Source of the DNA: Gluconobacter potus
Lineage (GTDB): Bacteria; Pseudomonadota; Alphaproteobacteria; Acetobacterales; Acetobacteraceae
Direction: 5' to 3'
NCBI RefSeq assembly: GCF_015244705.1
Contig: NZ_JABCQF010000004.1
Span: 62,001 to 126,000 of the forward strand
DNA: 64,000 bases
Of the stretch, positions 1 through 64,000 are shown piece by piece. Each line of letters begins with the position of its first letter. Within the stretch, counting starts at the first letter, position 1. The notes beneath the pieces are model-generated. The model had not been told where the DNA came from, made no database searches, and saw only the letters and a program-made list of their open reading frames with translations. Both the position numbers and the translations under genes were made by a program.

Positions 1-1115
<1,115 letters not shown>

Positions 1116-1164
1116 GCAGCGTGACAGGAAGATGCCCCCATCCTGTGTAAAATGTGCAAAACGC

Positions 1165-1194
1165 TTGACGGGACCCGTCCGGACAGAGTAGACG
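1165..1194 (+). promoter_or_regulatory. Candidate sigma-70 type promoter for rpsT
   Basis: A TTGACG hexamer at 1165-1170 is followed after 17-18 bp by GTAGAC/TAGACG at 1188-1194, about 48 bp before the rpsT start. The -35 is strong and the -10 weak. This is an inference from sequence alone. Confidence 0.45.
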
Positions 1195-1241
1195 GCGCCA
1201 ACCATTTACGCGACCAAAACGCAAACTGAACCGAAAGATCC

Positions 1242-1511
1242 ATGGCAAACACAGCTTCTGCCCGCAAGCGTATCCGTCAGAACGAACGTCGCCGTGAGCG
1301 CAACGTTGCCCGCATGTCCCGCATGCGTACGTTCATCAAGAAGGTTGAACTCGCCATCCAGGCCGGTGACAAGTCCGCTGCTGCCGAGGCCTTCAAGGTT
1401 GCACAGCCGGAAATGCAGCGCGCAGCAGGCAAGGGCGTGATTGCCAAGAACACGATCAGCCGCAAGCTGTCCCGTCTGTCCGCCCGCGTGAAGGCCCTGG
1501 CAACCGCCTGA
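1242..1511 (+). CDS. rpsT: 30S ribosomal protein S20
   Basis: This 89-aa, very basic protein begins [18 protein letters not shown], as S20 proteins do, and its length is normal for the family. S20 binds 16S rRNA early in 30S assembly. The gene stands alone, with a candidate promoter upstream and a strong intrinsic terminator 25 bp after the stop codon, so it is probably monocistronic. S20 is known in other bacteria to be autoregulated post-transcriptionally, but nothing in this leader shows that directly. Confidence 0.97.
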
Positions 1512-1535
1512 GCTTCACCTTCGGGTCGGAACTGA

Positions 1536-1570
1536 AGAACGCGCTCCCCTCCAGGAGCGCGTTCTTTTTT
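1536..1570 (+). terminator. Intrinsic terminator after rpsT
   Basis: A perfect 11-bp stem, GAACGCGCTCC/GGAGCGCGTTC, with a 6-nt loop is followed directly by a run of T residues. It separates rpsT from the dnaA block. Confidence 0.93.
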
Positions 1571-1667
1571 GACTGCAGCTCCTGACATCTTTTTCCCAAG
1601 CATCTGCCCCCGGGTTGCCGATGGGGAACACCCTCATGACATCCCGCTGAGCCCTCCGTGTTCCAGC

Positions 1668-1696
1668 TTGCTTCGGGCTGAGCGGACGCCTATTCT
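1668..1696 (+). promoter_or_regulatory. dnaA: Candidate dnaA promoter
   Basis: TTGCTT at 1668-1673 and TATTCT at 1691-1696 are separated by exactly 17 bp. The site lies about 155 bp before the preferred dnaA start. The rest of the 1571-1850 spacer shows a short CCCGC/GCGGG hairpin just before the start but no consensus DnaA boxes (TTATNCACA) that I can see. Confidence 0.4.
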
Positions 1697-1850
1697 GGGG
1701 GTTCGACAAAAAGGTATCGGATGCTCTGGCTTCTCCGGAAATTCGCCAGCTTTTCTGCTGCAGATTTCTGTCGAGAGCATAATCGCCCTGCGCGCAGGGA
1801 ACCACAACTGATACCCGCCCCGTGCGGGAATGGATATGAAAGGGGGTACA

Positions 1851-3275
1851 ATGGTGGAAAACGCTCAGTATCTGGACGCCAGCGCCTCCGCCCCCGGTTC
1901 GACGACACCGCTGGAAACCGCCTGGATCCGCGTTCGTGAGAAACTGAAGAGTGAGGTTGGCGAGGTCGAATACCGGACATGGCTCCGGCAGATCGTTCTG
2001 GGACCACTCGAAGAAGATGAACTGACCCTCTATCTGCCCACGCGCTTCCTGCGTGACTGGGTCCGCAGCCAGTACGAAGAGCGCCTTCAGACGCTCTGGC
2101 GTACCGAGCGCGAGGACATCAAGGGGGTGGAGCTTCAGGTCAAGCGTGGGCTGCCTGAAGTCTCCATGGGCGACGCAGAGGACGGGGAAGACGGTCCGGT
2201 CGAGGGGCATGAACTCGCGCCGCAGGCTGCTGCTCCCGAAAATCGCAGCGATCTGGCCGTTCCGCTCGATCCGCGTTTCACGTTTGATACCTTCATCGTC
2301 GGCAAGCCCAACGAATTTGCCTATGCCTGCGCCCGCCGTGTGGCGGAAAAACCGTCGAGCCCAGGCTTCAATCCGCTGTTCCTGTATGGCGGAGTCGGCC
2401 TTGGCAAGACCCATCTGATGCACGCCATCGGAACGGAGCTGACCCGGACCGGCAAGGTCTCCGTGGCTTACATGTCCGCGGAAAAGTTCATGTACCGCTT
2501 CATTGCGGCGATCCGTTCACAATCCACGATGGAGTTCAAGGAACAGCTCCGTTCTGTTGACGTGCTGATGATCGATGATCTCCAGTTCCTGATCGGCAAG
2601 GACAATACCCAGGAAGAATTCTTCCATACATTCAATGCCCTCGTCGATGCCGGTCGCCAGATCATCGTCAGTGCCGACAAAAGCCCGTCCGACCTGTCGG
2701 GCCTTGAAGATCGTCTGCGGACCCGTCTGGGTTGTGGCATGGTCGCAGACATCCATGCCACAACCTTCGAGCTGCGCATTTCCATTCTGGAAGCCAAGGC
2801 CAAGGCTTCGGGCACGCATGTTCCGTCCAAGGTTCTGGAATATCTCGCCCACAAGATCACGACCAATGTCCGTGAGCTTGAAGGCGCGCTCAATCGCCTG
2901 ATCGCCCATGCTGATCTGGTTGGACGTCCTGTGACGCTCGATACGACGCAGGATGTTCTCAAGGACATGCTGAAGGCTCATGACCGCCGTGTCACGATCG
3001 AGGAAATCCAGCGCAAGGTCTCCGAGCACTGGAATATCCGCCTTACGGACATGTCATCGGCACGCCGTGCCCGTGCCGTAGCGCGTCCGCGTCAGGTGGC
3101 CATGTATCTGGCCAAGCAGCTGACGAGCCGGTCTCTTCCGGAAATCGGACGCAAGTTTGGCAACCGCGATCACACGACCGTCATGCACGCTGTCAACCGC
3201 GTGACCGAGCTGATGGATCAGGACACGTCCTTCGCCGAGGACGTGGAACTGCTGCGCCGGATGCTGGAAGGCTGA
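1851..3275 (+). CDS. dnaA: Chromosomal replication initiator protein DnaA
   Basis: DnaA is the AAA+ initiator that binds oriC and melts the duplex. Domain I is recognisable (ETAWIRVREKLKSEVG). The ATPase core has Walker A GGVGLGKTH and Walker B MIDDLQFL. Domain IV has the DNA-binding signature GNRDHTTVMHAVNRV near the C-terminus. I prefer the ATG at 1851 (474 aa, starting MVENAQYL) because a purine-rich AAAGGGGG lies just upstream. An in-frame ATG at 1830 would add seven residues and has no such site. dnaN follows after 89 bp with the same orientation, the usual order in many bacteria. Confidence 0.96.
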   Translation: MVENAQYLDASASAPGSTTPLETAWIRVREKLKSEVGEVEYRTWLRQIVLGPLEEDELTLYLPTRFLRDWVRSQYEERLQTLWRTEREDIKGVELQVKRGLPEVSMGDAEDGEDGPVEGHELAPQAAAPENRSDLAVPLDPRFTFDTFIVGKPNEFAYACARRVAEKPSSPGFNPLFLYGGVGLGKTHLMHAIGTELTRTGKVSVAYMSAEKFMYRFIAAIRSQSTMEFKEQLRSVDVLMIDDLQFLIGKDNTQEEFFHTFNALVDAGRQIIVSADKSPSDLSGLEDRLRTRLGCGMVADIHATTFELRISILEAKAKASGTHVPSKVLEYLAHKITTNVRELEGALNRLIAHADLVGRPVTLDTTQDVLKDMLKAHDRRVTIEEIQRKVSEHWNIRLTDMSSARRARAVARPRQVAMYLAKQLTSRSLPEIGRKFGNRDHTTVMHAVNRVTELMDQDTSFAEDVELLRRMLEG

Positions 3276-3364
3276 CCTTCGTGACCTCCGATCCCTCTCT
3301 TTCCCGAGGGACGGGGGTCTGCTAGGTTCTCTCAATTAATTCAAGATCTTCGCCGAGGCTCGGA

Positions 3365-4489
3365 ATGAAATTCAAGGTTGACCGTACCCTGCTGCAACGG
3401 GCTCTGGCGCATATTCATGGCGTTGCGGAAAAGCGGAATACCATTCCCATCCTGGCTAACGTTCTGATGAGCTATCAGGATGATGTTCTGCGCCTGACGG
3501 CGACGGATATGGAAATCGCCGTCGTGGAGGACGTTCCTGCGAGCGGTGAGCGCTCCGGCTCCACGACCGTTCCGGCTGCGGTGCTCTTCGAGATCGTCCG
3601 CAAGCTGCCCGATGGCGTTGCTCTGGAGTTCGACCATCAGGACAGCGAGGCTCCGCTCGCCCTGCGTGCCGGCCGTTATGCCACCAGCCTGAACGTACTG
3701 CCGGTTGATGATTTCCCGGCCATGGTCGCTGGTGATCTGCCGCATCGTTTTTCGATCCCGGCTGCAACGCTCCGTGGTCTGATCGACCGTACCAAGTTCG
3801 CTATTTCCAACGAAGAAACCCGTTATTATCTGAACGGCATCTATCTGCACGTGGCAGAAAATGGCGCCGTTCCGATGCTGCGTGCGGTGGCTACGGATGG
3901 CCATCGTCTCGCCCGCGTCGAGACGGATCTGCCGGAGGGTGCGCGCGGCATGCCGGGCGTCATCATCCCGCGCAAGACCATCAACGAACTGCGCAAGCTG
4001 CTCGACGAAGGGGCGGCCGATCTGGAAGTGTCGCTGTCCGACACCCGTATCCAGTTCCAGGCCGGTCCCGTTCTTCTGACCTCCAAGCTGATCGACGGCA
4101 CCTTCCCGGAATACGAGCGCGTCATTCCCAAGGGCAATGACCGCATCCTGCGCGTTGGAAAGCGCGACTTTGCAGCGGCCGTTGGTCGCGTCGCGGCTAT
4201 CAGCCAGGAGCGTTCGCGCCCGGTCAAGCTGTCCATCACGCAGAACATGCTGAACCTGTCCGCCACAAGTCCCGATCAGGGTGTGGCGCATGAGGAACTG
4301 GACGAAAACGCCGTTTCCTACGATGCAGCCCCAATCGAAATCGGCTTCCAGGCCCGTTACCTGACGGACATCACCGATCAGATCGACGTGGAAGTGGAAT
4401 TCGCATTTTCCGACAGCTCTGCTCCCACTATCGTCCGTGACACGGCATCGCCTTCGGCGCTGTATGTCCTGATGCCCATGCGGGTCTGA
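3365..4489 (+). CDS. dnaN: DNA polymerase III beta subunit (sliding clamp)
   Basis: This 374-aa protein is the normal size for the beta clamp. It begins MKFKVDRTLLQRALAHIHGV and ends with the clamp C-terminal motif YVLMPMRV, which forms part of the partner-binding region. The three-domain fold is supported by matching blocks such as RYYLNGIYLHV and ATDGHRLARV. The dimer encircles DNA and tethers polymerase III. The spacer to dnaA contains a small TCCCTC/GAGGGA hairpin but no clear terminator, so transcription from dnaA could continue. recF follows after 13 bp. Confidence 0.97.
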   Translation: MKFKVDRTLLQRALAHIHGVAEKRNTIPILANVLMSYQDDVLRLTATDMEIAVVEDVPASGERSGSTTVPAAVLFEIVRKLPDGVALEFDHQDSEAPLALRAGRYATSLNVLPVDDFPAMVAGDLPHRFSIPAATLRGLIDRTKFAISNEETRYYLNGIYLHVAENGAVPMLRAVATDGHRLARVETDLPEGARGMPGVIIPRKTINELRKLLDEGAADLEVSLSDTRIQFQAGPVLLTSKLIDGTFPEYERVIPKGNDRILRVGKRDFAAAVGRVAAISQERSRPVKLSITQNMLNLSATSPDQGVAHEELDENAVSYDAAPIEIGFQARYLTDITDQIDVEVEFAFSDSSAPTIVRDTASPSALYVLMPMRV

Positions 4490-4502
4490 GCACGAGCCAC
4501 GA

Positions 4503-5606
4503 TTGAAACTAACCCGGCTCGCGCTGACGGATTTCCGGAACTACACCCATACCGTCTGGACCCCGGAAGCCTCTATTCTGGTTCTGACAGGAGAGAACGG
4601 TTCCGGGAAGACCAACCTGCTCGAAGCCGTTTCCCTGCTGGCCCCCGGTCGGGGCCTGCGGGGGGCAGCACTTCCCGCTTTGTGCCGTCAGGGCGCAGAA
4701 CAATGGGGGGTTGCGGCCACGCTCCAGTCCGGCCTGGACGAATTCCGGATCGGAACGGGGAGCGACCTGAGCGAAAAACAGCGCAGGACATTTCGCCTCG
4801 ATGGGGAAAACATCCGCTCCCAGGCTCTAATCGGCCAGAGGTTTTCCTGTGTCTGGCTGACGCCCCAGATGGACCGGCTTTTTCAGGAAGGCTCCAGCGG
4901 CCGGCGGCGGTTTCTGGACAGGCTGGTCATGGCGCTGTCTCCCGATCACGGACGCCAGATCGCAGCGCATGACCGCTCGGTCGTCAGCAGAAACAGGGTT
5001 CTGTCTGAACGTCCGAACGAGGCAGAATGGCTTACTTCCATAGAAGATTCCATCGCCCGGCATGCGGTCGCTGCGTCTGCCGCGCGGTTGGCGCTCATCG
5101 AGAGCATGAACGCCCATCCTTTTGAAAATGATGGATTTTCTGCCAGCACGCTGCATCTGGACTGTGCCATCTCAAGCCGCCTGGCAACCCAGCCAGCCCT
5201 CGAGGTTGAAGACTGGATCAGGAACAGCCTGCGACAGGCCCGCACAGAAGACCGGCAGCGCTCCACGACATCCGTTGGCGCCCATCGAGCCGATTTCACG
5301 CTTTCGGACACCGCTACAGGACGTCCTGCCGAGCTTTCGAGCAGCGGACAGCAGAAAGTCATGCTGACCGGCACGATCCTGTCCCATGCACGGCTGATGA
5401 CACAGGAACGGGGGCACGCCCCGGCCATCCTGCTTGATGAACCCCTGCTTCATCTGGATGAGATGCGACGACATGCGCTCCTCGACAGCCTTGAGGGGCT
5501 GCGGGCGCCTGTCCTGATTACGGGCACGGATGCCGAGGCATTCGCGCCAATCGCAGGCCGCGCCCAGTTTTTTTCCGTCAGGAACGGCACCATATCCCCT
5601 TCCTGA
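4503..5606 (+). CDS. recF: DNA replication and repair protein RecF
   Basis: This 367-aa SMC-like ATPase loads RecA at single-strand gaps. The start codon is TTG at 4503, giving MKLTRLALTDFRNY, the canonical RecF N-terminus, so the rare start is well supported. Walker A is TGENGSGKTNLLEAV. The ABC signature region is SSSGQQKVML, and Walker B is ILLDEPLLHLDEMRR near the C-terminus. It follows dnaN by 13 bp and precedes gyrB by 85 bp, completing the dnaA-dnaN-recF-gyrB block. The TTG start suggests modest translation compared with dnaN. Confidence 0.95.
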   Translation: MKLTRLALTDFRNYTHTVWTPEASILVLTGENGSGKTNLLEAVSLLAPGRGLRGAALPALCRQGAEQWGVAATLQSGLDEFRIGTGSDLSEKQRRTFRLDGENIRSQALIGQRFSCVWLTPQMDRLFQEGSSGRRRFLDRLVMALSPDHGRQIAAHDRSVVSRNRVLSERPNEAEWLTSIEDSIARHAVAASAARLALIESMNAHPFENDGFSASTLHLDCAISSRLATQPALEVEDWIRNSLRQARTEDRQRSTTSVGAHRADFTLSDTATGRPAELSSSGQQKVMLTGTILSHARLMTQERGHAPAILLDEPLLHLDEMRRHALLDSLEGLRAPVLITGTDAEAFAPIAGRAQFFSVRNGTISPS

Positions 5607-5628
5607 TACGCCGCCGCCGCTGGCCTAA

Positions 5629-8917
<3,289 letters not shown>

Positions 8918-9021
8918 ACGGAGCACTCGAACGTCTTGCAATAATCGGCAATTCGAAGTGATGACACAGTCTGCGGGCTCCGTTTGACGCGGACCCGCGG
9001 TTTGGATACCCCGGGCGGGAC

Positions 9022-10356
9022 ATGACCGACAGCACCCATCGCACCACTGCCATCATCCTTGCCGCGGGCCTCGGCACGCGCATGAAATCCCGTCTGCCCA
9101 AGGCGCTGCATCGTCTGGGCAACCAGCCGATGATCAACCATCTCATCACAACTGCCCGGCAGGTCTTTGATGATGTGGTCGTCGTCACCGGACCGGACAT
9201 GCCGGAGCTTGAAAAGGCTGTCCGTCCTTTCAAAACCGTCACTCAGATCGAGCGGCTTGGCACAGCCCATGCCGCCAACACGGCGCGGGACCTGTTCGGC
9301 ACTGGCGACGTGGCCATTCTCTATGCCGATAATCCGCTGATTACGGCGGAGACGATGCGGCGCCTGCTGGCAGCACGCAGGGAAGGCGCCAGTCTGGCGC
9401 TTCTTGGAATGCGACCTGCAGAGCCGGGGCGTTATGGCCGAATTGTGGAAGACCACGGCAGGGTCGTGAAGATCGTCGAATTCAAGGATGCCACGGAAGC
9501 CGAACGCCGCATCACGCTGTGCAATGCGGGCGTCATGTGTGCCGGAGCCGACGATTTCCGGACCTGGCTTGCAAATGTCGGAAACGACAATGCCCAAGGC
9601 GAGTATTACCTCACGGATGTGGTTGAAATGGCGGCGAAAACCGGGCCGGTCATTTGCGTGGAAGCACCGGAAGCCGAACTGGCGGGGGTCAATTCCCGTT
9701 CGGAACTAGCCCGTGCTGAGGCGACGCTTCAGACCCGACTGCGAAATGCGGCCATGGATGCGGGTGTCACGCTTGTTGCTCCTGAAACTGTTTTCTTCAG
9801 CACCGACACCATCATCGAAGCGGATGTAACGATCGAGCCAAACGTTTTCTTTGGCCCCGGCGTCAGGGTCCGTTCCGGCGCCCTCATTCGTGCCTTTTCC
9901 CATCTGGAAGGCTGTGAAGTCGGGGAAGGCGCAATGATCGGCCCCTATGCCCGGCTGCGCCCAGGCACGCTTTGCGCCGCGCAGACGCATGTCGGCAATT
10001 TCGTCGAGCTCAAGAATGTGGAACTGGGTGAGGGCGCGAAGGCCAATCACCTGACCTATCTGGGCGATGCCTCGATCGGGAGTGGCACGAATGTTGGAGC
10101 AGGGACCATCACCTGCAACTACGATGGCGTGTTCAAACACCGGACCACGATCGGCGAGCGCGTGTTCGTTGGTTCTGATTCCATTCTCGTGGCGCCCGTA
10201 ACCATTGGCGATGATGCCCTCATCGCGGCCGGAAGCGTCATTACGGATGACGTTCCTGCTGGTGATCTGGCTCTGGGCCGGGCACGGCAGACGCTGAAAA
10301 GCGGGCAGGGCCTTCAGATCAAACAGTCTCTCAAAGCTCGGAAGGAACAGGTCTGA
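9022..10356 (+). CDS. glmU: Bifunctional N-acetylglucosamine-1-P uridyltransferase / glucosamine-1-P acetyltransferase
   Basis: GlmU makes UDP-GlcNAc for peptidoglycan and lipopolysaccharide. The uridyltransferase domain opens with LAAGLGTRMKSRLPKALH. The C-terminal half is a left-handed beta-helix of hexapeptide repeats, with the acetyltransferase block NFVELKNVELGEGAKANHL and GTITCNYDGVFKHRT. At 444 aa it is close to the family norm of about 455. The stop codon TGA overlaps the glmS ATG by one base (TGATG), so the two steps of amino-sugar supply are translationally coupled. Confidence 0.96.
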   Translation: MTDSTHRTTAIILAAGLGTRMKSRLPKALHRLGNQPMINHLITTARQVFDDVVVVTGPDMPELEKAVRPFKTVTQIERLGTAHAANTARDLFGTGDVAILYADNPLITAETMRRLLAARREGASLALLGMRPAEPGRYGRIVEDHGRVVKIVEFKDATEAERRITLCNAGVMCAGADDFRTWLANVGNDNAQGEYYLTDVVEMAAKTGPVICVEAPEAELAGVNSRSELARAEATLQTRLRNAAMDAGVTLVAPETVFFSTDTIIEADVTIEPNVFFGPGVRVRSGALIRAFSHLEGCEVGEGAMIGPYARLRPGTLCAAQTHVGNFVELKNVELGEGAKANHLTYLGDASIGSGTNVGAGTITCNYDGVFKHRTTIGERVFVGSDSILVAPVTIGDDALIAAGSVITDDVPAGDLALGRARQTLKSGQGLQIKQSLKARKEQV

Positions 10357-12182
10357 TGTGCGGTATCTGCGGTATTGTTGGACATCAGCCTGCCAGCCCG
10401 ATTGCGTTTGAGGCGCTGCGTCGCCTTGAATATCGCGGATATGATTCCGCCGGCATCGCCACGCTGACAGCATCGGGAAACATCGAGCGCCGTCGCGCGG
10501 CTGGCAAGCTGGACAATCTCGAACATGTCCTGAAAGAGCACCCGCTGCCCGGCACGACCGGCATCGGTCATACGCGTTGGGCCACTCACGGCGCGCCTAC
10601 GGAAAACAATGCCCATCCTCATGAGGCCGGCCGTGTGGCGATCGTCCATAACGGCATCATCGAAAACTTTGCCGAGCTCAAGAAAGAGCTTGAGGCGAAG
10701 GGACGCGTGTTCCGGACCGAGACGGATTCAGAGACGGTCGCCCATCTGGTCGATGACTATCTGGGGCAGGGGCTAGAGCCTCGCGAGGCAGCCTTTGCCG
10801 CAATCAAGCGGCTGGAAGGCGCCTATGCCATTGCCATGATCTTCAAGGATCATGAAGGCCTGCTGATCGGGGCCCGTCACGGCGCACCACTTGCCGTCGG
10901 GTACGGCAACGGCGAGATGTTTCTCGGGTCCGACAGCATTGCGCTGGCCCCGATGGCCCGGAAGATGACCTATCTGGAAGACGGCGACTGGTGCGAACTG
11001 ACTCCCGGCCATGTCATTATTTTCGACATGACCGGCGCTGAAGTCAGCCGTCCCGTTCAGGACCTGACTTTCATGGCTGGGCAGGTCGGCAAGGATGGAT
11101 ACCGGCACTACATGGAGAAAGAACTCCATGAACATCCGGTCGCCATCGGGCAGACACTGAAACGCATAACCGACCCGGCATCAAAGCGCATTGCCCTGCC
11201 GGAAATGCCATTCGATCCGGCACAGGTTCCGCGCATCACCATTACGGCCTGCGGGTCGGCCTATTATGCCGGCATGGTGGGGCGGTACTGGCTGGAATCC
11301 CTGGCGCGCATTCCGGTGGAGATCGATGTTGCGTCCGAAATGCGCTATCGCGAGCCGCCGCAGCCGGACAAGGGCGTAGCGCTGCTGATTTCTCAGTCCG
11401 GCGAAACCGCTGATACGCTCGGAGTTCTTCGGAGCCTCAAGAAGGCCGGGCAGAGCATTGTTTCCGTGCTGAACGTCGAGCACTCGACCATGGGACGCGA
11501 AAGCGATCTCGTCCTGGGTATGGATGCGGGGCCGGAAATCTCCGTAGCCTCTACCAAGGCTTTCACGGCCCAGCTTTCCGTTCTGGCGGCTCTGGCAATC
11601 GACTTCGCGCGGGCCCGCGGCACGATGGATCAGGCCCGTGAAGAACGTCTGACGGCCAGCCTGCTGGATCTGCCGTCCCGAGCTGCGGAAGTCTTCACGC
11701 GAACCAAGGATATCCAGGCGATGGCGGCTGTTGTCGCGCAGGCCCGGGATGTCCTGTATCTGGGGCGCGGAATCTGCACACCGATCGCCTTTGAAGGCGC
11801 ATTAAAATTAAAGGAAATCAGTTACATCCACGCGGAAGCTTATGCCGCAGGTGAACTGAAGCATGGTCCCATCAGCCTGATCGATCAGACCGTTCCGGTC
11901 GTTGCCATCGCACCATCCACGATCCTGTTCGACAAGACCCTGTCCAATCTGCAGGAAGCGAAAGCGCGTGGCGGACGCATTCTTGCCTTCACCGATGCAG
12001 AAGGTGCGAAACGTCTTGAAGGCGTGGCGGAACAGGTTGTCATCATGCCGGATGTAGAGGCTTTCGTGGCCCCGATCCTGTATGCCATTCCCGTTCAGAT
12101 GCTGGCTTATGAAGTGGCCCTCCTCAAAGGGACAGACGTGGATCAGCCCCGGAACCTTGCCAAATCAGTCACGGTTGAATGA
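10356..12182 (+). CDS. glmS: Glutamine--fructose-6-phosphate aminotransferase (isomerizing)
   Basis: This 608-aa enzyme converts fructose-6-P and glutamine to glucosamine-6-P, the first committed step to UDP-GlcNAc. The N-terminal MCGICGIVGH gives Cys2 as the Ntn amidotransferase nucleophile. Two SIS domains follow, with TACGSAYYAGMVGRYWLE and SQSGETADTLGVLRSLKKAG, and the C-terminus ends in the usual LAKSVTVE. It overlaps glmU by one base. I saw nothing like a glmS ribozyme upstream, as expected because that element is a Firmicute feature and the gene is internal to an operon. Confidence 0.97.
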   Translation: MCGICGIVGHQPASPIAFEALRRLEYRGYDSAGIATLTASGNIERRRAAGKLDNLEHVLKEHPLPGTTGIGHTRWATHGAPTENNAHPHEAGRVAIVHNGIIENFAELKKELEAKGRVFRTETDSETVAHLVDDYLGQGLEPREAAFAAIKRLEGAYAIAMIFKDHEGLLIGARHGAPLAVGYGNGEMFLGSDSIALAPMARKMTYLEDGDWCELTPGHVIIFDMTGAEVSRPVQDLTFMAGQVGKDGYRHYMEKELHEHPVAIGQTLKRITDPASKRIALPEMPFDPAQVPRITITACGSAYYAGMVGRYWLESLARIPVEIDVASEMRYREPPQPDKGVALLISQSGETADTLGVLRSLKKAGQSIVSVLNVEHSTMGRESDLVLGMDAGPEISVASTKAFTAQLSVLAALAIDFARARGTMDQAREERLTASLLDLPSRAAEVFTRTKDIQAMAAVVAQARDVLYLGRGICTPIAFEGALKLKEISYIHAEAYAAGELKHGPISLIDQTVPVVAIAPSTILFDKTLSNLQEAKARGGRILAFTDAEGAKRLEGVAEQVVIMPDVEAFVAPILYAIPVQMLAYEVALLKGTDVDQPRNLAKSVTVE

Positions 12183-12259
12183 AGGATTTTCCTATCGGGG
12201 GAAATTTTTTGCAGACATTATAGTAACATCACACATGGCAGCCTGAAGGAGACGCAAAT

Positions 12260-15226
12260 ATGGGTGGAGACGCAATATCCGGAATGTCGGCCGGAAATTC
12301 AGGCCTCTCTCCCAGCGCCTCTGAAATCACCATACGCGAAGCTTTTGTCAGGCGACTGGATGAGCAGGGATTTGAAGGCGATATCAACCTTCAGGTCTCG
12401 TCGCGGCTGGTCTCTTCCACCGATAACAGCATCTATCAGCGCCTTCCGGCTGCCGTCATTCATCCACGCATGCAGGAAGACCTCAACCGGGCCGTCCGCG
12501 CTGCCGCAGATGGTGAACTGACCCTTTCAATCCGTGGCGGCGGGACAGGCACCAACGGTCAGTCTCTGACGGATGGTATCGTCCTCGATGTCTCCCGCCA
12601 TCTGGACCGGATCCTGGAGTTCGATGCCGAGGCGGGAACGGTCACGGTGGAACCGGGCGTTATTCTGGCTCGGCTTAATGCCTTCCTGAAGCCTCACGGA
12701 TTTTTCTTCCCCCCTACGGTCTCGACCGCCACCCGGGCTACGATCGGGGGGATGATTGCGACCGATGCCTCTGGCAAGGGATCGCGAATTTATGGTCGGA
12801 CTTCCGACTACATAGAAACGATGGACGTCGTGCTCTCGGACGGAACCGACCTGCAGGTCGGCCGACTGACAGCACCCCAGCTGGAAGAGGCAATGAGCGG
12901 GAAAGGGCTTGCCGCCCAAGCCTATCGCGAAGTCCATCGGGTCGTCACGGAACAGGCCGACGAGATCCGGCGTGTCTTCCCGGACATGAACCGTGGTCTG
13001 ACAGGATACAATCTTCAGAACGTCCTGCTTGAGGACGGAAGCTTCCATATCGCACGGCTTCTGGCGGGATCGGAAGGCACGCTTGCTCTGACCAAGAAGA
13101 TCGTCCTGCGGGTCAGACGTCTGCCGAAATACCGGCAGCTTATCGTCGTTCGCTATGCGAGCTTCAACGACACCCTGCGTGATGTTCAGACGCTTCTGCC
13201 CGCCAACCCGTCTGCGGTAGAAGTGCTGGACGACCGCGTCCTTGCCAAGGCCCAACAGGACGTAACGTGGCACGCGCTTGAACGCGTCCTAGGCACCAGG
13301 TCTGCGCTCCCGGTCAAGGGTATGAGCTTCGTCGAGTTTGTCGGGGACGATCTGGATGTCCTGCAGGAACAGATGGCCCATGCGGTCACCCTGCTTGCGA
13401 ACTCTCCGCACAAACCCATTGATCATAAAGCAGTTTCTGATCCGGACATTATTGCGAACCTCTGGACGCTGCGGGAAAAATCGGTTGGTCTTCTCGGACG
13501 TCCTGAGGGCCACAGACAGGGCGTTCCGTTTGTCGAGGATACTGCCGTTCCTCCGGAAGTTCTGCCTGAGTATGTCAGCGAATTCCGTGATATTCTGGAC
13601 GGGTACGGACTGTCCTATGGCATGTTCGGACATGCCGATGTCGGCTGCCTGCATGTCCGCCCGTTTCTGGACATGCTCACACCGCAGGACCGGGCGCTGA
13701 TCCGTCCCATTTCAGATGCTGTGGCTGCTCTGACGAAACGTCATGGCGGTCTGCTCTGGGGCGAGCATGGGCGGGGATTTCGCGGCGAGTTCTCGCCGCT
13801 GTTTTTTGGTGAAACGCTGTTCGCGGAACTCTGCCGGATCAAGGATGTCTTTGATCCCAAAGATATTTTCAACCGCGGCAAGCTGGCACCAGGTAGCGCG
13901 GGCTACCCCGTGGACCGCATTGACGGTATCCCGTTCAAGGGCAGCTTCGACGAGGATATTGCTCCCGCACTCCGCGAACCCTATGCGCTTTCCATAAGCT
14001 GTAACGGCAATGGCGCCTGTTTCAACCGTGAGCCGGAGATGGCCATGTGCCCGTCCTACAAAGCCACGAAAGACAGGTCACAGTCCCCAAAAGGGCGGGC
14101 TCTGCTGCTCCGGAGCTGGGCCAGGCTGCGCTCCCTGCCGGACAACGCGCCCGATCGGGGGATGCTTCCGGTTCTGACAGAGGAACTCAAGGCATCCCTG
14201 GACACCTGCCTGTCCTGCAAGGCCTGCGCGACACAATGTCCGATCCGCGTGGATATTCCGTCCATGCGCTCGAAGTTCTTTGCAACCTACTTCCGCGACA
14301 ACCGCAGGCCAGTTCGCGATTATCTGGTATACTGGCTGGAGCCACTGCTGGCGGTCGGGAGACAGGCCCCGGCGCTGGCCAATCTCCTGATGCATAATCC
14401 GGTATCCGAGGCTGTTCTGTCCCGGATCGGGCTGGTGGATCTTCCGCATCTGAAGCCTGCCCGACTGGGAGCCGATAGTCGGGTCAGCCGCTCCTGGCTG
14501 CGTCGTAACCGTCGTAACCCGCGGGCGGTAATCCTGATCCAGGATTCCTTTACCGGCAGCTTTGACGGCGGCCTCATCGAGAAGGTTCATGCGCTTCTGA
14601 CGTCTCTTGGGCTGGACGTAAAAGTCACACCCGTCTGGGACAACGGCAAGGCGCGGCATGTTCTGGGATTTCGCAGGGGCTTTGGTGTTACGGCCCGTCA
14701 GACATTGCGGAAGCTGCGAGGCTTGGCGGCTTTTGGTATTCCGGTCGTTTCGCTGGATGCAGCTACCGGGCTCATGTTCACGCAGGAATACAGGGAAGTC
14801 GCAGGGGACACACCTGTCCCGGACGTTCTTCCGTTGGAAACCTATCTGCGTGGACAGATAGGGCAGGGAGCGTTCGCGCAGGTACAGACTGCGGGCAAGG
14901 CGGAATCCCTGACGGTGATCTCACACTGCACGGAGCAGGCGGCCCGTCCGGAAAGCGCGGGGGACTGGGCCTTCATCCTTCGGCATTTCGGAGTGCCGGT
15001 CCAGGCAGGAAAGGCCGGATGCTGTGGTATGGCCGGACTGTTCGGGCACCAGAAAGAACAGGCGAGCCTCTCCCGCCAGATCTTTGATCAGAACTGGGCG
15101 GGGAAAGTGAAGCAGCCGGTTCTGGCGACCGGATTTTCCTGCCGCTGCCAGACCGAGCGCATGGCCGGTCATCGTCCCTCCCATCCGGCGGAAGCATTGA
15201 TCTCCGCGTTGCAGGAACACTCCTGA
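12260..15226 (+). CDS. FAD/Fe-S D-2-hydroxyacid dehydrogenase of the YdiJ type
   Basis: This 988-aa fusion has three parts. The first is an N-terminal FAD_binding_4/FAD-oxidase_C unit (SIRGGGTGTNGQSLTDG near residue 95). The second is a ferredoxin-like segment with two cysteine clusters (SCNGNGACFN...MCPSY and CLSCKACATQCP). The third is a C-terminal CCG-type domain (KAGCCGMAGLFGHQKE). Length and order match E. coli YdiJ, known as a D-2-hydroxyglutarate dehydrogenase, but substrate cannot be read from sequence. It probably passes electrons to the quinone pool. AAGGAG sits 8 nt before the ATG, a strong ribosome site. It stands alone between glmS and the ThiE-like gene. Confidence 0.85.
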   Translation: MGGDAISGMSAGNSGLSPSASEITIREAFVRRLDEQGFEGDINLQVSSRLVSSTDNSIYQRLPAAVIHPRMQEDLNRAVRAAADGELTLSIRGGGTGTNGQSLTDGIVLDVSRHLDRILEFDAEAGTVTVEPGVILARLNAFLKPHGFFFPPTVSTATRATIGGMIATDASGKGSRIYGRTSDYIETMDVVLSDGTDLQVGRLTAPQLEEAMSGKGLAAQAYREVHRVVTEQADEIRRVFPDMNRGLTGYNLQNVLLEDGSFHIARLLAGSEGTLALTKKIVLRVRRLPKYRQLIVVRYASFNDTLRDVQTLLPANPSAVEVLDDRVLAKAQQDVTWHALERVLGTRSALPVKGMSFVEFVGDDLDVLQEQMAHAVTLLANSPHKPIDHKAVSDPDIIANLWTLREKSVGLLGRPEGHRQGVPFVEDTAVPPEVLPEYVSEFRDILDGYGLSYGMFGHADVGCLHVRPFLDMLTPQDRALIRPISDAVAALTKRHGGLLWGEHGRGFRGEFSPLFFGETLFAELCRIKDVFDPKDIFNRGKLAPGSAGYPVDRIDGIPFKGSFDEDIAPALREPYALSISCNGNGACFNREPEMAMCPSYKATKDRSQSPKGRALLLRSWARLRSLPDNAPDRGMLPVLTEELKASLDTCLSCKACATQCPIRVDIPSMRSKFFATYFRDNRRPVRDYLVYWLEPLLAVGRQAPALANLLMHNPVSEAVLSRIGLVDLPHLKPARLGADSRVSRSWLRRNRRNPRAVILIQDSFTGSFDGGLIEKVHALLTSLGLDVKVTPVWDNGKARHVLGFRRGFGVTARQTLRKLRGLAAFGIPVVSLDAATGLMFTQEYREVAGDTPVPDVLPLETYLRGQIGQGAFAQVQTAGKAESLTVISHCTEQAARPESAGDWAFILRHFGVPVQAGKAGCCGMAGLFGHQKEQASLSRQIFDQNWAGKVKQPVLATGFSCRCQTERMAGHRPSHPAEALISALQEHS

Positions 15227-15278
15227 AAACAGGACGTTGATAACGATGCAGCGCCTCTGGACGCCCCCCGTCCAAGCT

Positions 15279-15291
15279 GTAACACTGTTAC
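15279..15291. promoter_or_regulatory. 13-bp palindrome GTAAC-ACT-GTTAC
   Basis: Perfect 5-bp arms around a 3-bp centre, 52 bp before the preferred start of the ThiE-like gene. It could be an operator. No TPP riboswitch is recognisable in this 116-bp spacer. Confidence 0.25.
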
Positions 15292-15342
15292 CTGTCCGAT
15301 GATGCGCGGCTTTTCGTGCAGGCCCTGTGGAGTACGAATGTG

Positions 15343-15963
15343 ATGTCTTCCCTTCCATCAAGGATTTACGCTGTCGTCGACCATCCGCGCTGGGTGGAAC
15401 GGCTTGGTGGGGCGGGTCTGCGTTTCATCGAACTCTATCTGCGTGATCTGCCGGAAGAAGAGATCAGGGCACAGGCCCTGCTGGCACAGGAACTGGCCGC
15501 ACGTTTCAATGTTTCTCTGGCGCTGAACCGCTACTGGCAGACGGCCATCGAGCTGGGCTATGAATGGCTGCATCTTGGCCCCGAAGATCTGGAGACGGCG
15601 GATCTCGACGCGATCCGGACCGCTGGCATCAGGTTTGGCATCTCGACCCATACGCATGAAGAGCTGCAGACGGCACTGGCCTGCAAGCCGGATTATGTGT
15701 CCTTCGGCCCGGTCTGGTCCACGCAGCTCCGGGGCGTGCCGCTGACGGGGCGGGGCCTGGAGAAACTGGCAGAATGGCGCGGGTTGTGCGGCAATGTTCC
15801 GCTGGTTGCCATTGGTGGAATCACCGTGCCCCGGCTGGCGGAATGCCTTGAGGCAGGCGCCGATACGGTTGCCGTCATGAGCGACCTCATCGGCCATGAG
15901 GACCCGGAAGGGCAGGTCCGACGCTGGCTCGACGCTGTCTCCCGGGAGACAGCACCAACTTGA
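15343..15963 (+). CDS. ThiE-like protein (thiamine phosphate synthase family) with altered active-site positions
   Basis: This 206-aa protein spans the whole ThiE TIM barrel and aligns by eye with E. coli ThiE from RIYAVVDHPRWVERL to VAIGGITVPRLAECLEAG. Family members join HMP-pyrophosphate to the thiazole phosphate. Several substrate positions differ. The ThiE block QLRxKD is ELYLRD here, the Mg-binding IND is LNR, HLGQED is HLGPED, and PTQTK is STQLR. It may be a divergent synthase, a paralogue with another substrate, or non-catalytic. I chose ATG 15343 because GGAG lies about 10 nt upstream; a GTG at 15316 would add nine residues. The antiporter gene follows after 49 bp. Confidence 0.72.
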   Translation: MSSLPSRIYAVVDHPRWVERLGGAGLRFIELYLRDLPEEEIRAQALLAQELAARFNVSLALNRYWQTAIELGYEWLHLGPEDLETADLDAIRTAGIRFGISTHTHEELQTALACKPDYVSFGPVWSTQLRGVPLTGRGLEKLAEWRGLCGNVPLVAIGGITVPRLAECLEAGADTVAVMSDLIGHEDPEGQVRRWLDAVSRETAPT

Positions 15964-16012
15964 AACACGCCAAGTCGTCTGAAGACGACCACATGAAGGA
16001 GCCGAGACAACG

Positions 16013-18589
16013 ATGATGGTGACAGGACTGGCAGCCGTACTCCTAGCGCTTGCGTTCCTGCTCACGCTTGTCAGCATCATCCAGCCCCTCGCGAAACGTC
16101 TCGAGATTTCCGAAGCTGTCCTGCTGGCATTGACCGGGATCGGGCTGGGCCTTGTCGCGTCCCTTATCGTGCGCTCGTCTGCGACCGATCTGCTGGATGG
16201 GGCAGCCGAGGCGCTGATCTATTTCCCGGTCAACAGTGAAGCCTTCCTGCTGATCTTCCTGCCCATCCTGGTCTTTCAGGGGGCCATGGCCATCGACGTG
16301 CGCCGTCTGGCCCATGAAACGGCAACGGTGCTGCTGCTGGCGGTTGTCGCTGTCATCGTTTCGACCGCGACCATTGGCTTCGCGCTTTATCCGTTTGCCC
16401 AGCAGAGCCTCGTCGTCTGCCTGCTTCTGGGATCGATCGTCGCGACGACCGATCCGTCCGCCGTGGCCGGGATCTTCCGTGAAATCGGTGCAGCTTCGCG
16501 TCTGACACGTCTTGTCGAAGGCGAGGCCCTGCTGAACGACGCTGCGGCCATTTCGATCTTCTCGATCCTTCTGGCAGCCGTCACCTCGCATCACCAGATC
16601 CATCTGGCCGACGCGCTGATGGACTTCCTGACGGCCTTCATCGGGGCAATCGTGGTTGGCGTCTGTCTGGCACGCCTCACATTGCTACTGATTGCCGGAC
16701 TTGGGGGATCGGCGGCTTCGGAAGTCACGCTGACTCTGGCGCTGCCTTATGCCGTTTATATCCTGTGCGATGAGATGCTCGGCTTTTCCGGCGTGGTCGC
16801 AACGGCTGCTGCGGGGCTGACGGTCTCCGCTTACGGGCCGTCGACCTTCCGGCCGCAGGTCTGGCGCTTCCTGAACGAGATGTGGGAGCAGCTCGTTTTC
16901 TGGGCCGGCTCTCTCGTGTTCCTTCTGGCCGCCATGCTGGTGCCCCGACTGCTGATCGGCATGACGAAATGGGATTTCGTACTGATCCTGATCGCCAGCG
17001 TCGCGGGCCTGATCGCACGTTCGGCCGTGATTTTCGGAATGCTGCCGCTTCTGGCCATCACGAAGCTCTCGCCGCCCGTTCCCAATCCCTTCAAGGCCAC
17101 CATGGCCTGGGGTGGCATCCGTGGCGCCATCACGCTGGCGCTGGCGCTGGCCGTGACCGAGAACCAGAGCGTTTCGAGCCCGGTCGCCCATTTCGTCGGC
17201 ATCATCGCCACCGGTTTCGTGCTCATCACGCTTCTGGTCAACGGGACCACGCTGCGGGCGCTCGTCCTGTTCTTCAAGCTGGACCAGTTGTCGCCCATCG
17301 ATCAGGCCATCCGCCAGCAGATCGTGGGCATCGGCCTTGGTGAAGTCGCGGAGCGGACGCGGGAGCTTTCCGAAGAACTGGGCTTCAGCGAGCAGACCCG
17401 TGCCGGTGTCATCAGCCGCCTGGAACGTCGCGCGGAACAGGAGAGGGCGGCCAACAATTTTGAATCCGCCCTGAGCGACCGCAACCGCGTCAATATCGCC
17501 CTGATCACCATCGCCAACCAGGAGCGCTCCCTGCTGCTGGATCTGTTCCGCATTCAGGGGCTGTCCCGACGCGTGATGGAGACATTGCTGCGCACGGCTG
17601 AGTCCATGGCCGATGGCGCACGTCTCGAAGGGCGGTATGGTTATGTCCGGGCTCTCAAGCGCCGCCTTCAGCCTTCATTGCGCTTCCGGATCGCGCAGGA
17701 GCTCCACAGCCGCCTTCATATCGACGAGCCGCTGACGAACTGCATGATGGAGCGCTTCGAGATGCTCATCATCGCGCATCTCGTCTCGCTGTCGCTTCAG
17801 CGCTTCATCCGCCAGCGCATGGAACCGACGCTTGGCCCGCGCATTACGGAAATCGTGTCCGAAGTTCTTGGTCGTCAGCGCAAGCTGCTGGATGACGCGC
17901 TGGAGACGCTGCGACTGCATTACTCCGGTTATTCCGAAGCGCTGGAAAGCCGCATCCTGCGTCAGATCGCCCTGCGTCTCGAAGACGAGGAATATGATGC
18001 GCTGGAAGCTGACAACCTGATTTCCGAGGAACTGCACCGCGAACTGCATCGTGAGATCGAACGTCAGCGCGCCCGGCTGGATGCGCCGCTGCGCTTCAAT
18101 CTCAAGAGCGGTATCGAACAGCGTCTCCGGGCCTTTCCGGCCTTCAACGGCGTTCCCGACAGCGTGCTTCAGAAGCTTTCAGGCAAGGTCTCCATGCATT
18201 TCGTCTCACCCGGCGAAGTTCTGTTCAAGCGCGGGCAGCGCGTACGCGTCGTCTATGCGCAGGTGGCGGGACTGGCGGAGGTCAATCTGGCGGAGCGGGA
18301 TCTGCTGTTTGGAAGCGGGGACCTGATCGGCGCGGCCTCCGTCATCCGCAACGAGACCATGCCCGGGACCGTCCGCTCCCTGCAGTTCAGCCATCTGCTC
18401 GCCATTCCCCGTCCGGTGTTCGAGAAGCTGCTGAAGGAGTATCCCATCGTTCAGCGCCTCATTATCCAGCGTAGCCAGAAAAGGGCGGACGGGCTGCTGA
18501 CGCCCGTCACGGTTCGTACGCTGGATGGTGATGCTGTCTCAACCGCATCGGCCCCGGAAATGCGCCGTCTGGTTGCGCCGCCGTCTTAA
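16013..18589 (+). CDS. CPA1-type cation/proton antiporter with C-terminal cyclic-nucleotide-binding-like domain
   Basis: This 858-aa inner-membrane protein has about twelve hydrophobic segments in its first 430 residues. They include the CPA1 motifs ATTDPSAVAGIF and EGEALLNDAAAISIF, so cation/H+ exchange is the likely activity. A long charged, mostly helical cytoplasmic region (about 440-700) leads to a CNBD-like beta-roll (SPGEVLFKRGQRVRVVYAQV). The usual phosphate-binding-cassette Glu and Arg are not evident in DLIGAASVIRNETMPGTVR, so cNMP binding is doubtful. AAGGAG lies 11 nt before the ATG. The stop shares bases with the stop of the convergent POT gene. Confidence 0.85.
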   Translation: MMVTGLAAVLLALAFLLTLVSIIQPLAKRLEISEAVLLALTGIGLGLVASLIVRSSATDLLDGAAEALIYFPVNSEAFLLIFLPILVFQGAMAIDVRRLAHETATVLLLAVVAVIVSTATIGFALYPFAQQSLVVCLLLGSIVATTDPSAVAGIFREIGAASRLTRLVEGEALLNDAAAISIFSILLAAVTSHHQIHLADALMDFLTAFIGAIVVGVCLARLTLLLIAGLGGSAASEVTLTLALPYAVYILCDEMLGFSGVVATAAAGLTVSAYGPSTFRPQVWRFLNEMWEQLVFWAGSLVFLLAAMLVPRLLIGMTKWDFVLILIASVAGLIARSAVIFGMLPLLAITKLSPPVPNPFKATMAWGGIRGAITLALALAVTENQSVSSPVAHFVGIIATGFVLITLLVNGTTLRALVLFFKLDQLSPIDQAIRQQIVGIGLGEVAERTRELSEELGFSEQTRAGVISRLERRAEQERAANNFESALSDRNRVNIALITIANQERSLLLDLFRIQGLSRRVMETLLRTAESMADGARLEGRYGYVRALKRRLQPSLRFRIAQELHSRLHIDEPLTNCMMERFEMLIIAHLVSLSLQRFIRQRMEPTLGPRITEIVSEVLGRQRKLLDDALETLRLHYSGYSEALESRILRQIALRLEDEEYDALEADNLISEELHRELHREIERQRARLDAPLRFNLKSGIEQRLRAFPAFNGVPDSVLQKLSGKVSMHFVSPGEVLFKRGQRVRVVYAQVAGLAEVNLAERDLLFGSGDLIGAASVIRNETMPGTVRSLQFSHLLAIPRPVFEKLLKEYPIVQRLIIQRSQKRADGLLTPVTVRTLDGDAVSTASAPEMRRLVAPPS

Positions 18590-20013
18590 GGCACGGGCGG
18601 CGCGGTCTCTTTGCCAGGCACCAGAAGGTCACGGAAGCGCACGGCACAGAAGCCAAGGATTGCCGCTGCCACAAGCGCGGCTCCTGAATGCAGAAGCCAG
18701 AACGAGACGTCGGAAATCCGTCCCAGCAGCGTCGCCAGCTTTCCGATCAGCAGGTTGGACAGGAACAGATGGAGCGAGAAGCAGGCGACGAGAATGGTGT
18801 TCAGGCTCACGGGGGCGGCGCGTGAGAAAAGCGCCATTCCAATCGCATAATTCATCGAAAACCCGATGTCATTGATGATGTGAAAGGCCAGCCCCCAGAA
18901 CAGACTGACCTCATGGGGGCCCGGACTGATCCATGATCCCAAAGCCAGTATCAGCGGCCCGAAAGCAGCAATCAACGTCCCCAGCGCGACCTTGGAAATC
19001 TCCGACAGATCGGGCCTGCGACGCGCATAGGCCTTCCAGAACCACAGGACGAGCACGGCGCACAGGGTGCTGATAAATCCATCCAGGGAAATGAGATCGC
19101 TCACCGGCATCTCGTATCCCAGAAGATGAAGCTGGAAATGCTCGCGCCCCCAGAGCAGATAGCCGTCGAAGATTTCCGAGTTTGGGACAGCGCCCACCGC
19201 CAGAACAGGCACAAGCGCCAGAAGCAGCAGGGTCGTCTTCTTTTCCTGCGACGTCAGGGCAGGGCGTGCGTGCTTTGTGGTTGCGGCCGGGGCCTCAGAC
19301 CGACGCACCGCAACAGCAGGAGCGGGGAGCCAGCGCCGCCCCACGAGATAGACCACAAGCCCGATCAGCATACCCAGGCCCGCTGCCAGAAAGCCCCAGT
19401 GCCATTCAATCTGCGCAAGGCTCGCGCACAGGACCGGGGACACGATGACCGCAATCTGAAGCCCCATCATGTAGATCTGATAGGCGTCCGAACGCCGTCG
19501 GTCACCTAGGGCATACAGCGCGCCGACCTGTGCCCGCAGACCGCCAGCCATACCAAGCCCAGCCAGCAGAAAGCCCAGCGCCAGTACAAAGCTCCAGTCA
19601 AATGACATCAGGAAATGACCCACAGTCATCAGGATGGCACCCAGCAGGATGGTCCGCGTCTGGCCGAGGACGCGGTCCGCCAGAAAACCGCCGAGGAGAG
19701 GGGTGGCGTAAATCAGTGCCAGGAACAGACCTGTAATGGCTGCGCCCATGGCGCGGGCTCCCACAGGCGCATAAAGGGCGGAAGCAAAAGCCTCCAGCGG
19801 CCCGAGACCCATAACGGCTCCTGAATGAGCCGGCTGCAGCAGATGGTCCGTCAGATACAGGGCCAGAATGGCCTGCATCCCGTAGAGCGAGAACCCGACC
19901 CAGCCTTCGGTCAGCGTCAGCACCCACAGCCCGATGGGATGCCCCCAAAGTTCCCGCTGTTTTCCGGCGGAAGACGGTTCGACAACAGGGGAAGCAGGAA
20001 GGATTTCGGTCAT
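18586..20013 (-). CDS. POT-family proton-dependent oligopeptide transporter
   Basis: This 475-aa MFS-fold protein has about 12-14 hydrophobic helices. Its N-terminal part (LTEGWVGFSLYGMQAILALYL) matches the POT/PTR signature region around the E-x-x-E/R helix-1 motif, here partly changed to TEGWVGFSLY. POT proteins import di- and tripeptides with protons across the inner membrane. The gene reads leftward and its stop TAA overlaps the antiporter stop in the shared TTAA at 18586-18589. Its promoter must lie within the palindrome-rich region 20014-20590, which it shares with the divergent porin. Peptide specificity is an inference from family. Confidence 0.82.
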   Translation of the reverse strand: MTEILPASPVVEPSSAGKQRELWGHPIGLWVLTLTEGWVGFSLYGMQAILALYLTDHLLQPAHSGAVMGLGPLEAFASALYAPVGARAMGAAITGLFLALIYATPLLGGFLADRVLGQTRTILLGAILMTVGHFLMSFDWSFVLALGFLLAGLGMAGGLRAQVGALYALGDRRRSDAYQIYMMGLQIAVIVSPVLCASLAQIEWHWGFLAAGLGMLIGLVVYLVGRRWLPAPAVAVRRSEAPAATTKHARPALTSQEKKTTLLLLALVPVLAVGAVPNSEIFDGYLLWGREHFQLHLLGYEMPVSDLISLDGFISTLCAVLVLWFWKAYARRRPDLSEISKVALGTLIAAFGPLILALGSWISPGPHEVSLFWGLAFHIINDIGFSMNYAIGMALFSRAAPVSLNTILVACFSLHLFLSNLLIGKLATLLGRISDVSFWLLHSGAALVAAAILGFCAVRFRDLLVPGKETAPPVP

Positions 20014-20090
20014 GCGGCCTCATTCGCGCAGGGGCGGGAGAACCTGCGTAAAGGGAGAAAGCCGGTGAGGTAAAGGGGGAGAGAGGGCAG

Positions 20091-20103
20091 TGGCAAAATG
20101 CCA
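20091..20103. promoter_or_regulatory. Palindrome copy 1, TGGCAAAATGCCA
   Basis: Perfect TGGCA-AAA-TGCCA inverted repeat, 78 bp upstream of the POT start codon. Probable transcription-factor half-site pair. Confidence 0.65.
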
Positions 20104-20116
20104 TAGAGTGCATTTA

Positions 20117-20129
20117 TGGCGTTTTGCCA
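20117..20129. promoter_or_regulatory. Palindrome copy 2, TGGCGTTTTGCCA
   Basis: Same palindrome read from the other strand, with one change from TGGCATTTTGCCA. It begins exactly 26 bp after copy 1. Confidence 0.65.
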
Positions 20130-20164
20130 TAGCGCCACAACAAGGCGAGCCAGCATCCAACCTA

Positions 20165-20177
20165 TGGCAAAATGGCT
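20165..20177. promoter_or_regulatory. Palindrome copy 3, TGGCAAAATGGCT
   Basis: Left arm intact, right arm degenerate. It has the same orientation as copy 1 and begins 48 bp after copy 2. Confidence 0.5.
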
Positions 20178-20190
20178 CAATTCCTAAAAT

Positions 20191-20203
20191 TGGCATTTTG
20201 TCA
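20191..20203. promoter_or_regulatory. Palindrome copy 4, TGGCATTTTGTCA
   Basis: One mismatch in the right arm. It begins exactly 26 bp after copy 3. Copies 3 and 4 together form a larger inverted repeat that starts CCTATG and ends CATAGG. Confidence 0.55.
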
Positions 20204-20290
20204 TAGGTGTCAGGTTTACCGTTACGGGAAAGCCTTGCATCCATCAGAAAGCAGCTTCTGGAAGCCGGAAAATCCGGGGAAAAATGGTAA

Positions 20291-20303
20291 TGGCATTTTG
20301 CCA
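20291..20303. promoter_or_regulatory. Palindrome copy 5, TGGCATTTTGCCA
   Basis: Perfect palindrome, 288 bp before the porin start. It begins 26 bp after a different 5-3-5 palindrome (CCGGA-AAA-TCCGG at 20265). Confidence 0.6.
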
Positions 20304-20590
20304 CACACAGAAAATGGCTGAAAACTGCCGATATTATTGCTTCTAGAGCAATCTGACGGAGAAAAAACCGGACGCATGTCAGGGTCGGGCTCGCGCTCAC
20401 ATAAATGTCGTATAAGATATATTATGCCAACTAATAGATCCGAAAATCCTGAATTTCTGACGTTTTTGTGAGAACACATCCTATTGTTGCGAAGAATGTC
20501 TCCATTCGCGCTAGGAAAAGCATTGTAGTCCATTCTCCCGGCGAGCGCCCGCATTGCGGTCGCCGGTATATCCGCGGGAGCGGCTGTTAT

Positions 20591-22225
20591 ATGCCATCTA
20601 TGTCCCTGTGCCGCCTGAGTCTCCTGGGAAGCACATTCTGCATTGCTGCACTCTCCGTCCTTCCAAATGTCGCACGGGCAGATGATTATACGGAGCTGCT
20701 CGACATTCTCCGGGCCAAGGGCAGCCTGACCCGCTCGGAATACAATGTGCTGCTGGCCCATCACCAGCATCACTCGCATCCTTCCCTACAGCGCGACGAT
20801 GACAGCGCCCCTGCCGCTCCGTCCCGTCATCGCAACCGCTACATGCGCTATGGACCCCAGAATGAAGGCAGCAGCCTGGAGACTCCCCCGGATGTCACGA
20901 CCATTGCGGCCGTTTCCGCAGCGCGCCGTGCTGCCATGGAAGCGTCCGCCAGTGCGCAGGATGCCCGCAATTCGCTTCTGGAAGCGCGTCGCACCTACAA
21001 TCCGGACAGCATCGTACGCGTGAAGCCCTATGTCGCGGGCAAAGGCGTTACGATCCAGGCCGGCCAGATCGACATCAACATCTCGGGCTTCGTCAACGCT
21101 TACTACACCTATAACAGCCCCGCCGGTGGTCGCGCTGTTGCGGGTGGCGTCTCGACCGGTAGCAGCGGCTTTGATTCCTCGTCCGTTCGTAACGGCCTGC
21201 TGCCGGGCGGCCTGATCCTCAAGCTGAACACGGTTCAGGATGGGATCAAGCTTGGCGCCGTCTTCGGCATGTATCCCGGCATCAACAACAACAATCCCAG
21301 TACCTTCAACGCCAACTCCGGCGGCAGTCCGGTCGGCCTTGGAACGGCCGGCCTCGATTTCCGTCAGGTTTACATGACCGCGGGAACGGACCAGTTCGGT
21401 ACGGTCAAGCTGGGCCGCGACATTGCTCTGTTTGCGTCTGACGCCATCCTGAACGATGCCACACTCCTCAGCGTCGGCAGTACCGGCAGCAACGCCAATC
21501 CCGCCAACACGTCACTCGGCCGTATCGGCGTGGGCTATGTCTATACAGACTGGCTGCCGCAGATCACCTATATCTCGCCGAAATGGAAGGGTTTTCAGGC
21601 TTCCGTCGGCGTGATGACACCGCTGGATGAATACAACTTCGCCGGTGGCGGCCTGTCCGCGACCACGACGCAGCACAGTTCGCCCATGCTTCAGGGCAAA
21701 GTCACCTATGATGGCAATATTCTCGGCTTCACGACCCGCTTTTGGAGCAGCTTCCTCGTCCAGCATCAGCAGAACCTGACCAGCTCAACACTGGGTAGCA
21801 GCAGCCGGAAAGGCACGACGGTCGAGGCCGGCGACGTTGGTGTGAAGGTCACGCGCGGCCCGTTCGAAGGCGTGGCCTATTACTACTATGGCAGTGGCCT
21901 CGGCACGACCGGCATCTTCTTCGATGGTGTATCCGCCAACGGGCGCAAGCGTGATTCCGAAGGCTACTACGTCCAGGCAGCTTACAAGATCCTACCCAAG
22001 CTCAAGCTTGTCGGGAGCTATGGCGTCAGCAACCTCTATCAGGCGCCTGGTGAGGACAATCCGGACATGGTCCGGCGCAACCAGTCTGAAGTCGGAGCGA
22101 TTTATTACAACCTGACGGACTGGTTCACGATCGTGGGAGAATATGCCCATACGGAATCGGATTCCCACAGCAGCGCCCACGAAAGCGACCACACGATGTC
22201 CGCAGGTGCCATGATGACATTCTGA
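20591..22225 (+). CDS. Outer-membrane porin
   Basis: This 544-aa protein is preceded by GGGAG 10 nt before ATG 20591. A signal peptide (MSLCRLSLLGS... cleaved after VARA) is followed by a short domain (DDYTELLDILRAKGSLTRSEY) seen in several proteobacterial porins. Next come a His-rich stretch and an Ala/Arg-rich helix that may be coiled coil (about 105-145), then a beta-barrel starting near GQIDINISGFVNAYYTY. The C-terminal residue is Phe (SAGAMMTF), the outer-membrane insertion signal. Substrate is unknown. It diverges from the POT transporter across a shared operator array, which hints at a common uptake role. A strong hairpin follows. Confidence 0.85.
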   Translation: MPSMSLCRLSLLGSTFCIAALSVLPNVARADDYTELLDILRAKGSLTRSEYNVLLAHHQHHSHPSLQRDDDSAPAAPSRHRNRYMRYGPQNEGSSLETPPDVTTIAAVSAARRAAMEASASAQDARNSLLEARRTYNPDSIVRVKPYVAGKGVTIQAGQIDINISGFVNAYYTYNSPAGGRAVAGGVSTGSSGFDSSSVRNGLLPGGLILKLNTVQDGIKLGAVFGMYPGINNNNPSTFNANSGGSPVGLGTAGLDFRQVYMTAGTDQFGTVKLGRDIALFASDAILNDATLLSVGSTGSNANPANTSLGRIGVGYVYTDWLPQITYISPKWKGFQASVGVMTPLDEYNFAGGGLSATTTQHSSPMLQGKVTYDGNILGFTTRFWSSFLVQHQQNLTSSTLGSSSRKGTTVEAGDVGVKVTRGPFEGVAYYYYGSGLGTTGIFFDGVSANGRKRDSEGYYVQAAYKILPKLKLVGSYGVSNLYQAPGEDNPDMVRRNQSEVGAIYYNLTDWFTIVGEYAHTESDSHSSAHESDHTMSAGAMMTF

Positions 22226-22227
22226 TC

Positions 22228-22263
22228 CTGAAGGACCGGGCACCTCCCTGCCCGGTCCTTCAG
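22228..22263 (+). terminator. Long hairpin after porin, probable terminator
   Basis: Perfect 15-bp stem (CTGAAGGACCGGGCA and its complement) with a 6-nt loop, beginning 3 bp after the porin stop. There is no clear T-run, so it may act mainly as a 3'-end stabiliser. Confidence 0.7.
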
Positions 22264-22333
22264 TTCACGAGGATATCTCGCTCCTGCCCTGTGGGTCCTT
22301 CATGGACAGCCCGATACAGACCAGAACCCCGCA

Positions 22334-23131
22334 TTAATCCTGCAGATCGAGTACCATGCCGTCATAGGCAGGCTCGACGCCAGCAGGCAGTGTCTGGCGC
22401 AGGGTCTGATAATCCATCTCTGGTCCCATATGGGTAAGGATGACGTGCCCCACACCGAGGCGCTCACGCCACTCGAGCACGCGTTCAAGCCAGGCATGAG
22501 CTGGATGCGGCTCATACTGGAAGCAGTCCACGATCCAGGTCTGCACGCCTTCAAGCAGCGACAGGGATTCCTCCGAAAGCGTCTCGACATCCGTGCTGTA
22601 GGCGAAGTTTCCGCAGCGCACGCCAAGAGACGTGATCCGGCCGTGTCGCTGCTCGAAAATCCGAGCGGTCAGACCAGGGAACGTGACTGTCTCTCCGGGC
22701 TGCACGACATGCTCGTCAAAAACCGGCCGGTAGAATTCTGGTCCTTTCCAGGGGGCAAACGCATAAGCGTAACGCAGGCGCAGTTCTTCCAGAACATCCG
22801 GCGTGGCCAGCAGCGGCAGAGGCGTTTCGATCACGCGGTTGATGGCCCGCAATTCATCGAGGCCACCAATATGATCGCTATGTGGATGCGTATAGAGAAC
22901 CGCGTGCACATGGCTCAGGCCGCAGTTCAGCATCTGATTGCGAAAATCCGGCCCGGAATCCACCAGAAGCCGGAAACCGCCCTCGCCTTCGATCACGACC
23001 GAGGAACGTGTACGCCGGTTACGCTGCTCCGCTGGATCGCAGGCGCCCCAGATCCCCGTCCGTGGTCCCTCCTCGCCCCCGATCATGGGAACGCCGGCAG
23101 AGCCGCCACATCCAAGGATTGTCACTTTCAC
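22334..23131 (-). CDS. MBL-fold metallohydrolase (PhnP/GcvH-like family)
   Basis: This 265-aa protein starts at GTG (MKVTILGCGGSAGVPMIGG). It carries the metallo-beta-lactamase metal motif H82-x-H84-x-D86-H87 in YTHPHSDHIGG. The N-terminal TILGCGGSAGVP and the CDP/RTRSS blocks match the PhnP-like phosphodiesterase branch, so a cyclic phosphate or nucleotide phosphodiester substrate is plausible but not shown. It is the last gene of the eight-gene leftward run and overlaps tatD by 4 bp, as is common for tatD-MBL pairs in alphaproteobacteria. Confidence 0.85.
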   Translation of the reverse strand: MKVTILGCGGSAGVPMIGGEEGPRTGIWGACDPAEQRNRRTRSSVVIEGEGGFRLLVDSGPDFRNQMLNCGLSHVHAVLYTHPHSDHIGGLDELRAINRVIETPLPLLATPDVLEELRLRYAYAFAPWKGPEFYRPVFDEHVVQPGETVTFPGLTARIFEQRHGRITSLGVRCGNFAYSTDVETLSEESLSLLEGVQTWIVDCFQYEPHPAHAWLERVLEWRERLGVGHVILTHMGPEMDYQTLRQTLPAGVEPAYDGMVLDLQD

Positions 23132-23913
23132 GCAGCAATCCTCGTGAACAGACGACGGGCGTTTTCAGACGTGATCCGCGCGATCTCGTCCAGCGACACG
23201 CCCCGCTCTTCGGCCAGTCGAGCGGCCGTATGGGCGACGTAACCCGGCGTGTTGGGTTTTCCGCGTTTTGGTACAGGGGCCAGGAATGGACTGTCCGTTT
23301 CCACCAGAATGCGGTCTTCCGGCACCATTCGCGCCACTTCGCGGATTTCCTGGCATTTCGGGAAGGTCAGTAGGCCCGAAAAACTGATATAGCCCCCGAG
23401 TTCCAGCGCCGCTTCCGCCAGTTTCGGGCCCGACGCGAAGCAGTGGATCAGGAACGGAAACGCGCCCTTCGCGTGTTCGTCACGCAGGATGGCGATCATG
23501 TCGTCATCGGCGTTGCGGGTATGAATGACGACCGGCAGTTTCGTCTGGCGTGCGGCGGCGATATGGGTGCGGAACGCAGCGTGCTGGGCCGGCTTGGCCT
23601 CGTCTCCGCTATGGAAATAATCCAGCCCCGTCTCCCCGATCGCCACGACGGAAGGAGCTTCGGTCTTGGCGACGAGTTCCTCGACAGACGGCAGACGCTC
23701 CTCGCCCGCATAATCCGGATGAATACCGATCGCGCACCAGATCCGCAGATCCGGCGTATCATGCTGCGTCAGGGCAATCTGCGTATCCGCCTGCGAAAAG
23801 CGCGTGCCGATCGTGATCATTCCGGACAGGCCGGACTCCCGCGCCAGCTCGAAAGCGGGCGCGAGATCGTCAAGCTTGTCCAGATGACAGTGGGTGTCGA
23901 TCAGTCCTGTCAT
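23128..23913 (-). CDS. tatD: TatD-family metal-dependent deoxyribonuclease
   Basis: This 261-aa TIM-barrel hydrolase has its metal ligands in place: LIDTHCHLD at the N-terminus, AIGETGLDY in the middle, VIHTRNADDD, LIHCFASGP and VETDSPFLAP. TatD/YcfH proteins are Mg-dependent 3'-5' exonucleases linked to DNA repair or quality control. It overlaps metG by 4 bp upstream and the MBL gene by 4 bp downstream. The metG-tatD-MBL order is familiar from other proteobacteria. The exact physiological substrate is unknown, and the name tatD is used in the family sense only. Confidence 0.92.
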   Translation of the reverse strand: MTGLIDTHCHLDKLDDLAPAFELARESGLSGMITIGTRFSQADTQIALTQHDTPDLRIWCAIGIHPDYAGEERLPSVEELVAKTEAPSVVAIGETGLDYFHSGDEAKPAQHAAFRTHIAAARQTKLPVVIHTRNADDDMIAILRDEHAKGAFPFLIHCFASGPKLAEAALELGGYISFSGLLTFPKCQEIREVARMVPEDRILVETDSPFLAPVPKRGKPNTPGYVAHTAARLAEERGVSLDEIARITSENARRLFTRIAA

Positions 23914-25460
23914 GCCTCTTCCTCGACAAAGCGCGGGAACAGACCTTCCGGCTTGGGAAGCGTGCGACCCGCCGGCAGCGGTGTTTCAAGGGCCGCAAAT
24001 GTCCGCTCGTCATTCTGCACGCCGAGCTGTGTCAGCATCCGGTCCATCGTATTCGGCATGTAGGGCTGAAGCATGGTTGCGATGCCGCGGATCATGTCCA
24101 CGAGGACCCGCAGGACGTCCGCCATACGCTCCGGATCGGTCTTTTTCAGGGCCCAGGGCGCCTGACGGTCGATATAGGAGTTGGCGGCGCGGATGACCTT
24201 CCAGACTTCCTCCAGCGCATCGGTAATCGCCTTGCGCTCGATCTGTTCGGACATGATCGTTGGCAACAGCGTCACCATTGCGAGCATGGCCTGATCATCT
24301 TCGGTCAGGGTGCCGCGCTCGGGAAGAACGCCACCCAGATTGCGGGCCACCTGGCTCAGCGTGCGCTGGCACAGATTGCCGAGATCGTTTGCCAGTTCCA
24401 CATTCGTACGCGTGATCATGGAGCGGCGGCTGAAATTGGAATCGCCACCGAACGGCACTTCGCGCATCAGGAAGAAGCGCAGCGCATCCAGCCCGAACTC
24501 GTCGGCCAGTGCTTTCGGGTCGAGGACGTTGCCGAGAGACTTGCTCATCTTCTCGCCTTCGACCGTCCACCAGCCATGGGCGAAGACGCTTTTCGGAAGG
24601 TCGATGCCCGCCGCCATCAGGAAGGCCGGCCAGTACACGCAGTGGAAGCGAGCAATTTCCTTGCCCACGATATGGACATCTGCTGGCCAGAACTTTGCCC
24701 GCGGGTCATCAAGGTTCGGATAACCGACGGCCGTGAGATAGTTCGCCAGCGCGTCGAACCAGACATACATGACATGGTCCGGATCGTTCGGAACCGGAAC
24801 GCCCCATTTGAAGCTCGTGCGGCTGACGGACAGGTCGCGCAGGCCCTGACGGACGAAGCTCTCGATTTCACGACGCGGACCGACGGGACCGATGAAGTCG
24901 GGATTGTCTTCGTACAGCTTCAGAAGCCGGTCCTGAAAATCGGACAAACGGAAGAAATAGGACGGCTCCTTGACGCGCTCGACCGGTGCACCGGACGGAG
25001 CCACGAACGTTCCATCAGGCTTCTTGACCAGCTCGTCCTCGCCAATGAACGCCTCGTCGCGTGTGGAGTACCAGCCTTCATAGGCGCCCAGATAGATATG
25101 CCCGTTCGCCGCGACCTTCTCCCACAGCGCCTTGGCCGCGCCCTTGTGGCGCTCCTCGGTCGTGCGGATAAACTCGTCGGTCGAGATCGCCATGTCCTTC
25201 TGCATCTGGCGGAAGGAGGCCGAAACCTCGTCGGCATAGGCCTGCGGGTCCATACCCTTGGCGACGGCGGTCTGCTCGACCTTCTGGCCATGCTCGTCGG
25301 TGCCGCTGACGAACAGGACTTCTTCGCCATTCAGGCGATGAAAGCGGGCCAGAACATCGGCCGCGATGGAGGTATAGGCATGCCCGATATGCGGAGCGCC
25401 GTTCACATAGAAGATCGGGGTCGTGATGGTGAAGCGCCGCGTCATGTCCACTCGTTTCAT
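23910..25460 (-). CDS. metG: Methionyl-tRNA synthetase
   Basis: This 516-aa class I synthetase charges tRNA-Met. The HIGH motif is H24-I-G-H27 in GAPHIGHAYTS and the KMSKS loop is GEKMSKSLGN. The C-terminal helical anticodon-binding domain is present, but there is no C-terminal Trbp111-like dimerisation domain. That is the short type usual in alphaproteobacteria. ATG 25460 (MKRVDM) and ATG 25445 (MTRRFTITTPIF) are both possible starts and neither has a strong ribosome site. It lies 15 bp after holB and overlaps tatD by 4 bp. Confidence 0.96.
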   Translation of the reverse strand: MKRVDMTRRFTITTPIFYVNGAPHIGHAYTSIAADVLARFHRLNGEEVLFVSGTDEHGQKVEQTAVAKGMDPQAYADEVSASFRQMQKDMAISTDEFIRTTEERHKGAAKALWEKVAANGHIYLGAYEGWYSTRDEAFIGEDELVKKPDGTFVAPSGAPVERVKEPSYFFRLSDFQDRLLKLYEDNPDFIGPVGPRREIESFVRQGLRDLSVSRTSFKWGVPVPNDPDHVMYVWFDALANYLTAVGYPNLDDPRAKFWPADVHIVGKEIARFHCVYWPAFLMAAGIDLPKSVFAHGWWTVEGEKMSKSLGNVLDPKALADEFGLDALRFFLMREVPFGGDSNFSRRSMITRTNVELANDLGNLCQRTLSQVARNLGGVLPERGTLTEDDQAMLAMVTLLPTIMSEQIERKAITDALEEVWKVIRAANSYIDRQAPWALKKTDPERMADVLRVLVDMIRGIATMLQPYMPNTMDRMLTQLGVQNDERTFAALETPLPAGRTLPKPEGLFPRFVEEEA

Positions 25461-25475
25461 AACGCCCGGACCATC

Positions 25476-26399
25476 TCAGCTGCCGACAGCGAGTTCCGCT
25501 GCCTGACGGATGGCCTGGGCCTTGTCCAGATTGAAGCCTTCGGTCTGACGCCTCAGCGTGTCCAGTTCGGAACACTGCCGCGCCGCCAGATCGGCCTTTG
25601 CAAGATCCCCGCGCCGCGCTGCCGAGCGCGCACGGTCTGCCAGTCCCTCGCCTAGCAAATCGCAGAGCAATGCGAAACCTTCAGCCTCTCTCGCAATACG
25701 CTCGCTCAGGGCCATGGTTTCCGACCCGCGCACCTGTCCAGCAAGGATTTCCGCCACAAATGAGGCAATCGCCCCGTCCCTGTCATGCGAGAGAAAGAGT
25801 GCCCGGCCAGGCGATCCATGCGCGCGCGCCAGCACATCCGCAGAGATGCCGGGCAGTGCGGCCCGCATATCGGCATCGGACAGCGCGGACAGTGTGAGCA
25901 TCCGGCAGCGGCTGCGGATCGTGGGCAGGAGCGCGCCTGGCGAGGACGTGGTCAGCAGCAGAACACAACGCGGGGGTGGCTCTTCGAGGATCTTGAGCAG
26001 GGCGTTGGCCGCGAACCGGTTCAGATATTCCGCCCCGTCCACGATCACCACGCGCCAGCCGCCTTCAGTCGCCGTGTGATGCAGGAAGGTCTGGACCGGA
26101 CGAACATCCGCAGCGGTAATTTCACCGCGCAGACGGCCTTTTTTCTCGTCCACGGCCCGCGAGATTTCCAGCAGGTCCCCATGCGTTCCGGCTGCAATGC
26201 GACGCGCCTGTGACGAGTCCGGATTTTCTGCATTCAGAAGCAGCCGTGCCAGCCGGAAAGCCAGCGTTGCCTTACCAATCCCCGCCGGGCCGCAGATCAG
26301 CCAGGCATGATGCAGCTTGCCACTGGCCAGCGCCTGCCGGAACGTCGCTTCCGCCTCGCTGTGACCGTACAGGTTCAGAGTATGCCGCGGATCGCTCAC
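25476..26399 (-). CDS. holB: DNA polymerase III subunit delta'
   Basis: This 307-aa clamp-loader subunit has a P-loop-like GPAGIGKATLAFRLARLLL at residues 37-55 and the sensor-1 region LTTSSPGALLPTIRSRCRM. These mark it as delta' rather than the gamma/tau subunit. The start is GTG at 26397-26399, overlapping the tmk stop by 4 bp. Delta' works with delta and gamma/tau to open the beta clamp. The tmk-holB-metG-tatD order is widely conserved. The usual zinc-binding cysteines of DnaX-type subunits are not obvious. Confidence 0.93.
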   Translation of the reverse strand: MSDPRHTLNLYGHSEAEATFRQALASGKLHHAWLICGPAGIGKATLAFRLARLLLNAENPDSSQARRIAAGTHGDLLEISRAVDEKKGRLRGEITAADVRPVQTFLHHTATEGGWRVVIVDGAEYLNRFAANALLKILEEPPPRCVLLLTTSSPGALLPTIRSRCRMLTLSALSDADMRAALPGISADVLARAHGSPGRALFLSHDRDGAIASFVAEILAGQVRGSETMALSERIAREAEGFALLCDLLGEGLADRARSAARRGDLAKADLAARQCSELDTLRRQTEGFNLDKAQAIRQAAELAVGS

Positions 26400-27040
26400 A
26401 CGCCCTGAACCGTCAGGCTTTCATGCACGGCATGCAGGAGCGCCGCACTGACGGCTTCCGGCGTCTGGCCCGCATCCACACGTTTCACGCGCGCCGGATC
26501 AGCAGACGCAATCGCATCGAACCCGGCCAGAACGCGCTCGTGGAATGCTTCCGCCTGAGCCTCGTAACGGTCCGTCTGGCCGCCCCGGGCTTTCAGACGC
26601 GCGAGCGCCTGCGTCCGGGGGAGTTCCAGCATCAGCGTCAGATCCGGCTCGAAATCCACGAGTTTGCGGGCGCCATTCAGGAACGCCAGAACCTCCGGCG
26701 TACCCTGCCCGATGCCATAGCCCTGATAGGCCAGCGTCGAATCATGGAAGCGGTCACACACCACGATCTCGCCTCGCTCAAGCGCCGGCAGGATGGCGTT
26801 GTCGAGATGGTCCGACCGGGCGGCCATATGCATCAGGATTTCCGCCCGCCAGGAGAGATCAACCTTCCCGAACAGGAGCAGGTTGCGGATTTCCTCCGCG
26901 CCCGGCGTCCCCCCGGGCTCCCGTGTCAGAAGGACGTCGTGCCCTTCCGCGCGCAGGGCCTCGGCCAGAAGGCGGGCCTGGGTGGATTTCCCGGCGCCCT
27001 CGCCACCTTCGAGCGTAATGAACAGTCCTTTTCCAGCCAT
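26396..27040 (-). CDS. tmk: Thymidylate kinase
   Basis: This 214-aa enzyme phosphorylates dTMP to dTDP. The P-loop is LEGGEGAGKSTQARLL near the start, followed by LLTREPGGTPGAEEIRNLLL (the EPGGT dTMP-binding motif) and VVCDRFHDSTLAYQGYG. I chose ATG 27040 because MAGKGLFITLEGG is the normal Tmk N-terminus. An upstream ATG at 27061 would add seven residues and overlap dacA by 17 bp. Neither has an ideal ribosome site. It overlaps holB by 4 bp. Confidence 0.94.
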   Translation of the reverse strand: MAGKGLFITLEGGEGAGKSTQARLLAEALRAEGHDVLLTREPGGTPGAEEIRNLLLFGKVDLSWRAEILMHMAARSDHLDNAILPALERGEIVVCDRFHDSTLAYQGYGIGQGTPEVLAFLNGARKLVDFEPDLTLMLELPRTQALARLKARGGQTDRYEAQAEAFHERVLAGFDAIASADPARVKRVDAGQTPEAVSAALLHAVHESLTVQGV

Positions 27041-27044
27041 GCCC

Positions 27045-28319
27045 TTACTGCGCGGGACCATGGCCCAGACGCGTCATGGCGCGGGCGACCAGTCCGAGCT
27101 TCGCAACCGATTCGCCAGCCTCAAGCGGCACGCGGATGTCAGCCATGTTCGGCGCGGAAATCACCAGCGCACCGCAGACCTGACCCTTCGTCACCGGCGC
27201 AATGACCGGGGAGGCATAATCCACCCCGATATGGGAGCGCTGCTGCCAGCCGACCGGGAGCGTCATGACGATATCGGCCCCTGCGACCAGCGAGACCTGA
27301 CGGTGTTCGCCCATCCAGACCGGGGCGGAATCCACGACCTGTCCACGACGGAACAGCGTGGCGTTCTCAAAATTGGCGAATGCCCAGGACATCAGACGCT
27401 CACCCTCATGGGCGCGCTCATTGCTCGACGATGTGCCATTGATCACGACAATGACGCGGTTGCCATTGCGCTGGGAGCTTGCACACAGACCAAAACCGCC
27501 AGCATCCGTATGGCCGGTCTTCAGGCCGTCAGCGAGCCCCTTGTCGACCAGCACGTTCCGGTTGCCCTGACGGATGTGGTTGTAGGTGAACTCGAGCTCA
27601 CCGAAATAATGGTAATACTGGGGGAAATCGCGGATCAGATGGGATGCGATCGTCGCGACATCGCGCGCCGTCATGTAATGGCCGTCCGCCGGCAGACCCG
27701 TCACGTTGACGAAATGCGAGTTTATCATGCCGAGCTTCGGCGCTTCTTCGTTCATCATCGCAACGAAGCGCTCTTCCGAACCCGCAATGCCTTCCGCCAG
27801 AACGATACAGGCGTCATTGCCGGACTGGATCAGCATGCCCTGGATCAGGTCGGATACCAGAACGCTCTGGCCCAGCGGCACGAACATCTTGGAGCCCTGC
27901 GTGCGCCAGGCTTTCTCGCTGACCGGCAGGCTCTGCTCCAGACGGATGCGACCCGTGGCCAGCATGCCGAACACGATATAGGCGGTCATCATCTTCGTCA
28001 GCGAAGACGGCGCCATGCGCTCGTCCGACGCCTTGTCGAGCAGGACCGCGCCCGTGTCGTAATCCACGACATAGGCCCAGCGCGCCACCGTATCGAACGG
28101 TCCGATCGGAGTGTTCGCCGGCGTGCCGACAGGTGCGTCAGCCGCAGGAGCCGCAGCGGCTTTCGCAGCATGGCCTGCATGACGGTGCGGGCGCGCAAAC
28201 GCCTTCAGGGGCCCCGCAAAAGAAGCACAGGCCGCAATGCCTGCCACCCCACCGAAAAGAGAGCGTCTAGTCCGCACGTTCGTCCCCAGTTCCACGGCCT
28301 TCACACAACTGGCCGTCAT
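27045..28319 (-). CDS. D-alanyl-D-alanine carboxypeptidase (PBP5/6 type)
   Basis: This 424-aa serine peptidase trims the terminal D-Ala of peptidoglycan stem peptides. Its motifs are SSLTK (S106-x-x-K109), SGND and KTG (GLKTGHTD). The N-terminus, NVRTRRSLFGGVAGIAA, has a twin-arginine-like motif and a hydrophobic core. That suggests export, possibly through Tat, which would be unusual for this family. An Ala/Pro-rich linker follows. ATG 28319 overlaps the rlpA-like stop by 4 bp, which fixes the start; the open frame upstream is not real coding. It belongs to a wall-remodelling trio with the MltB-like and RlpA-like genes. Confidence 0.92.
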   Translation of the reverse strand: MTASCVKAVELGTNVRTRRSLFGGVAGIAACASFAGPLKAFARPHRHAGHAAKAAAAPAADAPVGTPANTPIGPFDTVARWAYVVDYDTGAVLLDKASDERMAPSSLTKMMTAYIVFGMLATGRIRLEQSLPVSEKAWRTQGSKMFVPLGQSVLVSDLIQGMLIQSGNDACIVLAEGIAGSEERFVAMMNEEAPKLGMINSHFVNVTGLPADGHYMTARDVATIASHLIRDFPQYYHYFGELEFTYNHIRQGNRNVLVDKGLADGLKTGHTDAGGFGLCASSQRNGNRVIVVINGTSSSNERAHEGERLMSWAFANFENATLFRRGQVVDSAPVWMGEHRQVSLVAGADIVMTLPVGWQQRSHIGVDYASPVIAPVTKGQVCGALVISAPNMADIRVPLEAGESVAKLGLVARAMTRLGHGPAQ

Positions 28320-29197
28320 TCCACAATGATCCGCGCGCCCTCTACCCCGCACAGGCGGGTGCGGTCCAGTGCCGCGTCCGCCTGTGCGATATCGGCATAG
28401 GGCCCGCCAACAGCACGCCATTCCAGTCCCGCGCCTTCGGAGGCGTGCAGAACCGTACCGCCACAGCGCATGGCGACACTTGCCGCCGTCGCATGGCCTG
28501 AAAATATTCCCATCAGGACATACAGCCCCGATGGCCCCGGACTGCCCTGCATCCAGGTCGCGGGCAGCGGCCCCACGGCAACGGACGCCGCCGCCGCGGA
28601 CGAGTCGTTCCCGTACACCCGCGAAGACCCGTCACTCAGGGATGTCTCGCGGACTTCCCCGACAGGAGCCGCGGAAATGTTCTGGGCAGGGGGCTTGCCC
28701 ACTCCTTCCGCCAGGGAACGGCTGGCCGCTTCGTCTTCCGTGACCTCAACGGGCGTATCCGCAGTCATGCCCAGCAGATCCGCGGCTTTCGGAGAAAGCG
28801 CGATGATGCGCCCTGGATCTGCCGGTCCACGATCGGTCAGCCGGATGCGGACGATCCGCCCGTTCAGCAGATTGCGGACACTGACGATCGCCGGAAGCTG
28901 GAGCGTCTGATGGGCGCCGGTCATGCCGTTCGCGGACCAGGCCTCGCCATCCGCCATCAGTCCGCCAACCGGCGCGTGCTGCCGCGTTCCCAGACCTGTC
29001 ACGTGATAGTCGAACTGCTCGTTGGGATAGAACCAGCCGTGCGTTCCGCGCCAGGCACTTCCCAGTTCGTAATGTGGGTGCGCGGCAGGTGTCGGCTCCT
29101 CACGGCGACAGGCCGCCAGAAGCGGCAGAAGGGCCAGAGCGGCTCCGTAATTACGCAGAGACAATGCCCGTCCCCAGAAGCCCGACGCCGAGCGCAT
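28316..29197 (-). CDS. RlpA-like lipoprotein (septal ring lytic transglycosylase family)
   Basis: This protein of up to 293 aa has a lipoprotein signal peptide ending LLAAC, so it should be lipid-anchored. The double-psi beta-barrel follows, with the diagnostic VRNLLNGRIVRIRLTDRGP and ADPGRIIALSPKAADLLGM. The C-terminal 80 residues (PSGLYVLMGIFSGHATAASVAMRC...) look like a SPOR domain that binds denuded glycan at the septum. The start is uncertain. ATG 29197 overlaps the upstream gene by 47 bp; TTG 29164 gives a neater signal peptide (MSLRNYGAALALLPLLAAC) and a 14-bp overlap. Confidence 0.85.
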   Translation of the reverse strand: MRSASGFWGRALSLRNYGAALALLPLLAACRREEPTPAAHPHYELGSAWRGTHGWFYPNEQFDYHVTGLGTRQHAPVGGLMADGEAWSANGMTGAHQTLQLPAIVSVRNLLNGRIVRIRLTDRGPADPGRIIALSPKAADLLGMTADTPVEVTEDEAASRSLAEGVGKPPAQNISAAPVGEVRETSLSDGSSRVYGNDSSAAAASVAVGPLPATWMQGSPGPSGLYVLMGIFSGHATAASVAMRCGGTVLHASEGAGLEWRAVGGPYADIAQADAALDRTRLCGVEGARIIVE

Positions 29198-30146
29198 AAT
29201 AGTCCGAAGGGTTATAGCGGCGGATCACGTTGAAGTTGTGATAGACCATGAAAGCCTGCGTTCCCGGACCATCGGGCTGCACGACAGCACCCTGCACGTT
29301 CGACTGCGAGAACGCCGTCCCATCCACGCGACGCACGCCCAGCGCCATCCACTCGCCCAGCGTCCGCTGCCGGGTCCGGCCGATCTCTGCCTTGTCGAGC
29401 ACTTTAGTCAGCGTGACTTCCTGCCCCCAGGGTTCGTTGACCTGCCAGCCGCATTTGCCAAGGTAATTGGCGATGGAGGCGAACACATCCGCTTCAGACG
29501 TCCAGATATTGCGCTTGCCGTCCCCGTCTCCATCCGCCGCGTAGCGCAGATAGGCACTGGGCATGAACTGCGCCTGCCCCATGGCGCCCGCATAGCTGCC
29601 AATCATGGCGGCCGGTGCGATATCGCCGTCATTGAGGATCTGAAGGGCCTTCATGAGCTCGTTGCGAAAGAAGGCGGAACGCCGCCCGTCAAAGGCCAGC
29701 GTCGCCAGCGCATCGATGACGGAATATGTGCCGTCATGCGCGCCAAACCCCGACTCGAGACCCCAGATCCCCATGACGGCGCGGTCGTCGCATCCAAAGC
29801 GTGCGCTGACGGGAGACATCACAGACTGCTGAGCGGCGTAAACACTCCGCCCTTTCACAAACCGCGACTCCGGCAGAACGCGGTCGCGATACTGCGCCCA
29901 GGTCAGGGTGAACTCCGGCTGGTGACGGTCCAGTTTGAGCACGGAGGCGTTGGGCTGCGTCGTCAGGCTGAGGGCCTGCGAGACGATCGCAGATGAAAGG
30001 CCCTGCGCCAGTGCCTGTGCCCGGACACTCTCGAGAAAAGCACCATAACTCTGCACACGGGCCTGCGCGTTGGCGGATGAAATCCCGACTGCCGCCGAAC
30101 CGGCAACGGAAGTCAGGGCGGCAAGCAGATGGCGTCTTTGAAGCAC
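29151..30146 (-). CDS. Lytic murein transglycosylase, MltB/SLT_2 type
   Basis: This protein is about 331 aa from the GTG at 30146. It has an export signal (LQRRHLLAALTSVAGS... ending SSANAQA) that resembles a Tat motif. The catalytic domain shows GIWGLESGFGAHDGTYSVIDALATLAF, with the conserved catalytic Glu, and AMGQAQFMPSAYLRYAAD. It lacks a lipobox, so it is the soluble or membrane-loose form rather than lipoprotein MltB. It cleaves the MurNAc-GlcNAc bond to anhydro-muropeptides. The frame is open upstream to 30260, but those residues do not look like a signal. It is the first gene of the leftward eight-gene run. Confidence 0.86.
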   Translation of the reverse strand: MLQRRHLLAALTSVAGSAAVGISSANAQARVQSYGAFLESVRAQALAQGLSSAIVSQALSLTTQPNASVLKLDRHQPEFTLTWAQYRDRVLPESRFVKGRSVYAAQQSVMSPVSARFGCDDRAVMGIWGLESGFGAHDGTYSVIDALATLAFDGRRSAFFRNELMKALQILNDGDIAPAAMIGSYAGAMGQAQFMPSAYLRYAADGDGDGKRNIWTSEADVFASIANYLGKCGWQVNEPWGQEVTLTKVLDKAEIGRTRQRTLGEWMALGVRRVDGTAFSQSNVQGAVVQPDGPGTQAFMVYHNFNVIRRYNPSDYYALGVGLLGTGIVSA

Positions 30147-30328
30147 GGTCAGGACCAGTCCCTTACGGGTAGAAATGATAGGACATACGCTAGCAATCCG
30201 CGACACGAACCGCCAGTCTCGCCGGGAGTGTCGCAGGTCATTCGCACCGAAATATGGCACGGCAAGATTGTCGTTGGCGCGCTGGCGTGCGAAACCGGCG
30301 CCTCAATGTTCATGGAACCTCCCCACTC

Positions 30329-30895
30329 GTGATCGCCATCGGCCCCGCCATGGCCTCGCAGCCAGCCTGGCTGAAGGCAGCCACCATCATTGTGGGCACC
30401 TTCATTCTCGAAGACGTGGCAACGGTACTCTCCGCCATCGCCGCCCGCGCCGGGGAAGTCAGCATCCCTTTGGCGCTGGGGGCACTCTATTTCGGCGTCG
30501 CGGTCGGGGACATGGGCCTTTATGGCCTTGGTGCCGCAGGTGCGCGCTGGCCCTATCTCAAGCGGTTCCTGACCCTTCCCAAACGCGAACGCACACAGGA
30601 CTGGTTCAGCTCCAACGTCATCCGCGTCGTGGCCATCTCCCGTTTCGTGCCCGGCGCCAGACTGCCGCTCTATACCGCCTGCGGTTTTTTCCGCGCACCG
30701 TTCCTTCCCTTTGCCATGACCGCAGTTCTGGCTACGCTGGTCTGGACGACGTGTCTTTTCCTGCTCGCCATGAGAGTCGGGGGCTGGCTGCTCGCCCATC
30801 AGGGCGGCTGGCGCTGGGCCGGACTGGCGGGGTTTGTCCTGTGTATCGTTGTCGTCGGGCGCCTGATCGCCCGTCTCCAGACCGTGAGCCAGTAA
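30329..30895 (+). CDS. DedA-family membrane protein
   Basis: This protein is 188 aa from GTG 30329, with ATG 30350 as an alternative; both give the same membrane core. Features typical of DedA/SNARE-associated proteins are FILEDVATVLSAIAARAG at the first re-entrant region, ALYFGVAVGDMGLYGLG, and the RFVPGARLPLYTACGFF motif with its conserved arginine and proline. Family members affect membrane potential, cell division and, in some cases, recycling of undecaprenyl phosphate. It is followed 5 bp later by an ATP-grasp gene, so the two are probably co-transcribed. uppP lies 1.7 kb away, which fits an envelope-lipid theme. Confidence 0.83.
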   Translation: MIAIGPAMASQPAWLKAATIIVGTFILEDVATVLSAIAARAGEVSIPLALGALYFGVAVGDMGLYGLGAAGARWPYLKRFLTLPKRERTQDWFSSNVIRVVAISRFVPGARLPLYTACGFFRAPFLPFAMTAVLATLVWTTCLFLLAMRVGGWLLAHQGGWRWAGLAGFVLCIVVVGRLIARLQTVSQ

Positions 30896-30900
30896 CAGCA

Positions 30901-31965
30901 ATGTCCAAGTCAGAAGCCGACCAGAACCCCCTCTCCCTTTTCGAATTCTGGCCCGGGTCCATCTTCTACACCCCCATCGTCCTGTACTGGATCGCCATGG
31001 GGATCAAATACCGCGACCTCAGCATCTCGACCGCCGCCAATCCGCGTATCGAAACCGGCGGTCTGTGCGGCGAGAGCAAGTCCTCCATCCTCGACATGGG
31101 TGGCTCCACGGCACAGTCCTATATCGCCCCTTATGTCGTCTTCCGCAGCGGCAAGGGTTCCGTTCGCCGCGCACTCGACGCCATGGAGCGCAAGGGCCTG
31201 TCCTTCCCCGTCGTCATCAAGCCCGATATCGGCTGCAATGGCACGGGTGTGAAACTCGTCCAGTCCCGCGAACAGCTCGAAGCCGTCCTGCCGCAGTTCC
31301 CTGACGACGTGGACATGCTGGCGCAGGAACTCATTACCTATCCCGTCGAGGCTGGGCTGTTCTACATCCGCCATCCCGACGAGCCACGTGGCCGCATCAC
31401 CTCGATCACCTACAAGGAAGCGCCGGTCCTGACAGGCGATGGCGTGTCCACCATTGAGGAGCTGATCCTGCGCGATCCCCGCATGAGCCTGGTGCCGCAG
31501 ATCTATCTGCCGCGTCTGGCCGGACGGGAGAAGAACGTCCTCGCCAAGGGTGAGGAAATGCCGCTGGTCTTCGCGGGCAACCACTGCAAGGGTTCCGTCT
31601 TCCGCGACGGCCGCGCCGACACCACGGACGCGCTGACCGCACGCCTCGACGCCATCATGAAGGACATCCCGGATTTCCATTTCGGACGCGTGGACGTGAA
31701 AGCCGCTTCCATCGAGGATCTGCGGCGTGGCGAGAACTTCCAGATTATCGAGATCAATGGCGTCGGCTCCGAAGCCACCCATATCTGGGACCGTCGGACG
31801 ACGCTCTGGGAAGCCTATCGCGCCCAGTTCTCACATTACCGTCAGACGTTCCTGATCGGCGCTGCAAACAGGGCACGTGGATGGAAGACATCGGGCGCGT
31901 TCTCGATGCTGCATTCCTGGCGCAAGCAGCGCCGGCTGCTGGCGTCCTATCCGCTGAACGACTGA
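30901..31965 (+). CDS. ATP-grasp enzyme of unknown substrate
   Basis: This 354-aa protein has an ATP-grasp core: FPVVIKPDIGCNGTGVKLV (the ATP-binding Lys and glycine loop), DMLAQELIT and the metal-binding end FQIIEINGVGSEATH. The family ligates a carboxylate to an amine or thiol through an acyl phosphate. The first 60 residues (LFEFWPGSIFYTPIVLYWIAMG) are hydrophobic and could associate with the membrane. I do not recognise a substrate. It is not a standard Ddl, GshB or RimK. It begins 5 bp after the DedA gene. The frame is open upstream to 30175, but that part lies over the dedA gene and is a shadow. Confidence 0.78.
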   Translation: MSKSEADQNPLSLFEFWPGSIFYTPIVLYWIAMGIKYRDLSISTAANPRIETGGLCGESKSSILDMGGSTAQSYIAPYVVFRSGKGSVRRALDAMERKGLSFPVVIKPDIGCNGTGVKLVQSREQLEAVLPQFPDDVDMLAQELITYPVEAGLFYIRHPDEPRGRITSITYKEAPVLTGDGVSTIEELILRDPRMSLVPQIYLPRLAGREKNVLAKGEEMPLVFAGNHCKGSVFRDGRADTTDALTARLDAIMKDIPDFHFGRVDVKAASIEDLRRGENFQIIEINGVGSEATHIWDRRTTLWEAYRAQFSHYRQTFLIGAANRARGWKTSGAFSMLHSWRKQRRLLASYPLND

Positions 31966-31973
31966 GACCGGTA

Positions 31974-32004
31974 TGGCAAGCAGGCCTTACTGGCCCAGCT
32001 TGCC
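31974..32004. other. Hairpin at the convergent gene ends of ATP-grasp and mlaD
   Basis: TGGCAAGC and GCTTGCCA flank an inner GGCC/GGCC stem. The right arm lies in the last codons of mlaD. No T-run is present on either strand, so a terminator role is uncertain. Confidence 0.3.
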
Positions 32005-32451
32005 ACCGCCAAAGATGTAATTGCTGACCTGCTGCTCCAGAGAAAGCTGATCCTGCGTATCGGTGATCTTGCCCTCACTGGACAGCGTGGTGTGGGAATG
32101 ACCGGGCTGGATCTGCAGAGCATTATCCGCCGTCATGGTCGGTGCACCGATGCCCACGGCCGTATCCGCGGGAAGATGCAGGCGCTGGTCCACCGTAAAG
32201 GCCACATCGGCCATCTGTGTGCGCGGATCAAGCGTGATGGAGACAACACGACCTACAGGCACACCGGCGAGATCAACATTAGCGCCCGCATGAAGGCCAT
32301 TCGCGGAGTTGAAGGCCGCGTGCAGGGTTTCGCCCTGAAAGTCAGGCCCCTTGCGCAGGGCATTGCCGTAGACGAGGAATGTTCCGGCAATCGCCAGAAC
32401 GAGACCACTGGCCAGGATGGCGCCCCCACGGCCGCTCAATGTTGACTGCAT
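31987..32451 (-). CDS. MCE-domain protein, MlaD-like
   Basis: This 154-aa protein has one N-terminal membrane anchor (ILASGLVLAIAGTFLVYG) and one MCE domain (LHAAFNSANGLHAGANVDLAGVPVGRVVSITL). That is the size and layout of MlaD, the periplasmic hexamer that moves phospholipids between the membranes in the Mla system. The tail (LSLEQQVSNYIFGG) matches MlaD C-termini that contact MlaC. The rest of the Mla system (mlaFEB, mlaC) is not in this window, which is unusual because mlaD normally sits in that operon. It diverges from uppP over 159 bp that contain a TetR-style palindrome. Confidence 0.85.
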   Translation of the reverse strand: MQSTLSGRGGAILASGLVLAIAGTFLVYGNALRKGPDFQGETLHAAFNSANGLHAGANVDLAGVPVGRVVSITLDPRTQMADVAFTVDQRLHLPADTAVGIGAPTMTADNALQIQPGHSHTTLSSEGKITDTQDQLSLEQQVSNYIFGGGKLGQ

Positions 32452-32500
32452 GCCAGCCTCGCCTTCCGGAAAATCTTGAACAGAACGGGAGTTAGTCCTC

Positions 32501-32520
32501 CCTTGACCGCCCGGTCAAGG
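32501..32520. promoter_or_regulatory. TetR-type operator candidate between mlaD and uppP
   Basis: Nine-base perfect arms CCTTGACCG and CGGTCAAGG around CC. The core TTGACCG-N2-CGGTCAA resembles operators of many TetR-family repressors. It lies 49 bp upstream of mlaD and 90 bp upstream of uppP. Confidence 0.5.
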
Positions 32521-32610
32521 TGGAGAGCAAGGTTGCGTCCTCTGCCACCATCAGGCAAGTGATCTGCTTTTCCGCCTTTGTGACGAAGGCTTCCACCCGA
32601 AACAGGCTCC

Positions 32611-33453
32611 ATGACGCTTCTCCAGGCCCTCATCCTCGCCATCGTTCAGGGAATTACCGAACCCTTCCCGGTCAGCAGCCTCGGTCATGCCGTGCTCCTG
32701 CCCGCGCTTCTGCACTGGGATCTGGACGAACACGCCCCGATGTTCCTGCCGTTTCTGACCATGCTGCATGTCGGCACGCTGGTCGCGCTGGCCGGTGTGT
32801 TCTGGCGGGACTGGATGGCCATTCTGGGCGGCATGTTCGGTCGCTACGGCAACTACCGGCAGATGGAAGCGATTCGGATCTTCGGACTGCTGGTCATCGC
32901 CACCATTCCGGCCGTTCTGGTCGGATGGCTGCTGGAGCACCGCCTGCGCGCCGTGTTCGGCACGCCCCTCGCCGTTGCGGGGTTCCTGATCCTCAATGGC
33001 TTCCTGCTGATGGTCACCGAATGGCTCCGGCGCCAGAAGGGCCACCGCGACCACAAGCCCATCGCAACACTTGCTCCCAAGGATGCCGTGATCATCGGCA
33101 TCTGGCAGTGCTTGGCTCTCCTCCCGGGTCTGTCGCGTTCAGGTGCGACCATGAATGGTGGCCTTCTGCGCGGGCTGGACCATGAAACGGCCGCGCGGTT
33201 TTCGCTCCTGATGGCCCAGCCCATCGTGCTTGCGGCCACAGTCCGTGAAGCCTGGCAGATGCGTCACATGACAATCTCACACGACATCATGGTGCAGTGT
33301 GTTGCCGGTGCAGTCGTCGCCGGGCTGACCGCGCTGATCTGCTCGCTCGTGATGCTGCGCTTCTTTCGCAACCATGATGGCTGGGCCCTGACACCGTTTG
33401 GTGTCTACTGCGTTCTGGCCGGCCTTTTCGCCGGGGCCGTCATTCTTCTCTGA
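32611..33453 (+). CDS. uppP: Undecaprenyl-diphosphatase UppP (BacA)
   Basis: This 280-aa integral membrane phosphatase recycles undecaprenyl pyrophosphate for wall and polysaccharide synthesis and is linked to bacitracin resistance. It has the two family motifs, QGITEPFPVSSLGH near the N-terminus and LPGLSRSGATM in the middle, with about eight hydrophobic segments. The common form of the first motif is TEFLPVSSxGH, so Pro-Phe replaces Phe-Leu here. It diverges from mlaD. The APC permease starts 38 bp downstream in the same direction and may be co-transcribed. Confidence 0.94.
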   Translation: MTLLQALILAIVQGITEPFPVSSLGHAVLLPALLHWDLDEHAPMFLPFLTMLHVGTLVALAGVFWRDWMAILGGMFGRYGNYRQMEAIRIFGLLVIATIPAVLVGWLLEHRLRAVFGTPLAVAGFLILNGFLLMVTEWLRRQKGHRDHKPIATLAPKDAVIIGIWQCLALLPGLSRSGATMNGGLLRGLDHETAARFSLLMAQPIVLAATVREAWQMRHMTISHDIMVQCVAGAVVAGLTALICSLVMLRFFRNHDGWALTPFGVYCVLAGLFAGAVILL

Positions 33454-33491
33454 CCTTTCCAGCCGCCGTTTTTCGCGGCACATTGCGGATC

Positions 33492-35033
33492 ATGCCAGCT
33501 TCGATACAATCTCCTTCCGATCTCCCCGGACCAGGCCGCCGAAAGACCCTTGAACAGGTCCTTTTCGAGAACGACACGAACGGCCTCAAGCGCAGCCTGA
33601 CGGCGACGCAGCTGATCATCCTCGGGGTCGGGTCCACGATCGGCGCTGGCATCTATGTCATGACGGGTACGGCCGCTGCCGAATATGCCGGCCCCTCGGT
33701 CCTGATTTCTTTCGTCATCGCTGCCCTTGCCTGCCTGTTCACGGCCTTTTCGTACGGCGAACTTTCCTCGACCCTTCCCGTATCGGGCTCGGCCTATTCC
33801 TACGCCTATATCTCGATGGGCGAGAAAGCGGCCTGGATGGTCGGCTGGCTCCTGCTTCTGGAATACGGCATCTCATGCTCTGCCGTCGCGGCGGGCCTGT
33901 CAGGTTATGCAAGCTCCCTGCTGGGCGTCACCGGCTTTCACATGCCGTCTGCACTGACCCACGCAACGCTCCAGCCCGTGCCCGGCACGGCCGGATCACA
34001 GATCAGCGCCGACTGGCGGTTCGATCTGATCGGCTTTACCGCGACGCTTCTCGTGACGGCCCTGCTGGTCCGGGGCGTCGAGGAATCCGCCCGCATCAAC
34101 ACCATGATCGTGGCGCTTAAAGTCGGAGTGCTGTTCGTGTTCGTGGCACTGGGCATCGGGGCCGTCAATCCGGCGAACTGGCATCCGTTCATTCCCGCCA
34201 GTGAAGGCGGTTTCCATTATGGCGTACGCGGCATTTTCCGCGCGGCTTCAGTCATCTTTTTCGCCTATGTAGGGTTCGAGGCCGTTTCCACCGCCTCGGC
34301 TGAGGCCCGCAATCCCACCCGCGACGTGCCGATCGGCATCATCGGCAGCCTGCTGATCTGCACCATCGTCTACATGATCGTCGCGACCGTCCTGCTCGGG
34401 ATCGTGCCCTATCGTGAACTGGATGTGCCCGATCCGCTCGCCATTGCCGTAAAGATCATGCACACGCCCTGGCTGTCCCTGCTGGTCAATATCGGCGCCA
34501 CGATCGGCCTGTGCTCGGTTCTGATGGGCCTGATGTACGCGCAGTCCCGCGTCCTGCTGACCATCAGCCGCGACGGTCTGATCCCGCAGATCTTCAGCGT
34601 CATCCATCCGAAATTCCGCACGCCGTGGATCGGGACCATCGTCCTCGGCCTCGTGGTCGCGCTCATCACCGCAACCCTGCCGATCGACATCATCAGCGAT
34701 CTCGTTTCCATCGGGACGGCTGCGGCGTTCGGGATTGTCTGCTTCACGGTCATCTGGCAGCGCAACACGCGGCCTGACATCGTGCGTCCCTTCAGCGTCC
34801 CGCTGGGCGGTATCCGCATCCGCGGGATCTGGATCGGCACGACCCCCGCGCTCGGCATCCTGTTCTGTCTGGTCATGACCATTCCGCTGGTCTCGGACAT
34901 GGTTCACGCCGTTACCAGCGGCAATCCGGTGCCGCTGATCCTTCTGGTGACCTATCTGGCGCTGGGCATTGCAACTTACGTCTTCTACGGACGGCGCCAT
35001 TCAAAAATGCGCCCCGAGCCTCCCTCAGTCTGA
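33492..35033 (+). CDS. APC-family amino acid permease (cationic amino acid transporter type)
   Basis: This protein is 513 aa from ATG 33492; an in-frame TTG at 33483 would add three residues. About 12-14 hydrophobic segments are visible. The APC signature LIILGVGSTIGAGIYVMTG at the first helix and VIFFAYVGFEAVSTASAEARNP are characteristic of the CAT-like branch (YhdG/RocE relatives). It should import amino acids at the inner membrane, but the substrate cannot be told from sequence. Its stop overlaps the stop region of the convergent MscS gene by 9 bp. Confidence 0.88.
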   Translation: MPASIQSPSDLPGPGRRKTLEQVLFENDTNGLKRSLTATQLIILGVGSTIGAGIYVMTGTAAAEYAGPSVLISFVIAALACLFTAFSYGELSSTLPVSGSAYSYAYISMGEKAAWMVGWLLLLEYGISCSAVAAGLSGYASSLLGVTGFHMPSALTHATLQPVPGTAGSQISADWRFDLIGFTATLLVTALLVRGVEESARINTMIVALKVGVLFVFVALGIGAVNPANWHPFIPASEGGFHYGVRGIFRAASVIFFAYVGFEAVSTASAEARNPTRDVPIGIIGSLLICTIVYMIVATVLLGIVPYRELDVPDPLAIAVKIMHTPWLSLLVNIGATIGLCSVLMGLMYAQSRVLLTISRDGLIPQIFSVIHPKFRTPWIGTIVLGLVVALITATLPIDIISDLVSIGTAAAFGIVCFTVIWQRNTRPDIVRPFSVPLGGIRIRGIWIGTTPALGILFCLVMTIPLVSDMVHAVTSGNPVPLILLVTYLALGIATYVFYGRRHSKMRPEPPSV

Positions 35034-36230
35034 CGACATCGACGAACTGCCTGGCCCCATACCCGGGCCCATATAGCTTCCCGGCGGCGGCCGGCTGATC
35101 GGGGGCGCCATCCGTTCCCAAGGCTCCTGCATACCCGCTGCGGGGGGCATCATGGAGAAACGCGAACGGGGCAGCGCCTCGGGGCATTCATCGCGGATGC
35201 GGGCGATGATCTTCTCACGGATATCGCACCGCAAATCCCAGCTCTGAAGTGCCGTGCGCGCACTGGCGATGATGCGGATGGACATGACATGCGCGTCGCA
35301 ATCCGCCACCTGAACGTCGAACACGCGCCCGTCCCAGAGCGGGCAGCCGCGCACGATTTCGTTCAGCATCTCGCGGATCTTGTCCATCGGCGCCTGATAA
35401 TCGACCCACAGGAACACGACGCCGATGATGGCCGCGGAATTATGCGTCCAGTTCTCGAACTGGTTTTCCAGAAAATACGAGATCGGCACGATATGCCGCC
35501 GCCAGTCCCAGACCCGCAGCACCACATAGGTCGCGTTGATTTCCTCGACCCAGCACCAGTCACCATTGATGATGATCAGGTCTTCCATCCGGATCGGCTG
35601 GGTCAGCGCGATCTGCACACCCGCAATCAGGTTCGTCAGCAGCCCGCGCGCTGACAGACCGACGATCAGGGACGCCGCCCCTGCCGACGCGAACAGGGAC
35701 AGACCGTACTGCTTGACGGAGGGAAACAGCATCAGGGCCGAGGCCACGGTCACGATGCCCACCAGGATTTCCGTCAGCCGCCGCAGGACGCGGATCTGCG
35801 TCTGGTGCGAGCGGATCATGATGTCGTCGGTCTCTTCGCGCGCCGCGAGGCGGTTGAGATAGACCTCCGTCATGATCCGGAAGACCATGATTGCCGAGAA
35901 CCCGAAAGTCAGGATCAGCAGGAACAGGAAGAAGAGCTGAAGATCGTCTTCCTGCGCCGCCGTAAAGCCGGTTGCGGCCGGCAGCGCGGACAGCATGGCC
36001 AGAAGCGCCACCATCAGCCGCGTGGGCCTGCGCAGGGACGAAACGATGCGCCGGATCAGCGCAGCCTTGCGCGATCCCGGGATCCGCAGAAGCTGCGTCG
36101 TGACCAGATTACCGCAATAGAACGCCAGCACCCCCACAACCACCAGCATCAGCACCGAAACGACGGAAGCAGGTAGCCAGGTGAAATAGGACCGTATGGC
36201 AAACAGGGTGCTGACGAAATGTTGCGTCAC
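35025..36230 (-). CDS. MscS-family mechanosensitive channel
   Basis: This 401-aa protein has four or more hydrophobic N-terminal helices. It then has the MscS pore-lining/beta-domain region (SASAGAASLIVGLSARGLLTNLIAGVQIALTQPIRMEDLIIINGDW), whose Ala/Gly packing is typical, and a cytoplasmic alpha/beta domain. The Pro/Gly/Met-rich tail (PPPGSYMGPGMGPGSSSMSSD) is low-complexity. The start codon is GTG at 36230 with AAGGAG upstream. It releases solutes on hypo-osmotic shock by family knowledge. Related longer YnaI/YbdG-type channels are alternatives within the family. Confidence 0.87.
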   Translation of the reverse strand: MTQHFVSTLFAIRSYFTWLPASVVSVLMLVVVGVLAFYCGNLVTTQLLRIPGSRKAALIRRIVSSLRRPTRLMVALLAMLSALPAATGFTAAQEDDLQLFFLFLLILTFGFSAIMVFRIMTEVYLNRLAAREETDDIMIRSHQTQIRVLRRLTEILVGIVTVASALMLFPSVKQYGLSLFASAGAASLIVGLSARGLLTNLIAGVQIALTQPIRMEDLIIINGDWCWVEEINATYVVLRVWDWRRHIVPISYFLENQFENWTHNSAAIIGVVFLWVDYQAPMDKIREMLNEIVRGCPLWDGRVFDVQVADCDAHVMSIRIIASARTALQSWDLRCDIREKIIARIRDECPEALPRSRFSMMPPAAGMQEPWERMAPPISRPPPGSYMGPGMGPGSSSMSSD

Positions 36231-36372
36231 CAGATGAAGGACTCCTTGCGTTAAAAGGAATTGCGGGCCTGAAAGAGGCCAAATGGATTGGAAAACCGTG
36301 ATACCTCAAATGCCACGGGCACCCCGGACAATGCGACCCGTAAAAACATCTTATTTTCCCGGGACTAACGTG

Positions 36373-36401
36373 TTGACACCCTGAAAGATCCCCCTTAAAA
36401 C
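36373..36401 (+). promoter_or_regulatory. Promoter of the tRNA-CAU gene
   Basis: A consensus TTGACA at 36373-36378 is followed after 17 bp by TAAAAC at 36396-36401. The predicted transcript would start about 26 nt before the tRNA. Confidence 0.62.
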
Positions 36402-36433
36402 CCCGCGACAACGCCGGTTAACCCCGGCCGGAT

Positions 36434-36508
36434 GGCGGTGTAGCTCAGTGGTAGAGCAGGGGAATCATAATCCCTTGGTCGGCGGTTCAAATCCGTCCAC
36501 CGCTACCA
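36434..36508 (+). tRNA. tRNA-Met(CAU), probably elongator
   Basis: A 75-nt cloverleaf with encoded CCA. The anticodon stem GGGGA/TCCCT encloses the loop ATCATAA, giving anticodon CAU. The acceptor arm pairs GGCGGTG with CACCGCT, including a G1-U72 wobble. A mispaired C1-A72, the mark of the initiator, is absent. The T-arm is GGCGG-TTCAAAT-CCGTC. CAU is also used by tRNA-Ile2 after lysidine modification, and sequence alone does not fully exclude that. The CCGCTACCA end and AATCATAAT loop resemble alphaproteobacterial elongator Met genes. Confidence 0.85.
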
Positions 36509-36584
36509 TCCCTTTTCCCGAAAACAGAAAATTCATTGCGGCTATGCCCTGCTGTGCGGGACCGTTTCCTGTATTCTGCCCGGC

Positions 36585-37454
36585 ATGATCAAGAAACCCC
36601 TGGCCGTCGTGACGATGGTCTATAACGAGCCGGAACATCTTCAGCTCTGGCGCCGTCATTATGGCGCGCAGGCTGGAGAAGCCGCCTGCTATGTGATCGA
36701 TCACGGATCGGATGATGGCTCGACAGAGCATCTGGGGCAGGTGAACGTCGTGCGGATCCCCCGCTCCCCACAGGACGATGAACGCCGCACCCGCGCCATC
36801 GGAAAATTCTGCGACAGCCTGCTCGAATGGTATGACAGCGTCATCTATACGGATGTGGACGAAATCCTGCTCGCGGACCCAGCTTTCGTCCCTTCCCTGA
36901 CGGAATTCGCGCTCCTGAACCGCTCCCCGGTCGTCACCGCCACAGGCTTTGACGTCATCCATATTCCGGACGAGGAAGCGTCGTTCGACTACAGCCGCCC
37001 CTTCTCCCTTCAGCGCCGCCATCTCCGTTTTTCCAGCGCGATGTGCAAACCGGTCCTGGCCCGCATTCCTATTACATGGGCTCCGGGTTTTCACTGCTGC
37101 GAGGAAACCGTCCCCAGCCTTGCGGCCCCTCTTTTCCTGTTCCATCTCCGCTACGCGGATCTGGCATCGGGACTGGAGCGACTGGACCGCACCCGCAGGC
37201 AGCCCTGGATTTCCGAAGAGGTCGGACGTCACCAGCGTCTGGAAAACACGGACTGGGAGAACATGCTGCGCAGCATGGCCGGACTGCCCCGGACGGACTG
37301 CACGCTCGATAACTGTGACGAGCGTCTGATCCAGTGGCGCCAGCAGGTCGAGGACAGCACACAGACACGTCTGCACGACCGCTACCGCCTTGATCTCCAT
37401 CTGAGCGGCACGGAGCTGTGGCGCCTTCCCGAGCGCTTCGTAGGACGGGTCTGA
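36585..37454 (+). CDS. Family 2-like glycosyltransferase (GT-A fold)
   Basis: This 289-aa protein opens with the GT-A nucleotide-binding strand LAVVTMVYNEPEHLQLWRRHY, followed by CYVIDHGSDDGST and the DxD-type metal motif YTDVDEILL. This matches the Glyco_tranf_2_4/GT92-like group. No membrane segment or signal is seen, so it is cytoplasmic and may act on a surface polysaccharide or lipid acceptor. It stands alone between a tRNA gene and a bidirectional terminator, with no polysaccharide cluster around it. Donor and acceptor are unknown. The start is ATG 36585. Confidence 0.82.
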   Translation: MIKKPLAVVTMVYNEPEHLQLWRRHYGAQAGEAACYVIDHGSDDGSTEHLGQVNVVRIPRSPQDDERRTRAIGKFCDSLLEWYDSVIYTDVDEILLADPAFVPSLTEFALLNRSPVVTATGFDVIHIPDEEASFDYSRPFSLQRRHLRFSSAMCKPVLARIPITWAPGFHCCEETVPSLAAPLFLFHLRYADLASGLERLDRTRRQPWISEEVGRHQRLENTDWENMLRSMAGLPRTDCTLDNCDERLIQWRQQVEDSTQTRLHDRYRLDLHLSGTELWRLPERFVGRV

Positions 37455-37459
37455 GACAC

Positions 37460-37494
37460 AAAAAAAGCCGGCCCTTTGCGGGACCGGCTTTTTT
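37460..37494. terminator. Bidirectional terminator between glycosyltransferase and DUF4167 gene
   Basis: AAAAAAGCCGG pairs with CCGGCTTTTTT, extended by CCC/GGG with one bulge and a 5-nt loop. A and T runs on either side let it work on both strands. Confidence 0.9.
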
Positions 37495-37513
37495 ATCTGT
37501 CTGAACCGAAACT

Positions 37514-37972
37514 TCAGTCCGCTTCGACCTCGGCTGTGCGATGATCCTGATCGTCTTCCGAGGGACGCTCGGCATTGTATTCGGCGTCCTGTTCCTGTGA
37601 GGGCTGCTCCTCTTCAGAACGCTCGCCACGCGGCTCCCGGCGGTCTTCATAAGCGCGCTGGCGCTGCTGCTGACGCTCGGTGCGCTCCTGCTGGCTCTTC
37701 TCGGCGGCCTGGTTCATGGCGTTGAGAATACGGAAATAATGTTCCGCGTGCTGGAAATAGGCTTCTGCAAGAATGCGGTCGCCAGTTCCGGTCGCGTCGC
37801 GGCCCAGCTGGAGATACTTCTCGAACAGCTGCTGCGCCGTACCACGGACCCGCAGATCGGGTCCATTACTGTCAAACACATGGTTGCGGTTCAGAGGTGT
37901 CTGGGCATTGCTGCTGCGTGATGGCCCACTGCCCGCACGATGATGCCGGCCTCTTATGCGCTTCATATTCAT
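37514..37972 (-). CDS. DUF4167 protein
   Basis: This 152-aa protein begins MNMKRIRGRHHRAGSG. The conserved DUF4167 block follows (LRVRGTAQQLFEKYLQLGRDATGTGDRILAEAYFQHAEHYFRIL). The rest is a highly charged, Gln/Arg/Glu-rich tail that is probably disordered. The function is unknown. The basic N-terminus suggests nucleic-acid or ribosome contact, which is only inference. In alphaproteobacteria it commonly follows prfA and prmC, as here. ATG 37972 is preferred; ATGs at 37993 and 37966 are alternatives, and the longer frame to 38164 lacks support. A TTCTGCA/TGCAGAA palindrome lies 36 bp upstream. Confidence 0.85.
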   Translation of the reverse strand: MNMKRIRGRHHRAGSGPSRSSNAQTPLNRNHVFDSNGPDLRVRGTAQQLFEKYLQLGRDATGTGDRILAEAYFQHAEHYFRILNAMNQAAEKSQQERTERQQQRQRAYEDRREPRGERSEEEQPSQEQDAEYNAERPSEDDQDHRTAEVEAD

Positions 37973-38007
37973 CGACCCGTGATGCACTTTCATGATGACG
38001 TGGACCG

Positions 38008-38023
38008 TTCTGCAACTGCAGAA
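38008..38023. promoter_or_regulatory. 16-bp palindrome upstream of the DUF4167 gene
   Basis: Perfect arms TTCTGCA and TGCAGAA around AC, inside the probable 5' region of the DUF4167 gene. Possible operator; the binding factor is unknown. The rest of the spacer between the DUF4167 start and prmC (37973-38235) shows nothing else I can name. Confidence 0.3.
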
Positions 38024-38235
38024 AGTCCGACCGCCGCTGTCGAAAAAGACGTCTGTCTGTTCCGCTATGGCTGAACCCGGCTCAGCCAGTCTTCCATCGT
38101 CAGTGCATGATGACATGAACGATGGGCAAAGATACGCCTGACAGTGCTGATAAAACACCCTCAAATCGCATGCATTGGCTTTAGCAATACCAAGTTCCGC
38201 CAGTCAAGCCAACGGTTTTTCGTCACAATCCGCCC

Positions 38236-39084
38236 TCACCCGTCCGATTGCAGGACCAAGGCCCTTTCGATGCCGCCCAGATCGGCCTTATGCGCCACGT
38301 CCCGCAGCCCGCTCGCCGTTCCCAGCGCGGAGACCGCATCGATCTGCCCGATCCCCATCTCCAGGATCGCGTATCCCCCCAGCACCAGAAGCCCGGGCAA
38401 CGCAGCGCACAGGATGCGATAGGCGCCCAGCCCGTCAGCGCCGCCATCCAGAGCCCGCGCCGGCTCATACTGCACGACTTCAGGCATCAGCCCGGCCAGA
38501 TCCCCGCTCTCGATATACGGCGGGTTGGACAGGACGACATCAAAGCGGGCGTTCAGCGCATCCGCCCAGCTTCCAGCCAAGAAGGTACTGCGTCTCGCCA
38601 AGCCGGTGCGGATGGCATTGCGTCGTGCCAGTGCTGCCGCCTGCGGAGACAGATCCACCCCCACACCCGTGGCCTGTGGATATTCGGACAGGGCCGCCAG
38701 CAGCAGACAGCCTGTTCCGGTTCCAAGATCGAGGATGGAAAGCGGCGCGTTGCGGTCTGGACAGACATCCAGCAGGGCTTCGATCAGGGCTTCACTGTCG
38801 GCGCGGGGAATCAGCGTGTCACGCCCCGTCTCCAGATCCAGCGTCCAGAAGCCTGTTTCGCCGGTAATGAACGCAAGAGGTTCCCGGTCCAGGCGCCGCT
38901 TCAGAGCTCCTGCGAATCGCGATTCCTGCACAGGCTCCACACTATCCAAAGACAGCAGACCGCCCAGATCACGCCCTGTCGCCCAGCACAGCAGGAGCCG
39001 GGCTTCACGGCGCGTATCCTCGATCCCGGCCAGCTCCAGCGCCTGTGAGGCCTCGCGCAAAAGATCATCTTTGGCCATCATCAT
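38236..39084 (-). CDS. prmC: Peptide chain release factor N5-glutamine methyltransferase
   Basis: This 282-aa SAM-dependent methyltransferase modifies the GGQ glutamine of release factors. It has the N-terminal helical domain (LREASQALELAGIEDTRREARLLL), the SAM loop ILDLGTGTGCLLLAAL and the substrate-binding NPPY in VVLSNPPYIESGDLAGLMPEV. Three tandem ATG codons at 39084, 39081 and 39078 make the exact start ambiguous. It follows prfA in the usual alphaproteobacterial order. Here the two are separated by a 471-bp gene on the other strand, so prmC must have its own promoter. Its start is only 27 bp from the start of that divergent gene. Confidence 0.94.
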   Translation of the reverse strand: MMMAKDDLLREASQALELAGIEDTRREARLLLCWATGRDLGGLLSLDSVEPVQESRFAGALKRRLDREPLAFITGETGFWTLDLETGRDTLIPRADSEALIEALLDVCPDRNAPLSILDLGTGTGCLLLAALSEYPQATGVGVDLSPQAAALARRNAIRTGLARRSTFLAGSWADALNARFDVVLSNPPYIESGDLAGLMPEVVQYEPARALDGGADGLGAYRILCAALPGLLVLGGYAILEMGIGQIDAVSALGTASGLRDVAHKADLGGIERALVLQSDG

Positions 39085-39111
39085 CGAAGCGAACCTGTTA
39101 TAGTTGGTGTC

Positions 39112-39582
39112 ATGAAGTCCAAACGCGCCTTCCTCTATTCCGCCCTGCTGCTTGGCTGCACGCTCAATTCAGTTCACGCCCAGTCTGAACTGTCCACGGA
39201 ACTGCCCCCGTCCTTTACCGTGACGGACGAGCGCGCGCCCGAAGAAATTTCGGAAGTCTCGCGCCTTTATCTGGACGGCAATCTGGTGGCGACCTTCAGG
39301 CTGGGACTGTCCAAGGCACATGAGACGCAGACGATCCCGCTTCCGGTCGGCCGCTTCGATGTCGATTATGCCCTGTGTGGCGAAATCACCATTGTCCATA
39401 ACGGCCATCAGGAAACCCATCAGGTCAGCAGCGAAGGCCAGCTCCATCATCCCGAAGGCCATTCGCTCGACGCCGTGGGGACCAACAACTTCACCGATTT
39501 CTTTCTGGTCGACTATGATGACGCCGCTGTCGCAACCCACCGGCATGGCCGCGCCGCTGTCTGCGCGACACCCAATACCTGA
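39112..39582 (+). CDS. Small secreted protein of unknown function
   Basis: This 156-aa protein has a clear signal peptide, MKSKRAFLYSALLLGCTLNS followed by VHA and a cleavage site before QSEL. The mature part is acidic and beta-rich, with a His-rich C-terminal half (HNGHQETHQ, HHPEGHSLD, THRHGRA). It has two cysteines, in YALCGE and AAVCAT, that could form a disulfide. I do not recognise a family. It is the only plus-strand gene inside the prfA-prmC region and starts 27 bp from prmC. It ends 3 bp before the prfA stop. Confidence 0.7.
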   Translation: MKSKRAFLYSALLLGCTLNSVHAQSELSTELPPSFTVTDERAPEEISEVSRLYLDGNLVATFRLGLSKAHETQTIPLPVGRFDVDYALCGEITIVHNGHQETHQVSSEGQLHHPEGHSLDAVGTNNFTDFFLVDYDDAAVATHRHGRAAVCATPNT

Positions 39583-39585
39583 GGC

Positions 39586-40647
39586 TCAGAACCCTTCGGC
39601 GGCGAGCAGTTCCGTCTGCTCTTCGCGGGTCAGGGCGTCGATGATCTCATCGAACTCACCGCCCATGATCCGGTCGATCTTGTAGAGCGTCAGATTGATC
39701 CGATGATCCGTCACGCGCCCCTGCGGGAAATTATACGTCCGGATGCGCTCCGAACGATCGCCCGTCCCGACCTGTGATTTCCGGTCCGCTGCCCGGGTGG
39801 CATGAAGCTGCGCGCGTTCCCGCTCATAGAGCCGGGCGCGCAGGATCTTCATCGCTTTGGCCTTGTTCTTGTGCTGGCTTTTCTCTTCCTGCATCGCCAC
39901 GACAATGCCGCTGGGCATGTGTGTAATGCGAACTGCACTTTCCGTCTTGTTGACGTGCTGGCCGCCCGCTCCCGAGGCCCGGTAAACGTCAATCCGCAGG
40001 TCATCGTCATTGACCGTCACATCGACTTCTTCGGCTTCGGGCAGTACGGCCACGGTCACGGTCGAGGTGTGGATCCGTCCCTGACTTTCCGTCGCTGGAA
40101 CGCGCTGCACCCGGTGCACACCGGATTCGTATTTCAGCCGCGCGAAAACCGAACGGCCGGAAATGGTCGCCATGCCTTCCTTGAGGCCGGCCACCTCGTT
40201 CTCAGCATATTCCATGACCTCGAAACGCCAGCCATTCTGTTCGGAAAAGCGTCGGTAGGCATCAAACAGTTCCGCTGCGAACAGACCCGCCTCATCGCCG
40301 CCCGCTGCCGGTCGGATTTCAAGGATAGCACTGCGTTCATCCGCCGCATCTTTCGGCAGCAGCGCCAGACGCAGGGCGTGCTGAAGATCGGGCAGGGTCG
40401 CCTCGATCTCCGCAAGCTCCATCTGGGCCAGCTCACGCATTTCCGGATCATCAAGCAGGGCCTGCGCCCCGGCTTTCTGCTCCTCGGCATCTTTCCAGGC
40501 CTGAATGGACGTCACTACAGGCTCAAGCTCGGCATATTCCTGCGAAAGACGGGTGAAATCCTCACCCGTCAGATCGCCGGAAGACATCAGGGCCTGAACT
40601 TCCTCCGAACGCGCGACAATCCGCTCAAGCCTGTCGTCAAATGCCAT
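39586..40647 (-). CDS. prfA: Peptide chain release factor 1
   Basis: This 353-aa class I release factor reads UAA and UAG. The peptidyl-hydrolysis motif GGQ is in [18 protein letters not shown]. The codon-recognition region contains [21 protein letters not shown]. The C-terminal part has [17 protein letters not shown]. It lies 4 bp after hisS in the minus-strand operon. The modifying enzyme PrmC is encoded just beyond the intervening plus-strand gene. Confidence 0.97.
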
Positions 40648-40651
40648 CTGT

Positions 40652-41899
40652 TCAGGCGCGTCCTGTGCTCAGAACGCGCACCAGATCCGCAAACGGAACT
40701 TCCTGCTGCTCACGGCTGGAGAGGTCACGAAGCTGCACCACGCCTTTGGCGATTTCCTCATCACCAAGAACGATGGCATGGGATGCGCCGGACTTCACAA
40801 CGCGCTCCATCCGCTTCTTCATGTTGCCACGGGTCTCGATCTCGGCCCGCAGACCAGCAGAGCGCAGAGCGCGCGCAATGGATGCGGCTTTGAGGACGGC
40901 TTCGTCTCCCATCGGCACCAGCGCAATCCCGGCTGAAAGTTCGGGGACAGAATCCAGCAGCATCGCCAGACGCTCGATCCCGCCGGCCCAGCCGATTGCC
41001 GGAATGGCCGGGCCACCCATCTGCTCCACAAGACCTTCATACCGACCACCGGCCAGCACCGTGCCCTGGGCGCCAAGCTTCGAGGTTACGAACTCGAACG
41101 CCGTGTGGCTGTAGTAGTCAAGGCCACGGACGATGCGTGGATTTTCAACGAAATCGACGCCGAACGCCTGAAGGCTGGAGCGCAATCCGTCCCAGAACTG
41201 CCGGGATTCATCATTCAGATAGTCCGCAAACGCGGGAGCATCGTCGAGCAGCTTGCGATCCTGTTCGGACTTGCTGTCCAGAATCCGAAGCGGGTTGGCT
41301 TCGAGCCGGATCCGGCTCTCTTCGGACAGCGCATCGGCATGATCGCGGAAATACGCCACCAGAGCCTCCCGCCAGGCCTGACGGCTGGCGAGATCGCCCA
41401 ACGTGTTGAGCTCCAGCGTGACATGATCACCCAGACCCAGTTCACGCAGGATGTCCTGCGCCATGGCAATCGTCTCGGCGTCCCGCAGCGGGCTTTCCGC
41501 TCCGATCAGTTCGCCGCCGATCTGATGGAACTGACGGTAACGTCCTTTCTGCGGGCGCTCGTAGCGAAACATCGGCCCGTGATAGAACACCTTCTGCGGC
41601 AGGGACTGCGTCAGGCCGTTCGTGACCAGCGCCCGGCAGATCGCCGCCGTCCCTTCGGGACGCAGGGTGATGCTCTCACCGCCGCGATCCTCGAACGTGT
41701 ACATCTCCTTGGACACGACGTCGGACGTCTCGCCGAGCGTACGCGAAAAGACGCGCGTATCCTCGAAGATCGGTGTGCTCCATTCCTCGAAACCATAGGT
41801 CTGCAGCACTCGGCGGGCCGTCTCCACAACATGGTGGTGACGGCGCATGGTATCGCCGATGAGGTCATGAGTGCCGCGTGGGGGCTGAAGTCCTGACAT
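40652..41899 (-). CDS. hisS: Histidyl-tRNA synthetase
   Basis: This 415-aa class II synthetase begins [13 protein letters not shown]. Motif 2 is [23 protein letters not shown]. The histidine-specific blocks are present: [11 protein letters not shown] (HisA) and [28 protein letters not shown] (HisB/motif 3). The C-terminal anticodon-binding domain follows. The ATG shares one base with the ispG stop (TGATG type overlap), so translation is likely coupled. It precedes prfA by 4 bp. Confidence 0.97.
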
Positions 41900-43044
41900 C
41901 AGTGCGCTGCCGGGTCCATCAGCTTGGCCGTTGCACCTTCTTCCTTGCTGGCCTCGATGTCAGACACCTTTTTTTCCACCAGTTCAACGATATGCTCGAT
42001 CATGTCGCCAGCCGGCATCGTGTGATCCTGACGGCCTGCGGCATAGACCATATGACGGCCATTGCCGCCGCCGGTCACACCGATATCTGTCATCAGCGCT
42101 TCACCCGGACCATTCACCACGCAGCCGATGATGGACAGCGTCAGTGGTGTCTTGATGTGCTGCAGGCGGTCTTCCAGCGTCTGCACCGTCTCGACGACGT
42201 TGAAGCCCTGACGCGCACAGGACGGGCAGGAAATGATCTTCACGCCACGATGACGCAGACCGAGGGACTTCAGAATATCCCAGCCAACCAACACTTCTTC
42301 TTCCGGAGCGGCAGAAAGCGAAACACGCATCGTGTCCCCCACGCCAGCCCAGAGCAGGTTGCCCAGACCGATGGAGGACTTCACGGTACCCGCACGCTTG
42401 GAGCCGGCTTCGGTGATGCCGATATGCAGCGGGTGGTCACAGCAATCCGCAAGCTGCTGATAGGCCGCAACCGCCATGAACACGTCAGAGGCCTTCACGC
42501 TGATCTTGAACTCATGGAAGTCGTGATCTTCAAGGATCTTCGCATGTTCCAGAGCGCTCTCGACCAGAGCTTCCGGGTTGGGCTCACCGTATTTCTCGAG
42601 CAGGTGCTTTTCGAGCGAACCGGCATTCACGCCGATCCGGATGGAACAGCCATAATCCTTGGCGGCGTTGACGACTTCACGCACGCGCTCGGCGCTGCCG
42701 ATATTGCCCGGATTGATTCGCAGGCAGGCCGCACCGGCCTTGGCGGCTTCGATGGCGCGCTTGTAGTGGAAGTGGATATCCGCAACGATGGGGACGTTCA
42801 CTTCATGCACGATCTCCGCCAGCGCGGCCGTGCTGGCCTCATCCGGGCAGGAGACGCGCACGATATCCACACCAGCCAGCTCGGCCAGGCGGATCTGGTC
42901 GATCGTGGCCTGCGCATCGGATGTCAGGGTGTTGGTCATGGTCTGCACGGAGATCGGGGCATCACCACCGACCGCAACCTTGCCGACATGGATCTGGCGC
43001 GACTTGCGACGCTCGATGTGCTGATAGGGACGGTAGCTGCTCAT
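41899..43044 (-). CDS. ispG: 4-hydroxy-3-methylbut-2-en-1-yl diphosphate synthase (flavodoxin)
   Basis: This 381-aa Fe-S enzyme is the sixth step of the MEP isoprenoid pathway. Sequence blocks are [20 protein letters not shown] near the N-terminus, a TIM-barrel stretch with [15 protein letters not shown], and the cluster-binding cysteines in [12 protein letters not shown] and [10 protein letters not shown]. It shows this organism uses the MEP route, supplying ubiquinone and undecaprenol, which link to ubiE, ubiG and uppP in this window. It is 91 bp after rodZ and overlaps hisS by one base. Confidence 0.97.
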
Positions 43045-43135
43045 GATTTACCTCTTCGTGCCCGGAAAGGACCGGGAGCTCTGACCCAGTGGGCTGTATT
43101 CAGGGGCATTGAGCCCCCCTGACGGATATAAGGGT

Positions 43136-44407
43136 TTAATGCGATGGCGACGATTGTTCCAGCGGCTGATGTTCAAGCTGCCGGGCATTGAGGTCATCGG
43201 CCGAGACTTCAGGTGCTGCCGGTGCCTTCCGGGGAACGGAAACAGGCGGTGCTCTGGGAGGCACGGGCGCAGGCGCGACGGCCGGCGGCGCAGCAGTTGC
43301 TCCCGGTACGGGAACCGGCGCATTGGGCTGCACCGGCAGCGCAATCCCCGATCCGAATGCTCCGGAACGGATGGCATCGGCCGTCACCTCGACATTACGG
43401 CGGACCTGTCCTTCTTTTCCCAGCGGCGCACTGGTTGCCCCGGCCGTGGTCAGGACGATACCGCCAGCATTGCCGAACGACATCCGGAACGGAGCGCCTG
43501 CGGGATCACCCTGCCAGCTTTCACCCGGCTGCATCACACGCGATATGAGAACATGCCCGTCCCGGTCCCTGACCTGCGTCCAGACGGGAGCCAGCGCCCG
43601 GAGCACAACGGCTCCCTCGGGCACAGCCGGCGGCAGATCCGTGGCAGGCTGGCCGATCGCCCCAGCCTGCTGCGAAGGCGGGGCCTCGCCTGCCGGAGAC
43701 GTCTCTGAATCGTCATCCGAAGCCGGCGGAGCCACAGAGGGTGCAACCGTCGAGGGCGTGGATTGTGCCACTGAAGGCGCTGCAGGAACATCCGGAGCCG
43801 GAGCATTCTGCGTCGGTGCGGCCGCTGGTGCCGACGTTGCGGGAACAGAGGACGCCGTCACGGGAGCATGTGGCTCCGGCGTCGGAGCGCGTCCGGGCAT
43901 CACGGATGCGACCTGCGGAGAGGTCATGGCAGGGGTTGCAGCCCCTGGCATCAGTTCCGCTACGGCTGGAACCTGCCTCTGGGCCGGGTTGTCATGTTCC
44001 GTAAAGCGGTACCAGCCCACATAGGCCGCGACCACGACCACGAGCCCTGCCCCCACGAGCACGCCGACCGGCAGCCCGCGGTCACCTTCAGGCTGCGGGA
44101 AAACCAGCTCCGGCTTGCGGGTTACGGCGCCACGCGTGTCACGGCGGAACCGCTCGACCAGCGCATCCGCATCCAGCTGCATGGCATGGGCATAGGTGCG
44201 GAGAAATCCCACCGCATAAGCCACGCCAGGCAGCTTCGACAGATCGTCTGCCTCAAGCGCTGCCAGCAGTTTCGGGCGGATTCGCAGCCATTCCGCGACA
44301 TCTTCAAGCCGCCAGCCGAGTTCCTCGCGACGCGCACGCAGCACCGTTCCGACACTTGGCTGGTCGGAAGGTTGCGAAAACGGGCGGTTCGAGGACGGTG
44401 GGGACAT
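43136..44407 (-). CDS. rodZ: RodZ-like cytoskeletal protein (HTH, TM and DUF4115)
   Basis: This 423-aa protein has the three-part RodZ layout. An N-terminal helix-turn-helix domain (SVGTVLRARREELGWRLEDVAEWLRI) contacts MreB in known RodZ proteins. A single membrane span covers about residues 112-133 (GLPVGVLVGAGLVVVVAAYV). A long Pro/Ala/Thr-rich periplasmic linker (about 140-300) then leads to a DUF4115 beta domain (VVLRALAPVWTQVRDRDG). It organises cell shape. It sits between the nitronate monooxygenase-like gene (14-bp gap) and ispG. The rodZ-ispG-hisS order is conserved across proteobacteria. Confidence 0.9.
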   Translation of the reverse strand: MSPPSSNRPFSQPSDQPSVGTVLRARREELGWRLEDVAEWLRIRPKLLAALEADDLSKLPGVAYAVGFLRTYAHAMQLDADALVERFRRDTRGAVTRKPELVFPQPEGDRGLPVGVLVGAGLVVVVAAYVGWYRFTEHDNPAQRQVPAVAELMPGAATPAMTSPQVASVMPGRAPTPEPHAPVTASSVPATSAPAAAPTQNAPAPDVPAAPSVAQSTPSTVAPSVAPPASDDDSETSPAGEAPPSQQAGAIGQPATDLPPAVPEGAVVLRALAPVWTQVRDRDGHVLISRVMQPGESWQGDPAGAPFRMSFGNAGGIVLTTAGATSAPLGKEGQVRRNVEVTADAIRSGAFGSGIALPVQPNAPVPVPGATAAPPAVAPAPVPPRAPPVSVPRKAPAAPEVSADDLNARQLEHQPLEQSSPSH

Positions 44408-44421
44408 GACCGGACAATCCG

Positions 44422-45465
44422 TTAGCTTGGCGCGTGGATGCGGGTTTCGCGCTGCTTGATGGCATCCACGGCCTGCTCAACCAGCGTCGCGATGATTTCG
44501 GCGACCGGACGGACTTCCTTGACCATGCCCACGGACTGACCAGCCATGACCGACCCCGTCTCCACGTCCCCCTCGATGACGGCACGACGCAGGGCACCGG
44601 CCCAGTAATGCTCGATCGAGAGCTGGGCTTCTTCCTTGGTCAGCTCGCCGCTCTGGAATTTTCGGAGTGCCTCGCCCTGCAGGCGCGCGAAGTTCCGGCC
44701 CCCTTCATTCGAAAGACCACGCACCGGGATGACCGGGAACAGCTCATCGAGCTGCACGGTCGTCACCGCATCGCGGGCATTGGCGCGCAGGAAGGCCTTC
44801 TTGAAGTTCTCATGCGCGATGCTCTCTTCGGAGGCTGCAAACAGCGTTCCAAGCTGCGCACCGGCTGCGCCCTGTTCCAGATAGGACAGGATCGCGTCCC
44901 CACGGCCCAGCCCACCGGCAACAAACACGGGAACATCACGGATATGCGGCAGGATTTCCTGCGCCAGAACCGTCAGCGACACCGGGCCGACATGGCCGCC
45001 GGCTTCCGAACCTTCGATCACAAGAGCTTCAATGCCCATGCGCACCAGACGCTTGCCAAGAGCCAGAGCCGGGGCAAAACCGATCGCCCTCGCCCCGCCA
45101 TCGCGCACCTTGCGGATCGTGGCGCTGTTTGGCACGCCGCCCGCGAGCACGATATGCGAGACATTATGCGCCAGACAGACATCCACCAGCCGGTCCAGCT
45201 CGGGATGCATGGTGATGAGGTTCACGCCGAACGGGCGCTTCGTCATCGCCTGCGTGGCAACGATTTCCTCTTCCAGACGCTCGGGCGACATCGCACCACA
45301 GGCAATGACACCGAATCCGCCAGCATTGGAAATCGCGGAAACCAGATGCCGCTCGCTGACCCAGGACATCGCTCCGCCGAGGATCGCGACTTCGCTCCCG
45401 AGGAAGTCACAGCCCGGCTTCCACAACCGGTCCAGCGTCGCGCGGGCGTTCAGGGTTTCGCTCAC
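44422..45465 (-). CDS. Nitronate monooxygenase / FabK-like FMN enzyme
   Basis: This 347-aa TIM-barrel flavoprotein shows SEVAILGGAMSWVSERHLVSAISNAGGFGVIACG at the N-terminus, IVLAGGVPN, ALVIEGSEAGGHVGPVS and IPVFVAGGLGRGD-like phosphate-binding segments. This is the 2-nitropropane dioxygenase/NMO family, which also contains enoyl-ACP reductase II (FabK). The sequence alone does not settle which reaction it performs. It overlaps lysC by 4 bp and precedes rodZ by 14 bp, so it is in a housekeeping operon. That placement argues for a metabolic role beyond detoxifying nitronates. Confidence 0.85.
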   Translation of the reverse strand: MSETLNARATLDRLWKPGCDFLGSEVAILGGAMSWVSERHLVSAISNAGGFGVIACGAMSPERLEEEIVATQAMTKRPFGVNLITMHPELDRLVDVCLAHNVSHIVLAGGVPNSATIRKVRDGGARAIGFAPALALGKRLVRMGIEALVIEGSEAGGHVGPVSLTVLAQEILPHIRDVPVFVAGGLGRGDAILSYLEQGAAGAQLGTLFAASEESIAHENFKKAFLRANARDAVTTVQLDELFPVIPVRGLSNEGGRNFARLQGEALRKFQSGELTKEEAQLSIEHYWAGALRRAVIEGDVETGSVMAGQSVGMVKEVRPVAEIIATLVEQAVDAIKQRETRIHAPS

Positions 45466-46787
45466 GCGTCGGCTCCCTCTTTGGCATCAAGGCCATAAGC
45501 CGTGTGCAGCGCGCGCATGGCCAGTTCGGTATATTCGGAATCGATCAGGACGGAGATCTTGATCTCGCTCGTGGAGATGACCTGCACGTTGATGCCGCGA
45601 TCGGCGAGCGTGCGGAACATCCGCGCGGCCAGACCGGCATTTGAGCGCATGCCAATACCCACGACGCTGATCTTCACCACGTTATGGGACGTGATCAGCT
45701 CGCCATACTGGATATATTCACGTGCCTTCTCCAGCACGGCGCGGGCAGCCGCTTCGTCAGACTTGCTGACCGTGAACGTCATGTTCGTCATGTTGTCCAC
45801 GCCAACGCTCTGGACGATCATGTCGACATTGATGTTCGCGGCTGCCAGCGGGTCGAAAATCGCAGCGGCGATGCCCGGACGGTCCGGAATGTTCCGCACG
45901 GAGATTTTCGCTTCGTCATGCGAGTTGGCAATCCCCGCAACCAGTTCCTTCTCCATGATCTCGTCCTCATCAACCACAATCGAACCGCTGTCGTCATCCG
46001 TCTCGGCGAACGATGACAGCACCCGCACCCGGACACCCTCGCGCATGGCGAGACCGACGCTGCGGGTCTGAAGTACCTTGGCGCCTACCGAAGCCAGTTC
46101 AAGCATCTCCTCATAGGTGATGCGATCCAGCTTCTTGGCGCGTTTCACGATGCGCGGATCGGTCGTGTAGATCCCGTCCACATCGGTATAAATATCACAC
46201 TGATCGGCATTGATGGCAGCCGCGACGGCCACGGCGGACGTATCCGATCCCCCGCGCCCCAGCGTCGCAATGCGGCCATCGGGACCGACGCCCTGGAAGC
46301 CGGCCACGACGGGCACGACATCATCATCCAGGCAGGCCAGAAGCGCCGTACCGTCCACGCTCTCAATGGCGGCCTTGCCATGCGCGTTGTCCGTCACGAG
46401 CGGGATCTGCCAGCCCTGAAAGGACCGCGCCTTCACGCCAAGCGCCTGAAGCGCGATGGACACGAGCCCGCTCGTCACCTGCTCACCGGCTGCGACAACG
46501 GCATCGTATTCCTTCGGATCGGCCAGCGGGTCCAGTTCGGCGCAGTAGCCGACCATCCGGTTCGTGACACCGGCCATGGCGGAGACCACGACGGCCACAC
46601 GACGGCCACGGTCATGTTCCGCTTTCACGCGTTTTGCAACGTTCCGGATGCGCTCGATATTCCCGACGGACGTGCCGCCGAATTTCATGACAACCGTCTT
46701 CCGTTTCCCGCTTTCGCCCTTGATGGCGGCATGGGGATCAGCACGACCGGAAACCTGGTCGTGGACGGGAGTATCGGGCATGGACAT
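45462..46787 (-). CDS. lysC: Aspartate kinase
   Basis: This enzyme phosphorylates aspartate, the first step to lysine, threonine, methionine and diaminopimelate. The kinase opens at VVMKFGGTSVGNIERIRNVA, followed by GRGGSDTSAVAVAAAINADQ and YTDVDGIYTTDPRIV. Two ACT regulatory domains fill the last 150 residues (AKISVRNIPDRPGIAAAIF, KISVVGIGMRSNAGLAARMF), so feedback inhibition by end-products is expected. ATG 46787 gives 441 aa with GGAG 11 nt upstream. ATG 46688, just before KFGGTS with GGAAG upstream, gives the more usual 408 aa. Confidence 0.94.
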   Translation of the reverse strand: MSMPDTPVHDQVSGRADPHAAIKGESGKRKTVVMKFGGTSVGNIERIRNVAKRVKAEHDRGRRVAVVVSAMAGVTNRMVGYCAELDPLADPKEYDAVVAAGEQVTSGLVSIALQALGVKARSFQGWQIPLVTDNAHGKAAIESVDGTALLACLDDDVVPVVAGFQGVGPDGRIATLGRGGSDTSAVAVAAAINADQCDIYTDVDGIYTTDPRIVKRAKKLDRITYEEMLELASVGAKVLQTRSVGLAMREGVRVRVLSSFAETDDDSGSIVVDEDEIMEKELVAGIANSHDEAKISVRNIPDRPGIAAAIFDPLAAANINVDMIVQSVGVDNMTNMTFTVSKSDEAAARAVLEKAREYIQYGELITSHNVVKISVVGIGMRSNAGLAARMFRTLADRGINVQVISTSEIKISVLIDSEYTELAMRALHTAYGLDAKEGADA

Positions 46788-46961
46788 CGCGGATAAGGCT
46801 CCAGTACGTGTCTGGCGTTGCGCGCTCGGGTCTGGCATCGGGTACGGCAAAGACATGCAAACCACCCGGCACCTGGACAGACTCTGCCGGTCCACATACT
46901 CGTCTCGCTCCGCCACGTCCAGATGACGTGCGGCAGACAGGCACACAGAAGGAGAATTCTG

Positions 46962-47717
46962 ATGCCCACAGAAACGTCCCCGGGACAGGATTCCAGACGC
47001 TCGTCCGTATCGGAATCCGAGATCGCCCATTTCAGCGCCCTGGCCGAGGACTGGTGGAATCCGCGCGGCCCCATGGCCCCGCTACACGCCATGAACCCGC
47101 TTCGCACCGAATGGGTCAGCCGTCATGTCGCCCCCCTGCGCAAGGCGTCTTCCGGGCCTCTGAGCCTGCTCGATATCGGCTGCGGTGCCGGTCTGGCCAG
47201 CGAGGCCTATGCCAAACTCGGCTTCGACACACTCGGAATCGATGCCAGTGCGGCTGGCATCCGCGCGGCTGAAGCGCATCTGGCCGCCCATCCCCTGCCA
47301 CCAGAGGCAGCGTCCCTGTCCTATCGCAATGGCAGCGCGGAAGATCTCGTTGCGGAAGGTGCGCGCTTTGATGTCGTCAACGCCCTGGAAGTCATCGAGC
47401 ACGTCAATGACCCGCAGGACTTCCTGATCATGCTGGCTACGCTGACGAAACCGGGGGGCATGGTCGCCGTATCCACCCTGAACCGGACCCCGCGCTCTTT
47501 TGCCGTCGCCAAGCTTGGTGCGGAATATCTGCTGCGGATGCTGCCCGTGGGCACGCATGACTGGAAAAAGTTCATCAAACCCGACGAACTCGCCGCCATG
47601 GCCCGCCGCGCAGGCCTGCGCATGCTGGACATCGCGGGGATGAGCTACGTCCCGTTCCAGTGGCGCGAAAGCCGCGATACCGGCATTAATTACATCGCGA
47701 TCTTCCGCAAGGACTGA
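46962..47717 (+). CDS. ubiG: Ubiquinone biosynthesis O-methyltransferase
   Basis: This 251-aa SAM-dependent enzyme performs both O-methylations in ubiquinone synthesis. The start region SVSESEIAHFSALAEDWWNPRGPMAPLHAMNP is diagnostic. The SAM loop is LSLLDIGCGAGLASEAYA. The C-terminal block has THDWKKFIKPDEL and INYIAIFRKD. AAGGAG lies 8 nt before ATG 46962, and the long open frame upstream is not coding. It diverges from lysC over a 174-bp spacer and ends in a strong bidirectional terminator. Confidence 0.96.
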   Translation: MPTETSPGQDSRRSSVSESEIAHFSALAEDWWNPRGPMAPLHAMNPLRTEWVSRHVAPLRKASSGPLSLLDIGCGAGLASEAYAKLGFDTLGIDASAAGIRAAEAHLAAHPLPPEAASLSYRNGSAEDLVAEGARFDVVNALEVIEHVNDPQDFLIMLATLTKPGGMVAVSTLNRTPRSFAVAKLGAEYLLRMLPVGTHDWKKFIKPDELAAMARRAGLRMLDIAGMSYVPFQWRESRDTGINYIAIFRKD

Positions 47718-47721
47718 ACAA

Positions 47722-47765
47722 AAAAGGGCGGTTGCAGCATATCATTTTGCTACAACCGCCCTTTT
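47722..47765. terminator. Bidirectional terminator between ubiG and lactonase
   Basis: AAAAGGGCGGTTG pairs with CAACCGCCCTTTT. The stem extends inward (AGCA/TGCT) after one mismatch. The convergent genes on both sides end here. Confidence 0.92.
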
Positions 47766-47780
47766 CGGATCAGCGCTCGA

Positions 47781-49052
47781 TCAGACCTGTGTGTTCATGA
47801 ACGCAAAGGTCGTCGGGCTGCCAACGGGGGTGAAATTGTTCGTAAACGCAATTTCGCCCGTCTTCTTGTCCACCTTGAAAGAGGTCACGGCATCCGAGCG
47901 CTGGTTGGCGCAGAACAGGAATGCTCCGGACGGATCGAACATCAGCGCGCGGCCGTAATCCGCATGCATCCAGACCTCGTCCTGAAGGGTCAGCGTCCCG
48001 TCCGCGCCGATCGCGAACACGGCCAGCGAATCACCCAGACGGTTGGAGACGTAAACGAACTTGCCGCTGGCCGAGATCAGGATTTCCGCCGCAAGCGTCG
48101 AACCCCGGAAATGCGACGTGACAGTGCTGACGGTCTGGATATCGCTGATCGCGCCCGTTGCCGGGTCGAAATTGGAAACGACCACCTTCGAATCCTGCTC
48201 ACACAGATTGTACAGGATGCGGCCGGAATGATTGAACTGGAAATGACGCGGCGCCGAGCCCGGTTCCATGTCGTAATAGGGCGTCTTGGCCGGGATCAGT
48301 TTGCCGGTGTCGATATTCAGCGTCCAGACATAGACCCGGTCCAGCCCGGCATCATCCGCCAGCACGAACTTGCCGCTCGGGTCCGAATGGATCATGTGCG
48401 GATGCGAGCCCGAATGGTCGGACACGGCGAAATTGCCCTGCGGATTGTCCGAAGCGCGTTCCGGCTGGCGCGGCCCCGTGTTGTGAACGACGTCCGATGC
48501 CTCACCCAGAGATCCATCGGAACGGATCGGCAGAACGGCAACGCAGCCACCCACATAGTTTGCGACCAGCACGTAGCGACCCGAATGATGGATGCTCAGA
48601 TGGGCCGGAACGGCACCTTTCGAGCTGACAACATTCAGCTTGCGCAGCGAACCGGTCTTGGGATCGATCGCAAATGCCGTGACGGAGCCGTCCCCATCCT
48701 TGTTGAAATCGTCAATCTCGCTCAGCGCGTACAGGAAGCGCTGGTCCTTCGAAATCGCAAGGAAAGACGGGCTGGCGATATCCGTGAAGGTCGTGATCGG
48801 CGTCAGAACGCCCGTATCGCGATCCATATCGAAAACGGAGATCCCCTGCCCGTTCCCGGTTCCACCTCCCGGCGGCCCATGTTTCGTATATCCGCCGACG
48901 AAACAGATCGTCTTTGCAACCGGCTTCGGCGGTGGCGGAGGTGTCGGAACTGCCTTTTCAGGGTCAGCGGCCCCGGCGACGCCGGTGCCGGCCGCAGCAA
49001 CGCCGGCAACCAGTCCGACCGCAAAACTACGGCGGGAAACAGGGTGGGACAT
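47781..49052 (-). CDS. Tat-exported lactonase, seven-bladed beta-propeller family
   Basis: This 423-aa protein has a twin-arginine signal (SRRSFAVGLVAGVAAAG) and a Pro-rich linker. A beta-propeller of the 6-phosphogluconolactonase/lactonase_7 type follows, with repeating blocks such as ASPSFLAISKDQRFLYALSE, VPAHLSIHHSGRYVLVANY and HPHMIHSDPSGKFVLADD. Export to the periplasm would suit hydrolysis of sugar lactones made by periplasmic quinoprotein dehydrogenases, a hallmark of acetic acid bacteria. That link is inference. A cytoplasmic Pgl role is unlikely given the Tat signal. It is monocistronic, with a shared terminator downstream. Confidence 0.85.
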   Translation of the reverse strand: MSHPVSRRSFAVGLVAGVAAAGTGVAGAADPEKAVPTPPPPPKPVAKTICFVGGYTKHGPPGGGTGNGQGISVFDMDRDTGVLTPITTFTDIASPSFLAISKDQRFLYALSEIDDFNKDGDGSVTAFAIDPKTGSLRKLNVVSSKGAVPAHLSIHHSGRYVLVANYVGGCVAVLPIRSDGSLGEASDVVHNTGPRQPERASDNPQGNFAVSDHSGSHPHMIHSDPSGKFVLADDAGLDRVYVWTLNIDTGKLIPAKTPYYDMEPGSAPRHFQFNHSGRILYNLCEQDSKVVVSNFDPATGAISDIQTVSTVTSHFRGSTLAAEILISASGKFVYVSNRLGDSLAVFAIGADGTLTLQDEVWMHADYGRALMFDPSGAFLFCANQRSDAVTSFKVDKKTGEIAFTNNFTPVGSPTTFAFMNTQV

Positions 49053-49147
49053 GATGGATCTGCATTCCTTTCAATATGGCAGGGAAAACGCCCGCTACCA
49101 GGAAAAGACGCATTCCCGACCCCGACACCGGTTTCCCGGCCACCGGT

Positions 49148-49636
49148 TCAGTGGGCGTCCTTCGGCAGTTTGCATTGCGGCCCCACAGGTGGACCGGCAT
49201 AGCGGGTCCAGGTCTGGGTCTCTCCCAGAAGGGGCATTCCCAGAACGAATCCGCGCAGTTTCAGGACATTGGGTTCAGACACCCATATCCGCGCCTGATA
49301 GACCCGTCCGGTCCGCGGATCAAGAATATGACCCTGCCACTTGCGGTCCTCGATTGGGACAAAGTCTGTCAGCATGCGGATTCCGCACTGCGACCGCCCC
49401 CAGACATCCTTTGGAACAGCCCCGTCATAAGCCATGCCAATCAGCTGTCCGCAGAGCATGTGGCCACAGGGCTCAATGGAAAACAGACCGTCATGCTCCT
49501 CGGACAGCCACAGCCCTTCTTCAGGAATATCCGAAGGCGCCGCTCCTGTTGGAGCGGATGTCTGTGCCTGTGCCGGGACACAGGAAAGTGATGACACAGC
49601 CAGCAGGACAGCCGCGAAAAAGCCTGCTCCCCGCAT
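49148..49636 (-). CDS. Secreted DUF2147 protein
   Basis: This 162-aa protein has a signal peptide (MRGAGFFAAVLLAVSSLSCV, cleaved after PAQA). The DUF2147 core reads EGLWLSEEHDGLFSIEPCGHMLCGQLIGMAYD and KWQGHILDPRTGRVYQARIWV. The family is a small periplasmic beta-barrel of unknown function, sometimes linked to envelope stress. It has cysteine pairs (CGHMLCG and C near KDVWGRSQCG) that could form disulfides. Its start abuts the grxC stop with no gap, so it is translated from the same message as glutaredoxin, comF and DUF3553. Confidence 0.85.
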   Translation of the reverse strand: MRGAGFFAAVLLAVSSLSCVPAQAQTSAPTGAAPSDIPEEGLWLSEEHDGLFSIEPCGHMLCGQLIGMAYDGAVPKDVWGRSQCGIRMLTDFVPIEDRKWQGHILDPRTGRVYQARIWVSEPNVLKLRGFVLGMPLLGETQTWTRYAGPPVGPQCKLPKDAH

Positions 49637-49894
49637 TCAGACCTTGCCCAGCAGGGCATCAAGGCGCCCCGCACGATCAAGCGCCATCAGATCATCGCAG
49701 CCCCCCAGACCCTTACCGTCCACAAATGTCTGCGGCACGGTGCGCCTGCCGGATCGGCGGATGGACTCCTCCCGCTCCGCCGATCCGTGAGGCGCGTTGA
49801 TTTCCTGAAACTCTATCCCCTTGGAGCGCAGCAGGCTGACGGCATGCACGCAGTAAGGACATCCAGGCTGGGTATAAATCTCGACTTTCGACAT
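49637..49894 (-). CDS. grxC: Glutaredoxin 3
   Basis: This 85-aa dithiol glutaredoxin begins MSKVEIYTQPGCPYCVHAV, with the CPYC active site. The glutathione-binding TVPQTFVDGKGLGGCDDLMAL has the cis-Pro and GG motifs. It reduces disulfides with glutathione in the cytoplasm. ATG 49894 is the natural start, although the frame is open upstream. It lies 7 bp after comF and directly before DUF2147. Confidence 0.95.
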   Translation of the reverse strand: MSKVEIYTQPGCPYCVHAVSLLRSKGIEFQEINAPHGSAEREESIRRSGRRTVPQTFVDGKGLGGCDDLMALDRAGRLDALLGKV

Positions 49895-49901
49895 AGGATC
49901 C

Positions 49902-50672
49902 TCATTCCTGGACAAAGCGCGGGTTCTGTTCATCCACTCTCCCGGTCCGCGCTGCAACCAAAATATCCACGCTCGCCGCACCGGCCTTCATCAGTGCCGT
50001 CGTGCAGGCCGATGCCGTGGACCCTGTCGTCAGCACGTCATCCACGAGCAGGACGGCCTGCCCCTCTATCCGTGCCCCGCGTCCTTTTCTCACCCGAACC
50101 ACATGTTCCATCTCGCGCTCGCGCTCCCCGGCAGACAGACGGGCCAGCGCGCGCGTGGAGCGGATACGCTGAAGAGCATCCACCACACAGGGCAGACCCG
50201 CAAGCCGTGAAACGCCCTGAGCCATCAGGGCAGCCTGATTGTAACGCCGTTTCCACAAACGCGTACGATACAGCGGAACGGGCACGACAAGTGTGACGTT
50301 CCCCAGCATGTCTTCAGCGACCGATGTCATCTGGCGGCCCAGAACGGCAGCATTTTCAGTATGATCGGAATATTTCAGTGGCAGGATCAAGCGTCGCGAC
50401 CATGCGTCGTAAACGAAAGCCGCCCGCGCCGAACGCCAGACCGGCGGATGGGCCTGACAAGCCGCACAGCAGTTCTGAGTACCGCCCAGGCCCTCGTTTT
50501 CCAGTGGAACACCGCATCGGTGACAACTGGGAGAAACAATCCGGTGAGCAGCCTGGAAACATGTGCCGCAGAACGCGCCTTCCGTCATGACTTCCGTCCC
50601 GCAGGCCGCACAGGTCGGAGGCAGAAGCGTATCCAGAACAACGCGCGCGCTGCGGGTCAGAAGCCGTTTCAC
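49902..50672 (-). CDS. comF: ComF-family amidophosphoribosyltransferase-like protein
   Basis: This 256-aa protein starts at GTG 50672 (MKRLLTRSARVVLDTLLPP). It has the N-terminal zinc-finger cysteines (CAACG...CGTCF, CHRCG, CCAACQ), then LPLKYSDHTENAAVLG and the PRPP-binding motif VLLVDDVLTTGSTASACTTAL. ComF proteins contribute to DNA uptake in naturally competent bacteria, but the family is found widely and its role here is unknown. It overlaps DUF3553 by 4 bp (GTGA) and is followed by grxC. Confidence 0.92.
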   Translation of the reverse strand: MKRLLTRSARVVLDTLLPPTCAACGTEVMTEGAFCGTCFQAAHRIVSPSCHRCGVPLENEGLGGTQNCCAACQAHPPVWRSARAAFVYDAWSRRLILPLKYSDHTENAAVLGRQMTSVAEDMLGNVTLVVPVPLYRTRLWKRRYNQAALMAQGVSRLAGLPCVVDALQRIRSTRALARLSAGEREREMEHVVRVRKGRGARIEGQAVLLVDDVLTTGSTASACTTALMKAGAASVDILVAARTGRVDEQNPRFVQE

Positions 50673-50857
50673 CCTGTGCGCGGTACCAGTTTGAGCGTGA
50701 TTCGGGATGCGTCGATCAGGACCTTGCCCTGATGCTGGAAATTGACGGTCACCCGCTCTCCCACAGCCGACTGGACCTGGCCCCAGCCCCATTCAGGATG
50801 ATCGGGGTGCTGGACAATTTGCCCCGGCTCAAGAAAGGACTGAAAGGGCCCGGTCAC
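50669..50857 (-). CDS. DUF3553 small protein
   Basis: This 62-aa protein contains FLEPGQIVQHPDHPEWGWGQVQSAVGERVTVNFQHQGK, the DUF3553 signature. The fold resembles the small SH3-like barrel seen at the end of UvrD-type helicases. The function is unknown. It is the first gene of the DUF3553-comF-grxC-DUF2147 operon and overlaps comF by 4 bp. Confidence 0.85.
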   Translation of the reverse strand: MTGPFQSFLEPGQIVQHPDHPEWGWGQVQSAVGERVTVNFQHQGKVLIDASRITLKLVPRTG

Positions 50858-50893
50858 TGACAGACCTGCCAGAAGACCGGAACCCGTTCCATG

Positions 50894-52300
50894 TCAGTGC
50901 CCTGCATTCTCGCCGGAGAAATCAGGCGCCTCGAGACCGGAGGCCTCAAGCTGTGCAGCCAACGCCGCCTTCAGACGGTCAAGCCCAGCGTCGTCACGCG
51001 CCTCGGCCCGGGCCACCAGAACGGCCTGTGTGTTGGAAGCCCGAAGCAGCCACCAGCCATCGGGCGTATTGACGCGAACACCGTCAATTTCGGACACGTC
51101 CGCACCCTCTTTCCGCAGACGTTCGGCCACTTCCGTGATGACCTCGAACTTGCGTTTGTCATCACAGTTGAAGCGCAACTCCGGCGTCGTAACCGTCACC
51201 GGCAGGCTGTCGCGGAAATCCGAAAGCGGCCCTGGCAGACGCGAGACAATCCCCAGAACCCGCACGGCAGCATAAAGCGCATCGTCAAAACCGTACCACT
51301 TGTCGGCAAAGAAGATATGCCCGGACATCTCACCGGCCAGCGGAGAGCCGGTTTCAGCCATCTTGGTCTTGATGAGCGAATGGCCTGTCTTCCACATCAG
51401 CGGCTGCCCACCGGCCTTTGCGATCTCGTCGAACAGGATCTGGCTGGCTTTCACATCCGCGATGATCGTGGCACCCGGGTGACGGCTCAGAACATCCTGC
51501 GCCAGCAGAACCAGCATCTGGTCGCCCCAGAAGATCTGGCCGCGATTGTCGACAATACCGATCCGGTCCGCGTCACCATCAAAGGCAATCCCCAGATCCG
51601 CCTGCTTTTCGTCCACAACGCGGATCAGGTCCTGAAGATTTTTCTCGACCGTCGGATCGGGATGATGGTTCGGGAAATGCCCGTCGATCTCTCCGAACAA
51701 AACCGTATGCTCGCCCGGAAGACGCTCGACCAGACGGTTAAGCACGGCGCCGGCTGCGGAATTACCATTGTCCCAGACGACCCGCAGTGGCCGGATCCCA
51801 TCGTAATCCTGGACAAGCCGGTCAATATATCGGTCGGAAATATCAACCCTGACCGCAGTCCCATTCGTCGCAGGAAGAACATCGCCGGATGCGGACAGAC
51901 GACCTAGTTCGCGAATCTGGTCGCCGTAAAACGGCTTGCCGCCCATCATCATCTTGAAGCCGTTGTAATCAGGTGGATTATGGCTCCCCGTGACCATGAC
52001 CGCACCATCAGCGTCATCCGCCACGGAGGCGAAATAGAGCATGGGCGTCGGCCCACATCCGATCCGCGTCACGTCCGCTCCGGATTCGACGGCGCCCCGG
52101 ACCAGCGCCTCTTCCAGCGCCGGCGAAGACAGACGGCCGTCATACCCGACCACAATCCTCTTCCCGCCAGCGCGGATCACCATGCTCGCGAATGTGCGAC
52201 CTATGGCGAAGGCGTCGGCCGGATGCAGCGTCTTTCCGACGATCCCGCGAATATCATATTCCCGCAGGCTCGTCGGATCAAAATCATGCCGGAATGGCAT
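50894..52300 (-). CDS. Phosphomannomutase / phosphoglucomutase
   Basis: This 468-aa alpha-D-phosphohexomutase begins with the substrate-loop region [19 protein letters not shown]. The phosphoserine motif is [18 protein letters not shown] and the Mg loop is [13 protein letters not shown]. Sugar specificity is GEMSGHIFF. The C-terminal phosphate-binding segment is [17 protein letters not shown]. This is the AlgC/ManB-type dual-specificity branch. It would provide glucose-1-P and mannose-1-P. Its ATG shares one base with the stop of galU, which uses glucose-1-P, so the two form a coupled UDP-glucose module for polysaccharide or cellulose synthesis. Confidence 0.93.
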
Positions 52301-53184
52301 CAGGGCGCATCCACATACTGCTTGTACTTCTTGAGGAAGGCCTTCACGGACGCACCAAGATCCTCGCGATCGATCGAGAAAGCGATCTGGGCTTCGAGGA
52401 ATCCGGCCTTATCGCCGCAGTCGTAGCGCGTGCCTTCGTTGCGCAGACCATGGAACGGCACTTCACCGATCGTCTTGGCCATCGCATCCGTCAGCTGAAC
52501 TTCATTGCCCGCGCCACGCTCCAGCTTCGCCAGATACTTCATGACGTCCGGCGTCAGCACGTAACGGCCGATAATGGACAGGTTCGAAGGGGCATCTTCC
52601 GGAGCCGGCTTTTCGACCAGTCCCTTGACCTCAACCAGCTTGCCGTCATCACTGCCGACGTCAAGGATGCCGTAACGGTTCGTATGCTCGGGCGGAACTT
52701 CCGTGACTGCCACGACGTTGCCGCCGGTCTGGTTGTAGGCCTCGACTAGCTGACCAATGCAGCTGCGTCCCTTGACGATGTCGTCCGGCAGCAGAATGGC
52801 GAACGGATCATCTCCGATGAACGAGCGCGCACACCAGATCGCATGACCCAGTCCCAGCGGCTCCTGCTGTCGCACAGCCACGAGGGAACCTGCCTGCACA
52901 CTGCTGGGTGCAAGCGCTTCAAGTGCGCTCTTCTTGCCGCGCTCCTTGAGCGTTGCTTCAAGTTCATAGGCAATGTCGAAATAATCGATCAGGCTGTCTT
53001 TGCCACGACCGGTCACCAGACAGAATTCTTCGATCCCGGCTTCGCGGGCTTCATCGATCGCGTACTGGATCAGCGGCTTATCGACGACAGGAAGCATCTC
53101 CTTCGGCATGGCCTTGGTCGCAGGCAGGAACCGCGTTCCGAGACCGGCAACAGGAAGGACAGCTTTTTTCAGTGGCTTGATCAC
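52300..53184 (-). CDS. galU: UTP--glucose-1-phosphate uridylyltransferase
   Basis: This 294-aa nucleotidyltransferase makes UDP-glucose. The signature is [35 protein letters not shown], followed by [25 protein letters not shown]. The start is GTG at 53184, with GAGG four bases upstream. It precedes the mutase gene with a one-base overlap. The 211-bp spacer up to tRNA-Leu shows no gene. It holds a CCCC-TGC-GGGG hairpin at 53331-53341 with T residues on the plus strand, where no gene would use it as a terminator. Confidence 0.95.
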
Positions 53185-53375
53185 GAAACCTCACACATCA
53201 GCCGAAAATGACGCCCGACCGCCGAACCGGAAGTCCAGACGCTCTCAAGGACGCAATAAGGAATAACCCTGTCTCAGCAGTCTGGCAACAAAATGGCACA
53301 GACCGGAGAACAGCAAGGAAACGCATCAGTCCCCTGCGGGGTTTATTTTCATGATGTGTGATTTTTACTGGGATA

Positions 53376-53397
53376 CACCGACATCTGAATGTCAGTG
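53376..53397 (-). other. Hairpin immediately downstream of tRNA-Leu
   Basis: On the minus strand CACTGACAT pairs with ATGTCGGTG (one G-U) around TCAG, starting at the CCA end of the tRNA. There is no T-run. It may help processing or termination. Confidence 0.25.
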
Positions 53398-53481
53398 GTG
53401 CGGCCGAGAAGACTCGAACTTCCACGGGGTTGCCCCCACAAGCACCTCAAGCTTGCGCGTCTACCATTCCGCCACGGCCGC
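53396..53481 (-). tRNA. tRNA-Leu(GAG)
   Basis: An 86-nt class II tRNA with a long variable arm and encoded CCA. On the minus strand the acceptor is GCGGCCG/CGGCCGC and the D-arm begins TGGCGGAATGGTAGACGCG. The anticodon stem CAAGC/GCTTG encloses TTGAGGT, giving anticodon GAG for CUC and CUU. The variable arm is GGGGGCAACCCC-like. Confidence 0.95.
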
Positions 53482-53530
53482 CCCGTGACAAACGGCCTTG
53501 CTTCGTGCATGACCGTCCGGTGTGGAAGGG

Positions 53531-53559
53531 GCTATAGCGGATGCCGAAAACGAGGGCAA
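53531..53559 (-). promoter_or_regulatory. Candidate promoter for tRNA-Leu
   Basis: On the minus strand TTGCCC (53554-53559) and TATAGC (53531-53536) are separated by 17 bp, about 50 bp before the tRNA. It overlaps the first codons of lipB on the other strand. Confidence 0.38.
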
Positions 53560-54242
53560 TGACCCGAAATGAGATTTGTGAAGAAATTTTGTGGAAGTCC
53601 TCTCCGGGACTGACACCCTATCCGGATGCTCTGGCCCTCATGGAAGGGCGCGCACGCGCCATCCATGAAGGTGCGGCCACCCCACTGGTATGGCTGGTCG
53701 AGCATCCCCCCGTCTTTACGGCAGGCACATCGGCGAAGGATGCCGATCTCTACAATCCCCATGGCTACCCGACCTATGCTGCCGGGCGCGGAGGACAGTG
53801 GACCTATCATGGACCGGGCCAGAGGCTGGGTTATGTCATGATGGATCTGACGAAGCCGAACGGCACCGTCCCGCCCCGCGACCTGCGCGCTTTTGTCGCA
53901 GGGCTGGAAGGGTGGATGACAGATGCCCTTGCCCGGCTCGGCATCACAGCCTTTACCCGCGAGGGCCGGATCGGCGTCTGGACGATCGATCCCCTCACGG
54001 GCCTGGAAGCCAAGATCGGGGCGCTGGGCATCCGCGTCAGCCGCTGGGTCAGTTGGCATGGCGTTTCGATCAATGTCAGTCCCGATCTGACCGATTTCGA
54101 TGGAATCGTGCCCTGCGGCATCCGCGAGTTCGGCGTCACCAGTCTCCAGCGATTCGACAGCAGCCTGACGATGACGGATCTCGATGACGCCCTCGCCGCC
54201 GCATGGCCAGGACGGTTCGGCTCTATCCCGCGGGCGGCGTAA
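53541..54242 (+). CDS. lipB: Lipoyl(octanoyl) transferase
   Basis: This 233-aa enzyme moves octanoyl from ACP to lipoyl domains of 2-oxoacid dehydrogenases. Motifs are [38 protein letters not shown], the catalytic Lys in [19 protein letters not shown] and the catalytic Cys in [17 protein letters not shown] 53541 and ATG 53559 are both possible starts and neither has a strong ribosome site. The 3' end overlaps the convergent lolA gene by 20 bp. Confidence 0.95.
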
Positions 54243-54816
54243 AGACGGACGGGGCGATTGCCACGCCCTGCTGCACAGCGGAAAGCTCCACCCCGAAATG
54301 ATGCTGTCGGGCATCCACGCCCTGCAACCCGATCAAACCGAGCTGACCGTTCACGTCCGAAAACTGGATCGTCAGCAGCCCCTGGGACGGATTATCCGCC
54401 TGCGCGACTGAAATCTGCAGCGATCCGTCCCCATGCCGCACATCCGTAACCTGCACGTCGCCGTCGAACCGGATCGGATATTTCAGCAGCAGGCCGAGCG
54501 GATTGTGCCGCAGCGACAGATGCGTGACGGCGCCCATTGCCCGATCATCGAGCACAAGGTGCCCGTCACCCGCGACGAGTTCCATCGGATGCGGCGCCAC
54601 ATAATCCAGCCTCAGATGCCCTGGAATGTAGGAAAAACGTCCTGCGCTCTCCCCCGCATCCGGCCCATGTTGCAGGAAGGCGGCCTGCAGCCCCTGAACA
54701 CCGTTCAGATAGGCCTCGATACGATGCACGTCGTCCTGCTCGGCCGCAGGCAGGTGGCCATAGCCACCCGTCGCACAGCCTGACAGCAGAAGGAGTGCCA
54801 GCAGAGCACGTTTCAT
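54223..54816 (-). CDS. lolA: LolA-like protein with a lipoprotein signal
   Basis: This 197-aa protein matches LolA, the periplasmic carrier that moves lipoproteins from the Lol ABC transporter to the outer membrane. Examples are [33 protein letters not shown] and [14 protein letters not shown]. Classic LolA is soluble, but the N-terminus here is [18 protein letters not shown] with a good lipobox (L-S-G-C). The mature protein could therefore be lipid-anchored, and Ala at +2 would favour the outer membrane. LolB is lipidated in gammaproteobacteria, and most alphaproteobacteria lack LolB, so a combined role is a reasonable hypothesis. It overlaps bolA by 4 bp. Confidence 0.82.
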
Positions 54817-55127
54817 GGGGTTTTCTCTCCATGCAGAACCAGGGACAGCGCATGCAGTCCGGAGCTGAACTCCTCAGACAGCAGACCATTGACCAGCCGA
54901 TGGCGCGCCACCCGGTTCAGTCCGTCAAACCGCGCACTGGTGATGGCGACATTGAAATGCGTCTCCCCACCGCCCCCAAGAGCTTTCGCCCCGGCATGAT
55001 GAGCATGACGGGCACTGTCATCCTGGATCTCGAGCGTCGTGGGCGACAGTTCCTGTCGAAGGATCGCCTCGATCCGTTCCCGTCGGGTGGAGTGCGGCGC
55101 GGAAGAGCATGAAGCTGTTTCAGACAT
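54813..55127 (-). CDS. BolA-family protein
   Basis: This 104-aa protein contains the BolA core ERIEAILRQELSPTTLEIQDDSARHAHH and GETHFNVAITSARFDGLNRVARHRLVNGLL, with the conserved histidines that pair with monothiol glutaredoxin to hold a Fe-S cluster. It probably belongs to the iron/redox-regulating branch. It diverges from the J-domain gene over 51 bp and overlaps lolA by 4 bp. The bolA, J-domain, cobS, cobT neighbourhood is one I recognise from other alphaproteobacteria. Confidence 0.9.
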   Translation of the reverse strand: MSETASCSSAPHSTRRERIEAILRQELSPTTLEIQDDSARHAHHAGAKALGGGGETHFNVAITSARFDGLNRVARHRLVNGLLSEEFSSGLHALSLVLHGEKTP

Positions 55128-55178
55128 GATGAAAATCGTCCGGCTGGAGGAATGGCCGCTTGCATCGTGCGGCTGTGA

Positions 55179-55817
55179 TTGCCCATATCAGACACCATGC
55201 AGCGCAAATCCACCAGACACCGGGCCTTCGATCCCGATCCTGACGCGCCGGAACAGGTCTGCGACCATCCGGGCTGCAACGAACCTGCGGGCTACCGTGC
55301 GCCGCGCGGGCGTGATGCCCTGCGCTCGTATTTCTGGTTCTGCCTTGAACATGTCCGCGAATATAATTCCCGCTGGGACTTCTATCGCGGCATGACGCCG
55401 GGCCAGATCGAAGCGCATCTGCGGGCTGACGTCTCATGGCAGCGTCCGTCCTGGAAGCTCGGCACCGGAACAGCCAACAAGGCCGAGTTCAACGAGGATG
55501 ACATTCTCGACCCGCTCGACATTCTTGGCGCGACCCGCCACAGCCGGGCCGAGCGGGCGAAAGATGCGGCCCGCCAGCGCGCGTCTGCCCAGGCCGCCGG
55601 AATCCCCGAGCCGCTGCGCCAGCCCCTTGCGACCCTGGACCTGACATGGCCCGTCTCTTTCGATGACGTGAAAACCCGCTACCGGGTCCTCGCCCGCCAG
55701 CATCATCCCGATGCCAATATCGGCGATACGAAATCCGAAGAGCGTTTCAAAGCCATCGGCTCGGCCTATGCCGTTCTGAAAGTCCATTTCACCCGGCAGG
55801 ATGATTTCGTTTCCTGA
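55179..55817 (+). CDS. J-domain protein with N-terminal Cys/His cluster
   Basis: This 212-aa protein carries a C-terminal J domain with HPD (TRYRVLARQHHPDANIGD and ERFKAIGSAYAVLK), so it should stimulate a DnaK ATPase. The N-terminal half has C28-x4-C33 and C55-x2-H58 with aromatic residues between (YFWFCLEHVREYN), a possible zinc site not found in DnaJ. ATG 55179 and ATG 55197 are alternatives. It is upstream of cobS by 85 bp and divergent from bolA, which suggests a role in metal or Fe-S handling, but that is inference. Confidence 0.85.
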   Translation: MPISDTMQRKSTRHRAFDPDPDAPEQVCDHPGCNEPAGYRAPRGRDALRSYFWFCLEHVREYNSRWDFYRGMTPGQIEAHLRADVSWQRPSWKLGTGTANKAEFNEDDILDPLDILGATRHSRAERAKDAARQRASAQAAGIPEPLRQPLATLDLTWPVSFDDVKTRYRVLARQHHPDANIGDTKSEERFKAIGSAYAVLKVHFTRQDDFVS

Positions 55818-55902
55818 ATTTTTAGACTGGAACACAGGACGCCGAGGCTCCATCTTCTCCAGAACGTCCTGATCCAAGAGCCAGAGAAAGCCCAAGAGTC
55901 CC

Positions 55903-56919
55903 ATGAGTGATTTCGCGACGATTGACACCCCGGAAGCCGTGACCACCGCTGAAAATGCCGCGGTCCCGACCAGCGTTCTCGGCGCTCCCGATCTCATGGT
56001 CTCCTCGGCAGAAGTCTTCGGCATCCGCACGGACATGCAGGTTCCGGCCTATTCCGTGCGCACGGAACATGTCCCCGACATCGACCCGTCCTACAAGTTC
56101 GACGAGGACACCACCCGCGCCATTCTCGCGGGATTCGCCTTCAACCGGCGCGTCATGGTCCAGGGCTTCCACGGTACCGGCAAGTCCTCCCATATCGAGC
56201 AGATCGCCGCGCGCCTGAACTGGCCCTGCGTCCGGATCAATCTCGACAGCCATGTGTCGCGGATCGACCTGATCGGCAAGGACGCGATCGTCCTCAAGGA
56301 CGGCAAGCAGATCACGGAATTCCGCGAAGGCCTGCTGCCCTGGTGCCTCCAGCATCCCTGCGCCCTGATCTTCGACGAATACGATGCAGGCCGCCCGGAC
56401 GTGATGTTCGTTATCCAGCGCGTGCTGGAAGCCGAAGGGCATCTAACGCTTCTGGACCAGAACCGCGTTATCCGCCCGAACCCCGCTTTCCGCCTGTTCG
56501 CCACAGCTAACACGGTGGGTCTGGGCGACACGACCGGCCTGTATCATGGCACCCAGCAGATCAATCAGGGGCAGATGGACCGCTGGAACATCGTCGCCAC
56601 CCTGAACTACCTGCCGCTGGAGCAGGAAGTTGGCATTGTCACGTCCAAGCTGAAGATCCCCGCAGAAGACAAGGATGCCACGACGCTGGTCGAGCGCATG
56701 GTCGCGCTGGCGAACCTCACGCGGTCCGGCTTCATGGCCGGCGACATCTCCACGGTCATGTCCCCGCGCGCCGTCATCGCCTGGGCCGAGAACAACCGCA
56801 TCTTCAACGACGTGGCATTCTCTTTCCGCCTCACCTTCCTCAACAAATGCGATGAGGCCGAGCGCGGAATCGTGGCTGAATACTACCAGCGCTGCTTCAA
56901 CGCCTCACCGCTGGCCTGA
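55903..56919 (+). CDS. cobS: Cobaltochelatase subunit CobS-like AAA+ ATPase
   Basis: This 338-aa AAA+ protein has Walker A in [20 protein letters not shown] and Walker B in [17 protein letters not shown]. The CobS-specific region is [22 protein letters not shown]. With CobT it forms the chaperone ring that drives cobalt insertion by CobN in aerobic vitamin B12 synthesis. CobN and other cob genes are not in this window. cobT starts 4 bp after the stop, so the two are co-translated. A chelatase role elsewhere, or an unrelated MoxR-type role, cannot be excluded. Confidence 0.92.
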
Positions 56920-56923
56920 TCCC

Positions 56924-58798
56924 TTGTCTGCTCCCAAGACTTCCCTCACCGACGAAGAACGGCAGGAACGCTTCCGTCAGGCCACCATCGCCACCCTGCG
57001 CGCCATGGGCGGCGCGCCGGAGCAGGGCGTGGATTTTCAGGGTGCCGTCAACGGAAGCCGTCAGAATGCGACAGATGCCGGCACTGTGGAACTGCCCTAT
57101 GTATCGCGCCACATGCACGACTGGGAAATCCGCAAGGTCCGGGGTGCCGCGGATTCCGCAGCCCTGCGGATGCGGTATCATGCCCAAAAAGAGTCAGGCG
57201 CACCGGCTGAACCCGTAGCCCGACAGGCGTTCGATGCGCTAGAACAGGCCCGTTGCGAGGTCTACGGCTCACGCCACATGGCTGGCGTGCGCGCCAATCT
57301 GGAACAGCGCGTCGCCCAGCATTGCGCCGAACTTGGTTGCAACCGGATGAAAACGCGCGAGGACATGCCGGCTCCCGTCGCGCTGGATCTCCTTGCCCGA
57401 GAGGCCATGAGCGGCCACCCCATGCCTGTTCAGGCCGGAGCGGCTCTGGATGAATGGCGCGCGTCCCTGACGCCCGCAGCAAAAGCCGCACTCGCCGACA
57501 TGGCCCGCACCCAGAGCGACCAGACGGCCTTCGCCCGCGCCACAACCCGCTTCCTCGGCGCCTGCAAGCTCACGACCGTCCCCGACGAGGACGAAGAGCA
57601 GATGGCCCCGTCTGATCTGCCGTCCGACGAAGAGGAAACAACGGACAGCGACGCGCCTGAGGCAGAAGGTCAGGACCAGCAGGCTCCTGCCGCCACCGAA
57701 GAGGAAGAAGACGGCTACCAGCCCGAAAGCGGCGAAACCGGCCTTTCCGGCGAAAGCGAAGCCACGGAATCCGCTGAGATGTCGGAAGACGGCACCGAAG
57801 AAGCTGCCGGACCTTCAGACCAGCAGGCCGACACCGGACCTTCCGAAGCCCCCAATACCTACAAGGCGTACACCACCGATTTCGACGAGGAAGTGAACGC
57901 CTCCGATCTGTGTGACGCCGACGAACTGGACCGTCTGCGCCAGAAACTCGATCAGCAGATGTCCCAGCTCCATGGCTTGGTCTCACGCCTTGCGCACCGG
58001 CTGCAACGCCGCCTCATGGCGCAGCAGCAGCGCCGCTGGGAGTTCGAACAGGAAGAAGGCATTCTCGACGCCGGGCGCCTGTCCCGCGTCGTGACCAATC
58101 CGACCCTTCCGCTATCATGCAAACATGAATGCGAGACGGAGTTCCGCGACACGGTCGTCACTCTCCTGATCGACAATTCAGGCTCCATGCGCGGCCGTCC
58201 GATTGGCACGGCCGCCATCTGCGGCGACATTCTGGCCCGCACGCTCGAACGCTGCGGCGTGAAGGTCGAAGTTCTCGGGTTCACGACCCGCCAGTGGAAA
58301 GGTGGCCAGAGCCGTGAGCGCTGGCTCAAGGCTGGTCGTCCTCCTGAACCAGGCCGCCTGAACGATCTGCGCCACATCATCTACAAAGATGCGGACACGC
58401 CCCTGCGGCGCGCCCGGCGCAATCTGGGCCTGATGCTGCGCGATGGACTGCTCAAGGAAAACATCGACGGCGAAGCTCTGCTCTGGGCCTGGAAACGGCT
58501 GCGGCGCCGCCCGGAACACCGCCATATCCTGATGGTGATTTCCGATGGCGCTCCGGTCGATGACAGCACGTTCTCCGCCAATCCGCACAACTATCTGGAA
58601 GACCATCTGCGGCAGGTAATTGCCCGGATCGAGGCGGATCGCGGGACCGAGCTGCTGGCCATCGGCATCGGCCATGACGTCACGCGCTATTATCGCAACA
58701 GTGTTACCATAAGCTCCGCCGAAGACCTCGGCGGAACCATGATGGCCCAGCTCAGCGCCCTGTTCGCGCCTTCAGGCGTTCGTCGCGCAGCGCAATAA
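56924..58798 (+). CDS. cobT: Cobaltochelatase subunit CobT-like protein (VWA domain)
   Basis: This protein is 624 aa from a TTG at 56924 ([19 protein letters not shown]). That placement follows cobS by 4 bp and matches the CobT N-terminal helix, although TTG is weak evidence. The middle (about 225-315) is strongly acidic with Asp/Glu/Pro repeats. The C-terminal VWA domain has [17 protein letters not shown] and [16 protein letters not shown]. The N- and C-terminal parts match CobT; the acidic linker is common in the family. The 3' end overlaps the convergent PLP decarboxylase gene by 47 bp. Confidence 0.9.
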
Positions 58799-60179
58799 CA
58801 GCGTCCAGCATCCGGTTGGTATGGACGGTGGTGGTCCGGTGATTGACGATCGCCGCCCGCACTGCCAGCCGACCGTTGATCTTCGTCGTGGACGGCGCCG
58901 CAATCCCGCTTTCATGCAGATCCTGCACCAGTTCCGAGACTTCGGCATCTTCAAGACCCTCGATCCCGAAGCAGACGATATTCAGCGTCACTGGCGCCAG
59001 CAGAACCAGCCCGTTCGTCCGCTCCACGCGCAGGGCCAGATCGGCTGCCACGTCACAGCATGTCTCGACCATTTCTCCCATGCGCCCGGCCCCGTAATGG
59101 CCCAGCGTCATCCAGACCTTGAGCGCCCGGAACCCACGTGACAGGTCCGGCCCGAAGTCACAGAACCAGGGCGCCCCGGCCGCAAGCCCGCGCTCTTCAC
59201 GTACGAGATAATCCAGAGACTGCGCAAAAGCTGCCGCATGCTTGCGGCTGTCGCGCACCAGCACGCAGCCCGCGTCATACGGAACCTGCGCCCATTTATG
59301 GAAATCAAAAGCCAGACTGTCTGCTTTCCCGATTCCAGCAAGCAACTGCTGAAAGCGCGGTGAAAGGCAGGCCAGTGCCCCGAATGCCGCATCTACATGG
59401 AACCAGAGCCCGGCCTCACGAGCGACCGCCTCGATCGCCACCAGATCGTCAATCGCCCCGCAGTCAACGGTTCCGGCCGTGCCCGCAACCATGAACGGCA
59501 CGAAACCGGCCTTCCGGTCCTCTGCGATCATGTCCCGCAAGGCACTGACATCCATGCGATGATCCGCCAGAACGGGGACACGCCGCAGCGCTTCGCTTCC
59601 CAGTCCTGCCAGATCAAACGCCCGCGGCAGACATCCGTGAGCGGTCGTCGCGGCATAACCCACGAGCCTGCGGCCCCCGATACCTTCCTTCCGGATGGAC
59701 AGGTCCTGTGCCCGGCTTGCCGTGATCACGCTGATGAAGTTGGCCATGGACGAGCCCGTTACCAGACAGCCCGAGCCGTCCTGCGGCATACCGACCATCT
59801 GCAGGGCCCAGCGGATGACCTCGCGCTCGACCTCGATCGGCGCGTGATCGCGTCCACCACAATTCGCATTCAGGCCACCAGCCAGCATTTCCGCCAGCAT
59901 CCCGACCGGTGTACCCGCGCCATGCACCCATCCCATGAAACCGGGATGGGTATTCCCCACGCCATAAGGCACGACCAGATCAAGATAACGCCCGTACAGA
60001 TCGTCGAGGGAATGTCCCTTTTCCGGCAATCCTTCCTTCAGAGCCTGCCGGGCAGAAGATGGCATGGGTCTCCAGACGGGCCCCTCTCCCACATGCTCCA
60101 TGCGGTCAAAGACCTCGTCCAGCATCCGGTGCCCGATGTCACGAATGCCGCGCCAGTCGGTGGGGTCCAGTCCGGCCAT
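58752..60179 (-). CDS. Group II PLP-dependent amino acid decarboxylase
   Basis: This 475-aa protein belongs to the aromatic/glutamate decarboxylase fold. The N-terminal region has [28 protein letters not shown]. The PLP cofactor region is [18 protein letters not shown], and the Schiff-base lysine is in [18 protein letters not shown]. The core (VNCGAIDDL-like, [16 protein letters not shown]) is typical of aromatic-L-amino-acid decarboxylases and diaminobutyrate decarboxylases. The substrate is unknown. It lies alone, with its last 47 bp overlapping cobT. A 20-bp palindrome sits just upstream of its start codon. Confidence 0.88.
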
Positions 60180-60190
60180 GATTATCCCTT

Positions 60191-60210
60191 CACCTGAAAT
60201 CCGTCAGGTG
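60191..60210. promoter_or_regulatory. 20-bp palindrome upstream of PLP decarboxylase
   Basis: Perfect arms CACCTGA and TCAGGTG around AATCCG, 12 bp before the decarboxylase ATG. It could be an operator or a hairpin in the mRNA leader controlling translation. The rest of the 60180-60256 spacer shows nothing else. Confidence 0.4.
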
Positions 60211-60256
60211 TCTGCGATACAGGGCCGCCCGGTCGATGTCACGTCAGGAAAAACGC

Positions 60257-61078
60257 TCAGAACAGCGCAGAATAGAGTGACGAACTGCTGTCGCTACTCG
60301 AGTTCCCGGTAAAGAGGGAAAGAATGCTCGTGCTGGACCCGCTCCCACCATAGAGGGTCAGCATGCTTGCGGGTGTCGTGCTCGTAACGGGGTGGATCTG
60401 CAGCAGGGCAAGATATTGCTGCGCGAACTGCTGGATTCCCTGTTTCGTACTGAGTTTGGACATATCCAGCTTCGATCCAAGCAGACGGACCTGCTGATCA
60501 TAATCCAGGGCACCGAACTGTGTCGTGTCAAAACCGGAGACAACCTCAGCCACTTTCAGGAGCTTCGGATCCGCCATCACATTGGCAAGAGTCATATCCG
60601 TCGTGGCCGTCCGGGTGAAATACAGCGCATCCCCCAGACCGGGCGTCTCTGTCTGCAGGCTGTCTTCGTAACTGTTGGTCAGGTAACTCTGCGTGATGCT
60701 CTGCACGGTGTCAGAAGACGACAGGGGCGAGGTCGACCAGTCGGAAAAGGCATTCGCAAACGCCTTCCAGGCTGAATTTCCGCTGGTCTGGGCCAGGGAT
60801 TTGGACGAGGTCGGATCCTGCGTCATGAGATCCTTGATGACCGCCGTCTGACCAATGACCGAGGACATTCCATAGGCCCCGAGCACCACCGTGAGGGCCT
60901 TGTAGTTTTTCAGAAGCTGCTCCGGCGTCTTGATCGAAGCCGCATCCTTCTGGAAGGCCGTGACGGCCTGCTGGGCGGAGACGCTTGTTTTTTCCCACTT
61001 GTTCGCCGAAGAGTCTTCATCCTTGATGATGGAGACATACTGCGGAATGGCGGGCATGGCGGAAATTGAGGAAGACAC
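60257..61078 (-). CDS. DUF1217 family protein
   Basis: This 273-aa protein starts at GTG 61078 and lacks a signal peptide. The sequence (KLLKVAEVVSGFDTTQFGALDYDQQVRLLGSKLDMSKL, WKAFANAFSDWSTSPLSSSD) resembles DUF1217. That family often occurs near flagellar genes in alphaproteobacteria and may be an export-apparatus or filament-linked protein. No flagellar gene is visible here. The C-terminus is very Ser-rich (SSTSILSLFTGNSSSDSSSS). Function is therefore uncertain. Confidence 0.7.
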   Translation of the reverse strand: MSSSISAMPAIPQYVSIIKDEDSSANKWEKTSVSAQQAVTAFQKDAASIKTPEQLLKNYKALTVVLGAYGMSSVIGQTAVIKDLMTQDPTSSKSLAQTSGNSAWKAFANAFSDWSTSPLSSSDTVQSITQSYLTNSYEDSLQTETPGLGDALYFTRTATTDMTLANVMADPKLLKVAEVVSGFDTTQFGALDYDQQVRLLGSKLDMSKLSTKQGIQQFAQQYLALLQIHPVTSTTPASMLTLYGGSGSSTSILSLFTGNSSSDSSSSLYSALF

Positions 61079-61179
61079 GCGCGTTTCTCCGAAAAAGGAG
61101 TAGGTCCGTCACTCTATCTCCCCATTCCCTAATACAGTCTTAACGTCTCTTGTCCTTCTCCACAGTCCGGAACCCCCTC

Positions 61180-62043
61180 ATGTCCCTTCGCCTGTCCCTG
61201 CTCGCCGCCACTGCCGCGCTTCTGATGCCGGTTATGGCCAGCGCCTCCACCCTGTCCGGTCTGCCGGAATCCTGTTTCACATACGACCTTGCCGGCACGA
61301 AGGCCGCCACACATGGCCTGACGGCAAAAACCCTGCATGCGACCCTGACCGGAACCGACATCACGCTCGACATCCGGGGCGTGAACCTGTCCGATCTGTC
61401 CGGGCACGTTGAAAGCGCCACCCTGGAGCGTTTTAACGCCGTTGCCGCCTATGCCGCACTCAGCGCCTTCCGTGGCGGGATCAGCGCGGCCTGCAAGGAC
61501 CAGAGCCTGACGATCAACAGCAGCGATATCCGCAGCGGAACCCCGCAGGCCGCCTGGACAGACGTCACGCTGGCCCGCCCCGGCCACAACATGACCATCC
61601 GTAAGGCTTCAATCCAGGCTGTCCAGACCACGCCGGACCTGCGACTGAAGGTCGAGGGCACGGGCATCCATGACACCAAACAGCCCCTCATGCCCACGCA
61701 GCTTTCAGCAGACCTCACGGTCCAGGGTCTCGATACCGCACGCCAGCAGATCACGATCAACGCTCTGCATGCTGTCTCCGGCAGCAGCGCCATCGACGGC
61801 AAGGGCAGCATCGAACCCGGCGCAACAGCCTCCACTTCGGCCGCAGACCTGCATGTCAGCGTCACGAATGTCGACACACTGATTGGCCAGATCCGCGACA
61901 CGGCCCTGAAGAAGGTCGTGGCCGCCCTGACGATCGCCAGGCTGATGGGCCGTCAGAGCGGTGACGCGACATTGTGGGACATCGGGTTGAGCGGCGGTGT
62001 CGTGACCGTCAACCGCATCCCGCTGCCGTTCTCAGTCCCCTGA
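61180..62043 (+). CDS. Secreted protein of unknown function
   Basis: This protein is 287 aa from ATG 61180, with a signal peptide MSLRLSLLAATAALLMPVMA cleaved near SAS. The mature part is beta-rich with many Thr/Ser/Asp residues and two cysteines (ESCFTYD and AACKDQ). Blocks such as HVESATLERFNAVAAYAAL and GTGIHDTKQPLMPTQLSADLTVQGL look like a repeated beta-fold, perhaps an AsmA/DUF-like periplasmic domain, but I do not recognise a family. A TTG at 61150 is an alternative start. The stop region overlaps the mfd stop by 12 bp. Confidence 0.72.
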   Translation: MSLRLSLLAATAALLMPVMASASTLSGLPESCFTYDLAGTKAATHGLTAKTLHATLTGTDITLDIRGVNLSDLSGHVESATLERFNAVAAYAALSAFRGGISAACKDQSLTINSSDIRSGTPQAAWTDVTLARPGHNMTIRKASIQAVQTTPDLRLKVEGTGIHDTKQPLMPTQLSADLTVQGLDTARQQITINALHAVSGSSAIDGKGSIEPGATASTSAADLHVSVTNVDTLIGQIRDTALKKVVAALTIARLMGRQSGDATLWDIGLSGGVVTVNRIPLPFSVP

Positions 62044-64000
62044 TTTCGACGCCTCAAGCTTGCGGATCATCTTGCACAGGACCGTCGTGACCTTCTTGGC
62101 ATAGCCGATGCGGGTCGCGTTCGTCATTTCGCGGATGACCGCAAGCTTGTGATCGGGTCGGATTTTCACGCCCGATTCCTTCTTGCGCGTTACCCAGTCG
62201 ATCAGCGCGGCCGGATTGCGGAAACGGTTGCGGCGGAACTGGATCACCATGCCCTTCGGCCCCGTCTCCAGACGCTCTACGCCAGCCTCGCAGCACAGAC
62301 GCTTGATCAGGACCACATCGAGCAGATTGCCCACTTCCGGCGGTAGCGATCCGAAACGGTCCACCAGCTCGGCGCGCATGGCCTCGACCTCGGCCTCATT
62401 CGTCAGCGATGCAATGCGCCGGTACAGCCCCAGACGCACCGGCAGATCCGGCACATAGGCCTCGGGGATCAGGACCGGCAGGCCGAGAATGATGTTCGGG
62501 GTCCAGCTGTCCTCGTCATCCTGACGCTTGCCGCGCTCACGGCGCATATCAATCACGGCATCTTCGAGCATCTGTTGATACAGCTCGATTCCGACTTCCT
62601 TGATATGCCCGGACTGCTCATCGCCCAGCAGGTTGCCCGCACCGCGCAGATCAAGGTCATGGGAAGCCAGCGTGAAGCCAGCGCCCAGTGAATCCAGCGT
62701 CTGCATGACCTCAAGCCGCTTTTCCGATGACGGAGACAGCGGACGCGTCTGCGGCCAGGTCAGATAGGCGTAACCACGCTGCTTGCCACGACCGACACGT
62801 CCACGAAGCTGGTAGAGCTGCCCCAGACCGAACATATCCGCACGGTGAATGATGATCGTGTTCACACTCGGCATGTCCAGCCCGCTTTCCACGATATTGG
62901 TGGAGAGCAGGATGTCGTATTTTCCGTCCGCGAACTCCGTCATGACACGTTCGAGCTCCGTGGGTGTCAGGCGTCCATGGGCCTGAACGGTCTTGGCATC
63001 GGGTACGATTTCCGTCAGGCGCTCGGCCATTCGATCCATATCCGCGAGACGCGGCACGACGCAGAAAATCTGACCGCCGCGGAACCGTTCGCGCTGAATG
63101 GCCTCGCGGATCATGACGCTGTCGAACGGCGTGATGAATGTGCGCACTGCCAGACGGTCCGTCGGCGGGGTCGCGATCAGGCTCATTTCGCGGACGCCGG
63201 ACAGCGAAAGCTGAAGCGTTCTGGGCAGCGGCGTGGCTGACAGGGTCAGGACATGAACGTCCTCACGCAGCGCCTTCAGACGTTCCTTATGTGCCACCCC
63301 GAAATGCTGCTCCTCGTCGATGATCAGCAGGCCCAGACGTTCAAAAGACACGGTCTTGGCCAGCAGCGCATGGGTGCCGACCATAATATCCACCGTGCCG
63401 TCCGCCATGCCCTCGCGGACCTTCGTGGCTTCCTTGGGCGTGATCAGGCGTGAGAGCTGCGCAACGTTAACCGGGAAGCCCTCAAAGCGCGTCGAGAAAC
63501 TCCGGAAGTGCTGACGGGCCAGCAGCGTCGTCGGCACCACGACCGCGACCTGCATTCCCGAAAGTGCGGCCACGAACGCCGCCCGCAGCGCCACTTCCGT
63601 CTTGCCGAAGCCCACATCGCCACAAACCAGACGATCCATCGGCCGCCCGGCGCTCATGTCTTCCAGCACGTCCGCAATCGCGCGCGACTGATCTTCCGTC
63701 TCCACGAACGGGAAGCGCGCACAGAACTCGTCCCACAGCCCTTCAGCCGGTGCGAGCGTCGGCGCATCCTTGAGCGCACGGGCTGCGGCCGTCTTGATCA
63801 GTTCACCCGCCATGACGCGGATGCGCGACTTCATCTTGGCTTTACGCGCCTGCCATGCCGTGCCGCCCAGCTTGTCGAGCTGAACCCCGGCCTGTTCCGA
63901 GCCGAACCGGCTCAGAAGTTCGATATTCTCGACCGGCAGGAGAAGGCGCTGTTCCCCGTCATAGAGGATCGACAGGTAATCATGCGCAACCCGGCCTTCG
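62032..64000 (-). CDS. mfd: Transcription-repair coupling factor Mfd, 5' part outside window
   Basis: The last 655 residues of Mfd are visible; the gene continues beyond the right edge. The RNA-polymerase interaction domain is present at 63835-64000 (HDYLSILYDGEQRLLLPVEN, IELLSRFG, LDKLGGTAWQARKAK). The translocase follows, with motif I CGDVGFGKTEVALRAAF, VPTTLLARQH, motif II IIDEEQHFGVAHKERLK, and LSATPLPRTL. The C-terminal D7 domain is present, with RVGRGKQRGYAYLT. Mfd removes stalled polymerase and recruits UvrA. The frame is open well upstream of the first ATG, so that ATG is internal. Confidence 0.96.
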   Translation of the reverse strand, partial: EGRVAHDYLSILYDGEQRLLLPVENIELLSRFGSEQAGVQLDKLGGTAWQARKAKMKSRIRVMAGELIKTAAARALKDAPTLAPAEGLWDEFCARFPFVETEDQSRAIADVLEDMSAGRPMDRLVCGDVGFGKTEVALRAAFVAALSGMQVAVVVPTTLLARQHFRSFSTRFEGFPVNVAQLSRLITPKEATKVREGMADGTVDIMVGTHALLAKTVSFERLGLLIIDEEQHFGVAHKERLKALREDVHVLTLSATPLPRTLQLSLSGVREMSLIATPPTDRLAVRTFITPFDSVMIREAIQRERFRGGQIFCVVPRLADMDRMAERLTEIVPDAKTVQAHGRLTPTELERVMTEFADGKYDILLSTNIVESGLDMPSVNTIIIHRADMFGLGQLYQLRGRVGRGKQRGYAYLTWPQTRPLSPSSEKRLEVMQTLDSLGAGFTLASHDLDLRGAGNLLGDEQSGHIKEVGIELYQQMLEDAVIDMRRERGKRQDDEDSWTPNIILGLPVLIPEAYVPDLPVRLGLYRRIASLTNEAEVEAMRAELVDRFGSLPPEVGNLLDVVLIKRLCCEAGVERLETGPKGMVIQFRRNRFRNPAALIDWVTRKKESGVKIRPDHKLAVIREMTNATRIGYAKKVTTVLCKMIRKLEASKSGD

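Follow-up and report, generated by a model that had tools for sequence, protein, structure and literature searches.

Five short dyads related to TGGCA-N3-TGCCA lie within positions 20091-20303 of the window, the 64,000-nucleotide stretch of Gluconobacter potus DNA analysed here, in the spacer between a POT-type transporter gene (POT) and a porin-like gene. Which protein binds these dyads, and which gene do they control? A sequence-only reading of the window had described a regulatory array with regular spacing, of a shape that would suit a LysR-type regulator, and had proposed joint control of both flanking genes. Our analysis indicates that the array is probably the operator of a phage-type autorepressor, Xre, which would have been recruited to the host transporter gene as a site of repression.

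The presence and the coordinates of all five dyads were confirmed (Table 1). TGGC-N5-GCCA describes their core better than TGGCA-N3-TGCCA. The inverted 26-bp arrangement of sites 1-2 and of sites 3-4, pointed out before, recurs in relatives, and sites 3 and 4 together form the larger inverted repeat that had been proposed (15 nt, 93% complementary). To judge the density of the sites, the 64-kb window was simulated 400 times with a first-order Markov model; four dyads with at most one mismatch fall within 213 bp of the window, whereas the simulations contained at most two. The total number of dyads in the window (five) is not unusual, as the shuffle mean was 3.39 and 23 of 100 shuffles reached five. 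The motif had not been noticed elsewhere in the window; one further one-mismatch dyad was found at 15535 within an open reading frame. The sequence-only reading had also drawn attention to a palindrome, CCGGA-AAA-TCCGG, 26 bp ahead of site 5. The palindrome is present at 20265; it was rejected as a member of the array because it is not kept in the related arrays read, and for the same reason its distance to site 5 is probably due to chance.

Table 1. Features in and around the spacer between the transporter gene and the porin-like gene, in window coordinates
Feature	Position	Strand	Sequence	Remarks
POT-type transporter gene, likely target	18586..20013	-		PTR2 E 1.1e-16; array stays alongside in 27 genomes
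Site 1	20091-20103		TGGCAAAATGCCA	perfect; begins 90 bp ahead of the POT start codon
Possible POT promoter, -10	20111..20116	-	TAAATG	tentative, weak; 18 bp from the -35, site 2 in the spacer
Site 2	20117-20129		TGGCGTTTTGCCA	one change as 5-3-5, perfect as TGGC-N5-GCCA; 26 bp from site 1, inverted
Possible POT promoter, -35	20135..20140	-	TTGTGG	tentative, weak; not uniform in other clades
Site 3	20165-20177		TGGCAAAATGGCT	two changes, degenerate
Site 4	20191-20203		TGGCATTTTGTCA	one change; 26 bp from site 3, inverted to site 3
Site 5	20291-20303		TGGCATTTTGCCA	perfect
Porin-like gene	20591..22225	+		start taken at ATG 20591; weak Porin_O_P match, under curated cut-off; array does not need the porin

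The exact 13-mer TGGCAAAATGCCA has three copies in the 3.4-Mb assembly, two in the array and one upstream of an Xre-type gene. With two mismatches allowed there was no genome-wide excess in the window's genome (56 matches versus 59 for the reversed control), and with one mismatch allowed the reversed control likewise matched in most genomes of the genus. Loose motif searches thus do not discriminate. One-mismatch sites are also seen elsewhere in the window's genome, for example at G000:C4:21811.

Comparison with other genomes showed that the array is kept at the same place. All 25 same-genus genomes searched, counting that of the window, contain the exact 13-mer, versus 1 of 16 genomes of other families. 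Of 26 genus genomes, 25 carry an array ahead of POT, as do two species from other genera, Tanticharoenia sakaeratensis (G089) and Brytella acorum (G119); in all 27 array regions read, the array is upstream of this gene. In the latter two species POT is 49% identical and the arrays hold six and five exact dyads, respectively, with different inner bases. The arrays contain three to six exact dyads each, and the number and positions of their sites change fast between relatives. Among the 25 genus arrays, 20 have their POT-proximal site at -89 to -95 relative to the start codon, G017 with a one-mismatch site being one of them; of the remaining five, four (G001, G009, G012 and G022) have estimated start codons. 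The motif is neither absent in relatives nor spread genome-wide, the two outcomes that the sequence-only reading had set against itself, and with its conserved place and an exact form that is nearly unique in the genome, a regulatory array is supported.

The same comparison bears on the target. No porin was found in the stretch read of G001 (Neokomagataea anthophila), G009 (an uncultured Neokomagataea), G012, G022 (N. thailandica) and G119, and in all of them, four of the 25 genus arrays and G119, the array is present upstream of POT. Since the array stays with POT where the porin was not found, POT is the likelier target, and the co-regulation of porin and transporter was dropped. A gene for a Na+/H+ exchanger with a C-terminal cyclic-nucleotide-binding domain, convergent to POT (window 16013-18589), is a neighbour kept in the array loci read.

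The POT protein scores 61.2 bits against the PTR2 domain (cut-off 27) and stays below the curated oligopeptide symporter model TIGR00924, with 125.2 bits versus a cut-off of 130.2. ExxER is the motif of peptide POTs; by eye, the protein reads EGWVG at this place. Its substrate may therefore not be a peptide, and the import of a peptide-like nutrient, as earlier proposed, is uncertain: the domain agrees with it and the symporter model falls short.

The third exact copy of the 13-mer in the window's genome is located 74 bp upstream of a 130-aa Xre/Cro-type gene (xre, G000:C6:110057-110449), on a different contig from the array. The Xre protein carries an HTH_3 domain (41.4 bits, cut-off 23), and ImmR of ICEBs1 and the P22 c2 repressor are the relatives by sequence for which structures exist. 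The fold model of Xre was of moderate quality (mean pLDDT 72), and the fold search with this model gave no match with E < 0.001.

In the window's genome four TGGC-N5-GCCA dyads surround xre, two upstream and two downstream. To describe this anatomy we used 36 named loci, from which one unrelated locus was dropped, leaving 35 (L213-L247). Both upstream dyads are exact in 33 of the 35 loci, and so are both downstream dyads, which lie 32 bp apart. In every locus the proximal dyad sits between the promoter-like hexamers CT[GA]GATT and TTGCTA just before the xre start codon, and phage genes are adjacent; the dyads would be putative operators of a phage-type autorepressor. Read as a promoter, this arrangement suggests a repressible xre transcript, perhaps a leaderless one because the dyad and the hexamers are so close to the start codon.

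A second promoter-like element follows on the minus strand behind xre, where TTGAC-dyad-TTAA-N7-TTAA was found in 34 of the 35 loci (L031:5625-5690 in the window's genome). The TTAA-N7-TTAA box itself occurs in all 35, and 114 kb of sequence from elsewhere in the window's genome does not contain it. The box equals the CtrA consensus quoted in PMC9437464, and the window's genome encodes a CtrA-like protein with 51% identity to the query sequence (next best proteins, 34-35%). The element points through xre to the phage operon and therefore would make RNA antisense to xre. In G253 (L125, G253:C1:2733000-2745000) xre is diverged, with about 61-62% identity, and keeps two upstream dyads; a second dyad pair lies ~1.2 kb downstream of the gene, and neither a terminase nor a portal relative turned up in the 12 kb read.

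Next to exact single copies, paired dyads link the two loci. Such pairs were present in 26 of 26 genus genomes and in none of 26 for the reversed control, and among the pairs listed every one is part of a POT array or lies beside xre; for G006, the POT array (L043) and xre were confirmed separately from the pair listing. In the window's genome (G000) there are just three dyad pairs with a gap of 8-38 bp, one in the window array and two at xre, and a regulon beyond these two loci was rejected on this basis. The pair search was not discriminating across 249 family genomes, where 94 matched, many of the matches listed were GC-rich pairs and the control matched too. Two isolated exact TGGCAAAATGCCA sites of G001 lie off both loci (C108:353230 and C292:38986), and isolated exact sites near the arrays of G001 (L040:4629) and G012 (L108:7298) are each inside a reading frame that we take to encode methionyl-tRNA synthetase.

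We also counted how often arrays and xre occur together. The gene is present in 26 of 26 genus genomes and, at E < 1e-40, in 16 of 249 family genomes. At E up to 1e-80, 46 of 397 family genomes have a POT orthologue, 18 with and 28 without xre; with 12 further genus genomes, 30 genomes possess both POT and xre. Arrays accompany POT in 27 of these 30, the exceptions being G005 and G063 without an array and G066 with only one site, which has one mismatch. No exact dyad was detected at the POT orthologues of the 28 genomes without xre, in 600 bp upstream for 14 of them and in stretches of ~850 bp for the other 14. The count omits the unrelated locus L248 and POT relatives weaker than E 1e-80 (G230 and G265 at 35-36%, and matches at 31-34%), none of which has an array. 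The array thus depends on xre, with a p-value of 1.6e-13 by Fisher's exact test, kinship ignored. Because the arrays sit in three genera, this corresponds to one to three evolutionary events, and the link is correlative.

Taken together, we propose that dimers of Xre would bind the dyad TGGC-N5-GCCA and would repress both the gene's own promoter and the second promoter behind it. At POT, Xre would fill the site cluster over the promoter, in pairs about 26 bp apart, and so keep the transporter down. Once a signal lowers the level or the activity of Xre, POT, whatever its cargo may be, and the phage operon would switch on together. Repression is the likelier sign, since dyads fill the spacer between the promoter-like hexamers at both xre elements.

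The choice of Xre as the binder comes from sequence, and the 13-mer formally fits the T-N11-A shape that had led to the LysR suggestion. Another host regulator, LysR-type for instance, might accordingly bind the dyads at POT and xre, with xre merely one of its targets. We consider this unlikely. No regulator gene was found among the four neighbours of the array that were family-searched, nor was one recognised by eye in the open reading frames at 15-26 kb of the window. Furthermore, genomes that lack a POT orthologue (G049, G078, G125, G188, G230, G253 and G265) still have dyads next to xre, and no POT array was found without xre. Phage-like autoregulation is also the simplest reading of dyads that flank a repressor-like gene on both sides. 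LysR control in particular was dropped, as no linked LysR-type gene was seen and the arrays accompany xre.

On the minus strand of the window, TTGTGG-N18-TAAATG offers a possible POT promoter built like that of xre; site 2 would occupy its spacer, and site 1 would lie close to the start. This build is not uniform across the genus. For G. oxydans, a -35 element 'ttGnnn' is given in PMC5756330. Sites in the window extend to -290 relative to the POT start codon, a distance beyond that required for simple blocking, which would suit activation of POT by Xre or an effect that depends on which sites are filled, through the 26-bp pairs and looping from the distant site 5. We rate this a little below a different regulator in probability: the dyads in the spacers of both xre promoter-like elements favour repression, and the POT-proximal pair would overlap the promoter as read.

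The inner bases of the dyads follow a pattern of their own. They differ between species, yet close pairs share inverted copies (27 POT arrays). Of 39 close pairs of exact dyads in POT arrays (<=42 bp), 18 had inner five bases that were inverted copies of each other and none had direct copies, with a shuffled mean of 5.9 and a p-value of 0.0002 (5001 samples, kinship ignored). For distant pairs the numbers were 9 of 39 inverted and 6 of 39 direct, with a shuffled mean of 6.9. Pairs made of the two consensus forms were opposite in 11 of 11 close versus 9 of 15 distant cases. When both members of a close pair were off the consensus forms, 7 of 13 were still exact inverted copies and six did not match. 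Simple dimer binding would not lead one to expect such inverted matching. Possible sources are an RNA stem, mutation templated by hairpins, and two dimers that bind as mirror images.

These counts, both for all close pairs and for the off-consensus ones, would agree with an array that works as RNA or DNA hairpins, the close pairs being 13-bp inverted repeats in the POT leader. Such a role is nevertheless improbable, as each dyad is itself a palindrome, the pairs at xre are not inverted copies, six of the off-consensus pairs mismatch, and hairpin-templated mutation or mirrored dimers could yield the same pattern. Least probable of all is that the array serves as a decoy, drawing Xre off the phage cluster by titration without control of POT. 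This would suit the three to six exact dyads per array, compared with four at xre in G000, and their fast turnover, but not the proximal site held at its position in most genus arrays, as promoter control predicts.

Under repression by Xre, POT would share its regulator with a set of phage genes. In all 35 named acetic acid bacterial loci, xre sits beside a divergent operon with orfB, orfC, the small and large terminase and the portal gene in the same order; orfA was not detected in five of the 35, and dnaB comes next in 19 of 20 Gluconobacter loci. The cluster spans ~20 kb in the window's genome, from C6:90311 to about 110000 (L122, L031), and encodes the small and large terminase, portal, scaffold, major head protein, tail sheath, baseplate proteins and several unknowns. 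In comparisons with 10 loci, dN/dS for TerL, portal, xre and orfB was 0.03-0.33 where computable, with three comparisons saturated, one without amino-acid change and synonymous sites often near saturation. The cluster thus displays the vertical inheritance and purifying selection by which gene transfer agents are judged. Genes for replication, integration or the cluster's own spread were not seen among the 24 minus-strand frames listed in the window's genome (23 scanned with PHROGs and/or Pfam), many of them unknown; the borders of the cluster were set by eye. Against phage records, Xre gave weak partial matches in 22, none covering 80%, and TerL gave 559 matches, the best among those listed with 48.8% identity.

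Judged from its genes, the cluster appears domesticated and resembles a gene transfer agent. It is a candidate for an undescribed one, as we did not find it described as a gene transfer agent in the literature searched. With regard to the RcGTA/CcGTA lineage, RcGTA is non-contractile, unlike the cluster here, which encodes a tail sheath. Contractile-tailed particles have been observed after mitomycin C treatment in three Gluconobacter strains and one Acidomonas (PMC8566455), with no link to this cluster. More speculatively, and less likely than not in our judgement, acetic acid bacteria of the Gluconobacter-Neokomagataea-Acidomonas-Tanticharoenia-Brytella-Asaia group may possess an undescribed, vertically inherited, contractile-tailed gene transfer agent whose switch consists of the Xre autorepressor and CtrA, with a promoter antisense to xre that is directed through this gene at the structural genes. 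Gluconobacter would then have connected an uptake transporter to this switch by means of an operator array grown for the purpose, and a single decision would govern particle production and uptake.

In place of an orphan palindrome array, the analysis offers a two-locus regulon that can be tested, made up of one small regulator, one dyad, a resident phage-particle cluster and one transporter of the host. This would, if true, be a case of a domesticated viral switch taking over a host nutrient gene. It also draws attention to the phage-particle genes of bacteria that are in industrial use, and the fast, paired turnover of facing sites provides a natural series for the evolution of operator arrays.

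No phage-type repressor whose operator array lies at a transporter was found in the open-access literature searched, and known systems share parts of this arrangement. The P22 c2 and 434 repressors combine autorepression with dyad operators in promoter spacers and paired sites. The HTH fold, the likely autorepression, the spacer dyads and the site pairs at xre are alike; here, in contrast, the cluster is vertically inherited with no integration gene seen, and the operator would have expanded to an array next to a host gene. Lambda CI, the repressor of an active prophage, controls the host metabolic gene pckA through a single adopted site. It resembles the proposed system in being a phage repressor that controls a host gene; the array described here is kept across a genus. 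XRE proteins of Caulobacter and phage phiCbK, shared by host and phage, repress a gene transfer agent and have further targets among the genes of the host (PMC10688885). Their host targets are a broad set, in contrast to the two loci defined by the motif here, and their motif has one strong and one weak half-site. The closest functional parallel is RogA, the repressor of the gene transfer agent of Caulobacter crescentus (PMC9632790), which binds only two promoters, with paired GGAA-N4-TTCC at both. In either case a small DNA-binding repressor would silence a domesticated phage-particle cluster, with two targets and paired inverted repeats, a likeness of function. The dyads differ, and RogA works via gafYZ, whereas xre adjoins the structural operon. 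The second target of RogA is unchanged on induction and, in the text available, is not described as a transporter, while the putative second target of Xre is a transporter gene with three to six exact sites.
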